Assembly: GCF_000403845.2 (NCBI RefSeq)
Contig: NZ_KE159567.1
Coordinates: 938,911-1,002,910, forward strand
DNA from: Eubacterium sp. 14-2
Lineage (GTDB): Bacteria; Bacillota; Clostridia; Lachnospirales; Lachnospiraceae
Direction: 5' to 3'
DNA: 64,000 bases
The notes under the pieces are model-generated. The model had not been told where the DNA came from. It did no database searches and saw only the letters and a program-made list of their open reading frames with translations. This document shows positions 1-64,000 of this stretch, one piece after another. The translations under genes and the position numbers were made by a program. Every line of letters starts with the position of its first letter. Within the stretch, counting starts at the first letter, position 1.

Positions 1-1
1 C

Positions 2-907
2 GGCGGACTTGTAAATAATTTTGCTTTTACGGATGAGTTTGTCCATGATTTGTATGAAGCGAATGTAAAAGCCGGTGTTGATTATATGGAATTTGGTTAT
101 AAAGCCTCCAGAGAACTGTTTGATCCAAAGGCCTTTGGAAAATGGAAGTTCTGTGAAGAAAAAGACATCCGGGCTGTTGTGGGGGATAATCGGTCGCCTT
201 TGAAAATTTCTGTGATGGCGGATGTGGGACGCTGTAATTACAAAAGGGATATTCTGCCGAAAAAGGACAGTGTCATTGACATGGTGCGGGTGGCCACTTA
301 TATCCATCAGATACCCACAGCCGTTGAAATGATTGAACATCTGAAAAAGAAAGGGTATGAAGTTTGTGTAAACATTATGGCGGTTTCCAAAGTAAATACC
401 GATGACCTGGACGCAGGCCTGGAGCTTCTTGCAAGAAGCTCGGTGGACACCATTTACCTGGTGGACAGCTTCGGGTTCTTCTATCCGGAGCAGATTACAA
501 AGCTGTCTCAGAAATACGTGGAGATTGCGGAAGCCAACGGAAAAAATGTGGGAATCCATGCCCACAACAATCAGCAGCTTGCCTTTGCCAATACCATTGA
601 AGCATGCCGTATGGGAGTCAGCCTGCTGGATGCCACAGTCAGCGGCATGGGACGGGGAGCCGGGAACTGCTTTATGGAGCCGCTGCTCAGTTTCCTGAAA
701 AATCCCAAATATGATGAAATTCCCATCATCCGCTTTGTGGAAAAACATATGCTGAAATTAAAGGCAGAAGGCGTGGTATGGGGATATGATATTCCCTATC
801 TTGTAACAGGTATTCTGAACAGCCATCCTTCCACAGCCATTAAATTTATCAGAGAACAGAGAAGCGATTACTGTAATTTCATGCAGGAACTGCTGGATCT
901 GGAGTAA
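2..907 (+). CDS. HMGL-like aldolase, 5'-truncated by window edge
   Basis: The reading frame is open from base 2, so the N-terminus lies outside the window; the TTG at 50 is internal. The product has the DRE-TIM metallolyase look of the HMG-CoA lyase / 4-hydroxy-2-oxovalerate aldolase family: the metal-binding segment GIHAHNNQQLAF (two His near residue 190) and a glycine-rich SGMGRGAGN segment follow the expected order. Substrate cannot be told from sequence; such 'aldolase catalytic domain' proteins are common and mostly uncharacterised in clostridia. A hairpin terminator follows the stop codon. Family call is solid, function open. Confidence 0.75.
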   Translation, partial: GGLVNNFAFTDEFVHDLYEANVKAGVDYMEFGYKASRELFDPKAFGKWKFCEEKDIRAVVGDNRSPLKISVMADVGRCNYKRDILPKKDSVIDMVRVATYIHQIPTAVEMIEHLKKKGYEVCVNIMAVSKVNTDDLDAGLELLARSSVDTIYLVDSFGFFYPEQITKLSQKYVEIAEANGKNVGIHAHNNQQLAFANTIEACRMGVSLLDATVSGMGRGAGNCFMEPLLSFLKNPKYDEIPIIRFVEKHMLKLKAEGVVWGYDIPYLVTGILNSHPSTAIKFIREQRSDYCNFMQELLDLE

Positions 908-918
908 GCGGCAGCCGG

Positions 919-945
919 AGAATCCTGCATTGCAGGATTCTTTTT
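919..945 (+). terminator. Intrinsic terminator after the aldolase gene
   Basis: The inverted repeat AGAATCCTG / CAGGATTCT closes a short loop and is followed by five T, 12 bases after the stop codon. Confidence 0.8.
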
Positions 946-1057
946 CTGTCGGTGTGATACGGACCGGAAGACAATTTCTGTGATGCAGGAAAGTTCATGT
1001 CAGTTTTGAAAAAAGTGCTGGTATTTTTATAAGAAGTGTGCTATACTTTTAAAATGA

Positions 1058-1086
1058 TTGTAAGTTAGGGAATCAGGCTTTATAAT
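1058..1086 (+). promoter_or_regulatory. Putative sigma-A promoter of tig
   Basis: TTGTAA at 1058-1063 and a perfect TATAAT at 1081-1086 are 17 bases apart, about 50 bases upstream of the trigger factor start. A second possible -10, TATACT at 1042-1047, lacks a convincing -35. Confidence 0.55.
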
Positions 1087-1135
1087 AGTAAAAGTTATAA
1101 GGATTACCACATATATTAAGGAGGAAATCGTAGCA

Positions 1136-2428
1136 ATGAGCGTACAGGTAGAAAACTTGGAGAAAAATATGGCAAAACTCACCATTGAGGTTCCGGCAGA
1201 AGAATTGGAAAAAGCAATTCAGAATGCATATATGAAGCAGAAAAGCAGAATCAGCCTTCCGGGTTTCCGTAAAGGAAAAGTGCCAAGACATATGATTGAG
1301 AAAATGTATGGCCCGGAAATTTTTTATGAGGATGCTGTCAATGAGCTTGTTTCTCAGGAATATCCCAAAGCGGCTGACGAGTCCGGACTGGAGATTGTTT
1401 CCCGGCCGGAGATTGGTGTGGAACAGATTGAAAAGGGAAAGAGTTTCATATTTACTGCAGAAGTTGCTGTGAAGCCGGAGGTGACTCTGGGCAAATATCT
1501 GGGCGTTCCGGTGAAGAAGACGGATGTGGCTGTAACAGAAGAAGAGACAGACGCTGAAATAGAGAAAGAGCGTGAGAGCAATGCCAGAATGATTACCGTG
1601 GAAGACCGGGCAGTGGCTGACGGAGATACGGCGGTGATTGACTATGAAGGCTTTATGGATGGAGAAACATTTGAAGGAGGAAAGGGTGAGAACCATTCTC
1701 TGGTTATCGGTTCCCATACCTTTATTGATAATTTTGAAGAACAGTTAATTGGAAAAAATACCGGTGATGAGCTGGAAGTCCATGTAACATTCCCGGAAGA
1801 ATATCATGCACCGGAGCTGGCAGGCAAACCTGCAGTATTCCAGGTGAAAATCAATGAGATTAAGACCAAAGAGCTTCCGGATCTGGACGATGAATTTGCA
1901 CAGGACGTTTCGGAATTTGACACCCTTGCAGAATACAGAGAAAGCGTTGTGAAGAAACTGACAGAGCGCAAAGAGAACGAAGCAAGACATGCAAAAGAGG
2001 AAGAAGCAATTCAGAAGATTATCGAAGATTCTCAGATGGAGATTCCCGATGCAATGGTTGATACCCAGACCCGTTCCATGGTGGATGATTTTGCTAACAG
2101 AATGGCACAGCAGGGACTGGGAATGGAGCAGTATCTGCAGTTCACAGGCTCTACCGTTGAGCAGCTGATGGAGCAGATGAAGCCGGATGCGCTGAAACGG
2201 ATTCAGTCCGGCCTTGTACTGGAGGCCATTGCAGAAGCAGAGCACATCGAGATATCGGATGAAGATGTGAACGCTGAAATTGAAAATATGGCCGGAATGT
2301 ATAACATGGAAGCTGACAAGCTGAAAGAAATGATCGGCGACAATGAGAAAGAAAACATGAAGAAAGATCTGGCAATTCAGAAGGCTGTGGATCTGATTGT
2401 GGAGAAAGCAGAAGAACAGGCAGAATAA
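1136..2428 (+). CDS. tig: Trigger factor, ribosome-associated chaperone/PPIase
   Basis: 430 residues, the normal length for trigger factor. The N-terminal ribosome-binding domain carries the signature [14 protein letters not shown] near residue 43-56. It is followed by an FKBP-type isomerase domain (about 160-245, with [16 protein letters not shown]) and a long helical C-terminal domain rich in Glu, Met and Gln. It acts on nascent chains at the ribosome exit tunnel. AAGGAGG lies 12 bases before the ATG. The order tig-clpP-clpX-lon downstream is classical for Firmicutes and puts folding and degradation factors side by side. Confidence 0.97.
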
Positions 2429-2478
2429 GCATAAGACATGTACCATATCTGGGGATTGGGAATAAGGAGGAATATGGA

Positions 2479-3063
2479 ATGAGTTTAGTACCTTACGTCG
2501 TTGAACAAACCAGCAGAGGAGAACGGTCCTACGATATATATTCCAGGCTGTTAAAAGACAGGATTATTTTTCTGGGAGAGGAAGTAAATGAAACCACAGC
2601 AGGACTTGTTGTGGCACAGCTTCTGTTTCTGGAATCGGAAGATCCGGGGAAAGATATTCATTTGTATATCAATTCCCCAGGAGGCGTGGTAACAGCAGGA
2701 CTTGCAATTTACGATACCATGAATTATATTAAATGCGATGTGGAGACCATCTGCATCGGACTGGCAGCAAGTATGGGTGCATTTCTTCTGGCGGGAGGAA
2801 CCAAAGGCAAGCGCTTTGCCCTTCCCAATGCGGAAATCATGATTCACCAGCCCTCCGGTGGAGCCAAAGGCCAGGCAACAGACATTCAGATTGTGGCGGA
2901 TAATATTCAGAAGACAAAACATCGTCTGAATACCATCTTATCTGAAAATACAGGGAAACCATATGAAGTGATTGCAGCAGATACGGAACGTGACAATTAT
3001 ATGTCTGCGGAGGAAGCAAAAGAGTATGGCCTGATTGACGGTGTCATTACAAACAGAAAGTAA
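2479..3063 (+). CDS. clpP: ATP-dependent Clp protease proteolytic subunit
   Basis: 194 residues, standard for ClpP. The catalytic serine is S98 in GLAASMGAF and the histidine is H123 in MIHQPSGG; the third member is the Asp in the ADTERDNYM segment. The protein forms a tetradecameric serine protease chamber that works with ClpX, encoded next. A good SD (AAGGAGG) precedes the ATG, 50 bases after tig, so co-transcription with tig is likely. Confidence 0.98.
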
Positions 3064-3230
3064 GAAATAAAAGAACTGAGGGGACAGCGGGCATTTGCCA
3101 CTGTCCCTTAAGTGCACAGGGATTTATACAAAGGGCAGTTCCGGCTGCAGCATGTGTCCTGTGCAGCAGGCAGGGAAAGCAGCTGGCTTCCCTGTTTAAT
3201 CTTGAAGAAAAGGAAGAACGGAGTGAAGAA

Positions 3231-4484
3231 ATGGCTGGGAGAATAGATGACAGGATTCGCTGCTCTTTCTGCGGAAAGACAGACGGGCAGGTCCGCAAAT
3301 TGATTGCAGGGCCAAATGGGGCATATATATGCGATGAATGCGTAGATATTTGCGCAGAAATTATAGAAGAGGAACTGGAAGAAGAGGAAAATGTCCAGCA
3401 GGAAGTGGAAGAAATCAATCTTTTGAAACCGGTGGAATTAAAAGAATTTCTGGACGAATATGTAATCGGACAGGAGGAAGCCAAAAAAGTGCTTTCTGTT
3501 GCAGTATACAATCACTACAAACGAATTCTGGCGCCGGCCAATCTTGGGGTGGAACTGCAGAAGAGCAATATTCTGATGCTGGGACCCACGGGCTGCGGCA
3601 AGACGCTGCTGGCTCAGACACTGGCAAGGATTCTGAACGTGCCTTTTGCCATTGCAGACGCCACAGCACTGACGGAAGCCGGATATGTGGGAGAAGATGT
3701 GGAAAATATTCTGCTTAAAATTATTCAGGCAGCGGAGTATGATATTGAGCGTGCCCAGAGAGGCATTATTTATATTGATGAAATTGATAAAATCACCAGA
3801 AAATCCGAAAATCCTTCTATTACCAGAGACGTGTCCGGCGAAGGCGTGCAGCAGGCGCTTCTGAAAATTCTGGAAGGGACCGTGGCAAGCGTTCCCCCTC
3901 AGGGCGGAAGGAAGCATCCCCAGCAGGAACTGATTCAGATTGACACCACCAATATTCTGTTTATCTGCGGAGGCGCTTTTGAAGGTCTGGACAAAATCGT
4001 GGAAAACAGAATGGATCAGAAGTCCATGGGATTTAATGCGGAGATTGCAGACAAAAGAGAAAAAAATCTGGGAGTTATCCTGAAACAGGCATTGCCTCAG
4101 GATTTTGTAAAGTTCGGTCTGATTCCGGAGTTTGTAGGGCGTGTGCCGGTAACCGTTTCACTGGAAGCCCTGGACAAAAATGCCCTGATGCGTATTTTGA
4201 AAGAACCCAGAAATTCTCTGATTCGCCAGTACGAAGCGCTGTTTGAGCTGGACGGCGTGGCCCTGACTTTTGAGGAGGAGGCTATTGAGGCAATTGCGGA
4301 AAAATCCCTGAAACGAAAAACAGGCGCAAGAGGACTGCGCGCAATCGTGGAAAAGGTACTGATGGATCTGATGTACCGGGTACCTTCCGACGAGTCCATT
4401 ACCCACTGCCATATTACAAAGGCAGCAGTGGAAAATGAACAGGAAGTGGAGATTGCATTTGGCAGTGAGAGCAAATCTGCCTGA
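3231..4484 (+). CDS. clpX: ClpX, AAA+ unfoldase of ClpXP
   Basis: 417 residues. The N-terminal zinc-binding domain shows [11 protein letters not shown] and CDEC (four Cys, residues 11-38). The AAA+ module has Walker A GPTGCGKT, Walker [11 protein letters not shown] and the pore-side [18 protein letters not shown]. It unfolds substrates and feeds them to ClpP. The 167-base gap from clpP contains a GGGACAG/CTGTCCC inverted repeat without a T-run, so read-through is probable. The last codons overlap an upstream extension of the lon frame that is not used. Confidence 0.98.
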
Positions 4485-4500
4485 GGAGAGAAGAGATAAA

Positions 4501-6816
4501 ATGAAGGAAGCGTACAGAAAAATTCCGGCAGTGGCACTTCGGGGAATGACTATCCTCCCCGGTATGGTGGCACATTTTGATGTGAGCAGAAGTAAGTCTG
4601 TCCGGGCAGTGGAAACGGCCATGATGGAAGATCAGACGGTATTTCTGGTGACTCAGAAGCACATTGAAAAAGAAGAACCGGAACTGGAAGATTTATATAC
4701 CATCGGAATTATTGTGGTAATCAAGCAGGTCATCAAATTGCAGAATAATGTGGTTCGGGTGCTGGTAGAAGGCGAGACACGGGCCAGTCTGATTTCCCTG
4801 GAACAGGAGGAATACCTCAAAGCTGAGGTAGAACCCTTAAGCCGGGAGGAAGAACTTCTTCCGGTGGAAATTCAGGAGGCCATGATACGGGGCATACAGG
4901 AAACCTTTACCCGTTACTGTCTGCTGAATCCCAAACACGGGAAAGAAATTGCCAGACAGATGGCGGAAATATCCGAGCTGGAAAAGCTGTTAGACTACAT
5001 TGGAAATAATCTGCCGGTGGGTTATGAGGAAAAACAGAAGATTCTGGAGGCAGATTCCGTTCAGGAGCGGTATGAAACACTGATGATTATTTTGTTGAAT
5101 GAAATCAACATTATACAGATTAAAACGGAGTTTCAGACCAAAGTAAAGGAAAAAGTAGATAAAAATCAGAAAGAGTATATTCTGCGGGAGCAGATGAAGC
5201 TGATCCGGGAAGAGCTGGGAGAGGATAATACCATATCCGAAGCAGAGCATTACCTGGAAGAAACAGAAAAGCTCAATGCAGAACCGGAAGTAAAGGAAAA
5301 GCTGGAAAAAGAAGTGGAACGATTTAAAAATGTTTCGCTGAATTCCTCAGAAAGTGCAGTGATTCGCGGTTATATAGAGACACTTCTGGAACTGCCCTGG
5401 AACAGGGCGTCCAAAGACAATCGGAATCTGGAAGATGCGGAGCGTATTCTGAACGAGGACCATTACGGTATGGAAAAAGTCAAGGAGCGTATGCTGGAAT
5501 TTCTGGCGGTGCGGAACCTGACAAAGAAAGGCGACAGCCCCATTATCTGCCTTGCAGGGCCTCCCGGAACGGGCAAAACCAGTATTGCCCGTTCTGTTGC
5601 CCGTGCACTGGATAAAAAGTATGTGCGTATCAGCCTTGGCGGCGTTCGGGACGAGGCGGAAATCCGGGGCCACAGAAAGACCTATGTGGGAGCCATGCCA
5701 GGAAGAATCGCCAATGGTCTGAAAAATGCCGGTGTAAAAAATCCTCTGATGCTGCTGGATGAGATTGACAAAATAAGCAGCGATTACAAAGGCGATACGT
5801 CTTCTGCTCTGCTGGAGGTACTGGACAGTGAGCAGAACAGCAAATTTCGGGACCATTATGTGGAACTTCCGCTGGATTTGTCAGAAGTTCTTTTTATTGC
5901 AACAGCCAATTCCCTGCAGAACATTCCCAAACCTCTGCTGGATCGTATGGAAATTATTGAGGTCAGCAGCTATACGGAAAATGAAAAAGCACATATTGCC
6001 AGGGAGCATCTGATTGCCAAACAGATGGAGAAAAACGGCCTGAAAGAGGGGCAGCTTACCATCAGCGATCATGCACTGGAGCATCTGATCAGCGGTTATA
6101 CCAGGGAAGCAGGAGTCCGGAATCTGGAACGTAAAATCGGGGAAATCTGCCGGAAAGCAGCCAGAGAGATTTATCAGAAAAATAAAAAAACGGTCAAGGT
6201 AACGGACAGCAGGCTGGAAAAGCTGCTGGGAAAAGAAAAATATAATTATGATCTGGTAAATGAGACAGATGAAATCGGAATTGTAAGAGGACTGGCCTGG
6301 ACAAGCGTGGGAGGCGATACCCTCCAGATTGAAGTAAATATTATGCCGGGGAAGGGAGAATTCCAGCTTACCGGGCAGTTAGGCGATGTGATGAAGGAGT
6401 CAGCCCGGACAGGAATCAGTTATATCCGTTCTGTCAGCGAAAATTACGGAATTGACAAAGAATTTTTTCAGGAATGGGATATTCACATTCACATTCCGGA
6501 AGGAGCAGTACCAAAGGACGGTCCCTCTGCGGGAATTACCATGGCCACCGCTATGCTTTCCGCCATCACCAAACGGAAAGTCCGCAAGGATGTGGCCATG
6601 ACAGGAGAGATTACGCTGCGGGGAAGGGTGCTTCCCATCGGCGGCCTGAAAGAAAAGATACTGGCGGCCAGAAATGCAGGAATCCGTACTATCTGCGTGC
6701 CGGAAAAGAATGAGCCGGATGTGGCGGAAATTGCACAGGAAATTAAAAAAGGCCTGGAAATTGTGTTTGTGGAAAACATGGAGCAGGTATTGGAGGCAGC
6801 CCTTCTGCCGGAATAA
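4501..6816 (+). CDS. lon: Lon protease (endopeptidase La)
   Basis: 771 residues from the ATG at 4501, which has a GAGGAGAGAAG ribosome site; an earlier in-frame ATG at 4435 lies inside clpX and lacks one. Domains in order: N-terminal substrate-recognition domain (1-190), coiled region, AAA+ (Walker A GPPGTGKTS, Walker B LLDEIDKI) and a C-terminal peptidase. The peptidase has the Ser-Lys dyad, serine in DGPSAGI and lysine in GGLKEK. Cytosolic, degrades damaged and regulatory proteins. The gene starts 16 bases after clpX and precedes engB, an order conserved in Firmicutes. Confidence 0.98.
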   Translation: MKEAYRKIPAVALRGMTILPGMVAHFDVSRSKSVRAVETAMMEDQTVFLVTQKHIEKEEPELEDLYTIGIIVVIKQVIKLQNNVVRVLVEGETRASLISLEQEEYLKAEVEPLSREEELLPVEIQEAMIRGIQETFTRYCLLNPKHGKEIARQMAEISELEKLLDYIGNNLPVGYEEKQKILEADSVQERYETLMIILLNEINIIQIKTEFQTKVKEKVDKNQKEYILREQMKLIREELGEDNTISEAEHYLEETEKLNAEPEVKEKLEKEVERFKNVSLNSSESAVIRGYIETLLELPWNRASKDNRNLEDAERILNEDHYGMEKVKERMLEFLAVRNLTKKGDSPIICLAGPPGTGKTSIARSVARALDKKYVRISLGGVRDEAEIRGHRKTYVGAMPGRIANGLKNAGVKNPLMLLDEIDKISSDYKGDTSSALLEVLDSEQNSKFRDHYVELPLDLSEVLFIATANSLQNIPKPLLDRMEIIEVSSYTENEKAHIAREHLIAKQMEKNGLKEGQLTISDHALEHLISGYTREAGVRNLERKIGEICRKAAREIYQKNKKTVKVTDSRLEKLLGKEKYNYDLVNETDEIGIVRGLAWTSVGGDTLQIEVNIMPGKGEFQLTGQLGDVMKESARTGISYIRSVSENYGIDKEFFQEWDIHIHIPEGAVPKDGPSAGITMATAMLSAITKRKVRKDVAMTGEITLRGRVLPIGGLKEKILAARNAGIRTICVPEKNEPDVAEIAQEIKKGLEIVFVENMEQVLEAALLPE

Positions 6817-6854
6817 AGATTCTGTTTATAAATTAGTCTGAAAGAGAGAATAGT

Positions 6855-7526
6855 ATGGTTATTAAATCAGCAGAACTGGAAACAGTATGCGGAATTACAA
6901 GTAAACTGCCGGACACAGACAGGCCGGAAGTGGCTTTTGCAGGCAAATCCAATGTGGGAAAATCGTCCCTGATTAACGGACTGATGAACCGGAAGGCTCT
7001 GGCGAGAACCTCTGCCCAGCCGGGAAAAACCCAGACCATCAATTACTATAATATTAACAGCTGTATTTATCTGGTGGATCTGCCAGGGTATGGATATGCA
7101 AAAGTGTCTCCCAAGGAGAAAGAAAAATGGGGACAGATGATTGAAAATTATCTGCATACTTCCAGACAGCTTCAGGTGGTATTTCTGCTGATTGATATCC
7201 GCCATGAACCTTCCGCCAACGACAGGCAGATGTATGACTGGATTGTCTATCAGGGATTTGATCCTGTTATCATAGCAACGAAGCTGGATAAGATTAACCG
7301 AAGCCAGGTGCAGAAGCATGTAAAAATGATCCGCAATGGCCTGCAGCTGAAGGAAGGTACTCCGGTGTTCCCCTACTCTGCACAGACCAGACAGGGACGG
7401 GAAGAAATATGGAATTTTATAGACGAAATACCGGAAGTTGCCAGGGTACTTGCAGAAAATCTGTCGGCGCCTGGCAAAAATGCAGGAAAACCTGCAAAAT
7501 CTGGAGGAAAACGTGAAAAGAAATAA
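6855..7526 (+). CDS. engB: Ribosome biogenesis GTPase EngB (YsxC/YihA)
   Basis: 223 residues. GTPase motifs: G1 GKSNVGKSS, G3 DLPGYG, G4 TKLDK. The protein assists late assembly of the 50S subunit and is essential in model Firmicutes. The C-terminus is extended by a basic Lys/Gly tail (KNAGKPAKSGGKREKK). The reading frame overlaps the start of the downstream metal-binding protein gene by 14 bases, so the two are probably translationally coupled. The SD before the ATG is weak (GAAAGAGAG). Confidence 0.96.
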   Translation: MVIKSAELETVCGITSKLPDTDRPEVAFAGKSNVGKSSLINGLMNRKALARTSAQPGKTQTINYYNINSCIYLVDLPGYGYAKVSPKEKEKWGQMIENYLHTSRQLQVVFLLIDIRHEPSANDRQMYDWIVYQGFDPVIIATKLDKINRSQVQKHVKMIRNGLQLKEGTPVFPYSAQTRQGREEIWNFIDEIPEVARVLAENLSAPGKNAGKPAKSGGKREKK

Positions 7527-8532
7527 ATATCTGTTTGTATTTTGCATGCTGCTTGCCATTACCCTGGCAGGCGGTATTTTTACGAGGATCTATATGAGTC
7601 TGGAGGAGCAGGCAGCGGAGGATGGAAAACTGAGGGTTGTGACCTCCTTTTATCCCATCTATATTGCCGCTGTAAATATTGTGGGAGACAGCGATGGGGT
7701 ATGGCTGGAAAACTTAAGCGAGCCTCAAACCGGATGTCTGCACGACTATCAGCTCACACCTCAGGATATGATATTATTATCAAAGGCAGATTTATTTTTA
7801 GTAAACGGAGGCGGAATAGAAGGATTTCTGACAGAAGCAGGAGAAAACTGTCCGGCTCTTAAAGTGAAAGAGGCAACGGAGGGAGTGGAGCTGCTGGAGG
7901 AATATGGCAGCGGCTTTCATCCGGAAGAACATTCGGCACAGGAAGAAATTCACATACAGGAGGATCATATTCACGGAACAGAGAACGCTCATGGGTGGAT
8001 GGATACCGGAAGATACCTGCAGATGGTCCGGAATATGGCAGACGCCATCAGTCAGATGGACCAGGAACATGCCAGGCTCTATCAGGAACATGCAGACAGC
8101 TACTGTGCGAAAATTACCGGGCTGACAGAACGGATTACAGGGCTGAGACAGAAGCTGGAAGGAAAAGCAGCGGGAGGGGCAGAAAAGGGCAATCCCTCCT
8201 CAGAATCCCTCAATGTGATTATTTTCCATGAGGCTTTCGCCTATGTGGCGGAAGAACTGGGTTTAAATGTGGTGTATTGTCTGAATCTGGATGAAGAGCG
8301 TCAGGTCAGCGCCGGAGAACTTGCCGATTTACTGGAGGAAATCCAGGAACACCAGGTTTCTGTGATTCTGGCAGAAGAACAGTATGGCAGAAAGCTGGGA
8401 GAAACGGTGGAATCGGAGACAGACTGCCAGGTATATTATCTGGATACCCTGGTGAGAGGCAGGTACGAGAAGGACAGTTACCTGGAAGCTATGGAGAAAA
8501 ACATTGAGGTGCTGGAACAGGCGGACTGGTAA
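7513..8532 (+). CDS. Zinc-type ABC transporter substrate-binding protein
   Basis: 339 residues from GTG 7513, chosen because GGAGG lies six bases upstream and because it puts a membrane segment (KYLFVFCMLLAITLAGGIF) at the N-terminus. There is no lipobox cysteine, so it may be anchored by an uncleaved signal. Body of the ZnuA/AdcA cluster-9 family: a His-rich acidic loop (HPEEHSAQEEIHIQEDHIH, about residues 136-154), metal-ligand HGWMD, and a later FHEAFAY segment. It captures Zn or Mn outside the cell for the ATPase and permease encoded next. Zinc is favoured by the His-rich loop but is not proven. Confidence 0.88.
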   Translation: MKRNKYLFVFCMLLAITLAGGIFTRIYMSLEEQAAEDGKLRVVTSFYPIYIAAVNIVGDSDGVWLENLSEPQTGCLHDYQLTPQDMILLSKADLFLVNGGGIEGFLTEAGENCPALKVKEATEGVELLEEYGSGFHPEEHSAQEEIHIQEDHIHGTENAHGWMDTGRYLQMVRNMADAISQMDQEHARLYQEHADSYCAKITGLTERITGLRQKLEGKAAGGAEKGNPSSESLNVIIFHEAFAYVAEELGLNVVYCLNLDEERQVSAGELADLLEEIQEHQVSVILAEEQYGRKLGETVESETDCQVYYLDTLVRGRYEKDSYLEAMEKNIEVLEQADW

Positions 8533-8559
8533 GTTGTCAGAAGAACAGGAGGACGGAAA

Positions 8560-9384
8560 TTGCGGAAAATGATAAAACCCTGCGGGCTGCATTGCATTAA
8601 GGTAAAGCATCTGGGCGTAACCCTGGGCAGCCAGGTTATTCTGGAGGATATTAATCTGCATATTCACTGCGGCAGCCTGAATGCGGTAATCGGACGCAAC
8701 GGCGCCGGAAAGTCCACTTTAATCCGGGCTGTTCTGGGGGAAATGGCCCATACGGGAAACATAGAGTTCAAAGACCGGGAAAACGGCAGGATTCAGAAAA
8801 TGAAAATTGGTTATGTGCCCCAGTCTTTAAATGTGGAAAAGCAAACGCCTGTCAGTGTCTATGACATGATCGCTTCCTACCAGAGCAGCGCACCGGTATT
8901 TCTGAGGAAAAGCAGAAAAGTAAAAGAGAAGATTCTGGAACATCTGAGCATTTTTCAGGCGGAGCATTTGCTGGATAAGCAGGTGTGCAATCTGTCCGGC
9001 GGCGAGCTGCAGCGAGTGCTGCTGTCCATGGCGGTGATGGATTCTCCCAACCTGCTTTTGCTGGACGAGCCGGTGTCCGGGATGGATCAGAACGGAATGG
9101 AGCTTTTTTACCGGACGATTTATCAGCTGAAAGAAGCGTATGATCTGGCTGTAATCCTGATTTCCCATGACCTGGAGTACGTCAGAAAGTATGCTGATAA
9201 AGTGATTCTTCTTGATAAAACAGTGCTGAAACAGGGAAGTGTGAAGGAAGTATTCCAGAGCAGGGAATTTGCCGGAGTGTTTCATACAGGGGAAGAACCA
9301 TTCATGAAACAGGAGGGTTCCCGGCAGGAACCGGAGGCAGTTTCCGGTGTGTGCCAAAGTGATGTAAACGGCAATAAGTCTTAA
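8560..9384 (+). CDS. Metal ABC transporter ATP-binding protein
   Basis: 274 residues from a TTG start placed seven bases after AGGAGG; the ATG at 8569 would be too far from it. Walker A GRNGAGKST, signature LSGGELQRVLL and Walker B LLLLDEPVSGMD are intact, and the H-loop is ISHDLEYV. It is the ATPase of the ZnuABC-type importer with the genes before and after. The C-terminal tail beyond about residue 240 is variable and not recognised. Confidence 0.93.
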   Translation: MRKMIKPCGLHCIKVKHLGVTLGSQVILEDINLHIHCGSLNAVIGRNGAGKSTLIRAVLGEMAHTGNIEFKDRENGRIQKMKIGYVPQSLNVEKQTPVSVYDMIASYQSSAPVFLRKSRKVKEKILEHLSIFQAEHLLDKQVCNLSGGELQRVLLSMAVMDSPNLLLLDEPVSGMDQNGMELFYRTIYQLKEAYDLAVILISHDLEYVRKYADKVILLDKTVLKQGSVKEVFQSREFAGVFHTGEEPFMKQEGSRQEPEAVSGVCQSDVNGNKS

Positions 9385-9403
9385 TGGAAAAGGAGGAAAA
9401 CAG

Positions 9404-10216
9404 ATGGAGATTTTCTCCTGGATTAAGTATGATTTTATGAAATATGCCTTTCTGGCGGTGCTGATTATTACGCCTCTGTTCGGATTGATGGGAACTATGA
9501 TCGTCAATCGGAAAATGGCTTTTTTTTCCGATGCACTGGGCCATTCCGCATTGACGGGAATTGCTGTGGGCGTGATATTCGGCGTGGAAAATACCAGTAT
9601 CTCCATGGTGGTGTTTGCTGTGGTGTTTGCCCTGTGTTTAAATCAGATCAGCAGCCGGATAGCGGCGTCCACTGATACGGTGATTTCCGTATTTTCCTCC
9701 TGCAGTGTTGCCCTGGGTCTGGCGATTCTGTCAAAGGGAGGGAATTTCAGCAAATATTCCGGTATTCTGGTGGGGGATATTCTGAGTATTACACCGCAGG
9801 AAATATTATATCTTGTTTTGATTTTTATAATTACCCTTATATTCTGGCTGTTTGGATTTAACAGTCTGCTGGCAGTGAGTTTAAACCGCACTCTGGCGGC
9901 AAGCCGGCGTATTCCCGTTGCCTGGATGGAAAACCTTTTTGCAGTCCTGACGGCATTAATCGTTATGGTTTCCATCAAATGGGTGGGAATTCTGATTATC
10001 AATGCTCTGTTGATTCTTCCGGCAGCCTCTGCCCGGAACATATCTGAAAATATGCGGGAGTATCATTTCCTGTCCCTTTTGTTTTCCCTGTTTTCCGGCA
10101 TACTGGGCCTGATTATTTCCTACTTTGTAAATGTGGCCACCGGGCCTTCCATTGTGATTATTGCTTCTGTGATTTATTTTTCCACTTATATGTGGGGCAG
10201 GAAATATAATGTATGA
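9404..10216 (+). CDS. Metal ABC transporter permease (ZnuB type)
   Basis: 270 residues, strongly hydrophobic with about eight membrane helices. The first cytosolic turn carries the family pattern FFSDALGHSALTGIAVG. Last gene of the three-gene import operon, 19 bases after the ATPase and with a good AGGAGG site. No Zur/AdcR-type operator is recognisable nearby, and the operon seems to be read from the engB side. Confidence 0.94.
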   Translation: MEIFSWIKYDFMKYAFLAVLIITPLFGLMGTMIVNRKMAFFSDALGHSALTGIAVGVIFGVENTSISMVVFAVVFALCLNQISSRIAASTDTVISVFSSCSVALGLAILSKGGNFSKYSGILVGDILSITPQEILYLVLIFIITLIFWLFGFNSLLAVSLNRTLAASRRIPVAWMENLFAVLTALIVMVSIKWVGILIINALLILPAASARNISENMREYHFLSLLFSLFSGILGLIISYFVNVATGPSIVIIASVIYFSTYMWGRKYNV

Positions 10217-10382
10217 GTATGGACAGGGGACTGTCTTTACGAAGGTGGATTCCTGTGGTAAAATAGCAGCAGAGACAGGAAGGAATGGCTTTGCAGCAGA
10301 GCCTGCTGTCACCTGAATCTGACAGAATAAGAATTATAAATACAAGAATTAAAAATTAAATATAAAATTAATAATACAGAAA

Positions 10383-10408
10383 GGAAGCGCAAAAGCGCAG
10401 AAAACATG
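10383..10408 (+). promoter_or_regulatory. Unusual ribosome site with a mini-hairpin
   Basis: The only purine-rich site, AAGGAAG at about 10381-10387, lies near 20 bases before the ATG at 10406. Between them is GCGC-AAAA-GCGC, which could fold and bring the site into normal range. Confidence 0.35.
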
Positions 10409-11164
10409 AGTGAAAAAATTTTAGCAGTAGCAGCAGGACATGAAATTACAGAGCAGGAGCTGAACAATCTGATTCGCAATTATCCCCCGGAGCAGCAGAT
10501 TTACATGTCAGATCCCAGAGCAAAACAGCAGGTACTGGATCAGCTGATTGCCTTCCATCTGTTTTATAAGATGGCAGTGGAAGAAGGGATTACAGAGTCT
10601 CAGGAATACCAGGAGCTGGTGGCGAAAGTAAAAGTGGAGCTGGCCAGCCATATGGCTGCAACCAGTGTGGTTGAAAGCATCCAGGTAACGGAAGCGGAAG
10701 AAAAAGAATATTACGAGAAGCATATGGAACAGTTTCAGGAGAAAGCCCAGGTAAGGGCCAGACATATTCTGGTGGATACCAGACAGCAGGCTGAAAGTGT
10801 CAGTCAGGAGCTGGAGCAGGGACTGGATTTTGCAGAAGCGGCAGAGAAATATTCCACCTGTCCTTCCAGGGAAAAGGGAGGCGATCTGGGATACTTTACC
10901 AGAGGGCAGATGGTGCCGGAATTTGAAAAGGCAGCTTTTGAGGGAGAGATCGGAAAGTTAATCGGTCCGGTGGAAACCCAGTTTGGCTGTCACCTGATTC
11001 TGGTGGAAGATAAGAAGGAAGGCTCTGTAAAGCCTTTCGATCAGGTACAGGAGCAGATTCATCAGCAGGTAATTCAGACCAGGCAGCAGGCAGCCTATGA
11101 TGAAAAAGTAAAAGAGCTGGAAGCAGCTTACGGTGTGGAACGAAAACAGGGAGTGATAGATTGA
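10406..11164 (+). CDS. Cytosolic parvulin-type peptidyl-prolyl isomerase
   Basis: 252 residues. The N-terminal half is a SurA/trigger-like helical chaperone region; a parvulin domain follows at about 115-210 (ARHILVDT, EKGGDLGYF, MVPEFEKAAF, TQFGCHLI). There is no signal peptide, unlike PrsA, so it probably works in the cytosol. The stop codon overlaps the TTG start of the next gene (TTGA), showing operon coupling. Client proteins unknown. Confidence 0.9.
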   Translation: MSEKILAVAAGHEITEQELNNLIRNYPPEQQIYMSDPRAKQQVLDQLIAFHLFYKMAVEEGITESQEYQELVAKVKVELASHMAATSVVESIQVTEAEEKEYYEKHMEQFQEKAQVRARHILVDTRQQAESVSQELEQGLDFAEAAEKYSTCPSREKGGDLGYFTRGQMVPEFEKAAFEGEIGKLIGPVETQFGCHLILVEDKKEGSVKPFDQVQEQIHQQVIQTRQQAAYDEKVKELEAAYGVERKQGVID

Positions 11165-12282
11165 AGCAGTCGACAAAATACTGGAAGATACTGGTAAATT
11201 TGCTGGTGGCAGTGTTTACCATTGTATGCCTCTGTGTTATTTTTCCAAAAATACTGGTATTTTTCATGCCCTTTGTGGTTGGCTGGATTATTTCCATGAT
11301 TGCCAATCCACTGGTGCGTTTTCTGGAAAGAAAAGTAAAAATTGTAAGAAAGCACAGCTCCATGATGATTATTATCGGAGTGCTGGCGGCAGTCATCGGG
11401 CTTGGTTATCTGGCTGTTTCCCGGCTGGTGGTGGAAACGGGGAACCTGATTTCCAGCCTTCCGGAAATTTATGAGAATTTTCAGGCAGATTTTCAGGAAA
11501 TCGGAGAAAACCTGCAGGTGTTTTATGACAGGCTTCCCAAAGATATGCAGGAAGATATTAATGAGGTGACTTCTGAACTGGCAGGATATGTGGGCGGACT
11601 GGTGCAGGCCATAGGAGAGCCCACCTTTGAGGCGGCGGGCAACTTTGCCAAAAATGTGCCGGGAACGCTGATAGCCATTATTATGAGCATTCTTTCCGCC
11701 TATTTTTTTACAGCGGAGCGGGACGCCATACTGGCTGAAATTAAGAAAAATGTGCCTTCCGGCATCTGGAACCGGGTTGCCGGAGTGATTCAGGATTTAA
11801 AACGGGTGGTAGGCGGTTATTTCAAAGCACAGTTTAAAATCATGGGAGTGGTCTATGTACTGCTGGTTATCGGGCTGTTTATCCTGAAGGTCAACTATCT
11901 TTTGCTGGTGGCTTTTATCATTGCCTTTCTGGACATGCTTCCCTTTTTTGGAACAGGAACGGTACTGGCCCCCTGGGCTGTCATTAAAATTCTGTCGGGA
12001 GACTACCGGATGGCGGTGGGCCTGATTATCCTTTACGCGGTAACTCAGGTGGTGCGGCAGGTGATTCAGCCGAAAATTGTGGGAGATACCATTGGTATGA
12101 ATCCTCTGGCAACGCTGTTTTTCATGTACATCGGATATAGGATCAGCAGCATTGTGGGTATGATTATTGCAGTCCCCGTGGGCATGATTCTGATTAACCT
12201 GTACCAGGCAGGTGTGTTTGACAATCAGATCCGATGCATACGGGAACTGGTGAATGATATCAATGAATTTCGTAAATTTTAG
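11161..12282 (+). CDS. AI-2E family transporter
   Basis: 373 residues from a TTG that overlaps the previous stop codon. About seven to eight membrane helices, with the family hallmarks PFFGTGTVLAPWA and QVVRQVIQPKIVG in the C-terminal half. The family name does not show autoinducer export; members carry varied solutes including Na+/H+ exchange. The gene ends 14 bases from the convergent end of the flippase gene. Confidence 0.88.
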   Translation: MKQSTKYWKILVNLLVAVFTIVCLCVIFPKILVFFMPFVVGWIISMIANPLVRFLERKVKIVRKHSSMMIIIGVLAAVIGLGYLAVSRLVVETGNLISSLPEIYENFQADFQEIGENLQVFYDRLPKDMQEDINEVTSELAGYVGGLVQAIGEPTFEAAGNFAKNVPGTLIAIIMSILSAYFFTAERDAILAEIKKNVPSGIWNRVAGVIQDLKRVVGGYFKAQFKIMGVVYVLLVIGLFILKVNYLLLVAFIIAFLDMLPFFGTGTVLAPWAVIKILSGDYRMAVGLIILYAVTQVVRQVIQPKIVGDTIGMNPLATLFFMYIGYRISSIVGMIIAVPVGMILINLYQAGVFDNQIRCIRELVNDINEFRKF

Positions 12283-12296
12283 CGGTGCCGGGCCTG

Positions 12297-13634
12297 TTAT
12301 TTTCTGCGCAGAAGCAGAAACAGCGCGCCTGATGCCATCACAGACTGGCTTAACAGAAGTCCCCACAGGTAACCCTTAATGCCGGCGGCAGGGATAACGT
12401 ACAGGACAAATCCAATGCGTATGCCCAGTCCCATAATGTTTAAAAAGAAGGTGGAAGTGGTTTTTCCAAGACCGTTTAAAATACTGTGCAGGGTGGTGGA
12501 AAGGTACAGGAAAGGACAGATCCAGCCCAGGATCACAATAAAAGTTCCGGCCAGCTCATTTCCAAAGAGAAATGAGCCCATCCACCGGCCCAGAAACAGG
12601 AACATCATGGTACATCCGAAGCCCAGCAGAAGGCTGTAGAAGCAGGTGCGTTTAATCAGGGTCAGGATATAGCCGTGTTCCTTCTTTTCCTGTGCTTCCG
12701 CAATGGCCGGAAGAAGCATGACAGATACGGAATTGGTGAGCACGGAAGGAAACAGCACCATGGGCAGGGCCATACCTGTCAGAATACCGTAGACGCTTAA
12801 GGATTCGGAGGTGGAGTAGCCGAACTGGCGAAGCTGTCCTGGAATCATGACAGCTTCCATGCTCTGAAGAATATTTACCAGAACCCGGTTGGCGCTTAGG
12901 GGAAGAGACATGAAAAATATCTGTCTCATGGCCCCAAGGCGGCTGCCCTGGTTCTTTTTTCTGCGCAGAAAACTGACGGAAAAAAGAACTGCGGCAAGTT
13001 CTCCGGCCACCATGCCCCACATCACAAGGTTCAGAGAGATGGCCCCGTGTTTTTCCATGGAAATTTCAAAAAAAAGCCATACGCCGGCCACCCGGACAAA
13101 CTGTTCCAGCAGCTGGGAAGCCGCGGGTACAAATGTTTTTTTCAGACCGTAAAAATAGCCGTTGATACAGGAATGGATGGCGGCAAAAGGAATGGTGAGG
13201 GAGAGAATCTGAAGGAGCGGGGCGCACCGGGGCTCCTCCAGAAATTCCGTGGCAATCCGGTTCGAAAACCGGTATAAAAATATCGTGCAGGCAAAGGCAA
13301 GGGACAGAGACAGCATAAGGCCCGCAGTCAGATAACACTTTTCATTGTGAAAGGATTTCCGGCAGAAAGAAGAGCCTTTATCACGGTTGCAGCCGGAACT
13401 GGCAGCCTGGGCCACAAACCGGGAAATGGCGGTCTGTATGGCGGAGGAAGTCAGAGAAATGGTAAGGATATGGATGGGAAAAGTAAGCTGGTAAATTCCC
13501 ATTCCCTCAGCACCAATCCTCTGGGAAAGGAATATTCTATAAAAAAAGCCAATAAGCCGGGAAAGAAGTCCCGACAGGGTCAGAAGCAGTGTTCCGGTAA
13601 TCAGCGGATGGCTGCGCAGAGATTTAAAATTCAT
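12297..13634 (-). CDS. SpoVB/MATE-like oligosaccharide flippase
   Basis: 445 residues with about 12-14 membrane helices. The N-terminus (TGTLLLTLSGLLSRLIGFFYR, with FLSQRIGAEGMGIYQL) is typical of the SpoVB/MurJ-like polysaccharide-flippase superfamily of Clostridia. It likely moves lipid-linked wall precursors across the membrane; a sporulation role is possible but not shown here. The ATG is preceded by GGAGG. The gene is convergent with the AI-2E gene and divergent from the Rrf2 cluster. Confidence 0.85.
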   Translation of the reverse strand: MNFKSLRSHPLITGTLLLTLSGLLSRLIGFFYRIFLSQRIGAEGMGIYQLTFPIHILTISLTSSAIQTAISRFVAQAASSGCNRDKGSSFCRKSFHNEKCYLTAGLMLSLSLAFACTIFLYRFSNRIATEFLEEPRCAPLLQILSLTIPFAAIHSCINGYFYGLKKTFVPAASQLLEQFVRVAGVWLFFEISMEKHGAISLNLVMWGMVAGELAAVLFSVSFLRRKKNQGSRLGAMRQIFFMSLPLSANRVLVNILQSMEAVMIPGQLRQFGYSTSESLSVYGILTGMALPMVLFPSVLTNSVSVMLLPAIAEAQEKKEHGYILTLIKRTCFYSLLLGFGCTMMFLFLGRWMGSFLFGNELAGTFIVILGWICPFLYLSTTLHSILNGLGKTTSTFFLNIMGLGIRIGFVLYVIPAAGIKGYLWGLLLSQSVMASGALFLLLRRK

Positions 13635-13815
13635 AATGCCTCCAGGGAAAAATTCAGGATTATTTCAGTCTATGTACTGAAACGGGGAAAAATGCATGGG
13701 GAGCGGCAGTTGGACCCTCCGCCCCATGGGCGCCTTTTCATACCGGTATGACCCGGCCCTTTTACAGCGCAGGTCAGAAGGGCCGCCGCATGGAAAATCA
13801 TATGGAAAAAGAAAC

Positions 13816-13844
13816 TTGACAGAGGGAGAAAAACGTGGTACTAT
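13816..13844 (+). promoter_or_regulatory. Promoter of the Rrf2-iscS-nifU-mnmA cluster
   Basis: A consensus TTGACA at 13816-13821 and TACTAT at 13839-13844 with a 17-base spacer. Confidence 0.8.
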
Positions 13845-13856
13845 GCGTTTGTGACA

Positions 13857-13881
13857 AATCCCGACTAAAACACTCGGAATT
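13857..13881 (+). promoter_or_regulatory. Putative IscR/Rrf2 operator
   Basis: An imperfect palindrome: ATCCCGACT, a 5-base AAAAC centre, and ACTCGGAAT (7 of 9 positions paired). It lies just downstream of the -10 box, in the leader of the Rrf2 gene. Its shape resembles Fe-S-regulator sites in other bacteria; autoregulation is inferred. Confidence 0.6.
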
Positions 13882-13894
13882 CAGAGGTGATAGG

Positions 13895-14317
13895 TTGAAA
13901 TTATCTACAAAAGGAAAATATGGGCTGCGGGCCTTTATTGATCTGGCAGTCTGGGGAGAGGAAAAGCCGGTTGCTCTGAACAGCATTGCGGAGCGGCAGG
14001 AGATTTCCGTCAGCTATCTGGAACAGCTTATGGCAAAGCTGAAGAAAGCAGGGCTGGTAAAAAGCCTCCGGGGCGTCAATGGCGGATATACCGTTGCAAA
14101 ACCTGTGGAAGAGATTTCCGTGGGAGATGTTTTAAGAGCTTTGGAGGGAGATCTGACTCCGGTGGAATGCGCCGGAATTGACAGTAACCGGCAGTGCAGC
14201 AGTTCCGCCCAGTGCGTCAGCAAAATTGTCTGGAAGCGTATCAATGACAGTATCAACGATACGGTGAACAGCATTTATATAGGAGAACTGGTAAAGGAAA
14301 GTAAAAGGCAGATTTAA
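13895..14317 (+). CDS. iscR: Rrf2 family regulator, IscR-like
   Basis: 140 residues from the TTG at 13895 (AGAGGTGAT upstream; upstream in-frame codons would include the operator). An N-terminal winged helix (LSTKGKYGLRAFIDLA, YLEQLMAKLKKAGLV) is followed by three cysteines in ECAGIDSNRQCSSSAQC, the expected place for a [2Fe-2S] cluster though the first spacing is wider than in E. coli IscR. It sits first in an operon for Fe-S assembly and tRNA thiolation. A palindrome between its promoter and start codon suggests it represses itself. Confidence 0.9.
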   Translation: MKLSTKGKYGLRAFIDLAVWGEEKPVALNSIAERQEISVSYLEQLMAKLKKAGLVKSLRGVNGGYTVAKPVEEISVGDVLRALEGDLTPVECAGIDSNRQCSSSAQCVSKIVWKRINDSINDTVNSIYIGELVKESKRQI

Positions 14318-14340
14318 TTTAAGTAACAGAGGTGGGAAAT

Positions 14341-15522
14341 ATGGGAAAAATGATATATCTGGATAATGCGGCAACAACCAGGACAGCACCGGAAGTAGTG
14401 GAAGCAATGCTTCCGTATTTTTCGGAATTTTACGGAAATGCATCAACCGTTTATGAATTTGGCGGAAAGAGCAGAGAAGCGGTGTCAAAAGCAAGGGAAA
14501 CCATTGCAAAGGCCATCGGCGCCAGAGACAATGAGATTTATTTTACCGCCGGAGGAAGCGAGGCTGACAACTGGGCCATCAAGGCTGCAGCGGAAGCGTA
14601 TAAGGATAAGGGAAAGCATATTATTACCAGTAAAATTGAACATCATGCAGTGCTCCATACCTGCCAGTGGCTGGAGCAGAACGGATTTGAGGTCACATAT
14701 CTGGATGTGGATGAATTCGGCGTGGTGAAGCTGGAAGAACTGAAAAAGGCCATACGGCCGGATACCATTCTGATTTCCATTATGTTTGCCAATAATGAAA
14801 TCGGAACCATAGAGCCTGTGGCAGAGATTGGGAAAATTGCCAGAGAGCACGGAGTGACATTTCACACCGATGCGGTACAGGCATTCGGACAGGTGCCCAT
14901 TGATGTGGATGCCCTGAATATTGATATGTTAAGCAGCAGCGGCCACAAACTGAACGGTCCGAAAGGCATTGGATTCCTCTATATCCGAAAAGGAATCAAA
15001 ATCCGTTCTTTTGTCCACGGAGGCGCTCAGGAGCGGAAACGCCGGGCCGGTACGGAGAATGTGCCGGGAATCGTGGGATTTGGAAAAGCTGTGGAGCTGG
15101 CAGTGGTCAGCATGAAGGAGCGCACCGGGAAGGAACAGGAACTGCGGGATTACCTGATTGACCGGGTGATGAAAGAAGTTCCCTATACCAGGGTAAACGG
15201 AGACAGAACCAGCCGTCTGCCCAACAACGTGAATTTCTGTTTCCAGTTTGTGGAAGGAGAGTCTCTGCTGATTATGCTAGATATGAAGGGAATCTGCGGT
15301 TCTTCCGGTTCTGCATGTACGTCCGGTTCCCTGGACCCCTCTCATGTACTGCTGGCCATCGGCCTGCCTCATGAGATTGCCCATGGCTCTCTGCGGCTGA
15401 CTCTGGGAGCAGATACCACAAAAGAAGATATTGACTACACTGTGGAGGCAATTAAGGAAATCGTAAACCAGCTGCGGGAAATGTCTCCCTTATATGAAGA
15501 TTATAAGAAACACAACAGTTAA
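14341..15522 (+). CDS. iscS: Cysteine desulfurase (IscS/NifS)
   Basis: 393 residues from ATG 14341; a GTG nine bases earlier overlaps the ribosome site AGAGGTGG and is unlikely. PLP-dependent class V fold: YLDNAATTR at the N-terminus, the Schiff-base lysine in SSSGHKLNGPKG, and the persulfide cysteine in the loop GSSGSACTSGSL. It releases sulfur from cysteine for the NifU-like scaffold and for MnmA, both encoded directly downstream. Confidence 0.95.
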   Translation: MGKMIYLDNAATTRTAPEVVEAMLPYFSEFYGNASTVYEFGGKSREAVSKARETIAKAIGARDNEIYFTAGGSEADNWAIKAAAEAYKDKGKHIITSKIEHHAVLHTCQWLEQNGFEVTYLDVDEFGVVKLEELKKAIRPDTILISIMFANNEIGTIEPVAEIGKIAREHGVTFHTDAVQAFGQVPIDVDALNIDMLSSSGHKLNGPKGIGFLYIRKGIKIRSFVHGGAQERKRRAGTENVPGIVGFGKAVELAVVSMKERTGKEQELRDYLIDRVMKEVPYTRVNGDRTSRLPNNVNFCFQFVEGESLLIMLDMKGICGSSGSACTSGSLDPSHVLLAIGLPHEIAHGSLRLTLGADTTKEDIDYTVEAIKEIVNQLREMSPLYEDYKKHNS

Positions 15523-15546
15523 AATAAGTATCCGGAGGAGAAAACA

Positions 15547-15984
15547 ATGTATAGTGAAAAAGTAATGGATCATTTTAAAAATCCCAGAAATGTAGGAGAG
15601 ATTGAAAATGCCAGCGGCGTGGGAACTGTGGGAAACGCCAAATGCGGTGATATTATGCGTATTTTTCTGGATATAGATGACAGCGGAATTATCCAGGACG
15701 TAAAATTTAAAACCTTTGGCTGCGGTGCGGCTGTGGCAACCAGTTCCATGGCCACAGAACTGGTGAAAGGCAAAACCATACAGGAAGCGTTGCAGGTAAC
15801 CAATAAGGCGGTAATGGAGGCACTGGACGGGCTTCCTCCGGTAAAAGTACATTGTTCCCTGTTGGCAGAAGAAGCCATTCATGCGGCTCTCTGGGATTAT
15901 GCGGAGAAAAACGGAATTCAGATTGAAGGGCTGGAAAAGCCAAAAAATGATATCAGCGAGGAAGAAGAGGAAGAGGACTACTGA
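15547..15984 (+). CDS. nifU: Fe-S cluster scaffold, NifU/IscU N-terminal type
   Basis: 145 residues. The three ligand cysteines are in NAKCGD, TFGCGAA and KVHCSLLAEEA. The protein assembles [2Fe-2S] clusters with sulfur from the desulfurase just upstream (24 bases apart). The C-terminus ends in an unusual run of acidic residues (DISEEEEEEDY) not needed for the fold. RBS GGAGGAG. Confidence 0.94.
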   Translation: MYSEKVMDHFKNPRNVGEIENASGVGTVGNAKCGDIMRIFLDIDDSGIIQDVKFKTFGCGAAVATSSMATELVKGKTIQEALQVTNKAVMEALDGLPPVKVHCSLLAEEAIHAALWDYAEKNGIQIEGLEKPKNDISEEEEEEDY

Positions 15985-15989
15985 AATTT

Positions 15990-17069
15990 ATGGAAAAAAA
16001 GAAAGTAGCAGTGGGAATGTCCGGCGGCGTGGATTCTTCGGTGGCAGCCTGGCTTTTAAAAGAACAGGGATATGAAGTTATTGGCGTTACCATGCAGATC
16101 TGGCAGCAGGAATCGGAGCAGGTGCAGGAAGAGCAGGGCGGCTGCTGCGGCCTGTCCGCAGTGGAGGATGCCAGACGGGTGGCGGCAATGCTGGATATTC
16201 CTTATTATGTCATGAATTTCAGGGCTGAGTTTCAGAAAAATGTGATAGACTATTTTACAGAAGAGTATCTGAGAGGACATACCCCCAATCCCTGTATTGC
16301 CTGCAACCGTTATGTGAAATGGGAAGCATTGTTAAAGCGCAGTATGGCCATCGGCGCAGACTATATTGCTACCGGTCATTATGCCAGAATCCGGCAGCTT
16401 CCCAATGGAAGGTTTGCATTGCAGAAATCGGCTGCGGAAGGGAAAGACCAGACGTATGCACTGTATAATCTGACCCAGCAGCAGCTTGCCCGTACCCTGA
16501 TGCCGGTGGGAGATTATACCAAACAGGAAATCCGTGCCATGGCGGAAAAAATCGGACTTCGGGTTGCAGATAAACCGGACAGCCAGGAAATCTGTTTTAT
16601 TCCGGATCAGGATTATGCCGGTTTCATTGAGCGGGAAAGAAAGGGAGCTGTGCCTCCTCCGGGAAATTTTGTCACAGAAGATGGAAAGGTGCTGGGCCGG
16701 CACAAAGGAATCACCCACTATACCATCGGCCAGCGCAAAGGCCTGGGAATTGCCCTGGGGGTTCCGATATTTGTGACGGAGCTTCGGACAGAGACCAACG
16801 AGGTGGTGCTGGGCACCAATGACCAGGTATTCGGAACGGAGCTTTACGGGGACAGGCTGAACTTTATGTCTATCCCGGAACTTTACGGGGAACTGGAAGT
16901 AACGGCCAAAATCCGTTATAATCACAAAGGAGCGCCCTGTACCATTCAGAAAGCAGGAGATGACAGAGTATTCTGCCGGTTCCATGAACCGGTGCGGGCC
17001 ATTACACCAGGACAGGCAGTTGTATTTTATGATGGAGATATTGTAGCAGGCGGCGGAACTATTTTATAG
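15990..17069 (+). CDS. mnmA: tRNA-specific 2-thiouridylase
   Basis: 359 residues. PP-loop GMSGGVDSSVAAWLL near the start, catalytic cysteines in TPNPCIACNRYVKW and SQEICFIPD, and a C-terminal OB-like domain. It thiolates U34 of Glu, Gln and Lys tRNAs using sulfur from the desulfurase in the same operon. The stop codon lies inside the arm of the terminator hairpin. Confidence 0.97.
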   Translation: MEKKKVAVGMSGGVDSSVAAWLLKEQGYEVIGVTMQIWQQESEQVQEEQGGCCGLSAVEDARRVAAMLDIPYYVMNFRAEFQKNVIDYFTEEYLRGHTPNPCIACNRYVKWEALLKRSMAIGADYIATGHYARIRQLPNGRFALQKSAAEGKDQTYALYNLTQQQLARTLMPVGDYTKQEIRAMAEKIGLRVADKPDSQEICFIPDQDYAGFIERERKGAVPPPGNFVTEDGKVLGRHKGITHYTIGQRKGLGIALGVPIFVTELRTETNEVVLGTNDQVFGTELYGDRLNFMSIPELYGELEVTAKIRYNHKGAPCTIQKAGDDRVFCRFHEPVRAITPGQAVVFYDGDIVAGGGTIL

Positions 17070-17081
17070 TTCCGTTTTTTT
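17055..17081 (+). terminator. Terminator of the iscR-mnmA operon
   Basis: GGAACTAT-TTT-ATAGTTCC with seven T shortly after. The hairpin includes the stop codon of mnmA, a compact arrangement. Confidence 0.85.
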
Positions 17082-17682
17082 GTCTTTATATAAAAACTGA
17101 ATCATACACATATCATAGATGATAATATCATCTCCATGTTATCTGCATTTACTTTCTGTTGTCCTGGGTGTTGCGTTAATGCATGAATCGCTGTATTATT
17201 CATTCTGTGAGAATTATTTGATAATTTCCGAAAGACAGGAGAGGCATTCAGTGCATTTTGAATTGTAGTACCTTGCTTTTGGCTTGTATTGCTGATGGAT
17301 TATTTGCACCTTGGATTTTATTCATTGATCCTGTATATTTCGAAATATTACCCATATCTAAAACTCTTTTTTGTGCCTGCTATGAACTATGGCTACATAT
17401 GGCAATTATTTTTCTTTTAATTTAGAAGTTTCGTTTCCTCAATCAACAAATCATATTCAGGAAATTATTGAGGTCAGTCTCCCGGTTTTTCATATACATG
17501 GGGGTATGCCTTCTTGCCGAAGCAAACATATCATCTGAACAGAGAATGGTTACGTTGTAAGAATAAATTGAGGATATAAAGAGCAACATGTACAGATATC
17601 ACAGGTGCACAGCAGGAAAAGTGAACTTGAAAGAAAGCAGATTTGATAGTATACTGATAGAAACAGAAGAGAGGACGGAAAT
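17082..17682. other. 600-base gap without a supported gene
   Basis: AT-rich, with many stops in all frames. A minus-strand frame of 35 codons near 17240-17360 has no ribosome site or recognised relative. The end of the gap holds the leader of the Rpn-family gene. Possibly a decayed insertion; nothing can be named. Confidence 0.4.
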
Positions 17683-18669
17683 ATGCCGAAGAAAAAGAAG
17701 GAATTAAAACCTGCCACTGTTTTAAAAGATTACTGGCGGGACAACGGGCAGTTTGCAGACCTTTTTAATGCAGTGCTGTTTGACGGAGAATCGGTAATTC
17801 ATCCGGATGAGCTGGAGGAAGAAGATACGGATGAATCCATAGTGACAGAGCATAAAGAGTATGCAAGAACCGTGGAAGCATTTCGGGATAATATCAAAAT
17901 TCAGAAAATATCGTCGGTTTCCGGTGTACAGTTTGTGCTGCTGGGGCTGGAGCATCAGGAACATATCCATTATGCCATGCCAATGAGGATTATGGGGTAT
18001 GATTACAGTGCCTATAAGAAACAGTATGACAGGAATGCCAGACGTTATAAATCATCTGAAGGGATGGATAAAGATGAGTATCTTTCCAGGATGAAACGGG
18101 CAGACAGGTTTACACCGGTGATTACGGTTCTGATTTATTATGGGGAGAAACCCTGGGACGGGGCACTGTCTCTGCACGGTATCCTTGATATACCGGAAAG
18201 GATGAAACCTTATGTCAATGATTACAGGATTACGCTTGTGGAAGCAGGGAAAAGCAGGTTAAAGCTGAACAATATGAATAATGTGGATTTTTTCAGTCTG
18301 CTGGAAATAATGAATAATAAGGAGAAGCCTCTGGCGGAGACCAGGGAAACAGCTATTGCATATGCAAGAGGGCACAAAGTAGAACGTTCCGTTATGATGG
18401 CTGTGATGAGTGCAGCCAGCTGCAACATAGACTATAATATCCTGAAACAGGGAGGAGAGACGGATATGTGGACAATATTTGAAGAAACAAAAAGAGAAGG
18501 AAGAGAAGAAGGCCTTATAGAAGGAAGAGAAGAAGGCCTTATAGAAGGAAAAAAAGAAATGATTTTTACCATGTTGGAAGCAGGCTATGCCTGTGAAGAG
18601 GTTGCCAGGATTTCCGGGATGACGGAGAGCGAAATCCGGAAGATGGAAAAAGAATCAGAATATTGCTGA
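17683..18669 (+). CDS. Rpn-family PD-(D/E)XK nuclease/putative transposase
   Basis: 328 residues. The core segment FVLLGLEHQEHIHYAMPMRI is the signature of the Rpn/transposase_31 family, a PD-(D/E)XK nuclease fold linked to RecA-independent DNA rearrangement in E. coli. The C-terminus carries the tandem repeat EGREEGLI x2 (an imperfect 24-base DNA repeat at about 18500-18550), a coil seen in many family members, then a helix-turn-helix-like end (YACEEVARISGMTESEIRKM). No terminal repeats of a mobile element were found beside it. Confidence 0.82.
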   Translation: MPKKKKELKPATVLKDYWRDNGQFADLFNAVLFDGESVIHPDELEEEDTDESIVTEHKEYARTVEAFRDNIKIQKISSVSGVQFVLLGLEHQEHIHYAMPMRIMGYDYSAYKKQYDRNARRYKSSEGMDKDEYLSRMKRADRFTPVITVLIYYGEKPWDGALSLHGILDIPERMKPYVNDYRITLVEAGKSRLKLNNMNNVDFFSLLEIMNNKEKPLAETRETAIAYARGHKVERSVMMAVMSAASCNIDYNILKQGGETDMWTIFEETKREGREEGLIEGREEGLIEGKKEMIFTMLEAGYACEEVARISGMTESEIRKMEKESEYC

Positions 18670-18789
18670 AAAGAGTATAAAGAGCAGAACAATCATTCAA
18701 ACGGTATAATTCTAAGGAGTGTTTCTGAGCGTTCAGGGACAGGGCATACTGAAAAATTAAAAGGAATATAAATAATGATAAAAGTGAAC

Positions 18790-18825
18790 CTGTTTTCAAA
18801 CAGAAAAATTTCTGTTTGAAAACAG
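18790..18825. repeat. Perfect 36-base palindrome
   Basis: Arms of 17 bases (CTGTTTTCAAACAGAAA and its complement) separated by two bases. No T-run follows in either direction, so it is not an ordinary terminator. It sits between the Rpn gene and the next promoter. Confidence 0.8.
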
Positions 18826-18864
18826 TATTAAAAACAATGTTGATAAAAATAGTATAAAAAGTTG

Positions 18865-18894
18865 TTGACAGTGGACAGAGAAAAGAGATAGAAT
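18865..18894 (+). promoter_or_regulatory. Promoter-like element before a short transcript
   Basis: TTGACA at 18865-18870 and TAGAAT at 18889-18894, spacer 18. The transcript would meet a strong terminator about 60 bases later. Confidence 0.6.
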
Positions 18895-18920
18895 AATTAT
18901 ATCAAAATTATAGAACCTGA

Positions 18921-18962
18921 AAAGAACGATTCCGGAGTGGATGTGCCGGAATCGTTCTTTTT
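18921..18962 (+). terminator. Strong intrinsic terminator or attenuator
   Basis: A 15-base-pair stem, AAAGAACGATTCCGG and its complement, with a 10-base loop, ending in five T. It lies 130 bases before psd and about 60 bases after a promoter, so it ends a tiny RNA or attenuates psd. Confidence 0.85.
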
Positions 18963-19094
18963 GGGTATTTCATAGATGTATTGTAATCCTGCATGAAGCG
19001 GAAAATTTGGGAAAGTATGAAGTGGAAAAGGGTTCTGAATCGTGTTATAATATAGTAGAATTTATAAATTTACAGATGGGATCAGGTAAGACGT

Positions 19095-19928
19095 ATGAAA
19101 AAAGAATCAATCACAGTAAGATTTTTGTATAAAACACCCCCTGGACGCTTATGTCTGAAACTGCTGACACGTCCTTTTATATCCAGAACAGCCGGAAGAT
19201 TTCTGGATTCCAGGCTGTCCTGGTGGCTGGTTCCCCTGTTTATCAGAAAACATGGGATAGATATGAGCGAATATGAGAAAAAGTACCGTACATTCAATGA
19301 TTTTTTTACAAGAAAACGGTTTATGAAAGAGATAGATATTACGCCGGAACATCTGATCAGCCCCTGTGACGGCTGGCTGAGTGTGTATCCGGTCAGTGAG
19401 GAACAGACGTATCAGATTAAGCATATTGAGTATCGGCTGGAAGATCTTTTGAAAAGCCGGAAGCTGGCGAAACAGTTTTCCGGCGGAACCTGTCTGATTT
19501 TCCGGCTGACCCCGCAGAATTACCACCGCTACTGTTATGTCAGCGACGGTACGGTAACAAGAAACAGGGTAATTCCGGGAAAGCTCCACTGTGTGCGTCC
19601 CACAGCCTGCGAAGCCTTTCCTGTATTTGCGGAAAACAGCAGAGAATATGTCCAGATTCATACGCCCAAATTCGGGACTGTGATTCAAATGGAAATCGGG
19701 GCCATGATGGTGGGGAAAATTCACAATTACCCCAGAGAAGGAAAGGTATTTCAGGGGGAAGAAAAAGGATATTTTGAGTTCGGCGGTTCCACCATACTTC
19801 TGCTGCTGGAAAAAGACCGGCTGGAGGTAAAACCGGAGATTCTTAAAAACAGTTGCAGCGGGCTGGAAACAGAAATCCGTCTGGGCGAGCTGGCAGGGGT
19901 CTGTCCCGTAACGGAGGTGGAACTATGA
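19095..19928 (+). CDS. psd: Phosphatidylserine decarboxylase proenzyme
   Basis: 277 residues. Typical type-II/clostridial PSD: DFFTRK near residue 73, PCDGWLSVY, HRYCYVSDG, and the self-cleavage motif GGST (in FEFGGSTILLLLE) where serine becomes the pyruvoyl group. It makes phosphatidylethanolamine from phosphatidylserine at the membrane. No pss gene is adjacent. Its stop overlaps the start of a truncated acetyltransferase gene. Confidence 0.94.
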   Translation: MKKESITVRFLYKTPPGRLCLKLLTRPFISRTAGRFLDSRLSWWLVPLFIRKHGIDMSEYEKKYRTFNDFFTRKRFMKEIDITPEHLISPCDGWLSVYPVSEEQTYQIKHIEYRLEDLLKSRKLAKQFSGGTCLIFRLTPQNYHRYCYVSDGTVTRNRVIPGKLHCVRPTACEAFPVFAENSREYVQIHTPKFGTVIQMEIGAMMVGKIHNYPREGKVFQGEEKGYFEFGGSTILLLLEKDRLEVKPEILKNSCSGLETEIRLGELAGVCPVTEVEL

Positions 19929-20068
19929 ATGAGCTGGAAAAGTGTATGGCAGGGGAATATTATAACTGCCATGACAGGATTTTTCTGGATTTTAAAGCCA
20001 GGGCAAGGGAACTGCTGCAGGAATACAATACCCTTGCATATGAACAGAAAGATTCAGACAGAGGGTAG
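19925..20068 (+). pseudogene. Truncated maltose/galactoside O-acetyltransferase
   Basis: 47 codons beginning ATG 19925 with GGAGGTGG six bases upstream and overlapping the psd stop. The peptide (EKCMAGEYYNCHDRIFLD, then RARELLQEYNTL) matches the N-terminal 'Mac' domain of sugar O-acetyltransferases, but the left-handed beta-helix catalytic part is absent and a stop follows at once. It is best read as the 5' remnant of a gene once coupled to psd. The convergent AraC gene starts only seven bases beyond. Confidence 0.7.
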
Positions 20069-20074
20069 TTCCCA

Positions 20075-21295
20075 TTACGGCCCCTGTTCCCTTCCAGCCT
20101 GTTCCCGGTAAACTTTCGGTGTACATCCCGTCCGTTTTTTGAACATTCGACTGAAATAATATACATCCGGAACACCGCATTTTTCTGCAATGATCTTAAT
20201 GGGAAAATCCGTAGCCACCAGCAGTTTTTTGGCCAGCTCTACCCGCTGGCGGTTGACATAATCAGTCAGGGGAATCCCCACCTCCCGTTTAAACAGGGTG
20301 GACAGGTAGCTGGCATTTACATTCAGCAGTTCTGCCATGGCATTCAGACTCAGATCCAGGGTAAGATCAGTGCTGATCCAGGTCATGACCTTCCGGGTGA
20401 GCAGAGAGTAATCCCGGAGGGTATATTTGCGCACCATGCGGCAGTAATTGCGCACAAGCTGCAGTTGGATGGCGCTGCACTGGGCTTTGCTGGAAGACTG
20501 CTCAATCAGCTTCACATTCTGGTTGGAATGGGCGTCAATATGAATGGGATGAACGCCGGCCTGTTCGACAGTTTTGCGCAGCAGCGTATTAAAGGAAATG
20601 GCGTAATCCTTGCTGTCCCTGAGACTGCAGGGCAGCCGGTAAGGCAGATTACGTCCGGTCAGGCTGGATATAATGTTCAGTGCCCTGGTTTCATTGCCGC
20701 TGGCCACTGCGTCCAGAATCTGATTTTCAATTCCATATCGTTCTTCAATCATCCGGATATTCATCCGGGAATCTTCTGTATTACTGTAGTGGGCATAGGT
20801 TTCATACCAGCTGTCCATGTCATTAAAATCATTAAATATAATTTCGTACTGGTTTTCGCCAAAGAGATAATTTCCAAGAGTAAGAAAAATATTGTTGTAA
20901 ACAGTGGGAGAGGGAAAACAGGTCAGCCGCAGATAAAAGCCCTGCAGGACTGGCTGCTGTCTTTCCGGAATTTTCATTTTCCGGGACACCTCTTTCAGCC
21001 GGTCAGGAGGCATTTCCTCTAACAGCACAGGGCCGCAGATCATCAGTCCGGAACTGTCCGGAATGCGCAGAATGGTGTAAATGCAGTGCAGGGTGTCTTT
21101 CAGATAGTATATGGTATTTTCGTTCAGTTTATCCAGATAGCTGCGGATAAACTCATGGTCGTGATTTTCCAGAATAGTGGAACGAAGGCCGAAATCAAGC
21201 CAGGAATAGTCCTCGCAGGGCAGGGTGATACAGTGAACCGGAATGGTGTTATTTTTCAGTAAATCCTGCACAAAAGACAGCAATATCTGCTCCAT
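20075..21295 (-). CDS. AraC family transcriptional regulator
   Basis: About 406 residues from the ATG at 21295, which has AGAGG nine bases upstream; a TTG three codons earlier has no spacing. Two helix-turn-helix motifs lie in the last 100 residues (SLNAMAELLNVNASYLSTLF and PIKIIAEKCGVPDVYYFSRM). The large N-terminal region resembles the sensor part of clostridial AraC regulators, without a clear cupin. Divergent from the hexuronide operon, it is the only local candidate to control it, perhaps by sensing a glucuronide. Ligand unknown. Confidence 0.88.
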   Translation of the reverse strand: MEQILLSFVQDLLKNNTIPVHCITLPCEDYSWLDFGLRSTILENHDHEFIRSYLDKLNENTIYYLKDTLHCIYTILRIPDSSGLMICGPVLLEEMPPDRLKEVSRKMKIPERQQPVLQGFYLRLTCFPSPTVYNNIFLTLGNYLFGENQYEIIFNDFNDMDSWYETYAHYSNTEDSRMNIRMIEERYGIENQILDAVASGNETRALNIISSLTGRNLPYRLPCSLRDSKDYAISFNTLLRKTVEQAGVHPIHIDAHSNQNVKLIEQSSSKAQCSAIQLQLVRNYCRMVRKYTLRDYSLLTRKVMTWISTDLTLDLSLNAMAELLNVNASYLSTLFKREVGIPLTDYVNRQRVELAKKLLVATDFPIKIIAEKCGVPDVYYFSRMFKKRTGCTPKVYREQAGREQGP

Positions 21296-21603
21296 GATTT
21301 TCAACCTCTTTTCTCATTCATTTTTCCGGAACTTACCGGGACGCCGGCGTGTTTTTTCGAATTGTTATCCGTATAAATTTTATATATTTTTGCACATTTT
21401 TCAGGTGAAATCAACGCAACATAAAAATAATGCAAAAAATACCAAAAATCGTATCTCGTCAGAAAAAGTAAAGATAAGTAAGATGTATTCTGTACATAAA
21501 CGACAAAGAATGACAGAAAAATCCAGTATTAATTGTAAAAAGTAACGTATAAAAAAACGCCTCATCTGGAAAAATATTGTAGAAAATAAAAAGGAGGAAC
21601 CAT

Positions 21604-23877
21604 ATGCGAAACATGATCAATCTGAATGGGGAGTGGAAATTTTCAAAAGAAAACAAAAAACTCCCGGAAGTGATGCCGGAAGGATGGGAATCAGTGGAGC
21701 TACCCCACACCTGGAATGCTGTGGACGGTCATGACGGAAACGGCAGTTACGACAGAGGATGCTACTGGTATGCCAGAACCTTTGAGACACCCAGGCAGCC
21801 TCTGAAAGGAGGGCGTATTTTCCTTGAAATTCTGGCGGCAGGACAGCAGGCCACCGTGTATGTGAATGGGAAGGGGGAATATTATCACGAAGGAGGCTAC
21901 TCCATCTTCCGGGCGGATATCACAGACGCCTGCAAAGAAGAAGGGGAAAATCTGCTGACCATAGCCTGCAGCAATGAAAATAAAAGCAGCGTCTATCCTC
22001 AGTCTGCGGATTTTACTTTTTACGGAGGCCTTTACCGGGGCGTAAATTTAATCAGTGTGCCAGAGGCTCATTTTGACCTGGAGCATTGGGGCAGCAGCGG
22101 ATTTATGGTGACTCCCAGGCCGGATGGCAGAGGAGGAGCGGAATTTAAGCTGGAATCCTGGCCGGTGAACGTGGATGAGAATTTCACAGTTCAGTACAGT
22201 ATCAGGGATGCGCAGGGCAGAGAAGTGGCAAACGCAGTGCGTCCCGCAGACAGCACGGAAGTAAAAATTTATGTACCGGATGTAACCCTGTGGGACTGCG
22301 GCAATCCATATCTGTATACTGTAACAGCCACTCTGCAGAGGCGCAACGAAGCATATGATGAGGTGGCTGTACGGGCAGGCGTTCGCAGCTTTTCCTGCGA
22401 TCCGGATAAGGGATTTATCTTAAACGGAATACCCACTCCTCTGCGGGGTGTCAGCCGCCATCAGGATATGCTTTATAAGGGAAATGCTCTGACCAGAGAA
22501 GACCATTACAACGACGCTTGCATGATAAAAGAACTGGGCGCCAACACCATTCGGCTGGCCCATTATCAGCATTCACAGGACTTTTATGACGCCTGTGACG
22601 AACTTGGATTTGTGGTATGGGCGGAAATTCCCTTTATCAGCGTAATGAACGAAGACCCGGCGGCTCACCAGAACTGTATTACTCAGTTAAAGGAACTGGT
22701 GCTTCAGAATTACAATCATCCCAGTATCTGTTTCTGGGGCATTTCCAATGAGATTTTAATTGGGGGCATTTCGGAGCAGCTGTTGGAAAATCACAAAGAA
22801 CTGAATGAATTGTGCAAACGGATGGATCCCACAAGGCTTACCACCATTGCCCATGTGTCCATGACGCCCACGGACAGCCCGGTACACGGGATTACGGATG
22901 TAGAAAGCTATAATCACTATTTTGGCTGGTACGGCGGGAAGATGGAGGACAACGGACCCTGGTTTGACAGGTTTCATGAAGAACATCCGGAAATTTCCAT
23001 GGGCGTTTCCGAGTATGGCTGCGAGGGAATTGTCACTTATCATGGGCCTGAGCCGGCCTGCAAGGACTACAGCGAGGAATATCAGGCTCTTTATCATGAA
23101 CATATGGCAAAAGTGCTGGATGAACGGCCCTGGCTCTGGTCCAGCCATGTATGGAATATGTTTGATTTCGGGTGTGCAGCCAGAAATGAAGGAGGCGTGG
23201 CAGGAAGGAACAACAAGGGCCTTGTGACCATGGACCGGAAAACCAGAAAGGACAGCTATTATATTTATAAGGCATACTGGAGTCAGGAACCCATGGTTCA
23301 TCTCTGCGGCAGGCGGTATGCACAGCGGGCGGGAGAAACCACGGAAATCCGGGTGTATTCCAATCAGCCGGTGGTTTCGCTGTTTGTAAACGGAGAGCTG
23401 GAAAGTGTAAAAAGTGCGGAAAAAGTATTTGTTTTTACCGTTGCATTAAAAGAAGGTTTCAACACTATTCTGGCTTCGGCAGGGCACTGCAGAGACAGCA
23501 TGACCATTGAGAAGGTGGAAAAAGAGCCGGAAATCTATGTGCTGCCGGAGGTAAATGAGCGGGCAGAAGGGGTGGCAAACTGGTTTAAGCTGGTGGGAGA
23601 TCTGGATTTGAAAGCGCCCATGGAATTTCCGGAAGGAAAATATAATGTGCGCTGCACCATGGAAGAAATAGCAAAATCCCCGAAAGCCATGGAAATTACT
23701 TCCAGGGCCATCAAACTGGCCACAAACTTTGACCTTGCTCCGGGTGTGGGCATGTGGGACATGATGAAATCCATGAAGCCGGAAGATATGGCCAATATGG
23801 CAGGCTCCATGATGCCGGAGGGATTTGTGGAAAGCCTGAATGCCCAGTTGATTCAGATTGACCGGGAACAGGCATAA
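21604..23877 (+). CDS. GH2 glycosidase, probable beta-hexuronidase
   Basis: 757 residues. GH2 layout: jelly-roll domain (1-150), Ig-like domain (155-265), TIM barrel (265-560), then C-terminal additions. Acid/base E383 lies in WGISNEIL and nucleophile E470 in MGVSEYG. N536 and K538 form an NxK motif (RNNKGL) which in beta-glucuronidases binds the sugar carboxylate, but beta-galactosidases of this subgroup can show a similar string, so it is only supportive. The operon downstream degrades glucuronate, which favours a glucuronidase; a galacturonidase is possible. The last ~100 residues include a Met-rich stretch (MWDMMKSMKPEDMANMAG) of unknown role. No signal peptide: intracellular. Confidence 0.85.
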   Translation: MRNMINLNGEWKFSKENKKLPEVMPEGWESVELPHTWNAVDGHDGNGSYDRGCYWYARTFETPRQPLKGGRIFLEILAAGQQATVYVNGKGEYYHEGGYSIFRADITDACKEEGENLLTIACSNENKSSVYPQSADFTFYGGLYRGVNLISVPEAHFDLEHWGSSGFMVTPRPDGRGGAEFKLESWPVNVDENFTVQYSIRDAQGREVANAVRPADSTEVKIYVPDVTLWDCGNPYLYTVTATLQRRNEAYDEVAVRAGVRSFSCDPDKGFILNGIPTPLRGVSRHQDMLYKGNALTREDHYNDACMIKELGANTIRLAHYQHSQDFYDACDELGFVVWAEIPFISVMNEDPAAHQNCITQLKELVLQNYNHPSICFWGISNEILIGGISEQLLENHKELNELCKRMDPTRLTTIAHVSMTPTDSPVHGITDVESYNHYFGWYGGKMEDNGPWFDRFHEEHPEISMGVSEYGCEGIVTYHGPEPACKDYSEEYQALYHEHMAKVLDERPWLWSSHVWNMFDFGCAARNEGGVAGRNNKGLVTMDRKTRKDSYYIYKAYWSQEPMVHLCGRRYAQRAGETTEIRVYSNQPVVSLFVNGELESVKSAEKVFVFTVALKEGFNTILASAGHCRDSMTIEKVEKEPEIYVLPEVNERAEGVANWFKLVGDLDLKAPMEFPEGKYNVRCTMEEIAKSPKAMEITSRAIKLATNFDLAPGVGMWDMMKSMKPEDMANMAGSMMPEGFVESLNAQLIQIDREQA

Positions 23878-23940
23878 ATCACAGAAAAACGGCAGATACT
23901 GTTTAAGTATTGCAAAATCTTAGAAAAGAGAGGGAATACT

Positions 23941-25332
23941 ATGGGAACAAATTCTGAAACTTCCGTCCGGCCTTTTGGTATGAAGGACAAAATCGGATAT
24001 ATGTTTGGTGATTTCGGAAATGATTTTACGTTTATTTTATCTTCCAGCTTTATGCTGAAATTTTACACGGATGTTATGGGCATCAGCGCCGGCCTTGTGG
24101 GCGGGCTGATGATGGCGGCCCGGTTTATAGATGCATTTACTGACGTAACCATGGGACAGATTGTAGACCGTTCCAGACCCACCAAAGACGGAAAATTCCG
24201 TCCCTGGATAAAACGGATGTGCGGTCCGGTGGCGATTGCCTCATTTTTGATTTATCTGTCGTCTTTTGCGGATATGGCGTATGGTTTTCGGGTGTTCTGG
24301 ATGGTTGTCACCTACATACTGTGGGGATCCATCTTTTACACCGCAGTGAATATTCCCTATGGTTCCATGGCTTCCGCCATATCCTCAGACCCGAAACACC
24401 GGGCAGAGCTGTCCACCTGGAGAACCATTGGAGCTACTCTGGCAGGACTGGTTATCGGTGTGGGTACGCCGCTGTTTGCATTTGAGACAGTAAAAGGAAA
24501 CACGGTTCTTTCCGGTCCCCGTATGACCGTAATTGCAGGAGTATTCAGTGTACTGGCTGTTATCTGCTACCTGCTCTGTTTTAAACTGGTACGGGAACGG
24601 GTAGATGTGCCGGCCAACAATCAGAAGCTGGAAATCGGAAAGCTGTTGAAAAGTCTGGTAACCAATCAGTCTCTGCTGGGTATTATTGCAGCTGCCATCG
24701 CCCTGCTTCTGGCCCAGCTTACCATGCAGGGAATGGCGGGATTTGTATTTCCCAATTTCTACGGAAGCCCCCAGGCACAGTCAGCCTCCACTCTGGCAGG
24801 CTCCATTGCAGTGCTGGCGATCTGTGCGCCGCTGGCTGTAAAGTTTTCCACCCGGTTTGGAAAAAAGGAACTTTCTGTTGTATCCTGCCTGATTTCCGCA
24901 GCGGTGTTTATAATCTGTTTTTTTGTGCATCCGGCAAATCCTTTCGTATATGTGGCATTTTTTACAGCAGCATTTGTGGGAATGGGATTTTTTAATACCA
25001 TAATCTGGGCCATGATTACGGATGTTATCGACGATGCGGAAGTGAAAAACCATGTCAGGGAAGACGGGACGATTTACGCGGTGTACTCCTTTGCCAGAAA
25101 AGTGGGACAGGCTCTTTCTTCCGGTCTGACCGGCGTGCTTCTTTCCCTGATTGGTTATACTAAGGCCACAGCCTTTGATCCGGATGTGACGGAAGGCATT
25201 TTCAAAATGTCCTGTATTGCTCCGGCTGTGGGGTTTGTGCTGGTTGCTTTCTGTCTGTGGTTTATCTATCCGCTGAATAAAAGACGGGTGGAGGAAAACG
25301 TGGCAGAGCTGGCCCGCCGCCATGGCAAATAA
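23941..25332 (+). CDS. GPH-family glycoside/hexuronide:cation symporter
   Basis: 463 residues, about 12 membrane helices. The N-terminal pattern GDFGNDFTFILSSSFMLKFY and the cytosolic loop VDRSRPTKDGKFRPWI are typical of the MelB/GusB (GPH) family. It likely brings in the glycoside cut by the flanking GH2 and GH3 enzymes, driven by Na+ or H+. It lies 63 bases after the GH2 gene. Confidence 0.9.
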   Translation: MGTNSETSVRPFGMKDKIGYMFGDFGNDFTFILSSSFMLKFYTDVMGISAGLVGGLMMAARFIDAFTDVTMGQIVDRSRPTKDGKFRPWIKRMCGPVAIASFLIYLSSFADMAYGFRVFWMVVTYILWGSIFYTAVNIPYGSMASAISSDPKHRAELSTWRTIGATLAGLVIGVGTPLFAFETVKGNTVLSGPRMTVIAGVFSVLAVICYLLCFKLVRERVDVPANNQKLEIGKLLKSLVTNQSLLGIIAAAIALLLAQLTMQGMAGFVFPNFYGSPQAQSASTLAGSIAVLAICAPLAVKFSTRFGKKELSVVSCLISAAVFIICFFVHPANPFVYVAFFTAAFVGMGFFNTIIWAMITDVIDDAEVKNHVREDGTIYAVYSFARKVGQALSSGLTGVLLSLIGYTKATAFDPDVTEGIFKMSCIAPAVGFVLVAFCLWFIYPLNKRRVEENVAELARRHGK

Positions 25333-25417
25333 GCAAAACCGTAACAGTAAAAGGTCCGGTATATGAAAAAGAAGACCTGCGGCAGAAAAATGCCGGAAAT
25401 ATGCCGAAGGAGGGTTT

Positions 25418-26266
25418 ATGGAAGATAAATTTTCAGAATATGTAAAACGAAATGATTTCCTGGTCTGTGTGGACAGTGATGGCTGTGCCATGAATACCAT
25501 GGATATCAAGCATTTCCGGTGTTTTGGTCCGTGCATGGTGGCAGAGTGGGAACTTAATGCCTGGCAGGAGGAAATTCTGGCCCGCTGGAATGAAATCAAT
25601 CTATATACCATGACCAGGGGGATCAACCGTTTCAAAGGGCTGGCCAGAGCCCTGAGAGAGATACAGGAAAAATACTGTGAAATTGAAGAACTGGAGCGTC
25701 TGGAGCAATGGGTGAATGAAACTTCCGAGTTGTCCAATGAGGCTCTGGAACGTGAGATTGCCGGGGCAGACAGCGTCTGCCTCCGGAAAGCTCTTTCCTG
25801 GAGCCTTGCGGTAAACCGGTCCATAGAAGCCCTTGACGAAGCTGACAAACAGCCTTTTAAAGGCGTGAAAGCAGCTTTGAAAAAAGCGTATCAGGAGGCG
25901 GATATTGCTGTTGTCTCCAGTGCCAATCCGGAGGCGGTACAGAAAGAGTGGGAGATACACGGGCTTCTGGAATACACGGATGTGGTTCTGGCCCAGGATT
26001 CCGGCAGCAAGTCTTTCTGTATCAGCCAGCTTCTCAGACGGGGGTATCAGCCAGAGCATGTGCTGATGTGCGGAGATGCTCCGGGGGACCTTAAGGCGTC
26101 AGAAGAGAACGGAGTCTTTTTTTATCCCATTCTGGCAGGCCGGGAGGCTGAGAGCTGGGAAGAATTCCGGGAAACAGCGCTGAAGCATTTTCTGGAAGGT
26201 TCTTATGGCGGAGTGTATCAGCAGGAAAAAACGGAGCAGTTTCTTACAAGATTAAAGGAGGATTAA
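25418..26266 (+). CDS. HAD-superfamily hydrolase
   Basis: 282 residues. HAD motif I is DSDGC (Asp-x-Asp in VCVDSDGCAMNTM) and motif III/IV is MCGDAPGDLKASEENG. A large helical cap lies between (about 60-170). The small product sits inside the hexuronide operon, so a sugar-phosphate or a product-clearing phosphatase role is plausible but unproven. Ribosome site GAAGGAGGG, four bases before the next gene. Confidence 0.8.
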   Translation: MEDKFSEYVKRNDFLVCVDSDGCAMNTMDIKHFRCFGPCMVAEWELNAWQEEILARWNEINLYTMTRGINRFKGLARALREIQEKYCEIEELERLEQWVNETSELSNEALEREIAGADSVCLRKALSWSLAVNRSIEALDEADKQPFKGVKAALKKAYQEADIAVVSSANPEAVQKEWEIHGLLEYTDVVLAQDSGSKSFCISQLLRRGYQPEHVLMCGDAPGDLKASEENGVFFYPILAGREAESWEEFRETALKHFLEGSYGGVYQQEKTEQFLTRLKED

Positions 26267-26269
26267 CTT

Positions 26270-28042
26270 ATGGTGGATATGAAAGCAAAGCCATTTTACC
26301 TGTCAGAGGAAGACTGCAAATGGGTGGAGGACACCATTGCAGATATGACGGTGGACGAGAAAATCGGCCAGCTGTTTTTCAATATGGGGGCCAGCCGGGA
26401 GGAAGATTACCTGAAAATGACGGTAAGGGATTACCATATCGGCGGCATCCGGTACAATCCGGGAACTGCAGATGAAATTTATGAACAGAACCGGATTTTA
26501 CAGGAGAACAGCAAAATTCCCCTGATTATTGCCTGCAACACGGAAAATGGCGGAGACGGTGCCTGCACCGACGGAACCACCATCGGAAGTCAGACAAAAA
26601 TCGCCGCCACGGGAAATACGGAATATGCTTATCAGCTTGGATATATGTCCAACAGGGAGGCTGCCGCAGTGGGCTGCAACCTGTCTTTTGCACCGGTCAG
26701 TGATATTCTGTATAATTGGGAAAATCCGGTAATCGGCCTGCGCACTTACGGGAACGACCCCGGGCGGGTGGCTGAAATGACAGAAGCCTATATGGAAGGA
26801 GCCCATGCCAATCCGGGATTCTGCTGTGCAGCCAAGCATTTTCCGGGAGACGGGCTGGATTTCCGTGACCAGCATGTGGCCAACAGTGTGAATTCCATGA
26901 GCTGTAAAGAGTGGGACGAAACTTACGGCAAGGTGTATCAGAACCTGATTGACAACGGGTTAGAAGCCATTATGGCAGGACATATTATGCAGCCGGATTA
27001 TGCCCGGCATTTTAATCCGGGACTTACGGATGACGAGATGATGCCTGCCACCCTGTCTCCGGAACTGATTCAGGGACTTCTCAGGGGGAAACTGGGATTT
27101 AACGGTATGGTGCTGACAGACGCTTCCCATATGGTAGGCCTTACCTGCCGCATGAAGCGGAGCGACGTGCTTCCGGCTGCCATTGCCGCCGGTGTGGACA
27201 TGTTCCTGTTTTTCAATGAAATGGAGGAAGATTTTGCCAGTATGAAACAGGGGTATCTGGACGGACGCATTACGGAGGAACGCCTCAGCGACGCCCTTCA
27301 CCGGATACTGGCGCTGAAAGCCCATATGGGCCTGCACAGAAAAGGAAAAACGGAACTTATGCCTCCAAAAGAGAAGGTTCATGAAATTGTGGGCTGTGAG
27401 GCCCATAAGGAAATGCAGAAAGAGATTTCTGACAAAGCCATTACGCTGGTGAAATATAAGGACAAACATGTGCTGCCCGTCACGCCTCAGCGCTACAGAC
27501 GGATTATGATTGTCTATGTTAAGGGGCTGTCCGCACCGGGAATCGGAGCATTTTTTGCCGCAAAAAAATCTCCTGCGGAAGTATTGAAAGAAAAGCTGTG
27601 TGCTCAGGGTTTTGACGCCTTTCTCTATGAGAGTCCCATAGAGCAGATGCAGAAAAAAATGGAAGCCGGGGAAAAACCGGATATCAATATGTATTTTGCC
27701 GGAAAAACCCCCATTAAGGAGTTCCGGGAAAATCAGGATCTGATTATTACTCTGGTGGATATCCCAGGAGGATTCCAGCCCGTTGCCCGTCCTGCATTCG
27801 GCATGACAAAAGGCGGCGGAGAGATTCCCTGGTATGTGTTTGAACTTCCGGTGGTGGTTGTAGGCGTGCAGCATCCTTTTGTACTGGCCGATATTCCCCA
27901 GGCCCGTACTTATATCAATACCTATGACAGTAAAGATGCAACGCTGGATGCACTGGTGGCAAAGCTGATGGCAGGAGAAGAAGCATTTACCGGAACAGAT
28001 CCGGTGGATTCCTTCTGCGGGCTTTTTGATACACGGATTTGA
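26270..28042 (+). CDS. Glycoside hydrolase family 3 protein
   Basis: 590 residues. GH3 N-terminal barrel with the AAKHFPGDG segment (K189, H190) and the catalytic Asp likely D284 in LTDASHM, the position used by beta-N-acetylglucosaminidases/beta-glucosidases. A second domain follows to the end (380-590). It has no signal peptide, so it probably cuts imported substrate. Finding GH2 and GH3 enzymes together suggests a substrate with both a hexuronosyl and another beta-linked sugar. Confidence 0.85.
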   Translation: MVDMKAKPFYLSEEDCKWVEDTIADMTVDEKIGQLFFNMGASREEDYLKMTVRDYHIGGIRYNPGTADEIYEQNRILQENSKIPLIIACNTENGGDGACTDGTTIGSQTKIAATGNTEYAYQLGYMSNREAAAVGCNLSFAPVSDILYNWENPVIGLRTYGNDPGRVAEMTEAYMEGAHANPGFCCAAKHFPGDGLDFRDQHVANSVNSMSCKEWDETYGKVYQNLIDNGLEAIMAGHIMQPDYARHFNPGLTDDEMMPATLSPELIQGLLRGKLGFNGMVLTDASHMVGLTCRMKRSDVLPAAIAAGVDMFLFFNEMEEDFASMKQGYLDGRITEERLSDALHRILALKAHMGLHRKGKTELMPPKEKVHEIVGCEAHKEMQKEISDKAITLVKYKDKHVLPVTPQRYRRIMIVYVKGLSAPGIGAFFAAKKSPAEVLKEKLCAQGFDAFLYESPIEQMQKKMEAGEKPDINMYFAGKTPIKEFRENQDLIITLVDIPGGFQPVARPAFGMTKGGGEIPWYVFELPVVVVGVQHPFVLADIPQARTYINTYDSKDATLDALVAKLMAGEEAFTGTDPVDSFCGLFDTRI

Positions 28043-28060
28043 CGGAAAAGGAGGGATATT

Positions 28061-29131
28061 ATGCAGATGACATTTCGCTGGTACGGCGAGGGGAATGACA
28101 GCATTACCCAGGAACAGATTAAGCAGATTCCCGGTGTAACCGGTCTGGTGTGGGCATTGCATGACAAGGCGGCAGGAGAAGTATGGGAAGTGGATGAAAT
28201 TGAGAAAATGCGCCGGCAGATCGAAGGGCATGGTTTTAATATGGATGTGGTGGAAAGTGTAAATGTCCACGACGACATCAAAATCGGCCGGCCTTCCCGT
28301 GACCGGTATATAGAAAACTATAAGCAGACACTGCGCAACCTCTCCAGATTCGGGGTGAAAGTGGTGACCTATAATTTCATGCCGATTTTTGACTGGACCA
28401 GAACGGATCTGTTCCATCCCATGGAGGATGGTTCCACAGCGCTGTTCTATGAAAAGGCTAAAATTCAGGAAGACTACAGAGAAATGGCGGACTATATTCT
28501 GAAAAACCTTCATGGTATGACTTTTCCCGGATGGGAACCGGAGCGCATGGCCAGACTGGATGAACTGTTTGAAGCCTACCGCCCGGTTACCAAAGAAAAA
28601 CTCTGGGAAAATCTGAAGTATTTTCTGGAAGCTATTATGCCCACCTGTCACGAGACAGGCATAAAAATGGCTGTCCATCAGGATGATCCTCCCTGGGATA
28701 TTTTCGGCCTTCCCAGACTGCTGGTGGATAAGGAATCCATCGGGCGTCTGCTGTCCATGGTAGACGATGACCATAACTGCCTGTGCCTGTGCTCCGGCTC
28801 CCTGGGAGCAAATCAGGAGAACGATGTACCGGATATTATCCGTACCTACTGTGACAGAATTGCATTTGCCCATATCCGCAATGTGAAGCATTTTCCAAAC
28901 GGAGATTTCACAGAGGCTTCCCACCGGGACTGTGACGGAGATGTGGGGATTCTGGAAATTATGCGGGCTTATCATGACTGCGGGTATGAAGGATATATCC
29001 GTCCCGACCATGGACGCCATATCTGGGGCGAGCAGTGCCGGCCGGGATACGGTCTGTACGACAGAGCTCTGGGCATTATGTATATGTGGGGCTGCTGGGA
29101 TATGTTGGAGCGGGAAGCCGGTAACAGTTAG
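28061..29131 (+). CDS. uxuA: Mannonate dehydratase
   Basis: 356 residues, family-typical. It opens MQMTFRWYGEGNDSITQEQI and has the conserved HQDDPPWDIFGLPRL segment. It turns D-mannonate into 2-keto-3-deoxygluconate. Good AAGGAGG site, 18 bases after the GH3 stop. Its substrate is supplied by the SDR reductase and its product goes to KDG kinase in the same operon. Confidence 0.97.
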   Translation: MQMTFRWYGEGNDSITQEQIKQIPGVTGLVWALHDKAAGEVWEVDEIEKMRRQIEGHGFNMDVVESVNVHDDIKIGRPSRDRYIENYKQTLRNLSRFGVKVVTYNFMPIFDWTRTDLFHPMEDGSTALFYEKAKIQEDYREMADYILKNLHGMTFPGWEPERMARLDELFEAYRPVTKEKLWENLKYFLEAIMPTCHETGIKMAVHQDDPPWDIFGLPRLLVDKESIGRLLSMVDDDHNCLCLCSGSLGANQENDVPDIIRTYCDRIAFAHIRNVKHFPNGDFTEASHRDCDGDVGILEIMRAYHDCGYEGYIRPDHGRHIWGEQCRPGYGLYDRALGIMYMWGCWDMLEREAGNS

Positions 29132-29146
29132 AAGGAGAGAACCGAT

Positions 29147-30547
29147 ATGAGGACATTTATGGATGAAAATTTTCTGCTGTCAACTTCCACTGCGGAAAAA
29201 CTCTACCATGGCACTGCAAAAAAACTGCCCATTATTGATTATCACTGCCATATCAGTCCCCGGGAAATTGCAGAGGACCGGAAATTTGAAAATATCGCCC
29301 AGATCTGGCTGGGCGGGGACCACTATAAATGGAGGGTGATGCGGGCCGGAGGGATTACCGAGGATAAAATCACCGGCGACGCGCCGGACCGGGAAAAGTT
29401 CCGGGCATTTGCAGGTGTAATGCCGAAACTTGTGGGCAATCCCATTTATCACTGGAGCCACCTGGAGCTTCAGCGGATATTCGGAATCAGGAAACCGCTG
29501 ACGCCGGAACATGCAGATGATATTTACGACTGCTGCAACGAAATACTGAAAGGATATTCTGCCCGTTCTCTCATGGACAAATTTGATGTGCGGGCCATCT
29601 GTACCACAGATGATCCCCTGGACAGCCTGGAGTACCATGAACAGATCAAGGCGGATCCCTCAATGAAAATCACAGTGCTTCCGGCCTTTCGGCCGGATCG
29701 GGCAGTGAATATTGATAAGCCGGGATTTGGAGATTATATCAGAAAACTGGCAGAAGTGACGGGGCGTGAGATTGACACAGCAGAGGATGTGGTGGAAGCC
29801 CTGAGTGAACGTATGGATTATTTCGAGGCCCATGGATGTCTGTGCGCCGATCATGGACTGGATTACTGTATGTTTGAAAAGCCTGATAAGATGACTGCAA
29901 ACAGGGCTTTTTCCATGGCCATGGAAGGGATCTGCCCGGAGCGGAAGCTGGGAGATACCTATAAGACACTGGTAACCATTGGCTGCGCTGAAAAGTATGC
30001 GCAAAAAAACTGGGTAATGCAGATTCATTTCGGATGTCTGAGGAACACCCGTAAGATTCAGTTTGAACGACTTGGGCCGGACAGCGGATATGATGCGGTC
30101 AACAGCCGGTCCGGTGTGGAGCATGTGGCGCCTCTTCTGAATGAGTTTGAGGAACATGGCAGCCTGCCCAAAACCATTCTCTATTCTCTGAATCCTGCAG
30201 ATAATACGGCCCTTGCCACCATTATGGCATGTTTTCAGGGCGGAGGTATTCCTGGAAAAATCCAGCAGGGAAGCGCCTGGTGGTTTAATGATAACCGGCA
30301 TGGAATGCGCAGCCAGCTGACTGAACTGGCTGCCAACGGGGTGTTGGGCTGTTTTGTGGGAATGCTGACAGATTCCCGTTCTTTCTTAAGTTATACCCGT
30401 CATGAATATTTTCGCCGGGTGCTCTGCGAGCTTTTGGGAGAATGGGTGGAAAGCGGCCAGTATCCTGCTGAGGAAAAGGAGCTGGAGCAGCTTGTCCGGA
30501 ATCTGTGTTACCAGAATACCTGTGATTATTTCGGATTTAAGGTGTAA
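29147..30547 (+). CDS. uxaC: Glucuronate/galacturonate isomerase
   Basis: 466 residues, standard for UxaC of the amidohydrolase superfamily. YHCHISPREI at residues ~30-40 carries metal-binding His. It converts D-glucuronate to D-fructuronate (and galacturonate to tagaturonate). Only the glucuronate branch (mannonate) genes follow, which indicates glucuronate as main input. 15 bases after uxuA. Confidence 0.97.
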   Translation: MRTFMDENFLLSTSTAEKLYHGTAKKLPIIDYHCHISPREIAEDRKFENIAQIWLGGDHYKWRVMRAGGITEDKITGDAPDREKFRAFAGVMPKLVGNPIYHWSHLELQRIFGIRKPLTPEHADDIYDCCNEILKGYSARSLMDKFDVRAICTTDDPLDSLEYHEQIKADPSMKITVLPAFRPDRAVNIDKPGFGDYIRKLAEVTGREIDTAEDVVEALSERMDYFEAHGCLCADHGLDYCMFEKPDKMTANRAFSMAMEGICPERKLGDTYKTLVTIGCAEKYAQKNWVMQIHFGCLRNTRKIQFERLGPDSGYDAVNSRSGVEHVAPLLNEFEEHGSLPKTILYSLNPADNTALATIMACFQGGGIPGKIQQGSAWWFNDNRHGMRSQLTELAANGVLGCFVGMLTDSRSFLSYTRHEYFRRVLCELLGEWVESGQYPAEEKELEQLVRNLCYQNTCDYFGFKV

Positions 30548-30609
30548 TGGGAAATATTATGAAAATCAATGTTTATACGCGTTAATTTAAGCAGAAAGGA
30601 ACAGAGTTT

Positions 30610-31455
30610 ATGTTGGAATTACCATTGAATACAGATTTTACCCATAAGGTTGTGGTGGTGACCGGAGCCGGCGGCGTGCTCTGCGGCACCATGGCCAGAG
30701 CCTTTGCACAGGCCGGAGCAAAAGTAGCGGCACTGGACCTGAATCAGGAAGCTGTGGAGAAGCTGGCAGAAGAAGTTCAGGCGGAAGGTTTTATTTTAAG
30801 GGGCTACCGGGCAAACGTGTTGGAAGCAGAGGAACTGGAAGAGATTCATCAGCAGATTCTTTCAGATCTTGGTCCATGTGATATTCTGGTCAACGGGGCG
30901 GGAGGAAACAATCCCCGTGCCACTACGGACAATGAATATCATCATGAGCGTACGGAGGGCCAGAAGACATTTTTTGACCTGGAACCCAACGGAGTGGACT
31001 TTGTATTTAAGCTGAATTTTCAGGGAACCCTGCTTCCCACCCAGGTATTTGCCAGAGATATGGCAGAGCGGAAGTCCGGTTGCATTCTGAATGTTTCTTC
31101 CATGAATGCATATGTACCGCTGACCAAAATACCTGCCTATTCCGGAGCAAAAGCGGCGGTATCTAACTTTACCCAGTGGCTTGCCACTCATTTTGCAGGA
31201 ACAGGAATCCGCTGCAATGCCATTGCGCCGGGATTTCTGCTGTCGAACCAGAACCGGGCCCTGCTGTTTCAGGAGGACGGTACGCCTACGCCCCGTACCA
31301 GTAAAATTCTGGCCGGCACACCCATGAGACGGTTTGTAGAGGGAGAAGAACTGCTGGGAGCAGTATTTTTCCTGTGTGATGACTGTGCGGCCAGTGCAAT
31401 TACCGGAGTGGTGCTGCCCATTGACGGGGGATATTCAGCTTATTCCGGAGTGTGA
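30610..31455 (+). CDS. SDR-family oxidoreductase, likely fructuronate reductase
   Basis: 281 residues. Rossmann glycine motif VVVTGAGGVLCGTM at the N-terminus and the SDR catalytic YSGAKAAV (Tyr-x3-Lys) about residue 177. In this position it should reduce D-fructuronate to D-mannonate; SDR enzymes such as B. subtilis YjmF have this job instead of UxuB. The specific substrate is inferred from the operon. Confidence 0.85.
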   Translation: MLELPLNTDFTHKVVVVTGAGGVLCGTMARAFAQAGAKVAALDLNQEAVEKLAEEVQAEGFILRGYRANVLEAEELEEIHQQILSDLGPCDILVNGAGGNNPRATTDNEYHHERTEGQKTFFDLEPNGVDFVFKLNFQGTLLPTQVFARDMAERKSGCILNVSSMNAYVPLTKIPAYSGAKAAVSNFTQWLATHFAGTGIRCNAIAPGFLLSNQNRALLFQEDGTPTPRTSKILAGTPMRRFVEGEELLGAVFFLCDDCAASAITGVVLPIDGGYSAYSGV

Positions 31456-31521
31456 GAACTTTCCGGGACGATTAAGAAATAACAGAATCAGAAGGCTTAG
31501 ACATGAGATTGGAGAAATAGT

Positions 31522-32163
31522 ATGAATGAATTTAACCGGAAAATATCAGAAATCGGCATTGTGCCGGTGATTAAACTGAACCACCCCGAACGGGATGCGG
31601 CGTCTCTGGCAAGAGCCCTGTGTGCGGGAGGAGTGCCTGTGGCAGAGGTGACGTTCCGTGCAGCAGGGGCAGACAAAGCCATCCGGCTGATGAAAGAGGC
31701 CTGTCCGGAAATGACAGTGGGAGCAGGTACGGTTACCACAAAAGAACAGATTGATGATGTGCTTGCGGCCGGCGGAGAGTTTATTGTCAGCCCCGGATAT
31801 GACCAGGAACTGGTGGATTATGCTGCAAAAAAGAAGGTTCCCATCTTTCCGGGCTGCACCACGCCTACCGATTACCATGCAGCATTAAAATCAGGACTGG
31901 AACTGATTAAATTCTTTCCGGCAGAACAGTCCGGAGGCCTTCCCAAAATCAAGGCCATGAGCGCGCCCTTTCCCATGTTCAAAGTGATGCCCACCGGGGG
32001 AATTTCTCTGAAAAATCTGGAGGAATATATGGAAGCTCCGGTAGTTGCCGCCTGCGGCGGTTCTTACATGGTAACTGAGGAGCTGATTGACAGCCAGAAC
32101 TGGGAAGAAATCACAAAATTATGCAAAAAGTCACGTAAAATCATAGAGGAGGCGCGAGGATAA
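31522..32163 (+). CDS. eda: KDPG aldolase (2-keto-3-deoxy-6-phosphogluconate)
   Basis: 213 residues. Class I aldolase barrel with GTVTTKEQIDDVLAAGGEF and the Schiff-base lysine in IKFFPAEQSGG. It splits KDPG to pyruvate and glyceraldehyde-3-phosphate, closing the pathway. Its TAA stop overlaps the ATG of the kinase gene (TAATG), showing coupling. Confidence 0.94.
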   Translation: MNEFNRKISEIGIVPVIKLNHPERDAASLARALCAGGVPVAEVTFRAAGADKAIRLMKEACPEMTVGAGTVTTKEQIDDVLAAGGEFIVSPGYDQELVDYAAKKKVPIFPGCTTPTDYHAALKSGLELIKFFPAEQSGGLPKIKAMSAPFPMFKVMPTGGISLKNLEEYMEAPVVAACGGSYMVTEELIDSQNWEEITKLCKKSRKIIEEARG

Positions 32164-33185
32164 TGGCAAAAGTAATTACATTTGGAGAAATTATGCTGCG
32201 TCTGGCGCCGGAAGGATACTATCGTTTTTTTCAGAATGACCGTATGCAGGCCACGTTTGGCGGCGGTGAAGCCAATGTGGCGGTGTCTCTGGCCAATTAC
32301 GGGGTGGACACAGCATTTGTAACGAAGCTGCCGGAACATGCGGTGGGTCAGGCAGCCGTAAACAGTCTGCGGCAGTATGGGGTAGATACCTCAATGATTG
32401 TCCGCGGCGGAGAGCGGGTGGGAATTTATTTTCTGGAGAAGGGAGCTTCTCAGCGGGGCTCCGTATGTATTTATGACCGGGCCCATTCCGCTGTCCAGAC
32501 AGCCGCACCCTCAGACTTTGACTGGAAATCCATTTTCCAGGGAGCAAAGTGGTTTCACTTTACCGGAATTACGCCGGCCCTTGGGAAAAATGTTACGGAA
32601 ATCTGCCGGGAGGCCTGCAAAGAAGCCAGAGCCCAGGGGGTGAAGATCTCCTGCGATTTGAATTACCGGGGGAAACTCTGGAGCCGGGAAGAGGCCCGGA
32701 CAGCCATGACTGAACTCTGCCAGTATGTGGATGTGTGTATTTCCAATGAAGAGGACGCCAAAGACGTATTTGGCATAGAGGCGGAACATACGGATATTTA
32801 CGGTGGAAAGCTGAACAAAGAAGGCTATAAAAGCGTGGCAAAACAGCTGGCGGACAGATTTGGATTTGAGAAGGTGGCCATTACGCTGCGCACCTCCATT
32901 TCAGCCAGTGACAACGATTGGGCTGCCATGCTTTACGACGGGGAACATTATTGTTTCTCCAGAGAATATCATCTCCACATTACCGACCGGGTAGGAGGCG
33001 GAGACAGCTTCGGCGGCGGACTGATTTATGGGCTGCTGAATGGAAAGAACACACAGGAAGCGGTGGAATTTGCAGTGGCGGCTTCCGCATTGAAGCATTC
33101 CATAGAAGGAGATTATAATCTTGTGTCGGTTTCAGAGGTGGAAAAACTGGCCGGCGGAGATGGCTCCGGACGGGTGCAGAGGTAA
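32163..33185 (+). CDS. kdgK: 2-keto-3-deoxygluconate kinase
   Basis: 340 residues, PfkB/ribokinase family. Start FGEIMLRLAPEGYYRF is typical of KdgK, and the C-terminal anion hole DRVGGGDSFGGGLIYG contains the catalytic Asp. It phosphorylates KDG to KDPG, and the preceding gene then cleaves this. Last gene of the operon, with a terminator 15 bases after. Confidence 0.94.
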   Translation: MAKVITFGEIMLRLAPEGYYRFFQNDRMQATFGGGEANVAVSLANYGVDTAFVTKLPEHAVGQAAVNSLRQYGVDTSMIVRGGERVGIYFLEKGASQRGSVCIYDRAHSAVQTAAPSDFDWKSIFQGAKWFHFTGITPALGKNVTEICREACKEARAQGVKISCDLNYRGKLWSREEARTAMTELCQYVDVCISNEEDAKDVFGIEAEHTDIYGGKLNKEGYKSVAKQLADRFGFEKVAITLRTSISASDNDWAAMLYDGEHYCFSREYHLHITDRVGGGDSFGGGLIYGLLNGKNTQEAVEFAVAASALKHSIEGDYNLVSVSEVEKLAGGDGSGRVQR

Positions 33186-33199
33186 AAGGTACGGTTTGG

Positions 33200-33228
33200 C
33201 CGGGAGGTAAATATCTCCCGGTTTTTTT
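33200..33228 (+). terminator. Terminator of the hexuronide operon
   Basis: CCGGGAG and CTCCCGG with an 8-base loop, then seven T. Its T-run begins a palindromic repeat element. Confidence 0.9.
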
Positions 33229-33375
33229 ATTCTACAGGAAATTCCTCTGGATTTCCTGTAGAATAAAAGACAATTATCACACTGCGGCGGAAATGATGCG
33301 CAGCTCGCGGGGTTGATGTTTATTGCTGCGCAATCCGCTTGCGCGCGGAGAATGCGCATAGCGCATTCTTTTTTA
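33225..33375. repeat. Palindromic repeat element, copy 1 (full length)
   Basis: Two 18-base arms (33225-33242 and 33251-33268, TATTCTACAGGAAAT) and then a GC-rich tail with ATTGCTGCGCAATCCGC, a run of GCGC steps and a hairpin at the end. The tail resembles that of copy 3 at 61784. Confidence 0.7.
33350..33374 (+). terminator. Hairpin with T-run inside repeat copy 1
   Basis: GAATGCGC-ATA-GCGCATTC followed by six T; could insulate the MarR operon from the hexuronide operon. Confidence 0.75.
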
Positions 33376-33457
33376 TTTCGCAATTTCCTGGTGTTCGCAA
33401 AACACCCATGTTTTATCATATCTGGCAGCAATGGCTGCAAATTTCATAAATTGTTTC

Positions 33458-33485
33458 TTGACAATATAATTAATCTGCATATAAT
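33458..33485 (+). promoter_or_regulatory. Promoter of the marR-ABC exporter operon
   Basis: Perfect TTGACA at 33458-33463 and perfect TATAAT at 33480-33485 with 16 bases between. Confidence 0.85.
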
Positions 33486-33494
33486 AGTTCCATA

Positions 33495-33517
33495 TAAAAC
33501 AATTAAAATTTGTTTTA
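33495..33517 (+). promoter_or_regulatory. Putative MarR operator
   Basis: TAAAACAA, 7 bases, TTGTTTTA: a perfect inverted repeat between the -10 box and the ribosome site, well placed for repression by the MarR protein it precedes. Confidence 0.65.
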
Positions 33518-33534
33518 AGGAGGCGCACTATGAA

Positions 33535-34035
33535 ATGAACCGAAAGGATATGCTTGGTTTTCAGATAAAAACTCTGGATAATCTGTTTTTCCGGAATATG
33601 ATTGCATACGAAGCCAGTCAGAGAGGCATGGATGAAGTGACCGTTATGCATGGCTGGATTCTGGGATTTCTGTTTGAAAATTCCGAAAGGGAAATTTTTC
33701 AGAAAGATATTGAAACAGAATTTTCCATTGCCAGATCCACCGTTACCAGTATTGTAAAGCTGATGGAGAAAAAAGGATATATCTGCCGGGAATCCGTGGA
33801 GCAGGATGCCCGTTTAAAGAAACTGGTGCTGACAGAAAAAGGCAGAAAGATTCATGAGCAGCATATCGGGTACGTTGATATACTGGAAGAAAGGTGTAAA
33901 CGGAACATCACTCAGGAAGAACTGGAAGCATTTCAGGCAGTGGCGGAAAAACTGAAGCGGAACCTGGAGGAAGATATTGCGCGCAGCTGTTCACGACTTT
34001 GCAATTTTGACGGAAAACCGGAACAGACACGATGA
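33535..34035 (+). CDS. MarR family transcriptional regulator
   Basis: 166 residues from the ATG at 33535. The ribosome site AAGGAGG is 11 bases before it. An ATG six bases from the site (33530) makes only a two-codon open frame (ATG AAA TGA) and overlaps the real start. Winged helix: QKDIETEFSIARSTVTSIVKLMEKKGYI with the wing ESVEQDARLKKLVLTEKG. Probably represses the two ABC genes downstream. The last ~50 bases overlap upstream extensions of the ABC frame. Confidence 0.9.
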   Translation: MNRKDMLGFQIKTLDNLFFRNMIAYEASQRGMDEVTVMHGWILGFLFENSEREIFQKDIETEFSIARSTVTSIVKLMEKKGYICRESVEQDARLKKLVLTEKGRKIHEQHIGYVDILEERCKRNITQEELEAFQAVAEKLKRNLEEDIARSCSRLCNFDGKPEQTR

Positions 34036-34063
34036 TTTTATGACAGAAAAAGGAGGGACAGAA

Positions 34064-35815
34064 ATGGTAAAAACAATTTTGGGACAGGTAAAGGAGTTTA
34101 AGAAAGATTCCTTTATAACGCCTGTCTGCATGATTCTGGAAGTGATTATGGAAATGCTCATACCGCTGTTAATGGCAGCTATTATTGACAACGGTGTGGA
34201 AAAAGGGGATATGAGTTATATTTACAAAACAGGGGCTGTCATGCTGGTGCTGGCGGCGCTGGGACTGCTGGCAGGCATGATGGGAGCAAAATATGGAGCC
34301 AGTGCCTCCACAGGCCTGGCAAAAAATCTGAGAACCGCCATGTTTGACAATATTCAGACTTTTTCTTTTGCCAATATTGACAAATTTTCCACAGCGGGTC
34401 TTGTGACACGTCTGACAACAGATGTTACCAATATACAGAATGCTTATCAGATGATCCTGCGTCTGTGCGTGCGTGCGCCCATCAGCATGATAACCGCCAT
34501 GATAATGGCATTTCTGATTAATGCAAAACTGGCAAGTATTTATCTGATTGCCGTAATTCTGCTGGGAGTCTGCCTGTTTCTGATTATGAGTAAAGCCGTC
34601 AGATATTTTAAGGAAATATTTCCCAGGTATGATGATCTGAATGCCAGCGTGCAGGAAAATGTGTCGGCTATCCGGGTGGTGAAAGCCTATGTGCGGGAAG
34701 AGTATGAAAATGAGAAATTTACCAGAGCCAGCGGCAATATTTACAACATGTTTACCAAAGCAGAGAATATCCTGACCTGGAATGCCCCGCTGATGCAGGT
34801 GGCTGTCTATGGCTGTATTCTGGCCATAAGCTGGCTGGGAGCCAAAATGATTATTGCCGACGGGCTGACTACCGGGCAGCTTATGAGTCTGCTGACGTAC
34901 TGTATGAATATCCTTATGAGCCTGATGATGCTTTCCATGATTTTTGTTATGGTAACCATGAGTATGGCCAGTGCAGAGCGTATCGCGGAAGTCATCAGCG
35001 AAACCAGCAGCCTGACCAACCCGGAACACCCCATTACAGAAGTACCGGATGGAGGGATCGTCTTTGAACATGTGGATTTTGCCTACAGTGCGGAGAGTGA
35101 AGAGCCGGTGTTAAAGGACATAAATCTGGAAATTCGGGCAGGAGAGACCATTGGGATTATCGGAGGCACCGGCAGCGCCAAATCCAGTCTGGTGAATCTG
35201 ATCAGCCGTCTTTATGATGTAACTGCCGGAACTGTGTCAGTGGGAGGAATCAATGTAAAAGAGTATGATATGGAATCCCTGCGGAATCAGGTGTCGGTGG
35301 TACTCCAGAAAAATGTGCTGTTTTCCGGCACCATATTGGAAAATCTCCGATGGGGTGATAAAAATGCCACGAAAGAAGACTGCGTGCGGGTGTGCAAAAT
35401 GGCCTGTGCCCATGAATTTATTGAACAGTTTCCCGAAGGATATGATACATATATCGAACAGGGAGGAAGCAATGTATCCGGCGGGCAGAAGCAGCGTCTC
35501 TGTATTGCAAGGGCTTTGCTGAAAAAGCCGAAAATTCTGATTCTGGATGATTCTACCAGTGCAGTGGATACGGCCACCGACAGTAAAATCCGGCAGGCAT
35601 TTGCCACGGAAATTCCGGATACCACGAAACTGATTATTGCCCAGCGTGTTTCCAGTGTACAGAATGCAGACCGGATTATCGTGATGGAGAACGGAAGTGT
35701 GGCCGATTTCGGTACCCATGAAGAATTGCTGAACAGCAGCGAAATCTACCGGGATGTTTATGAGTCTCAGACAGGAGGCGGCGGAGATTTCGATCAGCAG
35801 GGAGGTGACAGATAA
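34064..35815 (+). CDS. ABC exporter subunit with degenerate ATP site
   Basis: 583 residues from ATG 34064 (AAAGGAGG upstream). Six-helix membrane domain followed by the ATPase domain. Walker A reads GGTGSAKSS (Ala for Gly), and after Walker B the residue is D (LILDDSTSAVD) instead of the catalytic E; signature NVSGGQKQR. This is the usual non-catalytic half of heterodimeric multidrug exporters. Its partner follows with one-base overlap. Confidence 0.93.
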   Translation: MVKTILGQVKEFKKDSFITPVCMILEVIMEMLIPLLMAAIIDNGVEKGDMSYIYKTGAVMLVLAALGLLAGMMGAKYGASASTGLAKNLRTAMFDNIQTFSFANIDKFSTAGLVTRLTTDVTNIQNAYQMILRLCVRAPISMITAMIMAFLINAKLASIYLIAVILLGVCLFLIMSKAVRYFKEIFPRYDDLNASVQENVSAIRVVKAYVREEYENEKFTRASGNIYNMFTKAENILTWNAPLMQVAVYGCILAISWLGAKMIIADGLTTGQLMSLLTYCMNILMSLMMLSMIFVMVTMSMASAERIAEVISETSSLTNPEHPITEVPDGGIVFEHVDFAYSAESEEPVLKDINLEIRAGETIGIIGGTGSAKSSLVNLISRLYDVTAGTVSVGGINVKEYDMESLRNQVSVVLQKNVLFSGTILENLRWGDKNATKEDCVRVCKMACAHEFIEQFPEGYDTYIEQGGSNVSGGQKQRLCIARALLKKPKILILDDSTSAVDTATDSKIRQAFATEIPDTTKLIIAQRVSSVQNADRIIVMENGSVADFGTHEELLNSSEIYRDVYESQTGGGGDFDQQGGDR

Positions 35816-37794
35816 TGGCAGGAACAGAAAAAACAGAAATGGTTAAAAATCAGGAAAACAGGAAGAATTCCGGGCCTCAGCCCAAAGGGCCGGGAAGGAG
35901 AGGGCCCAGGGGCCCGAAACCGAAGATTAAGAATCCCGGAAAACTCTTTGCCAGACTGATGAAATATATTTTTGCAAATTACAGATTTCATCTGATCTTT
36001 GTACTGGCGGGCATTCTTGTGGGCGTGTTTGCCAATGTACGGGGAACCCTGTTTATGCAGACGCTGATAGATGATTACATTCTGCCCATGATCGGCACAG
36101 AAAATCCGGATTTCGGCCCTCTGGCAGCAGCCATCGGCCAGGTGGGCATGATTTATGGCGTGGGAGCCCTTTTTACCTGGGCATACAGCCGGGTAATGGT
36201 AAAAGTAACACAGGGAACGCTGCGCAGTCTCAGAGATGAGATGTTTACCCATATGGAGAGCCTTCCTGTGAAATACTTTGATACCCATTCCCATGGCGAT
36301 ATTATGTCAGTCTATACCAATGACATCGACACCCTGCGCCAGATGATCAGCCAGAGCCTGCCTCAGCTTTTATCCAGTATTATCATGGTTGTGAGCGTTC
36401 TGGCCAGCATGATGATTCTGAATGTGCCTCTGACCGTTGTAACTCTGTTTATGGTGGCGGTGATGCTTTTTGCCACCAAAACCTTTGCCGGAAAGAGCGG
36501 TAAATATTTTATTGCCCAGCAGAAAGACCTGGGAAAAGTCAACGGGTATATTGAGGAAATGATGGAAGGGCAGAAAGTGGTAAAGGTATTCTGCCACGAG
36601 GAGGAGAGTAAAAAGCATTTTCAGGAACTGAATGACGAGCTGTTTGCAAGTGCCAACAATGCAAATAAATTTGCAAATATGCTGGGCCCGGTGAATCTGC
36701 AGCTTGGAAATATGAGTTATGTGGTCTGCGCTGTGGTGGGCGGAATTCTGGCCCTGAACCATACAGGTGGATTTACCCTGGGAGGCCTTGCCAGCTTCCT
36801 GACCTTTAACCGGAGCTTTAATATGCCCATCAACCAGGTGAGCCAGCAGTTAAACAGCGTGGTAATGGCGCTGGCGGGAGCAGAGCGTATATTTGCCCTG
36901 CTGGATGAAAAACCGGAAACAGATAATGGATATGTAACGCTGGTCAATGCCAGAAAGGAAAACGGTGTTCTGACAGAGTCCGGACAGCGGACGGGACTTT
37001 GGGCCTGGAAACATTTCCATCAGGCAGAAGGCACCACCGATTATATTGAACTGACCGGAGACGTGGTGTTCGATGACGTGGACTTTGGGTATAATCCTGA
37101 CAAAATTGTGCTTCACAATGTAAAAATGTTTGCAAACGCGGGACAGAAAATAGCATTTGTAGGCTCTACCGGAGCAGGAAAAACCACGATAACCAACCTG
37201 ATTAACCGTTTTTATGATATTCAGGACGGGAAAATCCGCTACGACGGAATCAATATCAATAAAATCAGAAAGGCAGATTTGCGGCGTTCTCTTGGCATCG
37301 TGTTGCAGGATACCCATCTTTTTACCAATACGGTTATGGAAAATATCCGTTATGGGAAACTGGACGCCACAGATGAGGAAGTCATTGCCGCTGCCAGACT
37401 GGCCAATGCGGATCAGTTTATCCGCAGGCTGCCGGAAGGCTATCAGACCATGCTGACCGGAGACGGAGCCAATCTGAGTCAGGGACAGAGGCAGCTTCTG
37501 GCCATTGCCAGAGCGGCGGTGGCAGACCCGCCGGTGCTGATTCTGGATGAGGCTACCAGTTCCATTGATACCAGAACAGAGCGTCTGGTACAGGATGGCA
37601 TGGATAAACTGATGAAAGGCAGAACTACCTTTGTGATTGCCCACAGGCTTTCCACTGTAAAAAACAGCGACTGTATTATGGTGCTGGAGCAGGGAAGGAT
37701 CATTGAGCGGGGCACCCATAACGACCTGATTGCCCAACAGGGCAGATATTATCAGCTCTATACAGGAAAAACTCCGGGACTGGCTGCAGAATAA
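35815..37794 (+). CDS. ABC exporter subunit with canonical ATP site
   Basis: 659 residues. A basic, Pro/Gly-rich N-terminus (RKNSGPQPKGPGRRGPRGP) precedes six membrane helices. The ATPase has a canonical Walker A GSTGAGKTT, LILDEATSSID with catalytic Glu, and signature LSQGQRQ. Pairs with the upstream subunit; substrate (drug, lipid or peptide) cannot be inferred beyond MarR control. ATG at 35815 overlaps the partner's stop. Confidence 0.94.
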   Translation: MAGTEKTEMVKNQENRKNSGPQPKGPGRRGPRGPKPKIKNPGKLFARLMKYIFANYRFHLIFVLAGILVGVFANVRGTLFMQTLIDDYILPMIGTENPDFGPLAAAIGQVGMIYGVGALFTWAYSRVMVKVTQGTLRSLRDEMFTHMESLPVKYFDTHSHGDIMSVYTNDIDTLRQMISQSLPQLLSSIIMVVSVLASMMILNVPLTVVTLFMVAVMLFATKTFAGKSGKYFIAQQKDLGKVNGYIEEMMEGQKVVKVFCHEEESKKHFQELNDELFASANNANKFANMLGPVNLQLGNMSYVVCAVVGGILALNHTGGFTLGGLASFLTFNRSFNMPINQVSQQLNSVVMALAGAERIFALLDEKPETDNGYVTLVNARKENGVLTESGQRTGLWAWKHFHQAEGTTDYIELTGDVVFDDVDFGYNPDKIVLHNVKMFANAGQKIAFVGSTGAGKTTITNLINRFYDIQDGKIRYDGININKIRKADLRRSLGIVLQDTHLFTNTVMENIRYGKLDATDEEVIAAARLANADQFIRRLPEGYQTMLTGDGANLSQGQRQLLAIARAAVADPPVLILDEATSSIDTRTERLVQDGMDKLMKGRTTFVIAHRLSTVKNSDCIMVLEQGRIIERGTHNDLIAQQGRYYQLYTGKTPGLAAE

Positions 37795-37799
37795 AAAAG

Positions 37800-37828
37800 T
37801 GGAAATTTTGTGAAAAATGAGGTATAAT
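37800..37828 (+). promoter_or_regulatory. Promoter-like element before the chemoreceptor gene
   Basis: TGGAAA at 37800 and TATAAT at 37823 with a 17-base spacer; weak -35. A second TATAATCTGCAC copy lies 58 bases on at 37881. Confidence 0.45.
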
Positions 37829-37983
37829 CTCCACGGAAGAGGGACCCCTGGTGCAAAAAGGCAGGTACAGCCGGAAACAGTATAATCTGCACTGAGGGAG
37901 AGCCCTGAATATGAAAAAGCAGTACAGAAAGGTAATGATATTGCCTGAATGGGCACGGGTTACCGGTTCGGGAGGAGAAGAAA

Positions 37984-39294
37984 GTGCAGAAGACAGAAAA
38001 AAGCAGAAAACTGTTGGGAGCTGCCCTTGGCGTAGCGGCAGTGTTTATTTTGATTATCGGAGGAAGTGCGATAGGCATCCTTCAGCTTGTTTCAAAGGGA
38101 AAAATGTCAGTTTTTCACGGGATGATGGCACTGATTGCCGTTGACATTGCTGTCCTGGTAATTGTACTGGCTGCAGGAAAAAGGCTGTATGACCGGATAC
38201 ACAGTATCGTGGGGAATCTTGGAAAGATTGCAGACGGAAGCCTGACCCTGGAAGACAACAAACTGGCGGAGCGGGGAGATGAACTGGGAGAAATGGTACG
38301 TTCCATGAATACCCTGGTGGTATCTTTTGCCCGGCTGATTACCAGTGTGAAAAATGCCGCAGACTCTCTGACAGAGGTATCGGAAGATTTTGACGATTCT
38401 TTCCGAAACCTGACAGCCGCCATGGAAATTGTGGGAAAAGAAGTAGATTCTATCGGGGAAAATACCGTTTCTCAGGCAGAGCGGACACAGGACATCAGCC
38501 TTCAGATTACAGAGATGAGCCATGCGATAGATGTAATTGCCGAAAATGTGGGAATGCTGACCCAAAGTGCGGATACCGTAAAAAACTGCAGTGAGACAGC
38601 CGAAAAGATTATGGGAGATCTGGTTTCTATTAACCGGACCAGCAGCCAGGCTATTTCAGAAGTAAGGGCCCAGACAGATGTGACCAATCAGTCGGCCATG
38701 CAGATTCGTACTGTTACGGAGATTATTGCGGGTATTTCCAGCCAGACCAATCTTCTGGCACTGAATGCCAGTATTGAGGCGGCAAGAGCCGGAGAACAGG
38801 GTAGAGGATTTGCAGTGGTGGCAGAAGAAATCCGCACACTGGCAGACCAGTCCAGAGAATCGTCGGAGCAGATTAATAATATTGTAAATGAACTGATTCA
38901 GAACTCCAATGTCAGTGTGGATATTACTCAGAAGGTCACCGAAGCCTTTACCAGACAGACGGAGAAAATACAGGAGACGAAAGGAATTTTCACTTCACTG
39001 AATCAGGAAATTGAGCAGGTAGGGGAAGTGATCGGCGGTATTGCCTCAGAGGTAACCGGGCTGAAAAATTCCAAAGATACCATAGAAGACGGAGTATCTG
39101 ACCTGACCCGGTCTGCAGAGTCCAATACAAAAAGTGCGCAGGATACGCTGGAATCCATGGAAGAATTTAAGGAAATTGTGGAAAAATGTAAATCATCCAC
39201 GGAACAGATTCAGGCAGTATCCAAAGAACTGATTGAAGATATCCATAAATTTGATATCAGAAAACTGAAAGAAGAAGTCCGGGAAATTTTGTAA
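37984..39294 (+). CDS. Methyl-accepting chemotaxis-type protein, no sensor domain
   Basis: 436 residues from a GTG start with GGAGGAG nine bases upstream. Two membrane helices (about 11-32 and 45-66) are separated by only a few residues, so there is no periplasmic sensing domain. A HAMP-like region follows, then a long coiled signalling domain with the conserved tip [18 protein letters not shown]. No flagellar or che gene is seen in the window. It may respond to membrane or cytosolic state, or dock with other receptors. Terminator follows. Confidence 0.88.
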
Positions 39295-39333
39295 TATTCC
39301 TGCAGAGCAGGAAAGGGCCGGAACGGAAGAGAG

Positions 39334-39368
39334 AATCCCGCTTGCATAAGTTCGTGAGCGGGATTTTT
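39334..39368 (+). terminator. Terminator after the chemoreceptor gene
   Basis: AATCCCGCT and AGCGGGATT flank a 14-base loop and run into T. Confidence 0.85.
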
Positions 39369-39825
39369 GTATGCGGTAAAATGTCAGTTAAGAGAAATGT
39401 TTGATTCTTGCAAACAAAAAAATTTAATGATAATATTATTTTGGCGGTAAGATTTATGAAAAAAGAGTTTTAGGCAGGCTACAGTTTTCAGGAACGAACA
39501 GGTATGGTGGAAAAACTTTATTGTGAATGCTATGTCCCGGTCAGTATAGAGAAATGGTATGGCAAATAAAAGTGTCATCAGAAATGAATGCACCTTTATT
39601 CCAGCTGTACCGAAAGACAGGTCAGTTAGAAGGTGTCATTGCGCTGATAGAATCATGGGAATTGGAATGTGTAAATAATTTAATTGATATTGGATACTGC
39701 GCCTAAAGGACAAACTGGAAAAGGCATATGAGTTTATGAAACAGTTTGTGATTGACGGGATTAATCTTCTGGAGAAGTTTATGGAGTGGAACGGGGAGAA
39801 GGTTAGGGATGTTGGGAGAGGAAGG
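39369..39825. other. Left edge of an AT-rich island; decayed coding sequence
   Basis: No intact gene. The plus strand has pieces of frames (39583-39706 and 39730-39830, the latter reading MKQFVIDGINLLEKFMEW) separated by stops, which look like a fragmented gene without a recognisable family. Base composition drops from here and stays low to about 49.3 kb. Confidence 0.4.
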
Positions 39826-39870
39826 TAAAAATAGCAAGGGAGATTTTAGAATAGGAAGCTCCCTTGCTAT
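39826..39870 (-). terminator. Minus-strand terminator of the XRE operon
   Basis: ATAGCAAGGGAG and its complement at 39831-39842 and 39859-39870; read on the minus strand it is followed by a T-run. Confidence 0.75.
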
Positions 39871-39873
39871 GTA

Positions 39874-40413
39874 TTAGTAGTATATTAATGCATTTTTTTG
39901 CAAAACATCATAGAACATGGCACGTCCGGAATAATTCCAATATGCACAATCTTGTTCCATAAATAACCATTTCACAGCTAATAAGATGATTTCGACAGGA
40001 TGTTCATTACCAGCATAATCACAGAAAGTAGCACCAGACGGAGTGAGCGATATAGGGTGGCAATCGTATATTTGTTGCAGTTTTTGTGCGATGAAAGGGT
40101 AAATGAGAGGAAAATTAATTTTACAATCTGTTAAAGCATCTATAATGTCTTGGTGACTTGGATTAGAATATCGACGATTTCTTTTAAAAAAAAGTCCGCC
40201 AATATTTACAGTAAAATCAAAGCCCTTATTTAATTGGGTTGGACGTTTAAGAAAAATGCCATAATTACCAAATTGTTCGACGTTGTATTGATAACGTGAT
40301 GCATTATCTCCTATTCCGGTACCGGGGGTTTCACATAAAAAAACTTGAATTAGATTTTTACGCATTGAAATACGATCTCCGAAAGGTAATGAGTAGTTAA
40401 TTATTTGTGTCAT
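39874..40413 (-). CDS. Unknown protein coupled to XRE controller
   Basis: 179 residues from the ATG at 40413, with AAGGAGG ahead and a 17-base overlap with the XRE gene. No membrane segment or motif is recognised; no clear PD-(D/E)XK, HNH or GIY-YIG pattern is visible. Position recalls C-R operons such as PvuII: a small controller overlapping a nuclease gene, divergent from a methyltransferase. That layout is known for restriction loci and makes a nuclease role possible, but a partner or antitoxin-like role is equally open. Confidence 0.7.
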   Translation of the reverse strand: MTQIINYSLPFGDRISMRKNLIQVFLCETPGTGIGDNASRYQYNVEQFGNYGIFLKRPTQLNKGFDFTVNIGGLFFKRNRRYSNPSHQDIIDALTDCKINFPLIYPFIAQKLQQIYDCHPISLTPSGATFCDYAGNEHPVEIILLAVKWLFMEQDCAYWNYSGRAMFYDVLQKNALIYY

Positions 40414-40651
40414 AAGTAGATACCTCCTTAAAAAATACACCAATCTCAACATCGAGTACATTTGCAATTTGATTAAGAACGGATATTGAAAGACTCTTAT
40501 CACATCCAGCTGCTTCGATTTTGGAGAGATAGCTGATGCTGATTTTAGCCTGTTCAGCAAGTTGTACCTGTGTTAATTTTGTTTGTTCTCTGTAATATTT
40601 TATATTTGCGCCTATAACACGATATAGGTCAGTGTCATTTTCAAAATACAT
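40397..40651 (-). CDS. XRE helix-turn-helix regulator, controller-like
   Basis: 84 residues, entirely an HTH_3 domain: LTQVQLAEQAKISISYLSKIE is the DNA-binding unit, and the acidic C-terminus resembles C-proteins of restriction systems, which are typically 75-100 residues. The gene leads a minus-strand operon with an unknown protein and is divergent from a DNA methyltransferase. Two palindromes TTCAC-N5-GTGAA lie in its leader and promoter region, a third near the dpnM promoter. Confidence 0.88.
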   Translation of the reverse strand: MYFENDTDLYRVIGANIKYYREQTKLTQVQLAEQAKISISYLSKIEAAGCDKSLSISVLNQIANVLDVEIGVFFKEVSTYDTNN

Positions 40652-40663
40652 AACAAGTCCTCT

Positions 40664-40678
40664 TTCACTATTTGTGAA
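40664..40678. promoter_or_regulatory. TTCAC-N5-GTGAA palindrome, site 1
   Basis: TTCAC TATTT GTGAA, 12 bases before the XRE start codon, partly over its ribosome site. Confidence 0.65.
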
Positions 40679-40708
40679 TATTATCTCATGAGATGCATAA
40701 CAGATAAA

Positions 40709-40723
40709 TTCACTTATAGTGAA
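40709..40723. promoter_or_regulatory. TTCAC-N5-GTGAA palindrome, site 2
   Basis: TTCACTTATAGTGAA, 45 bases centre-to-centre from site 1, between the divergent XRE and methyltransferase genes. Confidence 0.65.
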
Positions 40724-40799
40724 AGAAAATTGCTGTGGATTTTTCTGAGAAAATGAGTTACTATATAGAAATCAATATTAAAAGAAGGAGGAATGGCTT

Positions 40800-41522
40800 A
40801 TAGGTTTACAACCAAATAATTTCAGGCTTGAACCAACAACAGTCTGGTCGTTTCCAGACAGAGGCAGTTGGGTAACGCATTCAGGGAAGTATCGAGGAAA
40901 CTGGTCACCATATGTACCAGGAAATCTGATACTTCGTTATTCTAATCCTGGTGATTGGGTCTTAGATCAATTTATGGGTAGTGGAACAACCTTAGTTGAG
41001 GCAAAGCTACTTAATCGTCATGCGGTAGGTGTCGACATCAATCCGCAATCTGTTTTAATTTCTGAAACGAATTTACAATTCCAATGTGAAACAAATTCAA
41101 AAATCTTTACACGAAATGGAAATGCTACAGATTTGCATTTTATCAAAGATTGTCGTATTGACTTTATTTGTACACATCCGCCATATGCCAATATCATCAA
41201 ATATAGTAAAGGAATAGAAGGGGACATTTCTTTGTTAGGTGTGGAAGCATTTTTAGATGAGATGCAGAAGGTTGCAAATGAAGCATATCGTGTTTTGAAA
41301 AAAGGAAAAATGTGTGCAGTAATGATTGGGGATGTAAGAAAATGTGGAAAGGTCATTCCATTAGGATTTCGTATGATGGAATGCTTTTTACAGGCAGGAT
41401 TTGCGAATAAAGAAATTATAATTAAAGAGCAGCATAATTGTCGTTCTACTGATTATTGGGAAAAACAGAACAATAATTTTCTGATTCTTGCACATGAGTA
41501 TATATTTGTATTTCAGAAGTAA
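40800..41522 (+). CDS. DNA methyltransferase with abnormal start (N4/N6 type)
   Basis: 240 codons are open from base 40800. The SAM-binding segment DQFMGSGTTLVEAKLL and catalytic THPPYANIIKY (an S/T-x-P-P-Y-like motif, as in N4-cytosine enzymes) are intact. The region before them (RLEPTTVWSFPDRGSW, then SGKYRGNWSPY) matches the family N-terminus, so the true start is near 40793-40800. But the ATG at 40793 is in another frame and ends after eight codons, and the first in-frame ATG (40974) would remove part of the enzyme. Either ATA at 40800 (8 bases from AAGGAGG) is used, or a single base is extra around 40798. Target sequence unknown. Confidence 0.75.
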   Translation: MGLQPNNFRLEPTTVWSFPDRGSWVTHSGKYRGNWSPYVPGNLILRYSNPGDWVLDQFMGSGTTLVEAKLLNRHAVGVDINPQSVLISETNLQFQCETNSKIFTRNGNATDLHFIKDCRIDFICTHPPYANIIKYSKGIEGDISLLGVEAFLDEMQKVANEAYRVLKKGKMCAVMIGDVRKCGKVIPLGFRMMECFLQAGFANKEIIIKEQHNCRSTDYWEKQNNNFLILAHEYIFVFQK

Positions 41523-41527
41523 GATAA

Positions 41528-41542
41528 TTCACAAAGAGTGAA
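41528..41542. promoter_or_regulatory. TTCAC-N5-GTGAA palindrome, site 3
   Basis: TTCAC AAAGA GTGAA, six bases after the methyltransferase stop and nine before the -35 box of the dpnM promoter, an activator-like position. Confidence 0.65.
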
Positions 41543-41550
41543 AGTTGTGG

Positions 41551-41579
41551 TTGCTATCTTGTATGTTTGCAAGTATAAT
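41551..41579 (+). promoter_or_regulatory. Promoter of the DpnII-type operon
   Basis: TTGCTA at 41551 and perfect TATAAT at 41574 with 17 bases between them. Confidence 0.7.
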
Positions 41580-41629
41580 AAATATGCGAGAGATTGTCCT
41601 TTTGTGGACATAGAGAAGAGGAATCATCA

Positions 41630-42463
41630 ATGAGTAATTCGAGTGTTGCTCCATTTGTGAAATGGGCTGGCGGTAAGCGTCAGTTGATTCCACAGATAAA
41701 GGAGAAAATGCCTGTAAAATATAATAATTATTATGAGCCATTTGTGGGTGGCGGTGCAGTTACATTTGAATTGTTACCTGCAAATGCTCTCATAAATGAT
41801 ATTAACAAAGCACTAATAAATGCATACAAGAAGATATGTGGTGAGCCGGAAGCATTTCTGAAAGCAGTAAATAAACTTGATGCGGAAATGTGGGAGGATG
41901 GTAAAGAATATTATTATTCTCTCAGAGAACATTACAATGACAAGCTGATGAAAGCGGAGTATGATGTGGAATTAGCTGCATTGTTTGTGTTTATAAATAA
42001 GCATTGTTTTAACGGCTTGTATCGGGTAAATGGTAAGGGCCTTTTCAATGTTCCGTACAACAATAGTCGTAGGGCTTCGGTTGATGAAGAGGTTATTATG
42101 GCTACTTCAAAGTACTTGCAGGGAGTAATCATTATAGATGGTGATTTTGAACTGGCATGTAAGGATGCAAAGAAGGGCGATTTTGTATTTATAGACAGCC
42201 CGTATGCACCATTGAATCCTACTTCTTTTGAGTCATACACAAAAGAGGGATTTGACATAGAAAGCCATAAGCGACTGGCAAATCTTTTCGATGAATTAAC
42301 AGCCAGAGGTTGCTACTGTATGCTCACAAACCATAATACAGACTTGATAAATGAGCTGTATGGTAACAAAGGCTATAAAATAGATGTTGTAAGTGTAAAG
42401 CGTATGATTAATTCAGATGCATCTAACAGAGTTGGCAAAGAAGTAATTATATGCAATTATTAG
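41630..42463 (+). CDS. dpnM: Dam-type adenine methyltransferase of DpnII system
   Basis: 277 residues from ATG 41630; the earlier in-frame ATG at 41594 lies close to the -10 box. D12-class enzyme: the N-terminal SAM pocket FVKWAGGKRQLIPQI, then the catalytic DSPYAPLNPTSFESY (DSPY in place of the commoner DPPY, a change of one Pro). It should methylate the adenine in GATC and protect the host from the nuclease encoded downstream. AT-rich codons differ from the flanking housekeeping genes. Confidence 0.93.
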   Translation: MSNSSVAPFVKWAGGKRQLIPQIKEKMPVKYNNYYEPFVGGGAVTFELLPANALINDINKALINAYKKICGEPEAFLKAVNKLDAEMWEDGKEYYYSLREHYNDKLMKAEYDVELAALFVFINKHCFNGLYRVNGKGLFNVPYNNSRRASVDEEVIMATSKYLQGVIIIDGDFELACKDAKKGDFVFIDSPYAPLNPTSFESYTKEGFDIESHKRLANLFDELTARGCYCMLTNHNTDLINELYGNKGYKIDVVSVKRMINSDASNRVGKEVIICNY

Positions 42464-42522
42464 AACTTATGTGTAAGAAGGACTACTCTTTTACATGGAG
42501 ATAAAAAGAAGGAAGGAGTTTT

Positions 42523-42750
42523 ATGCCACATTTTGAAATGGCAGAGTATCCAGTGTGCGGAAAAATAGCATATGGAAGAACTGAAATTGAAGATGCATTT
42601 GGTTTTTGTTATGATGGGACAATGCCACAATCATAGTGTAGGAAGTGTAGAAAATTAGGAAGTAGTTGTGGATACACAGATTGTCTACATTGGAGAGAGG
42701 ATTATCATCGTTGTTATTATTCTGTAAAGTGTCCAATTAATGATGACTAA
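42523..42750 (+). pseudogene. Small Cys-rich protein gene split by in-frame TAG
   Basis: 76 codons including the final stop, beginning ATG after GAAGGAG and ending TAA at 42748. An in-frame TAG at 42634-42636 halves it: 37 residues on each side. The second half is rich in Cys pairs (CRKCRKLGSSCGYTDC, then HRCYYSVKC), zinc-ribbon-like. It sits between the two methyltransferase genes of the DpnII operon. Read-through, a recent nonsense mutation or two small genes are possible; mutation is the simplest. Confidence 0.6.
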
Positions 42751-42843
42751 TTTGTTTGAATATCTGCGTTATATGATTTGTGTTAGTTAGAGACTTGCTA
42801 TATAGTGCAGATAACGGAATGTTTGGCATGGAGACTAGAAGTA

Positions 42844-43647
42844 ATGGAGAACTTATTTACAAAAAAAGTGCCATTATTTTTCGAGATTGAAGAATCGCAG
42901 TTAATATTAGGCGATTCCTTTAAAATTCTAACAAAAATGAAACTGGAATCTGTTGATATGGTATTTGCAGATCCGCCTTATTTTTTAAGTAATGACGGCA
43001 TTACCTGTCAGGGTGGAAAGATGGTTTCAGTAAATAAAGGCTCATGGGATAAACTTTCTGAAAGTGGAACCAGCGTCGAAGAAAAACATAAGTTTAATAG
43101 AAAGTGGATTAAGTTATGTAAGAAAGTACTAAAGCCGAATGGCACGATTTGGATATCAGGAACACTACACAATATATATTCGATTGGCATGGCATTGGAG
43201 CAGGAAGGCTTCAAGATAATCAATAACATAACATGGCAGAAAACAAATCCACCACCAAACTTATCATGTCGATGCTTCACACATTCTACGGAAACCATTT
43301 TATGGGCTAAGAAGAATGATAAGAAGTCTCGGCATTTTTTTGCTTATCAGAAAATGAAAGAAATGAATGGTGGAAAGCAGATGAAGGATGTGTGGGCAGG
43401 AGCACTGACGAAATCTTCGGAGAAAACAGAAGGTAAGCACCCTACACAGAAACCGGAATATTTGCTTGAAAAAATTGTACTGGCATCGACTGAGGAAGGA
43501 CAAGTTATCTTAGATCCTTTTTGTGGTTCAGGAACTACAGGAGTAGAGACGGTACGATTTGGACGGAAGTTTATTGGAATAGATGTAAGTGAAGAATACC
43601 TGGAGATATCCAGGAGAAGATTGGAGAAGGTAGCAAATGACAAATAG
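42844..43647 (+). CDS. dpnA: DpnA-type adenine methyltransferase
   Basis: 267 residues from ATG 42844, with GGAG ten bases upstream; the listed frame opens 13 codons earlier without a site. Catalytic DPPYFLSNDGITCQGG is close to the DpnA/M2.DpnII type, with the SAM motif DPFCGSGTTGVETVRFG at the C-terminal side (beta class order). DpnA enzymes methylate single-stranded GATC, protecting incoming plasmid. The stop overlaps the nuclease gene by 11 bases. Confidence 0.94.
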   Translation: MENLFTKKVPLFFEIEESQLILGDSFKILTKMKLESVDMVFADPPYFLSNDGITCQGGKMVSVNKGSWDKLSESGTSVEEKHKFNRKWIKLCKKVLKPNGTIWISGTLHNIYSIGMALEQEGFKIINNITWQKTNPPPNLSCRCFTHSTETILWAKKNDKKSRHFFAYQKMKEMNGGKQMKDVWAGALTKSSEKTEGKHPTQKPEYLLEKIVLASTEEGQVILDPFCGSGTTGVETVRFGRKFIGIDVSEEYLEISRRRLEKVANDK

Positions 43648-44500
43648 AAATTTTGATGAATGGTTGAGTAGGTTCAGACCGAGTATATCAAGTTATGATT
43701 ACTATATTGATTTTGAAAAGGTCGTAAGAAATGTAGATGAAATCAAGGTGGAATTAAACATCTTAAATTCCTTGATTAGTTCAAAAAATATTGAAGAAGA
43801 TTTTGAGAAGATAGTGACAAAGTATCCGGAAACATTGCAATGCGTTCCGTTACTTCTTGCGGTGAGAAGTAATGAAATATATGCACAGGATGAAGAAGGT
43901 GCGTTCTTATATAATTTCAAGCAGATGAATTACAGTGTGGAGCAGTACAAGGTATTTATGCGTAAGACCGGATTATTTGATATGATTGCAAATCATTTGG
44001 TAAACAATCTTGTGGATTATGCTTTGGGTATTGAAACTGGATTGGACTCTAATGGTCGTAAGAATCGTGGCGGTCACCAAATGGAGGATTTAGTTGAAAA
44101 GTATATTGTTACAGCAGGGTTTAAAAAGGATGTAAATTACTTCAAAGAAATGTATCTTAAGGACATTGAAGAGAAGTGGAACGTTGATTTATCTGCACTT
44201 TCTAATCAGGGTAAGGCTGCTAAGAGATTTGATTTTGTAATCAGGACGGATAAGATGATTTATGGTATAGAGACAAACTTTTATGGCGGTGGTGGCTCAA
44301 AACTGAATGAAACCGCAAGGAGTTATAAAATGCTTTCACAAGAGGCAGATACAATAGAAGGATTTACATTTGTATGGTTTACAGATGGAATTGGATGGAA
44401 GAGTGCAAGAGGTAATCTGAGGGAGACGTTTGAGGTCATGGATACGATTTACAGTATCGATGATATGGAGAATGGGGTTATGAAGGTAATATTTGATTAG
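43637..44500 (+). CDS. dpnB: DpnII-family type II restriction endonuclease (GATC)
   Basis: 287 residues. Matches the DpnII/MboI family along its length: FDEWLSRFRPSISSYDYY, the KNRGGHQMEDLVEKY segment, and the likely active-site area KRFDFVIRTDK followed by YGIETNFYGGGGSKLNE (Asp ... Glu-x-Asn as a PD-(D/E)xK variant). It cuts unmethylated GATC. Intact, in one operon with two protecting methyltransferases. Confidence 0.94.
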   Translation: MTNRNFDEWLSRFRPSISSYDYYIDFEKVVRNVDEIKVELNILNSLISSKNIEEDFEKIVTKYPETLQCVPLLLAVRSNEIYAQDEEGAFLYNFKQMNYSVEQYKVFMRKTGLFDMIANHLVNNLVDYALGIETGLDSNGRKNRGGHQMEDLVEKYIVTAGFKKDVNYFKEMYLKDIEEKWNVDLSALSNQGKAAKRFDFVIRTDKMIYGIETNFYGGGGSKLNETARSYKMLSQEADTIEGFTFVWFTDGIGWKSARGNLRETFEVMDTIYSIDDMENGVMKVIFD

Positions 44501-44514
44501 GAGGAACTGAACGA

Positions 44515-45987
44515 ATGAGGAACTATAGTTATAAGACACTTGATATTTTAGAATTGTATGTTAATCCCGACAATTATAGGTATGTTGAAGAAGTACAGGA
44601 TGAAGTTAGTGCAATAATTGCTATGTTTAAAGTTAATGTCGGAGATTCAAGAAAAGAAATGTTAAATTTAGCAAATGACATTATTGCAGATGGTTTGAAT
44701 CCATTTGAAATGCCAATAGTATGTTTTGATGATGAAATAGGAAAATACGTTGTATATGACGGTAATCGACGTATTACATGTTTGAAATTGATGACACAAT
44801 ATAAGGGGAATGCTGATGTGTTAGCAGAGCTTCCTTATGTGGCAGAAATATATAAACTCCAATATAATGGTGATAGTTCGATTCAGTGTGTTGTGTATAA
44901 TGAGGCGGATGATGCAATTCACTTTTTAAATAAGATACATAATGATGTCAACAATGGGATTGGAAGAAAACAATGGGATTCTCAAGCTAAAATGAAGGCT
45001 AATGCAGCATATGGTAACAAAACCAAATCATATGCAATAGTAGAATTTTTGAAAACGAATCAAAATACAAGTACAGAACTTCTGGAAAAAATGAAGATGA
45101 ATAGATGGATATCAAAACTGGAGCGAGTAGTCAGTTTTTCTTTGTTTAAAGGCGTGTACAATATACAGTTTGATAATAATAGTAATATGAGCTATTTGGA
45201 TACAGAGGAACAAGTTTTGAAAATGCTTTCGAAACTTGTAGATGATATTATAACGAATACTGCTACAGGTAATTTCAGATTTAAGTCAGATTTTCAAGGC
45301 TATGTTGATAATCTTCCGAATGAATACAAAACACAAGTAAAAAAGAAGAAGGATAATAAGTCTGAAAATAGTTCTAATAATGCAAATAACGATTCGGAAG
45401 ACAAGTCATCAAATGGAACACAAAATAGTAATGGTGCAGAAAATGGAACAAGCGGTAATAAGGATGACTCAGAAAAGAATAACCAAAAGAAAGAGGATAA
45501 TGATACTGGAGTAGGTAGGCCAAAGAATATTCCACGCAAACATGCTGAAACAAAAGAAGCTCTAGTTTTATGTAAGAATTATGACTATAGTGAGTATAAG
45601 TGTTTAAACGAAAAAGGCAAGGAAATGTTGATTGAATTAGAGAGCTTAAATATAAAAGAATATCCAGTAGCTGCAGTGGCTTTATGTAGATGCCTATTAG
45701 AGTATACTTTGAAATTATGGTTGGATGAACAAGGAGGGGATTTTGAAAGTGGGAAATTACCGACTTGTTACAATGGCTGTGTAAATTTGTTGCGCTCGAA
45801 GAATATTATTGATAATAAAGAACATAGTGTGTTAAATACGTTAGTTAATAAAGAGAATTATATAAAGTTGTTGAACACATGGATGCATGCAGACACAGAT
45901 GCATGTGTTTCTGAAACACCGATGGTAAGTGGATGGAAAAATGTTCGCCTATTGGTAGAAAAATATATAGAAACACATAAGAATTGA
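44515..45987 (+). CDS. ParB-like N-terminal domain protein with novel C-terminus
   Basis: 490 residues, starting 14 bases after the DpnII gene (GGAGG ahead of the ATG). Residues 1-95 look like a ParB/sulfiredoxin-fold domain: ELYVNPDNYRY and the box KYVVYDGNRRITCLKLM (DGNRR 82-86). A helical middle (130-270) ends in a 60-residue Asn/Ser/Lys linker (275-335). The last 150 residues form a separate helical domain with R392-x3-E396 and N454-x3-H458, a pattern reminiscent of HEPN-like domains, though this is only a resemblance. No HNH domain as in SspE was found. Function unknown; the association with a radical SAM gene and a DpnII locus suggests DNA-targeted defence. Confidence 0.75.
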   Translation: MRNYSYKTLDILELYVNPDNYRYVEEVQDEVSAIIAMFKVNVGDSRKEMLNLANDIIADGLNPFEMPIVCFDDEIGKYVVYDGNRRITCLKLMTQYKGNADVLAELPYVAEIYKLQYNGDSSIQCVVYNEADDAIHFLNKIHNDVNNGIGRKQWDSQAKMKANAAYGNKTKSYAIVEFLKTNQNTSTELLEKMKMNRWISKLERVVSFSLFKGVYNIQFDNNSNMSYLDTEEQVLKMLSKLVDDIITNTATGNFRFKSDFQGYVDNLPNEYKTQVKKKKDNKSENSSNNANNDSEDKSSNGTQNSNGAENGTSGNKDDSEKNNQKKEDNDTGVGRPKNIPRKHAETKEALVLCKNYDYSEYKCLNEKGKEMLIELESLNIKEYPVAAVALCRCLLEYTLKLWLDEQGGDFESGKLPTCYNGCVNLLRSKNIIDNKEHSVLNTLVNKENYIKLLNTWMHADTDACVSETPMVSGWKNVRLLVEKYIETHKN

Positions 45988-45994
45988 GATAAAG

Positions 45995-47407
45995 ATGAAA
46001 ATATTATTGGTTGAAGCCGATTACAAAAACAAATATCCACCTCTAGGATTGATGAAAATTAGTGCATATCACAAAGAGATTGGTGATGAAGTTGTTTTTG
46101 TAAAAGGAAAAGATAAAGATTTAAAAAATCAAAAGTGGGATAGAATCTACGTTACTACACTATTTACATTTTATTGGAAAAAGACAGTTGATACTATAAA
46201 ATACTATTACAACTCGGTGAAAAATCCAGGTGATTTGCATGTTGGTGGTATTATGGCAACATTGCTAGAACATGATTTAAGAGCTGAAAAAGGAATACAG
46301 GGAATAACCATAAGAAAAGGATTGCTTAATCATATAAATATGTTAGGGAATGAAACGGTTCCAGTGGATCTTATGATACCTGATTATAGTATAATTGATA
46401 AAGAGGGTAACGAATATTTGGATTACGAATATGAAGTACAAAATGCATATTTGGCTTCGACTACAAAAGGCTGTATTAGAAGATGTAAATTTTGTGCGGT
46501 AAGTACACTTGAATCTACGTATTGTGATTATATTGACATTAGAGGCCAAATAAAAGAAGTTAAGAGGTTGTATGGAGAAAAACGCAACTTGATGTTAATG
46601 GATAATAATATTTTGGCTTCGCCAAAATTAGAACAAATTGTAGACGATTTGGTCGAATTAGGTTTTGGAAGAGGAAACCAAAGTTATGAAAAACAATCTG
46701 GTAAGCGTAAGTTGAAACAGAACAGATATGTTGATTTTAATCAAGGGACAGATGCCCGTTTGCTGACAGAAGAAACAATTACACAACTGGCAAGATTAGA
46801 AGTGAAACCATTGCGAATTGCGTTTGATCATTCAGATGAAGAAAATGTGAGGATATATAAAGAAGCGCAGTGGCTAGCTGCAAGGCATGGATTTAAGAAT
46901 TTGTCAAATTATGTGTTGTTTAATTTTAAGGATACACCACAAGAATTATATTATCGACTAAAGATAAATATTGAATTAAATAAAGCATTTAAGAAGGAAA
47001 AATTGGATACAAGCATATGGTCATTTCCAATGAAATATATGCCTTTTTCAGGAGAGCATCGTATGGACAGAAAATACATAGGAGAGTATTGGAATGCAAA
47101 AATGTTAAGAGGGGTACAATGTATACTGAATGCAACACATGCAGTAGTGGGACCTAAAGAAGAGTTTTTCAATCATGCATTTGGAAGTACATATGAGGAA
47201 TTTGAAGAGTTGATATATATGCCAGAGCTATTTATTACTAAGAGAAAAGATAATGCGGATAAAATTGAGCAGTGGAGGCACATATACAGAAACTTAAATG
47301 ATGCAGAAAAACAACAGTTTATTGAACTAATAAAAAACAATAGTTTTCCGGATGTTTATATTGCAAATGAGGAGATACGGCTATTATATAGTTGGTATAT
47401 AAAGTAG
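45995..47407 (+). CDS. Radical SAM protein with B12-binding-like N-terminus
   Basis: 470 residues, starting seven bases after the ParB-like gene. The N-terminal 100 residues (ILLVEADYKNKYPPLGLMKI, then ISAYHKEIGDEVVF and LHVGGIMATLL) resemble a B12-binding fold, but the cobalamin motif DxHxxG is not seen. The radical SAM triad is C160-x3-C164-x2-C167 (GCIRRCKFC), followed by LMLMDNNILASP and a typical barrel. C-terminal 150 residues are not recognised. Substrate unknown; as the last intact gene of the DpnII operon it could modify nucleic acid or a nucleotide. No PFAM-specific viperin signature was noticed. Confidence 0.75.
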   Translation: MKILLVEADYKNKYPPLGLMKISAYHKEIGDEVVFVKGKDKDLKNQKWDRIYVTTLFTFYWKKTVDTIKYYYNSVKNPGDLHVGGIMATLLEHDLRAEKGIQGITIRKGLLNHINMLGNETVPVDLMIPDYSIIDKEGNEYLDYEYEVQNAYLASTTKGCIRRCKFCAVSTLESTYCDYIDIRGQIKEVKRLYGEKRNLMLMDNNILASPKLEQIVDDLVELGFGRGNQSYEKQSGKRKLKQNRYVDFNQGTDARLLTEETITQLARLEVKPLRIAFDHSDEENVRIYKEAQWLAARHGFKNLSNYVLFNFKDTPQELYYRLKINIELNKAFKKEKLDTSIWSFPMKYMPFSGEHRMDRKYIGEYWNAKMLRGVQCILNATHAVVGPKEEFFNHAFGSTYEEFEELIYMPELFITKRKDNADKIEQWRHIYRNLNDAEKQQFIELIKNNSFPDVYIANEEIRLLYSWYIK

Positions 47408-47549
47408 ATTGTCGGTTTTATTAGTGACAATAAAATGACAATACAATCCCCTAAAAATCTATGCAACAGGTAGAATCCAGACAAAACTCCCGGATTTTCC
47501 TTACCAAAATTAACAAATTACACCACGAAACAACTTAGCAAAGAGGAGT

Positions 47550-48805
47550 TTGGATTTAAACTTAGAGCAGACATCACAAATTAAAGAAGAGATTAAAAGT
47601 TACAGAAAGAATATTAAAGAGGAAGATGAAGCCAGGGGCAGTATTGTGAAGCTGCAGGAAAAAATAAAGAAAGAGTGGGAAGCATTGCTGGATAAAGATT
47701 ACGGTGAATTGTCAGACAGCAAATGCCCCTTATGTGGGCATCCATATGGAAACAAGTCAGAAGTAATACAGAAATTGGATTCATATCGGCAGGTGATTGA
47801 AAACGGCAAGGGAGATTTCCAGAAGTTGATAGTTCAGAAAATGAATGATTTGAAAATAATCTATGATTCATACTGCAAGGAATGAATTGAAGAGTATCTG
47901 AAACAGAATGAGTGCTATTTAAATGATGTTTGTCGGCAAATATATAAGAATTGGAATCTGGTGATGAGCGATCACAAGGAGTTTTGCGAAAGCGGAAGAA
48001 ATTATGCCATACCAAAAGAGTATGTGATTGGAAAAGATGCGTTTGACCAAGCAGATGAGATTGCGAATGGATTTATAAGGGTGCTGGAACAAAATAAATC
48101 TGAATTACCAGATGAATATTATAGTAATAAAGAAAAATATCAGTATAAAAATGTCTTTACTTTAAATTATAATAATCAACAAGATAAGGTGCAGTATATT
48201 TCCAAAGAAGATGAACGTGAAAAAAATTATATATTGAGCAGGAGTATTATGGAAGTAAGAGAAAAACATTATCAGATCAGGAAGATGAACTGAAGAAGTT
48301 ATGTAAAAGGGCAAGTAGAATTGCCGGAACGGAAAAGAATCTGAAGGAATTGAAAAATAAGGTGAAAAATGACTTAGGCATGTATAGAGAAAAACTGGTA
48401 AATCAACTAAAGATTCCTTTTTATCTGTATGCAGGAAGGATTTTGCAAAATTATCAAGGTAGCTTGGGCATATGGATGAATATTATTGGTGGAGAGAGGA
48501 TTCGTTTTGAGGCAGAAGGAAGATAGGAACATGATATATTATATACCTTGAGTTCCGGACAATTATCCGCTGTGTCTATTTCTATTGCTCTTACATTAAA
48601 TAAAATATATGCACAAGACAATATAAGATGTGTAGTTATTGATGAACCGATTCAGACTATGGACGAACTGAATGTTGTATCCTTTTGTGAAGTTTTAAGG
48701 ACAGATTTTAAAGAATACCAGTTTATTTTGTCTACGCATGAAGAGGATTTTCAGACTATATTCGATATAAGTTTGAAAAATATGGTCTGCAAAACCGATC
48801 CTTAG
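47550..48805 (+). pseudogene. Decayed SMC/Rad50-like ATPase
   Basis: Three lesions split one gene: TGA at 47883-47885, a frameshift near 48276, and TAG at 48524-48526. The N-terminal part with Walker A is missing altogether. What remains is a coiled coil with a zinc hook (CPLCGHPYGN), and a C-terminal ATPase half with the signature LSSGQLSAVSISIAL and Walker B VVIDEPIQTMD. Such hook ATPases occur in DNA repair and defence. The gene is not functional here. Confidence 0.75.
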
Positions 48806-48854
48806 ATGTTCAGGAGCTGTAAAGGAATTTTGATGAGGAAAGAAGGTGTAGGAT

Positions 48855-49073
48855 TTGAAGAGAGAAGAATTATCTGATGAGACAGTTATCAGGCGTGCGA
48901 ATGCTGCAGTAAGAATTGAGTTAGAGAAGAACAGAGCATTGGGAATCTCAACGGTTATATATGACAGAAAAAGCCAAATCATATATCGGGAAAATGAGGA
49001 TGGAATCCGAACGGAAGTAGGAAAAAGGATGAGAAAGGAGCGTTACGGTGAACGAGTTTCAAAAGAATCCTGA
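48855..49073 (+). CDS. Small protein upstream of zeta toxin, antitoxin-like
   Basis: 72 residues, highly charged helix (EELSDETVIRRANAAVRIEL) with a C-terminal beta tail. It overlaps the zeta-toxin fragment by 26 bases. Small genes in this place are often the antidote for zeta-like kinases, so it may be a leftover antitoxin. The start codon TTG 48855 has a GGAG-like site close by. Family not recognised. Confidence 0.5.
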   Translation: MKREELSDETVIRRANAAVRIELEKNRALGISTVIYDRKSQIIYRENEDGIRTEVGKRMRKERYGERVSKES

Positions 49074-49224
49074 GATCGTTGTTTTCGCAGGTCCGAATGG
49101 TTCTGGTAAAAGTACGTTTACACAGTTGCTAAAACCTCCAATAGACTATATAAATGCAGATGAAATTAAGAAATATCTTCGTGAGCAGGAGCAGTGTGAT
49201 AAAATTCAGATAGCACAGCTTTAG
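49048..49224 (+). pseudogene. Truncated zeta-toxin-like kinase
   Basis: 58 codons from a GTG. The N-terminus EIVVFAGPNGSGKSTFTQLL has the P-loop of zeta toxins/PezT kinases, followed by INADEIKKYL. Full-length relatives exceed 180 residues. From about 49213 the frame enters sequence related to the histidine kinase gene downstream and stops at TAG 49222, so a deletion fused the two. Confidence 0.75.
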
Positions 49225-49242
49225 CAACAGTACACCTGTTAT
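49213..49242 (+). repeat. 30-base remnant of a second histidine kinase gene
   Basis: 25 of 30 bases match 49959-49988 inside the GHKL kinase (the IAQLQQQYAYY coil). It marks the right edge of the island. Confidence 0.7.
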
Positions 49243-49376
49243 TACTGCCTGTATCTGCTGGAAAAGAGGTGGACTAAAGGATTTATAATTTACTTGATGT
49301 TGCACTGACGGTAACGGAAGCGGCAATTTTCCAGGTAATAATTTTATTCTTTTGTAAAACCTGCCGTTTTAAAAAA

Positions 49377-50570
49377 GTGATAAGCAGAATGATACCGCCT
49401 GTTATTTATGCAGCAGTAGTTGTTATGATCACCTTTTTTACAGATATAGGGGCATCTCGTATTTTCATTTTGTCAGCTTCGATGGTAGTGTTGGTTCTGC
49501 TCTGTTATAAGGTCTCGTTTCATTGTGCGCTGATTATTATGGAGTTAGCTTATTTATTGATGATACCGCTTTCTGAATCAGTTGGCTTTCTTATTATGTA
49601 CTGGCTTTTTCAGGGCGGCATAACCACGCAGGTGGATGGAAATTTTGCTGTCAAATGGCAGGCTTATATTATTATTCTGCTGATTAGATTGATGATTATA
49701 GCAGCCATTTGCCGACTTTTAAAGAATTTTCAATATGAAATTCAACCGAAAGATGCGGCTATATTGTCAATCAGTTTTCTGTTAGTTCTTTGGGTATCGT
49801 TTGCAAGCACATACAGTTATCTGAATCTGGGAATGTACGGTACCTTTATTTTAGATTTATCTGCATCGGTATGCGGTGTATTTTTTATCGTACAATTCCT
49901 GTATTCCCGAAATGTATCTTATCTCCGGGAGCAGGAACAGAGAAATCAGGTACGCATCGCACAGCTTCAACAGCAGTACGCCTATTATCAGGACAGGCTG
50001 AAAGACGAAGAACGCATACGCTCCATTTACCACGATATGAAAAATCATCTGCTTGTGTTTGAGAGTGGTCAGGGCACAGAAGCCACCCGCCAGATGGCAA
50101 AGGAGATACGTTCACAGATTGAAGATTATGAGGACTATATCCACACAGGCAATCATTTTCTTGATATTCTGATTAAGGATAAGGCAGAAAAAGCCCGTGA
50201 AAAGCATATTGATTTTTCGGCAGGCATTGATTTTGATGGCATAGATTTTATGGAACCGTCTGACATCAGCACTCTTTTCGGAAACGGGATAGATAATGCC
50301 ATTGAAGCAAGCGAAAAGCTGCCGGAAGAACAGCGGGTGATACTTGTCAAAGCAGGTAAGGTGCAGAATTTTGTGTCTGTTCTTGTTGAAAACAACTGTT
50401 TCGACGAAACGCATACAGACGGCCACACAACAAAAGCAGATAAATTCCTGCACGGTTTCGGTATCTCCAATATGCAAAAGGCGGCTGAAAAATACAACGG
50501 TACCTGTACCACAGCACAGGCAAATGGGAAATTTACTTTGAAGATATTGTTACCAGTTCCCAGGAGATAA
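49377..50570 (+). CDS. GHKL sensor histidine kinase, start uncertain
   Basis: At least 397 residues (GTG 49377). The frame is open back to 49278 and reads a further membrane helix (YNLLDVALTVTEAAIFQVII) with no ATG, TTG or GTG; an ATT at 49281 has GGTGG eight bases before. About six membrane helices, a coil, then H-box IYHDMKNHL, N-box GNGIDNAIEA and G-box LHGFGISNM. No response regulator is adjacent. Terminator 20 bases after. It likely senses an envelope stress or peptide and controls the ABC transporter downstream. Confidence 0.85.
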   Translation: MISRMIPPVIYAAVVVMITFFTDIGASRIFILSASMVVLVLLCYKVSFHCALIIMELAYLLMIPLSESVGFLIMYWLFQGGITTQVDGNFAVKWQAYIIILLIRLMIIAAICRLLKNFQYEIQPKDAAILSISFLLVLWVSFASTYSYLNLGMYGTFILDLSASVCGVFFIVQFLYSRNVSYLREQEQRNQVRIAQLQQQYAYYQDRLKDEERIRSIYHDMKNHLLVFESGQGTEATRQMAKEIRSQIEDYEDYIHTGNHFLDILIKDKAEKAREKHIDFSAGIDFDGIDFMEPSDISTLFGNGIDNAIEASEKLPEEQRVILVKAGKVQNFVSVLVENNCFDETHTDGHTTKADKFLHGFGISNMQKAAEKYNGTCTTAQANGKFTLKILLPVPRR

Positions 50571-50589
50571 AATTGAATGTCATTTCCAT

Positions 50590-50629
50590 AGCCGGGAGGT
50601 TTCCTGATACGAAAACCCCTCGGCTTTTT
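50590..50629 (+). terminator. Terminator after the kinase gene
   Basis: AGCCGGGAGGTTT pairs with AAACCCCTCGGCT with one mismatch and one G-T pair, ten-base loop, then five T. Confidence 0.75.
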
Positions 50630-50751
50630 CTGTGCATTTTTAGATTTTGCAGTGTAGATGTTAGATTTTGCGCCTGCTATTGGCTCTTTTTCCGGTGCGG
50701 TATAAGATGAGACTGTCAGTAAGATGCTGAGAATGAAAGGAGGAAATGAAT

Positions 50752-51417
50752 ATGTCAATCTTATGTGCATCTCATTTAAAAAAATATTATGGCAGGGAAG
50801 AAAGCCTTGTCAAAGCTCTGGACGATGTGAACGTATCTGTGGAAAACGGACAGTTTGTTGCTATTGTCGGAACATCGGGCAGTGGAAAATCTACCCTGCT
50901 CAATATGCTCGGCGGTTTGGATACTCCTGCTTCCGGCAGTGTGCAGGTGGAAAATCAGAACATTGAAAAACTGAGCGAGGAACAGCTCACGGTGTTCCGC
51001 AGGAGAAAAATCGGTTTTATCTTTCAGAACTACAACCTTATTCCCTATCTGACCGCATACGAAAACATCGTGCTGCCTGTGCGTCTGGACGGGAAAACAG
51101 AAGATAAAGGGTTTTTGGAAGAAATTGTCCGCTTTCTTGAGCTTGACGAAAAGCTGCAAAATTATCCGAGCCACCTTTCGGGCGGTCAGCAGCAGCGTGT
51201 GGCGATTGCACGGGCATTGGTATCCAAGCCTGCTATTATCCTTGCCGACGAGCCCACAGGCAATCTTGACAGCCGCACCAGTGATAAGGTCATTGACCTT
51301 TTGAAAATGACAGGCGAAAAATTCTGCCAGACCATTGTAATGATTACCCATAATCCGGAAATCGCAAAAAAAGCAGATGTGAGAATACGCATTGAAGATG
51401 GGAAAATCCAATCATAA
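50752..51417 (+). CDS. ABC transporter ATPase (MacB/BceA type)
   Basis: 221 residues from the ATG at 50752 (eight bases from AAAGGAGG; an in-frame ATG at 50746 is too close). Walker A GTSGSGKST, Q-loop FQNYNLIP, signature LSGGQQQRVAIARAL, Walker B IILADEPTGNLD. Pairs with the FtsX-type permease 12 bases downstream. Related pairs in Firmicutes export or sense antimicrobial peptides. Confidence 0.93.
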   Translation: MSILCASHLKKYYGREESLVKALDDVNVSVENGQFVAIVGTSGSGKSTLLNMLGGLDTPASGSVQVENQNIEKLSEEQLTVFRRRKIGFIFQNYNLIPYLTAYENIVLPVRLDGKTEDKGFLEEIVRFLELDEKLQNYPSHLSGGQQQRVAIARALVSKPAIILADEPTGNLDSRTSDKVIDLLKMTGEKFCQTIVMITHNPEIAKKADVRIRIEDGKIQS

Positions 51418-51429
51418 GGGGGCTTAAAA

Positions 51430-53838
51430 ATGAGCGGCAAAAAAATAAGTTTGAAAATGATAACGCAAATGTCAAAGCAAAGTCTGAAATCAGGCCGTAT
51501 GCGTAACATCTTTGTGATGATTACCATTGTTTTGGCTTCGGCTCTCTTAACAGCAATCCTTATGTTTGCAATGGGACAAAATCAGCAGGTCAGGAATGAA
51601 CTTTCCCACAGACAGCAGGTAGGTTATTATAACCTGACGGATGAGCAGGTGGAAACGCTGAAAAATGATGAGCGTATTGCATATCAGATACAGGTTAAGA
51701 CAGGTACTCTTTCTGAAATGGATGGCTTTGATATAATGCCGTATTATGTCAGCGAACTGTCCGACAAAATTCAAATTGGAGAACTCGAAAGCGGGAGACT
51801 TCCCGAAACAGAAAATGAAATTGCAGTACAGGCGGCAATGCTTGAAAAAATGGGTATCGAACCTGTGCCTGCAAACAGGGTAACATTTACTTTCTATGAC
51901 GGCAATACAGAGGAATTTGTGGTATCAGGTATCCTGAAAGGGGAAGATACAGCAAAACAGTTTTCCGTATTCTTTTCTAAAGGCTATGCCGAGAATGGCA
52001 GTCAGTTAAAGAATATGCCTTATGAAGTATATGCCAGACTTTACGGTGCAGCTGCAATGAACGCTGATGACTGCAGGGAGGCGATGTATCTCATTGGCAG
52101 TGACGCAGGCATTGAAAGAAAATATATCAGTCCGTCAAAGATGTTTATGGAATCATTGTCTGTAAATACACAGAATGTTTTGATTTACGGGTTGGTGGGT
52201 GCGGTTATTCTGCTTGCCTGTATTCTTGTTATTTACGGCGTATTCTATCTGTCCGTTATTGGGAAAATACATCAGTTCGGACAGCTTCGCACCATTGGAA
52301 TGACACGGAAACAGATGAAGAAACTCGTATCAAAAGAGGGAAGCAGGCTGTTTTTGTATGCCTCTCCCATCGGTATTCTGACAGGCGCGGCAGCGGGCTA
52401 TTTTATTATTCCGTCGGGCTTTCGTATTATCAATACGCTGTTGATTGCCGTGTGCGTATTTGTGACGGTTTATATCATCACGATGATTTCCGTACACAGG
52501 CCTGCCCGCCTGGCGGCTGCGGTATCCCCTGTGGAAGCCATGCGCTACACAGCGCAGGATGATATGAAAAAGACAGCAAACAAAAAAATGTGCCGCAGCT
52601 TAACACCGTTTGGTTTAGGTATCATGAACTTTTCCAAAAACAAAAAGAAAGCGGTTATCACTTTGGCTTCTCTTGCGCTCGGCGGCGTCCTCTTTATGAC
52701 GGCAGCCACTTATATGTCATCCTTTGATAAGGAAAACTACGCAAGGCAGGGGATTTGGAAAGAAGCAGAGTTTCATATTCAGTATTCACCATCCGCTGTT
52801 TCGTTAAATGAAAATGGGATGAGTGGTATGCAGGCGGATTCCCCGCTGAACAGTGAACTGATACAAAGGATTACTGCTCTTTATGGCGTAAAAAAGGTAA
52901 CAGAAATAAAGAACTTTGGCGTGCTTTTTGATTATCCGAAAAATGATGAGTACAACAACAATGACGAAATATGTCCATTAACTGAGGAAGAAACAAAAGA
53001 AATCGGTAAATATCTGGCAGATGGAAACGCCGACTACGATAAGCTGATGGGCGGCGGGTATATCCTTGCGGCAGGAAATGATAATGCAGCAGAGATTTAC
53101 GGTTGGGAATTTACGGTTGGAGATAAGATTATACTTCATTACTATGACGGCAGTAAAATGGCAGAAAAGGAAGTTACGATACTTGGCGTTCTGAATGATG
53201 AGTACGTGCTTGACCATAATGGGCTTAACGGATGGTTTTTAATGCCTGAACAGGCTGTTTTGAAATGGTTATCCTATGACAGTTTAAACTCTGATTTGCT
53301 TGTATCAACGGAAGCCGATAAGGAAGATGAAGTCGGTGAAGCGCTTGAACAGATGATAGCGGAAAAGTCTGAGCTTGACATGGAGACACTTGCGGACCGC
53401 AGAGTTATGTATGAGCAGAACACAAATCAACTGTTTGGGACAATTAGCGGGCTTGCCATTTTTATTATGATGTTCAGTATTTTGAGTATGATGAATACGC
53501 TGATTAGCAATATCGTTACCCGTAAACAGGAACTTGCAATGCTTGAGTCTGTTGGTATGAGTAAAAGTCAAATCCGAAAAATGCTTCTCGGCGAAAGTCT
53601 GCTTTTAGTTATTGCTGCTGTTGGCGTCACTATGACTGTTGGTACGCTGTGCGGTTATGCACTCTGCAAGGCACTTTATGGTATGGGCGCATTTTACATG
53701 GCGTTTCAGTTCCCTGTGGTTTTTGCCCTTGCCTACGCAGGCGTTTTGATTGCAGTGCCGCTTATCATTACCCTTGTATCAATGAAAAGTTTTTCAAAGG
53801 AGGCGCTTGTGGAACGTCTCAGAGGGGCGGAGTGCTGA
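51430..53838 (+). CDS. FtsX-like ABC transporter permease
   Basis: 802 residues. One helix near residue 30, an extracellular domain of about 180 residues, three helices with FGQLRTIGMTRKQMKKLVSKEG, a second large extracellular domain, and a final three-helix FtsX unit with QELAMLESVGMSKSQIRKML. Eight to ten helices altogether, as in BceB-like permeases. No signal peptide. Its stop overlaps the next start (TGATG). Confidence 0.92.
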   Translation: MSGKKISLKMITQMSKQSLKSGRMRNIFVMITIVLASALLTAILMFAMGQNQQVRNELSHRQQVGYYNLTDEQVETLKNDERIAYQIQVKTGTLSEMDGFDIMPYYVSELSDKIQIGELESGRLPETENEIAVQAAMLEKMGIEPVPANRVTFTFYDGNTEEFVVSGILKGEDTAKQFSVFFSKGYAENGSQLKNMPYEVYARLYGAAAMNADDCREAMYLIGSDAGIERKYISPSKMFMESLSVNTQNVLIYGLVGAVILLACILVIYGVFYLSVIGKIHQFGQLRTIGMTRKQMKKLVSKEGSRLFLYASPIGILTGAAAGYFIIPSGFRIINTLLIAVCVFVTVYIITMISVHRPARLAAAVSPVEAMRYTAQDDMKKTANKKMCRSLTPFGLGIMNFSKNKKKAVITLASLALGGVLFMTAATYMSSFDKENYARQGIWKEAEFHIQYSPSAVSLNENGMSGMQADSPLNSELIQRITALYGVKKVTEIKNFGVLFDYPKNDEYNNNDEICPLTEEETKEIGKYLADGNADYDKLMGGGYILAAGNDNAAEIYGWEFTVGDKIILHYYDGSKMAEKEVTILGVLNDEYVLDHNGLNGWFLMPEQAVLKWLSYDSLNSDLLVSTEADKEDEVGEALEQMIAEKSELDMETLADRRVMYEQNTNQLFGTISGLAIFIMMFSILSMMNTLISNIVTRKQELAMLESVGMSKSQIRKMLLGESLLLVIAAVGVTMTVGTLCGYALCKALYGMGAFYMAFQFPVVFALAYAGVLIAVPLIITLVSMKSFSKEALVERLRGAEC

Positions 53839-54263
53839 TGAAAGAATACAGAATCAGAATCACGGGAAAGTACGATGTTATCGTGCTTTCCCCAAAAATG
53901 ATTGCCGTGCTCACAGAAAAAATACGCAGTTCTGATACGAAAGAACTTGTTATTCCTGCGGAAGAAATTCTTCCACAGGGATATGCCCAATATCTTGCCC
54001 GTGTGCTGGAAGCAGATATGGAAATCGCCGAATCACTTCCCAACAGAAATGCATACACCCTGATTGCAGAGCAGATAAAAAAATTGCAGTTCAATGAAAA
54101 AGACTGCTTTGAACGTGTTGAAGTGACAGATCCTGACCGTATTCCACAGTTCGATGTGGATACGAGTGAGGAATTTTTTATTGTTACCAGGCAGGAAAAC
54201 AGCCGGTTCCACTATTCGTTTCAGAGTGGAACCGGAGAAAAAATCAACATTGTGTTAGACTGA
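53838..54263 (+). CDS. Small protein coupled to the FtsX permease
   Basis: 141 residues, soluble, mixed alpha/beta with no recognised motif. ATG 53838 overlaps the permease TGA by one base, so it is surely translated with it. A regulatory or accessory role in the ABC system is likely only from position. Confidence 0.75.
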   Translation: MKEYRIRITGKYDVIVLSPKMIAVLTEKIRSSDTKELVIPAEEILPQGYAQYLARVLEADMEIAESLPNRNAYTLIAEQIKKLQFNEKDCFERVEVTDPDRIPQFDVDTSEEFFIVTRQENSRFHYSFQSGTGEKINIVLD

Positions 54264-54514
54264 CATCGCTGCTCTGCTGATGATCCAAAGGGGCAGTTTT
54301 ATATTTTCACCTGACTGCCTGAATCCAAAGCACAGAAGTACGGTAAAAGCAAAAAGAGGAGCTGATTGACTGGTTGAAAAAGGATCTGCTAACTGGTAAA
54401 ATCTTGATGCAACATTTCGGCGTAAAAAGAACTCTTATTATGTAAGAAGAGAAATAAAGAATAATATACACAGATAAATCAGGATATCCGAACGACTTCA
54501 GGAGGGAGGCCCAT
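54264..54514. other. 250-base gap, no gene
   Basis: Short frames only. It is the transition from the FtsX transporter region back to the sigma factor operon; the last 30 bases carry a strong ribosome site. Confidence 0.4.
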
Positions 54515-54991
54515 ATGGAAGAGTTTATGCGGTGTTATGAAAAAGTTTACCCGCAGATGTACCGAACGGCCTGGCTTTACCTGCAGAATCAGCAGGAAGC
54601 AGAAGATGCGGTGCAGGATGCGGTGCTGGCTGCATATGAAAAATTTTATCAGCTCAGGGACAGAGAAAAATTCGGCCCCTGGATTATGCAGATTCTGATA
54701 AACCGGTGCAGGAAAAGGAGAAAAGTCTGGTTTCGCAGAGAAGAAAATATTGAAGAGATTTCTCCCTCACAGGAAAAATCACTGTCACGGGAACCGGATT
54801 TTGCCATGGCGTCTGCAGTGAGGCAGGTTTTTGGGGAATTAAAGGAGGAAGAACGGTTCGTGGTGGCTTTATCTGTGTTCGGCGGATATACCAGCAGGGA
54901 AATAGCGGACATTCTGGGAAAAAACCACAGTACCGTCCGATCCGGATACCGGAGGGCGCTCCAAAAAATGAGAAAGAAGCTGGAGGTGTAG
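54515..54991 (+). CDS. ECF sigma factor
   Basis: 158 residues with region 2 (AEDAVQDAVLAAYEKF and FGPWIMQILINRCRKRRK) and region 4 (LSVFGGYTSREIADILGKNHSTVRSGYRRAL). Strong ribosome site AGGAGGGAGG. Two bases before the next gene, whose product has a cytosolic N-terminus and a membrane helix like an anti-sigma factor, so the pair should form a sensing unit. Confidence 0.92.
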   Translation: MEEFMRCYEKVYPQMYRTAWLYLQNQQEAEDAVQDAVLAAYEKFYQLRDREKFGPWIMQILINRCRKRRKVWFRREENIEEISPSQEKSLSREPDFAMASAVRQVFGELKEEERFVVALSVFGGYTSREIADILGKNHSTVRSGYRRALQKMRKKLEV

Positions 54992-54993
54992 GG

Positions 54994-57201
54994 ATGGGCA
55001 GACAGGATAATAACGAAGCATGGACAGAAGAAACCATGGAGGCATATCTGAAAAAGGCAGCGGAATCAGAAGAGATACCGGAGAGCCTGAAGCCGGACCG
55101 TATGGAAGCCTGGCTGAGGGAAAACACAGAAAAGAACAGGAGGGAAGCCATGGACAATAAGAAAAAGGAGGAGAATAACAGGAGGAAAAGTTACCGCGGA
55201 TGGTGGTGCGGTACCGCAGCAGTTGCAGCCTGCGTGGCGGCGGTATTGTTTGCAGCAGGGCGTTCCATAGACCAGGACAGCGCATTTGGCCCGAAGGAAA
55301 TTTCAAAAGGGACAAAGACAGAAGATACAGCCATTGAAAAAGTCACTGCAGACAGAGGAGAGCTGAAAGAGGGTACCACCTACCAGGAACTGTATCAGGC
55401 TTTTTCTGAGGTCTGGGAAGAACAGGAATCCATGGAGCTGGTTACAGATGAGAGAGCCATGGATACCGGTGGAGAGGAAAGCGATGTCCCATCTGAAGGA
55501 AAAGCAGGCACAGAAGCAGTAACGGAAGACGGAGCTGCAGATACTGCTTTCCGGGAAAACTCTGATGAGAAAATGTACGGAAAGACCAATCAGCAGGAAG
55601 CGGATGTGGACGAAGCGGATATCATTAAAAATGACGGAAGATATCTCTATCAGGTAATTGCCCGGAATGGAAAATTTTATGTTCAGATTGCTGACACAGA
55701 GGGCGGCCTGAAAGAAGCGGCAGAAGTGGGAAGTTTTGACAATGAAATCAGCAATATTTATGTGTGGAAAGACCGTCTTGTGGTAATTGAAAACGGATGG
55801 GTGAGTCAGGGCATTTCAGAACAGGAACAGGGAGAGTCCGGCAGGAATTTTCTGGATACCATAAAAGAAGCAGTGACCAGCCTGTTCGATTCAGAGCCGG
55901 AGGAATATTATCGGGAAACAGCTTACAGCAAAATTCATGTATATGATATCAAAGACCGAACAAAGCCGCAGGAGTATCACACCTTTACCGTAAAAGGAAA
56001 CTACCGGGAATCCAGAATTTCAGACGGGTATCTTTACTTCTTTACCCAGTGCAGCGCCTGCAGGCCCAGGCTGGAGCAGGATTACAGGGCGTACGTTCCG
56101 GAAGTGGACGGAGAGCCCCTTTCCCCGGATAAAATTTATCTGCCGGAGGAAACAGATACGGCCTCCTATCTGGTAATGGTTTCCATTAATATGGAAAAGC
56201 CGGATAAATTCACAGATACGGCAGCTGTCGTAACCGCTGCGGATAAATTTTATGTAAGCCCTGGTAACATCTATGTGACAGACCGAAATTATATAAATTA
56301 CGAGGAGCAGGGCCCAAAGAGCGACAGCACCGGAATTTACCGTTTTTCTTATCGGGACGGAAAGATGAAAAAAGAAGCGGAAGGTACGGTAAAAGGAACG
56401 CTGCGGGATGATATGGCCATGAACGAGTATCAGGGTTACCTGCGTTTGGTAACCACAGTGGAATCCCAGAATGTGCAGGAAATAAAAGATGATGTTACCG
56501 GTGAGGTACTGGGATATGACGGGATGGATCGGATGACCACCAACAGCCTGTATGTGCTGGATGAAAAACTGGACGTTGCCGGGAAAATAGAAAATCTGGC
56601 AAAAGATGAACTGGTTTATTCCGCCCGGTTTATGGGAGATACCGGGTATTTTGTAACATTCCGGCAGACGGACCCCCTGTTTTCCGTAGACCTGTCTGAC
56701 CCGAAACAGCCGAAGGTACTGGGGGAACTGAAAATCAGCGGATTTTCTGAGTATCTGCATTTTTACAGAGAAGACCTTCTTCTGGGAATCGGCATGGAAG
56801 CAGATGAAAACACCGGGGTTACAGAAGGACTGAAACTTTCCATGTTTGATATATCCAATCCGGCTGATGTAAAAGAACAGTCCAGACAGAACCTGTCTGA
56901 TTATCATTACGCACAGGCACTGTACGAATATAAAGCAGTTCTGATTGACACGGAGAAAAACATTTTCGGTTTCCAGGCAGAAGGATATGGGGAAGAGATG
57001 AAGAACAGCTATCTGCTGTATTCCTACGAGGACAGAGCATTTAAAGAGGTTCTGAGTATTGACTGCAGTGACAGTGACATGTATTCCTGGAGAGTGCGGG
57101 GCACCTACATCGGGGACTGTTTTTATCTGATGTGTGCAAATGGAAGGATAGAAGGCTACAGCCTGACGGACAAAAATAAAATAACAGAGCTGGCTCCATG
57201 A
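54994..57201 (+). CDS. Membrane-anchored beta-propeller protein, likely anti-sigma
   Basis: 735 residues. An acidic cytosolic stretch (1-68) precedes a single membrane helix (GTAAVAACVAAVLFAAG). Beyond it come a Thr/Glu-rich spacer (100-200, TDERAMDTGGEESDV) and a large extracellular domain beginning QQEADVDEADIIKNDGRYLY, the start of the Beta_propel family. The order ECF sigma then single-pass protein argues that the short N-terminus holds the sigma factor. The propeller may bind wall or envelope ligands. Strong terminator downstream. Confidence 0.85.
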   Translation: MGRQDNNEAWTEETMEAYLKKAAESEEIPESLKPDRMEAWLRENTEKNRREAMDNKKKEENNRRKSYRGWWCGTAAVAACVAAVLFAAGRSIDQDSAFGPKEISKGTKTEDTAIEKVTADRGELKEGTTYQELYQAFSEVWEEQESMELVTDERAMDTGGEESDVPSEGKAGTEAVTEDGAADTAFRENSDEKMYGKTNQQEADVDEADIIKNDGRYLYQVIARNGKFYVQIADTEGGLKEAAEVGSFDNEISNIYVWKDRLVVIENGWVSQGISEQEQGESGRNFLDTIKEAVTSLFDSEPEEYYRETAYSKIHVYDIKDRTKPQEYHTFTVKGNYRESRISDGYLYFFTQCSACRPRLEQDYRAYVPEVDGEPLSPDKIYLPEETDTASYLVMVSINMEKPDKFTDTAAVVTAADKFYVSPGNIYVTDRNYINYEEQGPKSDSTGIYRFSYRDGKMKKEAEGTVKGTLRDDMAMNEYQGYLRLVTTVESQNVQEIKDDVTGEVLGYDGMDRMTTNSLYVLDEKLDVAGKIENLAKDELVYSARFMGDTGYFVTFRQTDPLFSVDLSDPKQPKVLGELKISGFSEYLHFYREDLLLGIGMEADENTGVTEGLKLSMFDISNPADVKEQSRQNLSDYHYAQALYEYKAVLIDTEKNIFGFQAEGYGEEMKNSYLLYSYEDRAFKEVLSIDCSDSDMYSWRVRGTYIGDCFYLMCANGRIEGYSLTDKNKITELAP

Positions 57202-57276
57202 CAGAACAGAGGAACGTAATATGCATCCTGCGGGGAGCGAGAAAATTGCCGGCTGACCACAGCCGGCAACAGCAAA

Positions 57277-57319
57277 AGGTGCAGTCCCCTTTCAGACCGA
57301 GGGGACTGCACCTTTTTTT
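57277..57319 (+). terminator. Strong terminator after the beta-propeller gene
   Basis: AGGTGCAGTCCCCT pairs perfectly with AGGGGACTGCACCT, nine-base loop, seven T; the T-run starts repeat copy 2. Confidence 0.9.
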
Positions 57320-57420
57320 CTTCTATTAGGAAAGACCCTGTCACGCTAACGCGCGAAAGTGTCTTCCTATAGAAGAAAAATAATATGCGTATGCTCTGAC
57401 GCACCGCAAATGGCGCGTAT
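57313..57420. repeat. Palindromic repeat element, copy 2 (short)
   Basis: TTCTATTAGGAAAGACCCTG, then CACGC, and on the right TGTCTTCCTATAGAA, AAAAATAATATGCG. Same left arm and AT-rich tail as copy 3, but with a degenerate centre. Confidence 0.65.
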
Positions 57421-57422
57421 TT

Positions 57423-58223
57423 TTACAGTTTATAAAACTCAGGTTTCCGGTTCCGGAACACGGTGTAATATTTAAAGCCCGCCTGTTTTAACAGGTCAGG
57501 TACTTTTGAAAAATCGTAAGCCACATCCGAAGGTTTGTGAGCATCTGCGCCGATGGTGATAATTTCACCGCCCATTTCCCGGTAGCGGCGCAATACGCAT
57601 TCAGCAGGGTTGGGATGACCGAGACCATATCGGAAGCCTCCGGTGTTGATTTCAATTCCTTTGCCTTTTTCAATCAGAACACGCAGAATTTCGTCCAGTA
57701 CGTCAGCAAATTTGTCATAGCTGTAATAGCGGTTCTGGTTGGGGCCGTACCGTACCACATAATCAATATGCCCATATACATCAAAACAGTCAAAAACAGC
57801 CAGATTTTCCAGAATGGATTCAAAATATTCCCGGTAGGCTTCATCCTCCGTTTTACCTGTATAATATTCCGGATAGTAGGGATCCTGGCCATGAACCACA
57901 TGGGAGGAACCAATGACAAAATCGAAGGGATGTTCCTTTATAATTCCGGGAAGCACATCTTTCAGGTAAGGTTGCAGACCGATTTCAATTCCCGCGCAGA
58001 CAGGAAATTCATTCTGAAATTCTGTCTGAACTGCCTGCATTTCTTTAAAATATGCCGGAATATCCAGCATGAATTTTTCAGGGGAAGTATCATAGCCAAT
58101 GTCCAGGTGGTCTGTAAAGCAGATTCCGTCAACGCCGGCCTTTATGGAAGACCGAATCATTTCATAAGTATCCGCATCGCTGTCGGTGGAAAAATGCGTG
58201 TGCATGTGTGTATCCCAAAGCAT
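57423..58223 (-). CDS. hisK: PHP-family histidinol phosphatase
   Basis: 266 residues. PHP metal motif DTHMHTHFSTDS at the N-terminus, the FTDHLDIGYD box, ANTGGFRYG-like and IGADAHKPSDV segments. Monofunctional HisK/HisJ enzymes remove phosphate from histidinol phosphate; PHP relatives may be Tyr phosphatases or polymerases, so substrate is probable rather than certain. AAAGGAGG seven bases before the ATG; no his operon nearby. Confidence 0.82.
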   Translation of the reverse strand: MLWDTHMHTHFSTDSDADTYEMIRSSIKAGVDGICFTDHLDIGYDTSPEKFMLDIPAYFKEMQAVQTEFQNEFPVCAGIEIGLQPYLKDVLPGIIKEHPFDFVIGSSHVVHGQDPYYPEYYTGKTEDEAYREYFESILENLAVFDCFDVYGHIDYVVRYGPNQNRYYSYDKFADVLDEILRVLIEKGKGIEINTGGFRYGLGHPNPAECVLRRYREMGGEIITIGADAHKPSDVAYDFSKVPDLLKQAGFKYYTVFRNRKPEFYKL

Positions 58224-58244
58224 GGAAAACCTCCTTTAAGCATA

Positions 58245-58273
58245 ATTATCATTTGTCAGATTATGTTTGTTAA
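58245..58273 (-). promoter_or_regulatory. Promoter of the PHP phosphatase gene
   Basis: Read on the minus strand: TTAACA, 17 bases, GATAAT, ending about 20 bases before the start codon. Confidence 0.6.
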
Positions 58274-58401
58274 TCTTTTAACAGAATAATAGACCACATT
58301 TCTGCGATTGTCAAAAGATACAGAGTGATTTTTGACAAAAACAACAAAATGTACAAAAACGGGTTTGTTGCCAAAATCCGCGAACAAAGTTGAAAAAGCC
58401 C

Positions 58402-58430
58402 TTGAATTTTTTTCGGATATTAGTTAAAAT
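58402..58430 (+). promoter_or_regulatory. Promoter of gap
   Basis: TTGAAT at 58402 and TAAAAT at 58425, spacer 17, 64 bases before the start. Confidence 0.6.
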
Positions 58431-58493
58431 ATAAACAAGTTGGGTATTATATCCAAGCAAAAACAAATTCATTCAAAATTAGGAGGAATTATC

Positions 58494-59510
58494 ATGTCAG
58501 TAAGAGTAGCAATCAATGGTTTCGGACGTATCGGCCGTCTGGCATTCAGACAGATGTTTGGTGCAGAGGGATACGAAGTAGTAGCAATCAACGATTTAAC
58601 AAGTCCCAAAATGTTGGCTCACCTGTTAAAATATGATTCATCTCAGGGAAAATATGCATTGGCAGATAAGGTTACTGCCGGTGAAGATTCCATTACTGTT
58701 GATGGAAAAGAAATCAAGATCTACGCTTTCCCGGATGCAAATAACTGCCCATGGGGAGACTTAAAAGTAGACGTTGTTCTGGAGTGTTCCGGATTCTACA
58801 CCTCCAAAGACAAAGCACAGGCTCACATCAATGCAGGCGCACGTAAAGTTGTTATCTCTGCTCCGGCAGGAAACGACCTTCCTACTATCGTTTTCAATAC
58901 AAACCATGAAACATTAAAAGCAGAAGATACCATTATTTCCGCAGCATCCTGTACCACAAACTGCCTGGCACCGATGGCTGACGCTCTGAACAAATATGCA
59001 GCAGTTCAGTCCGGTATTATGTGCACCATCCACGCTTACACAGGCGATCAGATGACTCTGGACGGACCTCAGAGAAAAGGCGATCTGAGAAGATCCCGTG
59101 CAGCAGCAGTAAATATCGTTCCCAACAGCACAGGCGCTGCAAAAGCAATCGGTCTTGTTATTCCGGAACTGAACGGCAAATTAATCGGTTCTGCACAGCG
59201 TGTCCCGACTCCTACAGGTTCCACCACCATCTTAACAGCAGTTGTTAAGGGCAATGATGTAACAGTAGACGGAATCAATGCAGCTATGAAAGCAGCAGCA
59301 AATGAATCTTTCGGATATAACGAAGACGAAATCGTATCCAGCGATATCGTAGGAATGAAATTTGGTTCCTTATTTGATGCTACACAGACCATGGTTTCCA
59401 AAGTTTCTGATGACTTATTTGAAGTACAGGTTGTTTCCTGGTATGACAATGAGAACAGCTACACAAGCCAGATGGTTCGTACAATCAAATATTTCAGCGA
59501 ATTAGCATAA
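58494..59510 (+). CDS. gap: Glyceraldehyde-3-phosphate dehydrogenase
   Basis: 338 residues from ATG 58494 (TTAGGAGGAATT ahead; the longer frame from 58440 lacks a site). NAD motif [14 protein letters not shown], catalytic cysteine in [12 protein letters not shown]. Glycolytic enzyme, cytosolic. Own promoter and terminator set it apart from the pgk-tpiA pair downstream. Confidence 0.98.
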
Positions 59511-59585
59511 GAATCAATAATTACTGTACAGAGCAGGCTGCCTTTTTCTGAGACAGGCTGTACAGGTGCAGATAAGACTCAAAAA

Positions 59586-59618
59586 GGGTCCGGTCTTTTA
59601 AGGACCGGACCCTTTTTT
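59586..59618 (+). terminator. Terminator after gap
   Basis: GGGTCCGGTC / GACCGGACCC, seven-base loop, six T. Confidence 0.9.
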
Positions 59619-59655
59619 CTTCTATTGAGAAAGAACCTGTTCCCTTAAAGAGACT
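59613..59655. repeat. Palindromic repeat element, fragment (copy 4)
   Basis: TTTTTTCTTCTATTGAGAAAG then AACCTGTTCCC, left arm only, after the gap terminator. Confidence 0.5.
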
Positions 59656-59724
59656 GCCCCGGCGCGGAATTTCAAAGGCAGGCTTCTTTCAACCGTCAAA
59701 TAATCAAGCAGGAGGTTACTCATT

Positions 59725-60933
59725 ATGTCTTTAAATAAAGTTTCTGTAGACGACATCAATGTAAAGGGCAAACGTGTTCTTTGCAGATGCGATTTTAACG
59801 TACCTTTAAAAGAAGGAAAAATCACAGACGAAAACCGTCTGGTAGCTGCCCTTCCTACCATTAAGAAACTGATTGCCGACGGCGGCAAAGTAATTCTCTG
59901 TTCCCATCTGGGCAAACCCAAGGGAGAACCCAAACCGGAACTGTCACTGGCTCCGGTGGCAAAGAGACTTTCCGAATTACTGGGACAGGAAGTGAAATTT
60001 GCGGCAGATCCTGAAGTAGTGGGACCCAATGCAAAAGCAGCGGCAGAAGCCATGAACGACGGGGAAGTTATTTTACTGGAGAATACCCGTTATCGTGCAG
60101 AAGAAACCAAAAACGGAGAAGCGTTCTCCAAAGATCTGGCTTCACTCTGTGATATTTTTGTAAATGACGCTTTCGGAACCGCACACAGAGCGCATTGCTC
60201 TAACGTGGGAGTTTCTGAGCTGGTTGAAACAGCGGCAGTTGGTTACTTAATGCAGAAGGAAATTGATTTCCTCGGAAATGCAGTGGAGAATCCGGTAAGA
60301 CCGTTCGTTGCAATTCTGGGCGGCGCAAAAGTTGCGGATAAACTGAATGTAATTTCCAATCTGCTGGAAAAATGCGATACCCTGATTATCGGCGGCGGTA
60401 TGGCTTATACATTCTTAAAAGCACAGGGCTATGAAATCGGAAAATCTCTGGTAGATGATACCAAGGTAGATTACTGTAAGGAAATGCTTGCAAAAGCAGA
60501 GAAACTCGGCAAAAAATTATTACTGCCGGTTGATTCCGCAACCATTGCAGAATTCCCCAATCCTATTGATGCACCGGTAGATGTGGTAATGTATGATGCG
60601 GAAAATATGCCTGCAGACCGGGAAGGATGCGATATTGGACCCAAGACAGCAGCAATGTTTGCAGACGCGGTAAAATCTGCAAAGACTGTGGTATGGAACG
60701 GACCTATGGGCGTATTTGAAAATCCCACCCTTGCGGAAGGCACCATTGCAGTGGCAAAGGCTCTGGCAGAGACAGATGCAACTACCATTATCGGCGGCGG
60801 CGATTCTGCAGCAGCAGTAAATCAGCTGGGATTCGGCGATAAGATGAGCCATATTTCCACCGGAGGCGGAGCTTCTCTGGAGTTCCTGGAAGGCAAAGAG
60901 CTTCCCGGCGTGGCAGCAGCAACCAATAAATAA
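59725..60933 (+). CDS. pgk: Phosphoglycerate kinase
   Basis: 402 residues. N-terminal substrate motif [25 protein letters not shown] and the nucleotide loop NPTLAEGT / GGGDSAAAV, all typical. Catalyses the first ATP-making step of lower glycolysis. AGGAGG eight bases before the ATG. tpiA follows after 60 bases. Confidence 0.98.
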
Positions 60934-60992
60934 ACGGAAATCAGATGGCGGACAGAGTTTTCGTTATCAGGTAAAAGAAAGAGGATAAGATT

Positions 60993-61742
60993 ATGGCAAG
61001 AAAGAAAATTATTGCAGGAAACTGGAAAATGAATAAAACTCCCAGCGAAGCAGTTGCTCTGGTAAATGAACTGAAACCGCTGGTGGCAAACGATGAGGTG
61101 GATGTGGTATTCTGCGTACCGGCTATTGATATTATTCCTGCAATGGAAGCAGCAAAAGGCTCCAATATCAACATTGGTGCAGAAAACATGTACTATGAGG
61201 AGAGCGGTGCATATACCGGAGAGATTGCTCCGAATATGCTGACAGATGCCGGTGTAAAATATGTGGTAATCGGCCATTCTGAGAGAAGAGAATATTTCGC
61301 GGAAACTGACGAGACAGTAAATAAAAAAGTGCTGAAAGCCTTCGAGCATGGAATTACTCCCATTATCTGCTGCGGAGAATCTTTAACCCAGAGAAAACAG
61401 GGCATTTATATTGACTGGATCCGTATGCAGATTAAAATTGCATTCCAGAATGTAACTGCAGATCAGGCAAAAGGGGCAGTCATTGCCTACGAACCGATCT
61501 GGGCAATCGGAACCGGAGAAACAGCTACTTCCGACCAGGCAGAAGAAGTATGTGCAGCAATCCGTGCATGTATCAAAGAAGTATATGACGAAGCAACTGC
61601 AGAAGCGATCCGTATTCAGTATGGCGGCTCTGTAAATGCAGGTAATGCAGCGGAACTGTTCTCAAAATCGGACATTGACGGTGGACTGGTTGGCGGAGCT
61701 TCCCTGAAAGCAGATTTTGGCAAAATCGTAAATTATAAATAA
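60993..61742 (+). CDS. tpiA: Triosephosphate isomerase
   Basis: 249 residues. [13 protein letters not shown] at the start, catalytic His in IGHSERREY and catalytic Glu in [13 protein letters not shown]; closing loop YGGSVN. Interconverts the two triose phosphates. A strong terminator follows at 61756, so gap, pgk and tpiA lie in two units. Confidence 0.98.
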
Positions 61743-61755
61743 GGAACAGGAAAAA

Positions 61756-61788
61756 GGCAGTGACGCATACAGGTCACTGCCTTTTTTT
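61756..61788 (+). terminator. Terminator after tpiA
   Basis: GGCAGTGAC / GTCACTGCC, eight-base loop, seven T; the T-run forms part of repeat copy 3. Confidence 0.9.
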
Positions 61789-61993
61789 ATCTTACAGGAA
61801 AGACCTTGTCACGCTTTAGCGTGACAAGGTCTTTCCTGTAAGATAAAAATAATTATGCGCAGGGTCTGCCCCAGCGAAGCGAGGGTACTCGCACAAGAGG
61901 TGAAATATTGCTTCGCAATTGTGCTCGGCGCAGCAAAATGTGCAAGCCCCTCATGAGTGAGGGGTAGGGGAGTTGAAGTGGGCTTGCCCACTT
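61784..61993. repeat. Palindromic repeat element, copy 3 (full length)
   Basis: Near-perfect 31-base arms (61784-61814 and 61819-61849) with a TTTA loop (CACGC-TTTA-GCGTG). After this come TAATTATGCGC, ATTGCTTCGCAAT, CCCCTCA/TGAGGGG (61947-61964) and AAGTGGGC/GCCCACTT (61976-61993). Contains no supported gene. Confidence 0.75.
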
Positions 61994-62189
61994 TGTTCTA
62001 AATTTACTTCCTTTCTCTGTATAATTTCCGGAAAAATTTCCAGTATTTTCAATATAGCATGTTTCCTTACAGAAGTCAAAAATGGGATTTAATAGCTGTC
62101 TGCAAGTCCCTGACGTAATCCTGATGTTTCCTGTACAGACAATAGCAGAACTGTTGTTTCAAAAACGAACAAAACTTTTGAAATAACAG

Positions 62190-62218
62190 TTGACAAAGGG
62201 GAAAAATGCTGTTATTAT
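62190..62218 (+). promoter_or_regulatory. Promoter of the DeoR gene
   Basis: Perfect TTGACA at 62190 and TATTAT at 62213 with 17 bases between. Leader is about 165 bases. Confidence 0.75.
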
Positions 62219-62228
62219 AACAATATAA

Positions 62229-62250
62229 ACTTTCGTAACAACAACTTTCG
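62229..62250 (+). promoter_or_regulatory. ACTTTCG direct repeats, possible DeoR operator
   Basis: ACTTTCG at 62229 and 62244 (15 bases apart), with a related ACTTTTG at 62174 upstream of the -35. Placement fits autoregulation. Confidence 0.45.
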
Positions 62251-62386
62251 AAGGGAGAATTTTTGAAACAAAAGTAAAGGTTGCAGAAGTGAAAAAATGT
62301 GATAAGATGAAGGGAGAAGATGCTTATGAAGTGAAAATACGGAGCCATGGCCTGTGACTGGCTGCGGACTCCCAGGAGGTATGAAA

Positions 62387-63148
62387 ATGGATGCAATGGA
62401 ACAGCGCAGGAATACAATTGTAGATTTGGTAAATCAAAGCGGAAATATCAGTTTTGCACAGTTAAAGAAGAAATTTCCGCAGATATCCGAAATGACACTG
62501 CGCACAGATTTAAAAGCTCTTGATGAAGCAAAACGGATTGTCCGGGTGCATGGAGGCGCAAAATCCGTGGACGTTGTAGTGGGAACCGATGATATGTTAA
62601 GCCGCAGGCTGGTGCGCAATATTGAGGCAAAGCAGCTGATTGCAAAAAAGGCACTGGAACTCATTCGGAAAGACACCGCAGTTTTTCTGGATTCCGGAAG
62701 TACCACTACGGCGCTGGCAGCCTGCATGAGAGACCAGTCAAACCTGATATATACCAGTTCGCTGACCTGTGCGGCGGAACTTTCCAGATTAAAGAATCCG
62801 GCAGTACATGTGCTGGGGGGAACCATGAACCGGTACAGCATGAGCGTATGCGGAATTCATACAATACAGGAAGTGCGAAGAATTAATTTCGATCAGGTGT
62901 TTATGGGTGTCACCGGTTATTGTGAACAGACAGGATTTACCTGCGGCGTGGATGAGGAAGCAGCCCTGAAAAGGACTGTAATGAACCGGGCCGGACAGAA
63001 GATTATCCTGATGGATTCATCCAAAACAGGGGTGAAAAGTACATATACCATCTGCGGACTGGAGGATGTGGATCTTATTATTTCCGACGGCAGCCTTTCA
63101 GAGGAATTTCTGGAAGAATGCAGAAATTATAAGATACCGGTTATCTGA
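62387..63148 (+). CDS. DeoR/GlpR family regulator
   Basis: 253 residues from ATG 62387, seven bases after AGGAGG; the GTG 62354 and the ATG 62381 have poor spacing. N-terminal HTH (ISFAQLKKKFPQISEMTLRT, DLKALD) and sugar-phosphate sensor domain with FLDSGSTTTALAACM and ILMDSSKTGVKS. It precedes a mannitol-type PTS gene by 94 bases and probably controls it. Confidence 0.92.
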   Translation: MDAMEQRRNTIVDLVNQSGNISFAQLKKKFPQISEMTLRTDLKALDEAKRIVRVHGGAKSVDVVVGTDDMLSRRLVRNIEAKQLIAKKALELIRKDTAVFLDSGSTTTALAACMRDQSNLIYTSSLTCAAELSRLKNPAVHVLGGTMNRYSMSVCGIHTIQEVRRINFDQVFMGVTGYCEQTGFTCGVDEEAALKRTVMNRAGQKIILMDSSKTGVKSTYTICGLEDVDLIISDGSLSEEFLEECRNYKIPVI

Positions 63149-63242
63149 TGCACAACAGGCAGTCCTCTCAGGAATCATCTGTATCCATATACGGACAGTG
63201 ATATTGCAGTCAGGAGCAAACCAATGTCAAAGGAGATAATTT

Positions 63243-64000
63243 ATGAAAAACGGAGTTCAGCGCTTTGGTAAATTTCTCTCAGCAATGATTATGCCCAATA
63301 TTGGTGCGTTAATCGCATTTGGTTTTCTTGCCGCGTTTTTTAACGACAAAGGCTGGATTCCACATGAGGGATTTGCCACAATTTTTTCAGCTGTTTTAGT
63401 TTATTTAATTCCAATCTTAATCGCTTTTACAGGCGGAAGGCTTATTGGCGGCGAGCGCGGAGGCGTGACAGCCGCAATTGCCGTAGTGGGCGCTATTATG
63501 AGCGATCCAGACACCACAATGCTGATGGCAGCCATGATTATGGGGCCTCTGGCAGGATTCTGTATAAAAAAGTTTGACAGTGCCATGGAAGGGCATATGC
63601 CGGCAGGTTTTGAAATGCTGATTAACAACTTTTCCGTGGGCATTCTGGGGATGCTGCTGGCCATGTTCGGATTTCTGGCAGTAGGACCCTTTATGAACCT
63701 GATTCTCGGCATTTTGTCTGCAGGAGTGACTTTTCTGGTGGAACACGGCGTACTTCCGCTGATCGGGATTTTTATCGAGCCGGCAAAGGTACTGTTTTTG
63801 AACAACGCTCTGAATCATGGGATTTTTACGCCCATTGCCACCGCTCAGGCGGCAGAGACCGGAAAATCCATCATGTATATGCTGGAGGCAAATCCCGGTC
63901 CCGGACTTGGGGTACTGCTGGCTTACATGTTTTTCTGCAAGGATAAAGAAACCAGACAGTCTGCGCCCAGCGCAGTGATTATCCATCTGTTAGGCGGTAT
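63243..64000 (+). CDS. mtlA: Mannitol-type PTS EIIC, 3'-truncated by window edge
   Basis: The frame is open from ATG 63243 (AAGGAG upstream) to the end of the window. The protein begins MKNGVQRFGKFLSAMIMPNI, and GALIAFGFLAAFF, GERGGVTAAIAVVGAIMSDP and FLNNALNHGIFTPI are characteristic of the EIIC of mannitol PTS permeases. It imports and phosphorylates mannitol with the EIIA/EIIB partners likely beyond the edge. Confidence 0.9.
   Translation, partial: MKNGVQRFGKFLSAMIMPNIGALIAFGFLAAFFNDKGWIPHEGFATIFSAVLVYLIPILIAFTGGRLIGGERGGVTAAIAVVGAIMSDPDTTMLMAAMIMGPLAGFCIKKFDSAMEGHMPAGFEMLINNFSVGILGMLLAMFGFLAVGPFMNLILGILSAGVTFLVEHGVLPLIGIFIEPAKVLFLNNALNHGIFTPIATAQAAETGKSIMYMLEANPGPGLGVLLAYMFFCKDKETRQSAPSAVIIHLLGG

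Follow-up and report, generated by a model that had tools for sequence, protein, structure and literature searches.

The window, the 64,000-nucleotide stretch of Eubacterium sp. 14-2 DNA analysed here, carries two adjoining genes immediately behind a DpnII restriction locus. The first encodes a protein of the PD-lambda-5_A type (hereafter the A protein) and the second a radical SAM enzyme (hereafter rSAM). The genes of the locus and the features of the two products are as follows.

40974..41522, + strand: further N6/N4 DNA methyltransferase (PF01555, E 2.3e-17)
41594..42463, + strand: DpnM-like Dam methyltransferase (TIGR00571, E 2.5e-79; PF02086)
42805..43647, + strand: DpnA-like N6/N4 DNA methyltransferase (PF01555, E 1.6e-60)
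43637..44500, + strand: DpnII restriction endonuclease (PF04556, E 4.1e-111)
44515..45987, + strand: PD-lambda-5_A-type protein, 490 aa (open reading frame; PADLOC PDLC03998; structure model; fold comparisons)
44527..44964, + strand: ParB-CTPase-fold part of the A protein, residues 5-150 (fold comparison)
44758..44772, + strand: DGNRR box, residues 82-86, P-motif-like (sequence; alignment)
45346..45555, + strand: disordered Asn/Lys/Ser-rich linker, residues 278-347 (pLDDT <50)
45595..45984, + strand: HEPN-like helical domain, residues 361-490, with R392, E396, N454 and H458
45995..47407, + strand: radical SAM enzyme, 470 aa, with a B12-binding-like N-terminal domain (open reading frame; PF04055; structure model; fold comparisons)
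46472..46495, + strand: CxxxCxxC, residues 160-167, the [4Fe-4S]/SAM motif (33 of 33 aligned sequences)

The A gene starts 14 bases behind the DpnII gene and the rSAM gene 7 bases behind the A gene, and the open reading frames 44515-45987 and 45995-47407 confirm that both are intact, as the preliminary description had stated. Upstream of the pair the DpnII type II restriction-modification system is complete, with the endonuclease (PF04556) and two methylases (PF02086, PF01555). The further methyltransferase gene at 40974..41522, whose frame stays open upstream of the listed ATG, encodes a protein with 51% identity to the N6N4 methyltransferase that adjoins the pair in locus L005. GC content is 0.33-0.36 at 40 to 50 kb and 0.42-0.51 in the remaining blocks of the window, and the neighbours in the AT-rich island around the pair are degraded. 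Neither gene is an artefact: both are intact and conserved. Searches gave 87 matches for the A protein and, for rSAM, at least 7820 at E <= 1e-5 among 7998 candidates scored; because both proteins have such numerous relatives, the pair is no chance arrangement.

The A protein matches the PADLOC model PDLC03998 (PD-Lambda-5_A) with E 3.9e-60, residues 3-483 of 490 aligning with positions 3-462 of the 466 in the model, and its structure model has a mean pLDDT of 78.4. Both a ParB-CTPase fold and the P-motif arginine are present, in agreement with the earlier reading of DGNRR (residues 82-86) as a ParB-like box, and in the alignment of 43 A proteins N84, R85 and R86 are each kept in 42. The C-terminal helical domain had been called unrecognised; it aligns best with HEPN-type folds, and its top structural matches are mostly HEPN domains with Z scores that are middling for a helical bundle. 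R392, E396, N454 and H458, which had been singled out in this domain, are all present but not equally conserved: R392 and H458 are each found in 41 of the 43 aligned proteins and E or D occupies position 396 in 42, while the residue at position 454 varies (N in 13). The canonical HEPN catalytic motif is R-x4-6-H. Alignment and model show that this motif is absent from the A protein, which has LN-x3-H at 453-458 and R392 on another helix. The domain is best described as HEPN-like and probably an RNase. A sequence search of the PDB with the A profile returned nothing useful. With a ParB-type NTP domain and a HEPN-like domain, the A protein of PD-lambda-5, little explained so far, gains a readable layout.

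PF04055 matches rSAM just over its cut-off (30.2 bits, E 6.3e-7; cut-off 29.5), and the structure model of the enzyme has a mean pLDDT of 93.9. Its fold lies near those of AprD4, MgmA, MtaB and MiaB at a low identity of 12-15%. The radical SAM motif C160-x3-C164-x2-C167, already recognised in the preliminary description, is found in 33 of 33 aligned rSAM sequences including the one from the window. The N-terminal domain is B12-binding-like, as that description had noted, and no DxHxxG is visible in it; some B12 enzymes also lack this motif. Methylthiotransferases (MiaB, MtaB, RimO) bind a second cluster through three additional conserved cysteines in the N-terminal region. These are absent from rSAM, whose cysteines lie solely at positions 160, 164, 167, 177 and 376, and in the aligned family only C160, C164 and C167 are invariant. 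A PDB sequence search with the rSAM profile gave no match at E 0.01, and rSAM matched none of the PADLOC models at E 0.5. Dnd-type phosphorothioation was considered for the pair and rejected, PADLOC having given PD-Lambda-5_A alone for the A protein and nothing for rSAM. Among 61 genomes of relatives from genus to order, the window's own counted, three carry the rSAM family (E 1e-20). The substrates of radical SAM enzymes with the fold of rSAM also include tRNA, proteins and small molecules.

A selection for phage resistance in E. coli led to the discovery of PD-lambda-5 (Vassallo et al. 2022, PMC9519451); passages of that paper label one domain as a methyltransferase, term the system a compacted RM+Abi system, and show anti-phage activity for the E. 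coli system only. It is PADLOC that divides the system into A and B, where B is the methyltransferase paired with A; B is a D12-class adenine DNA methylase (PF02086, E 5.7e-22 for L175). Searching for A with PDLC03998 identified 9 positive genomes among 392 of the order and 6 among 398 of the phylum, each count including the window's, and an alignment search of viral contigs, led by A alone, yielded 37 loci. A B profile was built from the methylase neighbours at ten genome loci, so its matches at genome loci follow from how it was made; the viral loci played no part in making it. Of these 37 viral loci, 34 have B close to A and one has rSAM there, and the remaining two are cut. One of the viral A-B loci has a single gene between the two and another has both genes broken.

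Clustering at 90% identity reduced 69 A rows to 45 clusters, a count that leaves out A proteins of less than 300 aa or scoring below 100 bits, including broken or short ones in L179 (a 198-aa fragment with no partner), L193, L194 and L229. Within 3 kb of the 45 non-redundant A genes, B is found in 34 cases, rSAM in nine, both in none, and contig edges account for two; the 34:9 ratio is no frequency, since five of the nine rSAM-type loci (L008, L100, L258, L261, L266) came from searches with rSAM. The pairing that had been noted in this stretch of DNA therefore recurs at nine non-redundant loci, namely the window, L005/L167/L176 (Chakrabartyella piscis), L006/L168, L008, L100, L103/L196, L237/L258, L240/L261 and L245/L266, with the gene order reversed in L008 and L266. 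The PADLOC B model PDLC04018 picks out the methylase next to A in all ten A-B genomes (283-408 bits) and all four A-B virus records tested (369-407 bits). Its best genome-wide scores in the six A-rSAM genomes tested are 46 bits in the window's genome, 60 in G341, 46 in G332 and 48 in G899, with no match in G970 or G861. PD-lambda-5_B was not found in the genome of the window, where PDLC04018 reaches 46 and 42 bits only, the latter on DpnM (E 3.8e-15), whose best PADLOC match is the type II methyltransferase model (4.1e-87). DpnM is not of the B type, scoring 47 bits with the B profile built here, where two true B proteins reach about 445. The three ordinary DNA methylases upstream in the window could serve the A protein.

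In a quick tree of 43 A proteins the partner label needs two changes: a single clade (SH-aLRT 100) unites eight of the nine rSAM cases, and the ninth, L266, lies among the B cases on a long branch. The mutual exclusion of B and rSAM beside A holds in the sample and rests on about two tree events, one of them on that long branch. Loci L271-L278 were added after the 45-cluster count and kept separate. These later named phages and plasmids include two further A-B pairs (L272 and L273), an A gene with neither B nor rSAM on an Azospirillum argentinense plasmid (L274), an A gene interrupted by an insertion sequence (L275) and two A genes cut at record ends (L271 and L277).

The preliminary description had tied the pair to DpnII, which is true of only part of the loci: three of the nine (window, L005, L006) have DpnII no more than 3 kb from the pair, and in the other six it is not found within that distance. 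Between the window and L005 the DpnII proteins are 36% identical and the rSAM proteins 75% identical. The pair in L008 lies downstream of an AAA/TOPRIM protein and a UvrD helicase, and those in L258 and L266 lie beside f16-f17-GHKL genes (f16 and f17 being two unknown genes); DpnII is absent from all three.

The scan of genome contigs with the rSAM alignment retained the best 80 of 213 relatives. An early locus set, limited to matches above 150 bits, held 105 loci, and the final set of 140 rSAM rows (>150 bits, >=300 aa) gave 99 loci after 90% clustering, of which only 40 have full 8-kb flanks on both sides. The possibility that rSAM belongs to a known unrelated pathway had been raised earlier; its family is found mostly in defence-like operons, 88 of the 99 loci falling into one of seven classes that we defined ourselves and 11 outside all of them. 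These classes contain an SNF2 helicase with ParB-like f1 genes (34 loci), f16-f17 (13), a DndB/DpdB-like gene only (11), PD-lambda-5_A (9), DrmA and/or DrmB (8; DISARM-like, by PADLOC on the example L012), a GHKL ATPase only (7) or PbeC (6; by PADLOC on L022). In the SNF2/f1 class, at least two f1 genes are present in 33 of 34 loci, and a small gene, read as PD-(D/E)xK-like from conserved D, E and K, in 29. The f1 family is related to the A protein of the window (hhalign probability 94.8, E 5.1e-08, 130 columns), and one f1 gene on a Rhizobium plasmid bears the NCBI name ParB N-terminal domain-containing protein. Across all classes, 64 of 99 loci encode a GHKL ATPase, and a DndB/DpdB-like gene lies within 8 kb of rSAM in 25, preceding it in some. 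The rSAM family is present in cultured strains, among them Chakrabartyella piscis BP5G, which has the pair itself (L005), and Novosphingobium aromaticivorans DSM 12444, in which a plasmid carries the family.

Methylase-like signals were detected within 8 kb at nine of the 99 rSAM loci in a screen that relied on a handful of profiles and text motifs instead of a complete library; three of these are the DpnII loci, and at least one is a false text match inside DrmA. A methylase candidate adjoining rSAM in L278 was rejected as a text-motif false alarm, with no match at E <0.7 to the four methylases in hand. For the DISARM- and Pbe-like loci, a Pfam scan of 55 leftover neighbours showed no DNA methylase as a regular neighbour among 25 of 60 families listed, and the remaining 35 could hide one; the same scan detected one tRNA methylase. 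DrmB loci without rSAM number only two in 348 genomes, both with DNA methylases: L269 has a complete HsdM/HsdS/HsdR (type I) set and L270 an N6_N4 methylase. Two controls are few, and these methylases may belong to separate systems.

A radical SAM partner of PD-lambda-5, DISARM or Pbe was not found among the literature matches listed, which comprised titles and the starts of abstracts, with few subscription journals and no bioRxiv preprints, and "radical" occurs nowhere in the main text of PMC2292703, PMC8011034, PMC12704722 and PMC12839542. The radical SAM passages in three other papers concern DndC (PMC10853773), viperins (PMC12926258) and a Borg gene cluster (PMC11208441).

On balance we favour, with moderate confidence, the reading of the pair as a PD-lambda-5-like anti-phage system whose self-mark is written by a radical SAM enzyme, replacing the DNA methyltransferase, and whose ParB-HEPN protein is both sensor and effector. 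The suggestion in the preliminary description of a defence or nucleic-acid modification module is supported, because the A protein falls in the PD-lambda-5_A family and rSAM stands in the place of the methylase; its statement that the pairing could not be named no longer holds, since the pair can be named as a variant of PD-lambda-5. According to passages on the Dpd system, the TGT-like DpdA and the ParB-like ATPase DpdB insert a modified base into DNA (PMC12839542), and passages on ParB folds describe the binding of CTP, ATP or GTP (PMC12704722). Put together, the Dpd parallel and ParB nucleotide binding lead to a mechanism in which rSAM marks and A scans. The substrate, the chemistry, the mark and its site we infer as follows: rSAM would mark nucleic acid as self, most likely by modifying host DNA bases via a 5'-deoxyadenosyl radical. 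In the sensing step, the ParB-type NTP-binding domain of A would recognise or slide on DNA without the mark, and the missing mark would trigger A to release its HEPN-like domain, probably an RNase, leading to abortive infection. The DpnII system of the window may ride with the pair as a second layer. Of this picture, the analysis itself shows the families and folds, the exchange of partner and the return of the enzyme in further defence-like operons.

More tentatively, and as a possibility that we rate at somewhat below even, the widespread rSAM family may be a shared writer of DNA modification that replaces methylation or phosphorothioation in several unrelated restriction-type systems. The adopters would be PD-lambda-5-like, DISARM-like and Pbe-like systems and a ParB-nuclease-SNF2-DndB-GHKL system for which no matching named system was found. 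Methylation, phosphorothioation and 7-deazaguanine are bacterial self-marks of DNA in immunity, and a radical SAM enzyme standing in for a methylase predicts a further, chemically different DNA mark. Since cultured strains carry the family, which spans several operon types, this prediction is directly testable by mass spectrometry.

The strongest rival to a DNA mark is an RNA substrate, since MiaB and MtaB are fold neighbours of rSAM and the A protein carries a HEPN-like domain; rSAM would then modify RNA, for example tRNA, and either shield host RNA from the HEPN-like RNase of A or target it for that RNase. We consider this unlikely, because the enzyme replaced, B, is an adenine DNA methylase, many of the partner systems hold DNA helicases together with the small putative PD-(D/E)xK-like protein, and the three extra N-terminal cysteines of the methylthiotransferases are missing from rSAM. 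Viperins, which make chain-terminating nucleotides, offer a precedent for a different product, a small antiviral molecule or signal that would be sensed by the NTP pocket of A. Such a product would leave unexplained both the replacement of a DNA methylase and the link to DISARM-, Pbe- and Dpd-like DNA-targeting genes, and we give it a low probability.

A substrate that is itself a protein, either A or the target of A, with no nucleic-acid mark involved, appears quite improbable: the rSAM family works with the unrelated partners ParB, DrmA/B, PbeA/C and GHKL, which makes a single protein substrate less likely than a shared nucleic-acid one. That the family works with many DNA-targeting systems counts against the small-molecule and the protein substrate alike. 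The AT-rich island and its degraded neighbours would also fit two genes carried as cargo beside DpnII with no joint function, but the pair recurs, both where DpnII is missing from the nearest 3 kb (six of nine loci) and where it is present (three), and the catalytic positions are conserved in both proteins; we regard cargo as very improbable.

The favoured reading, a PD-lambda-5-like system with a radical SAM writer, can be set beside several known systems. Among B12-binding-type radical SAM enzymes (AprD4, MgmA, TsrM, MiaB/MtaB), rSAM is distinguished by the lack of DxHxxG and by having one invariant cysteine triad only. The type II DpnII restriction-modification system lies directly upstream of the pair in the window with complete DpnM, DpnA and DpnII, but ParB-HEPN and rSAM are not its components and occur without it. 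Phage thymidine hypermodification uses radical SAM enzymes, and the feature in common would be radical SAM chemistry on DNA bases. The pair resembles Dpd 7-deazaguanine modification in joining a ParB-superfamily NTPase to a base-modifying enzyme; it differs in that no DpdA-like enzyme is seen in the pair and the chemistry would be that of a radical SAM enzyme. With PD-lambda-5 it shares an A protein of the same PADLOC family, the arrangement as a gene pair and the mobile-element setting, whereas B is absent from the pair and the radical SAM enzyme occupies its place. Because the defining methylase B is absent, the pair is a variant of PD-lambda-5-like defence rather than a member.

The DpnM-like Dam methyltransferase gene of the DpnII locus (41594-42463, +) is also matched, weakly, by the PADLOC PD-Lambda-5_B model (E 3.8e-15). 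Because of this weak match, automatic tools may erroneously call DpnM together with the PD-lambda-5_A-type ParB-HEPN-like gene (44515-45987, +) as a standard PD-lambda-5 system. In a plasmid of Azospirillum argentinense, the PD-lambda-5_A gene at L274:4968-6302 had neither a methylase nor a radical SAM partner in view.

Broken or degraded pieces were found within the DpnII locus, between its two methylases, and downstream of the pair formed by the ParB-HEPN-like and radical SAM genes:

42521-42750, +, short stretches of open frame that carry CxxC-like cysteines, interrupted by a stop (from sequence)
47550-48805, +, degraded pieces of an LmuB/SMC-like ATPase (from PADLOC)
48850-49225, +, broken reading frames including a P-loop stretch, GPNGSGKST (from sequence)

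The LmuB/SMC-like pieces, among which the ORF at 48548 matched PADLOC LmuB (E 6.5e-22), are perhaps a dead Lamassu-type defence gene, and the broken frames that follow resemble a putative toxin-antitoxin remnant.

In two phage-like contigs (L098:9893-12600 and L106:9962-12591), a second gene comes after the radical SAM gene. The one in L106 also encodes a radical SAM protein and matches a B12-binding domain weakly; the one in L098 is its homologue. Two neighbour families, f16 and f17, occurred together at 13 of the 99 non-redundant loci holding relatives of the radical SAM enzyme, and a four-gene cluster f16-f17-GHKL-radical SAM was seen at L259, L260, L262, L264, L265, L278 and others. For the examples of each family that were tested, neither Pfam nor PADLOC returned a significant match.

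SNF2 and ParB-like genes were present at 34 of the 99 loci, one of these 34 with a methylase-like signal. At L043, L233 and similar loci, the order is ParB-like, small PD-(D/E)xK-like protein, SNF2 helicase, ParB-like, then radical SAM and GHKL ATPase, the last two often preceded by a DndB/DpdB-like gene. This recurring unit looks like a defence system, one matching no name known to us.
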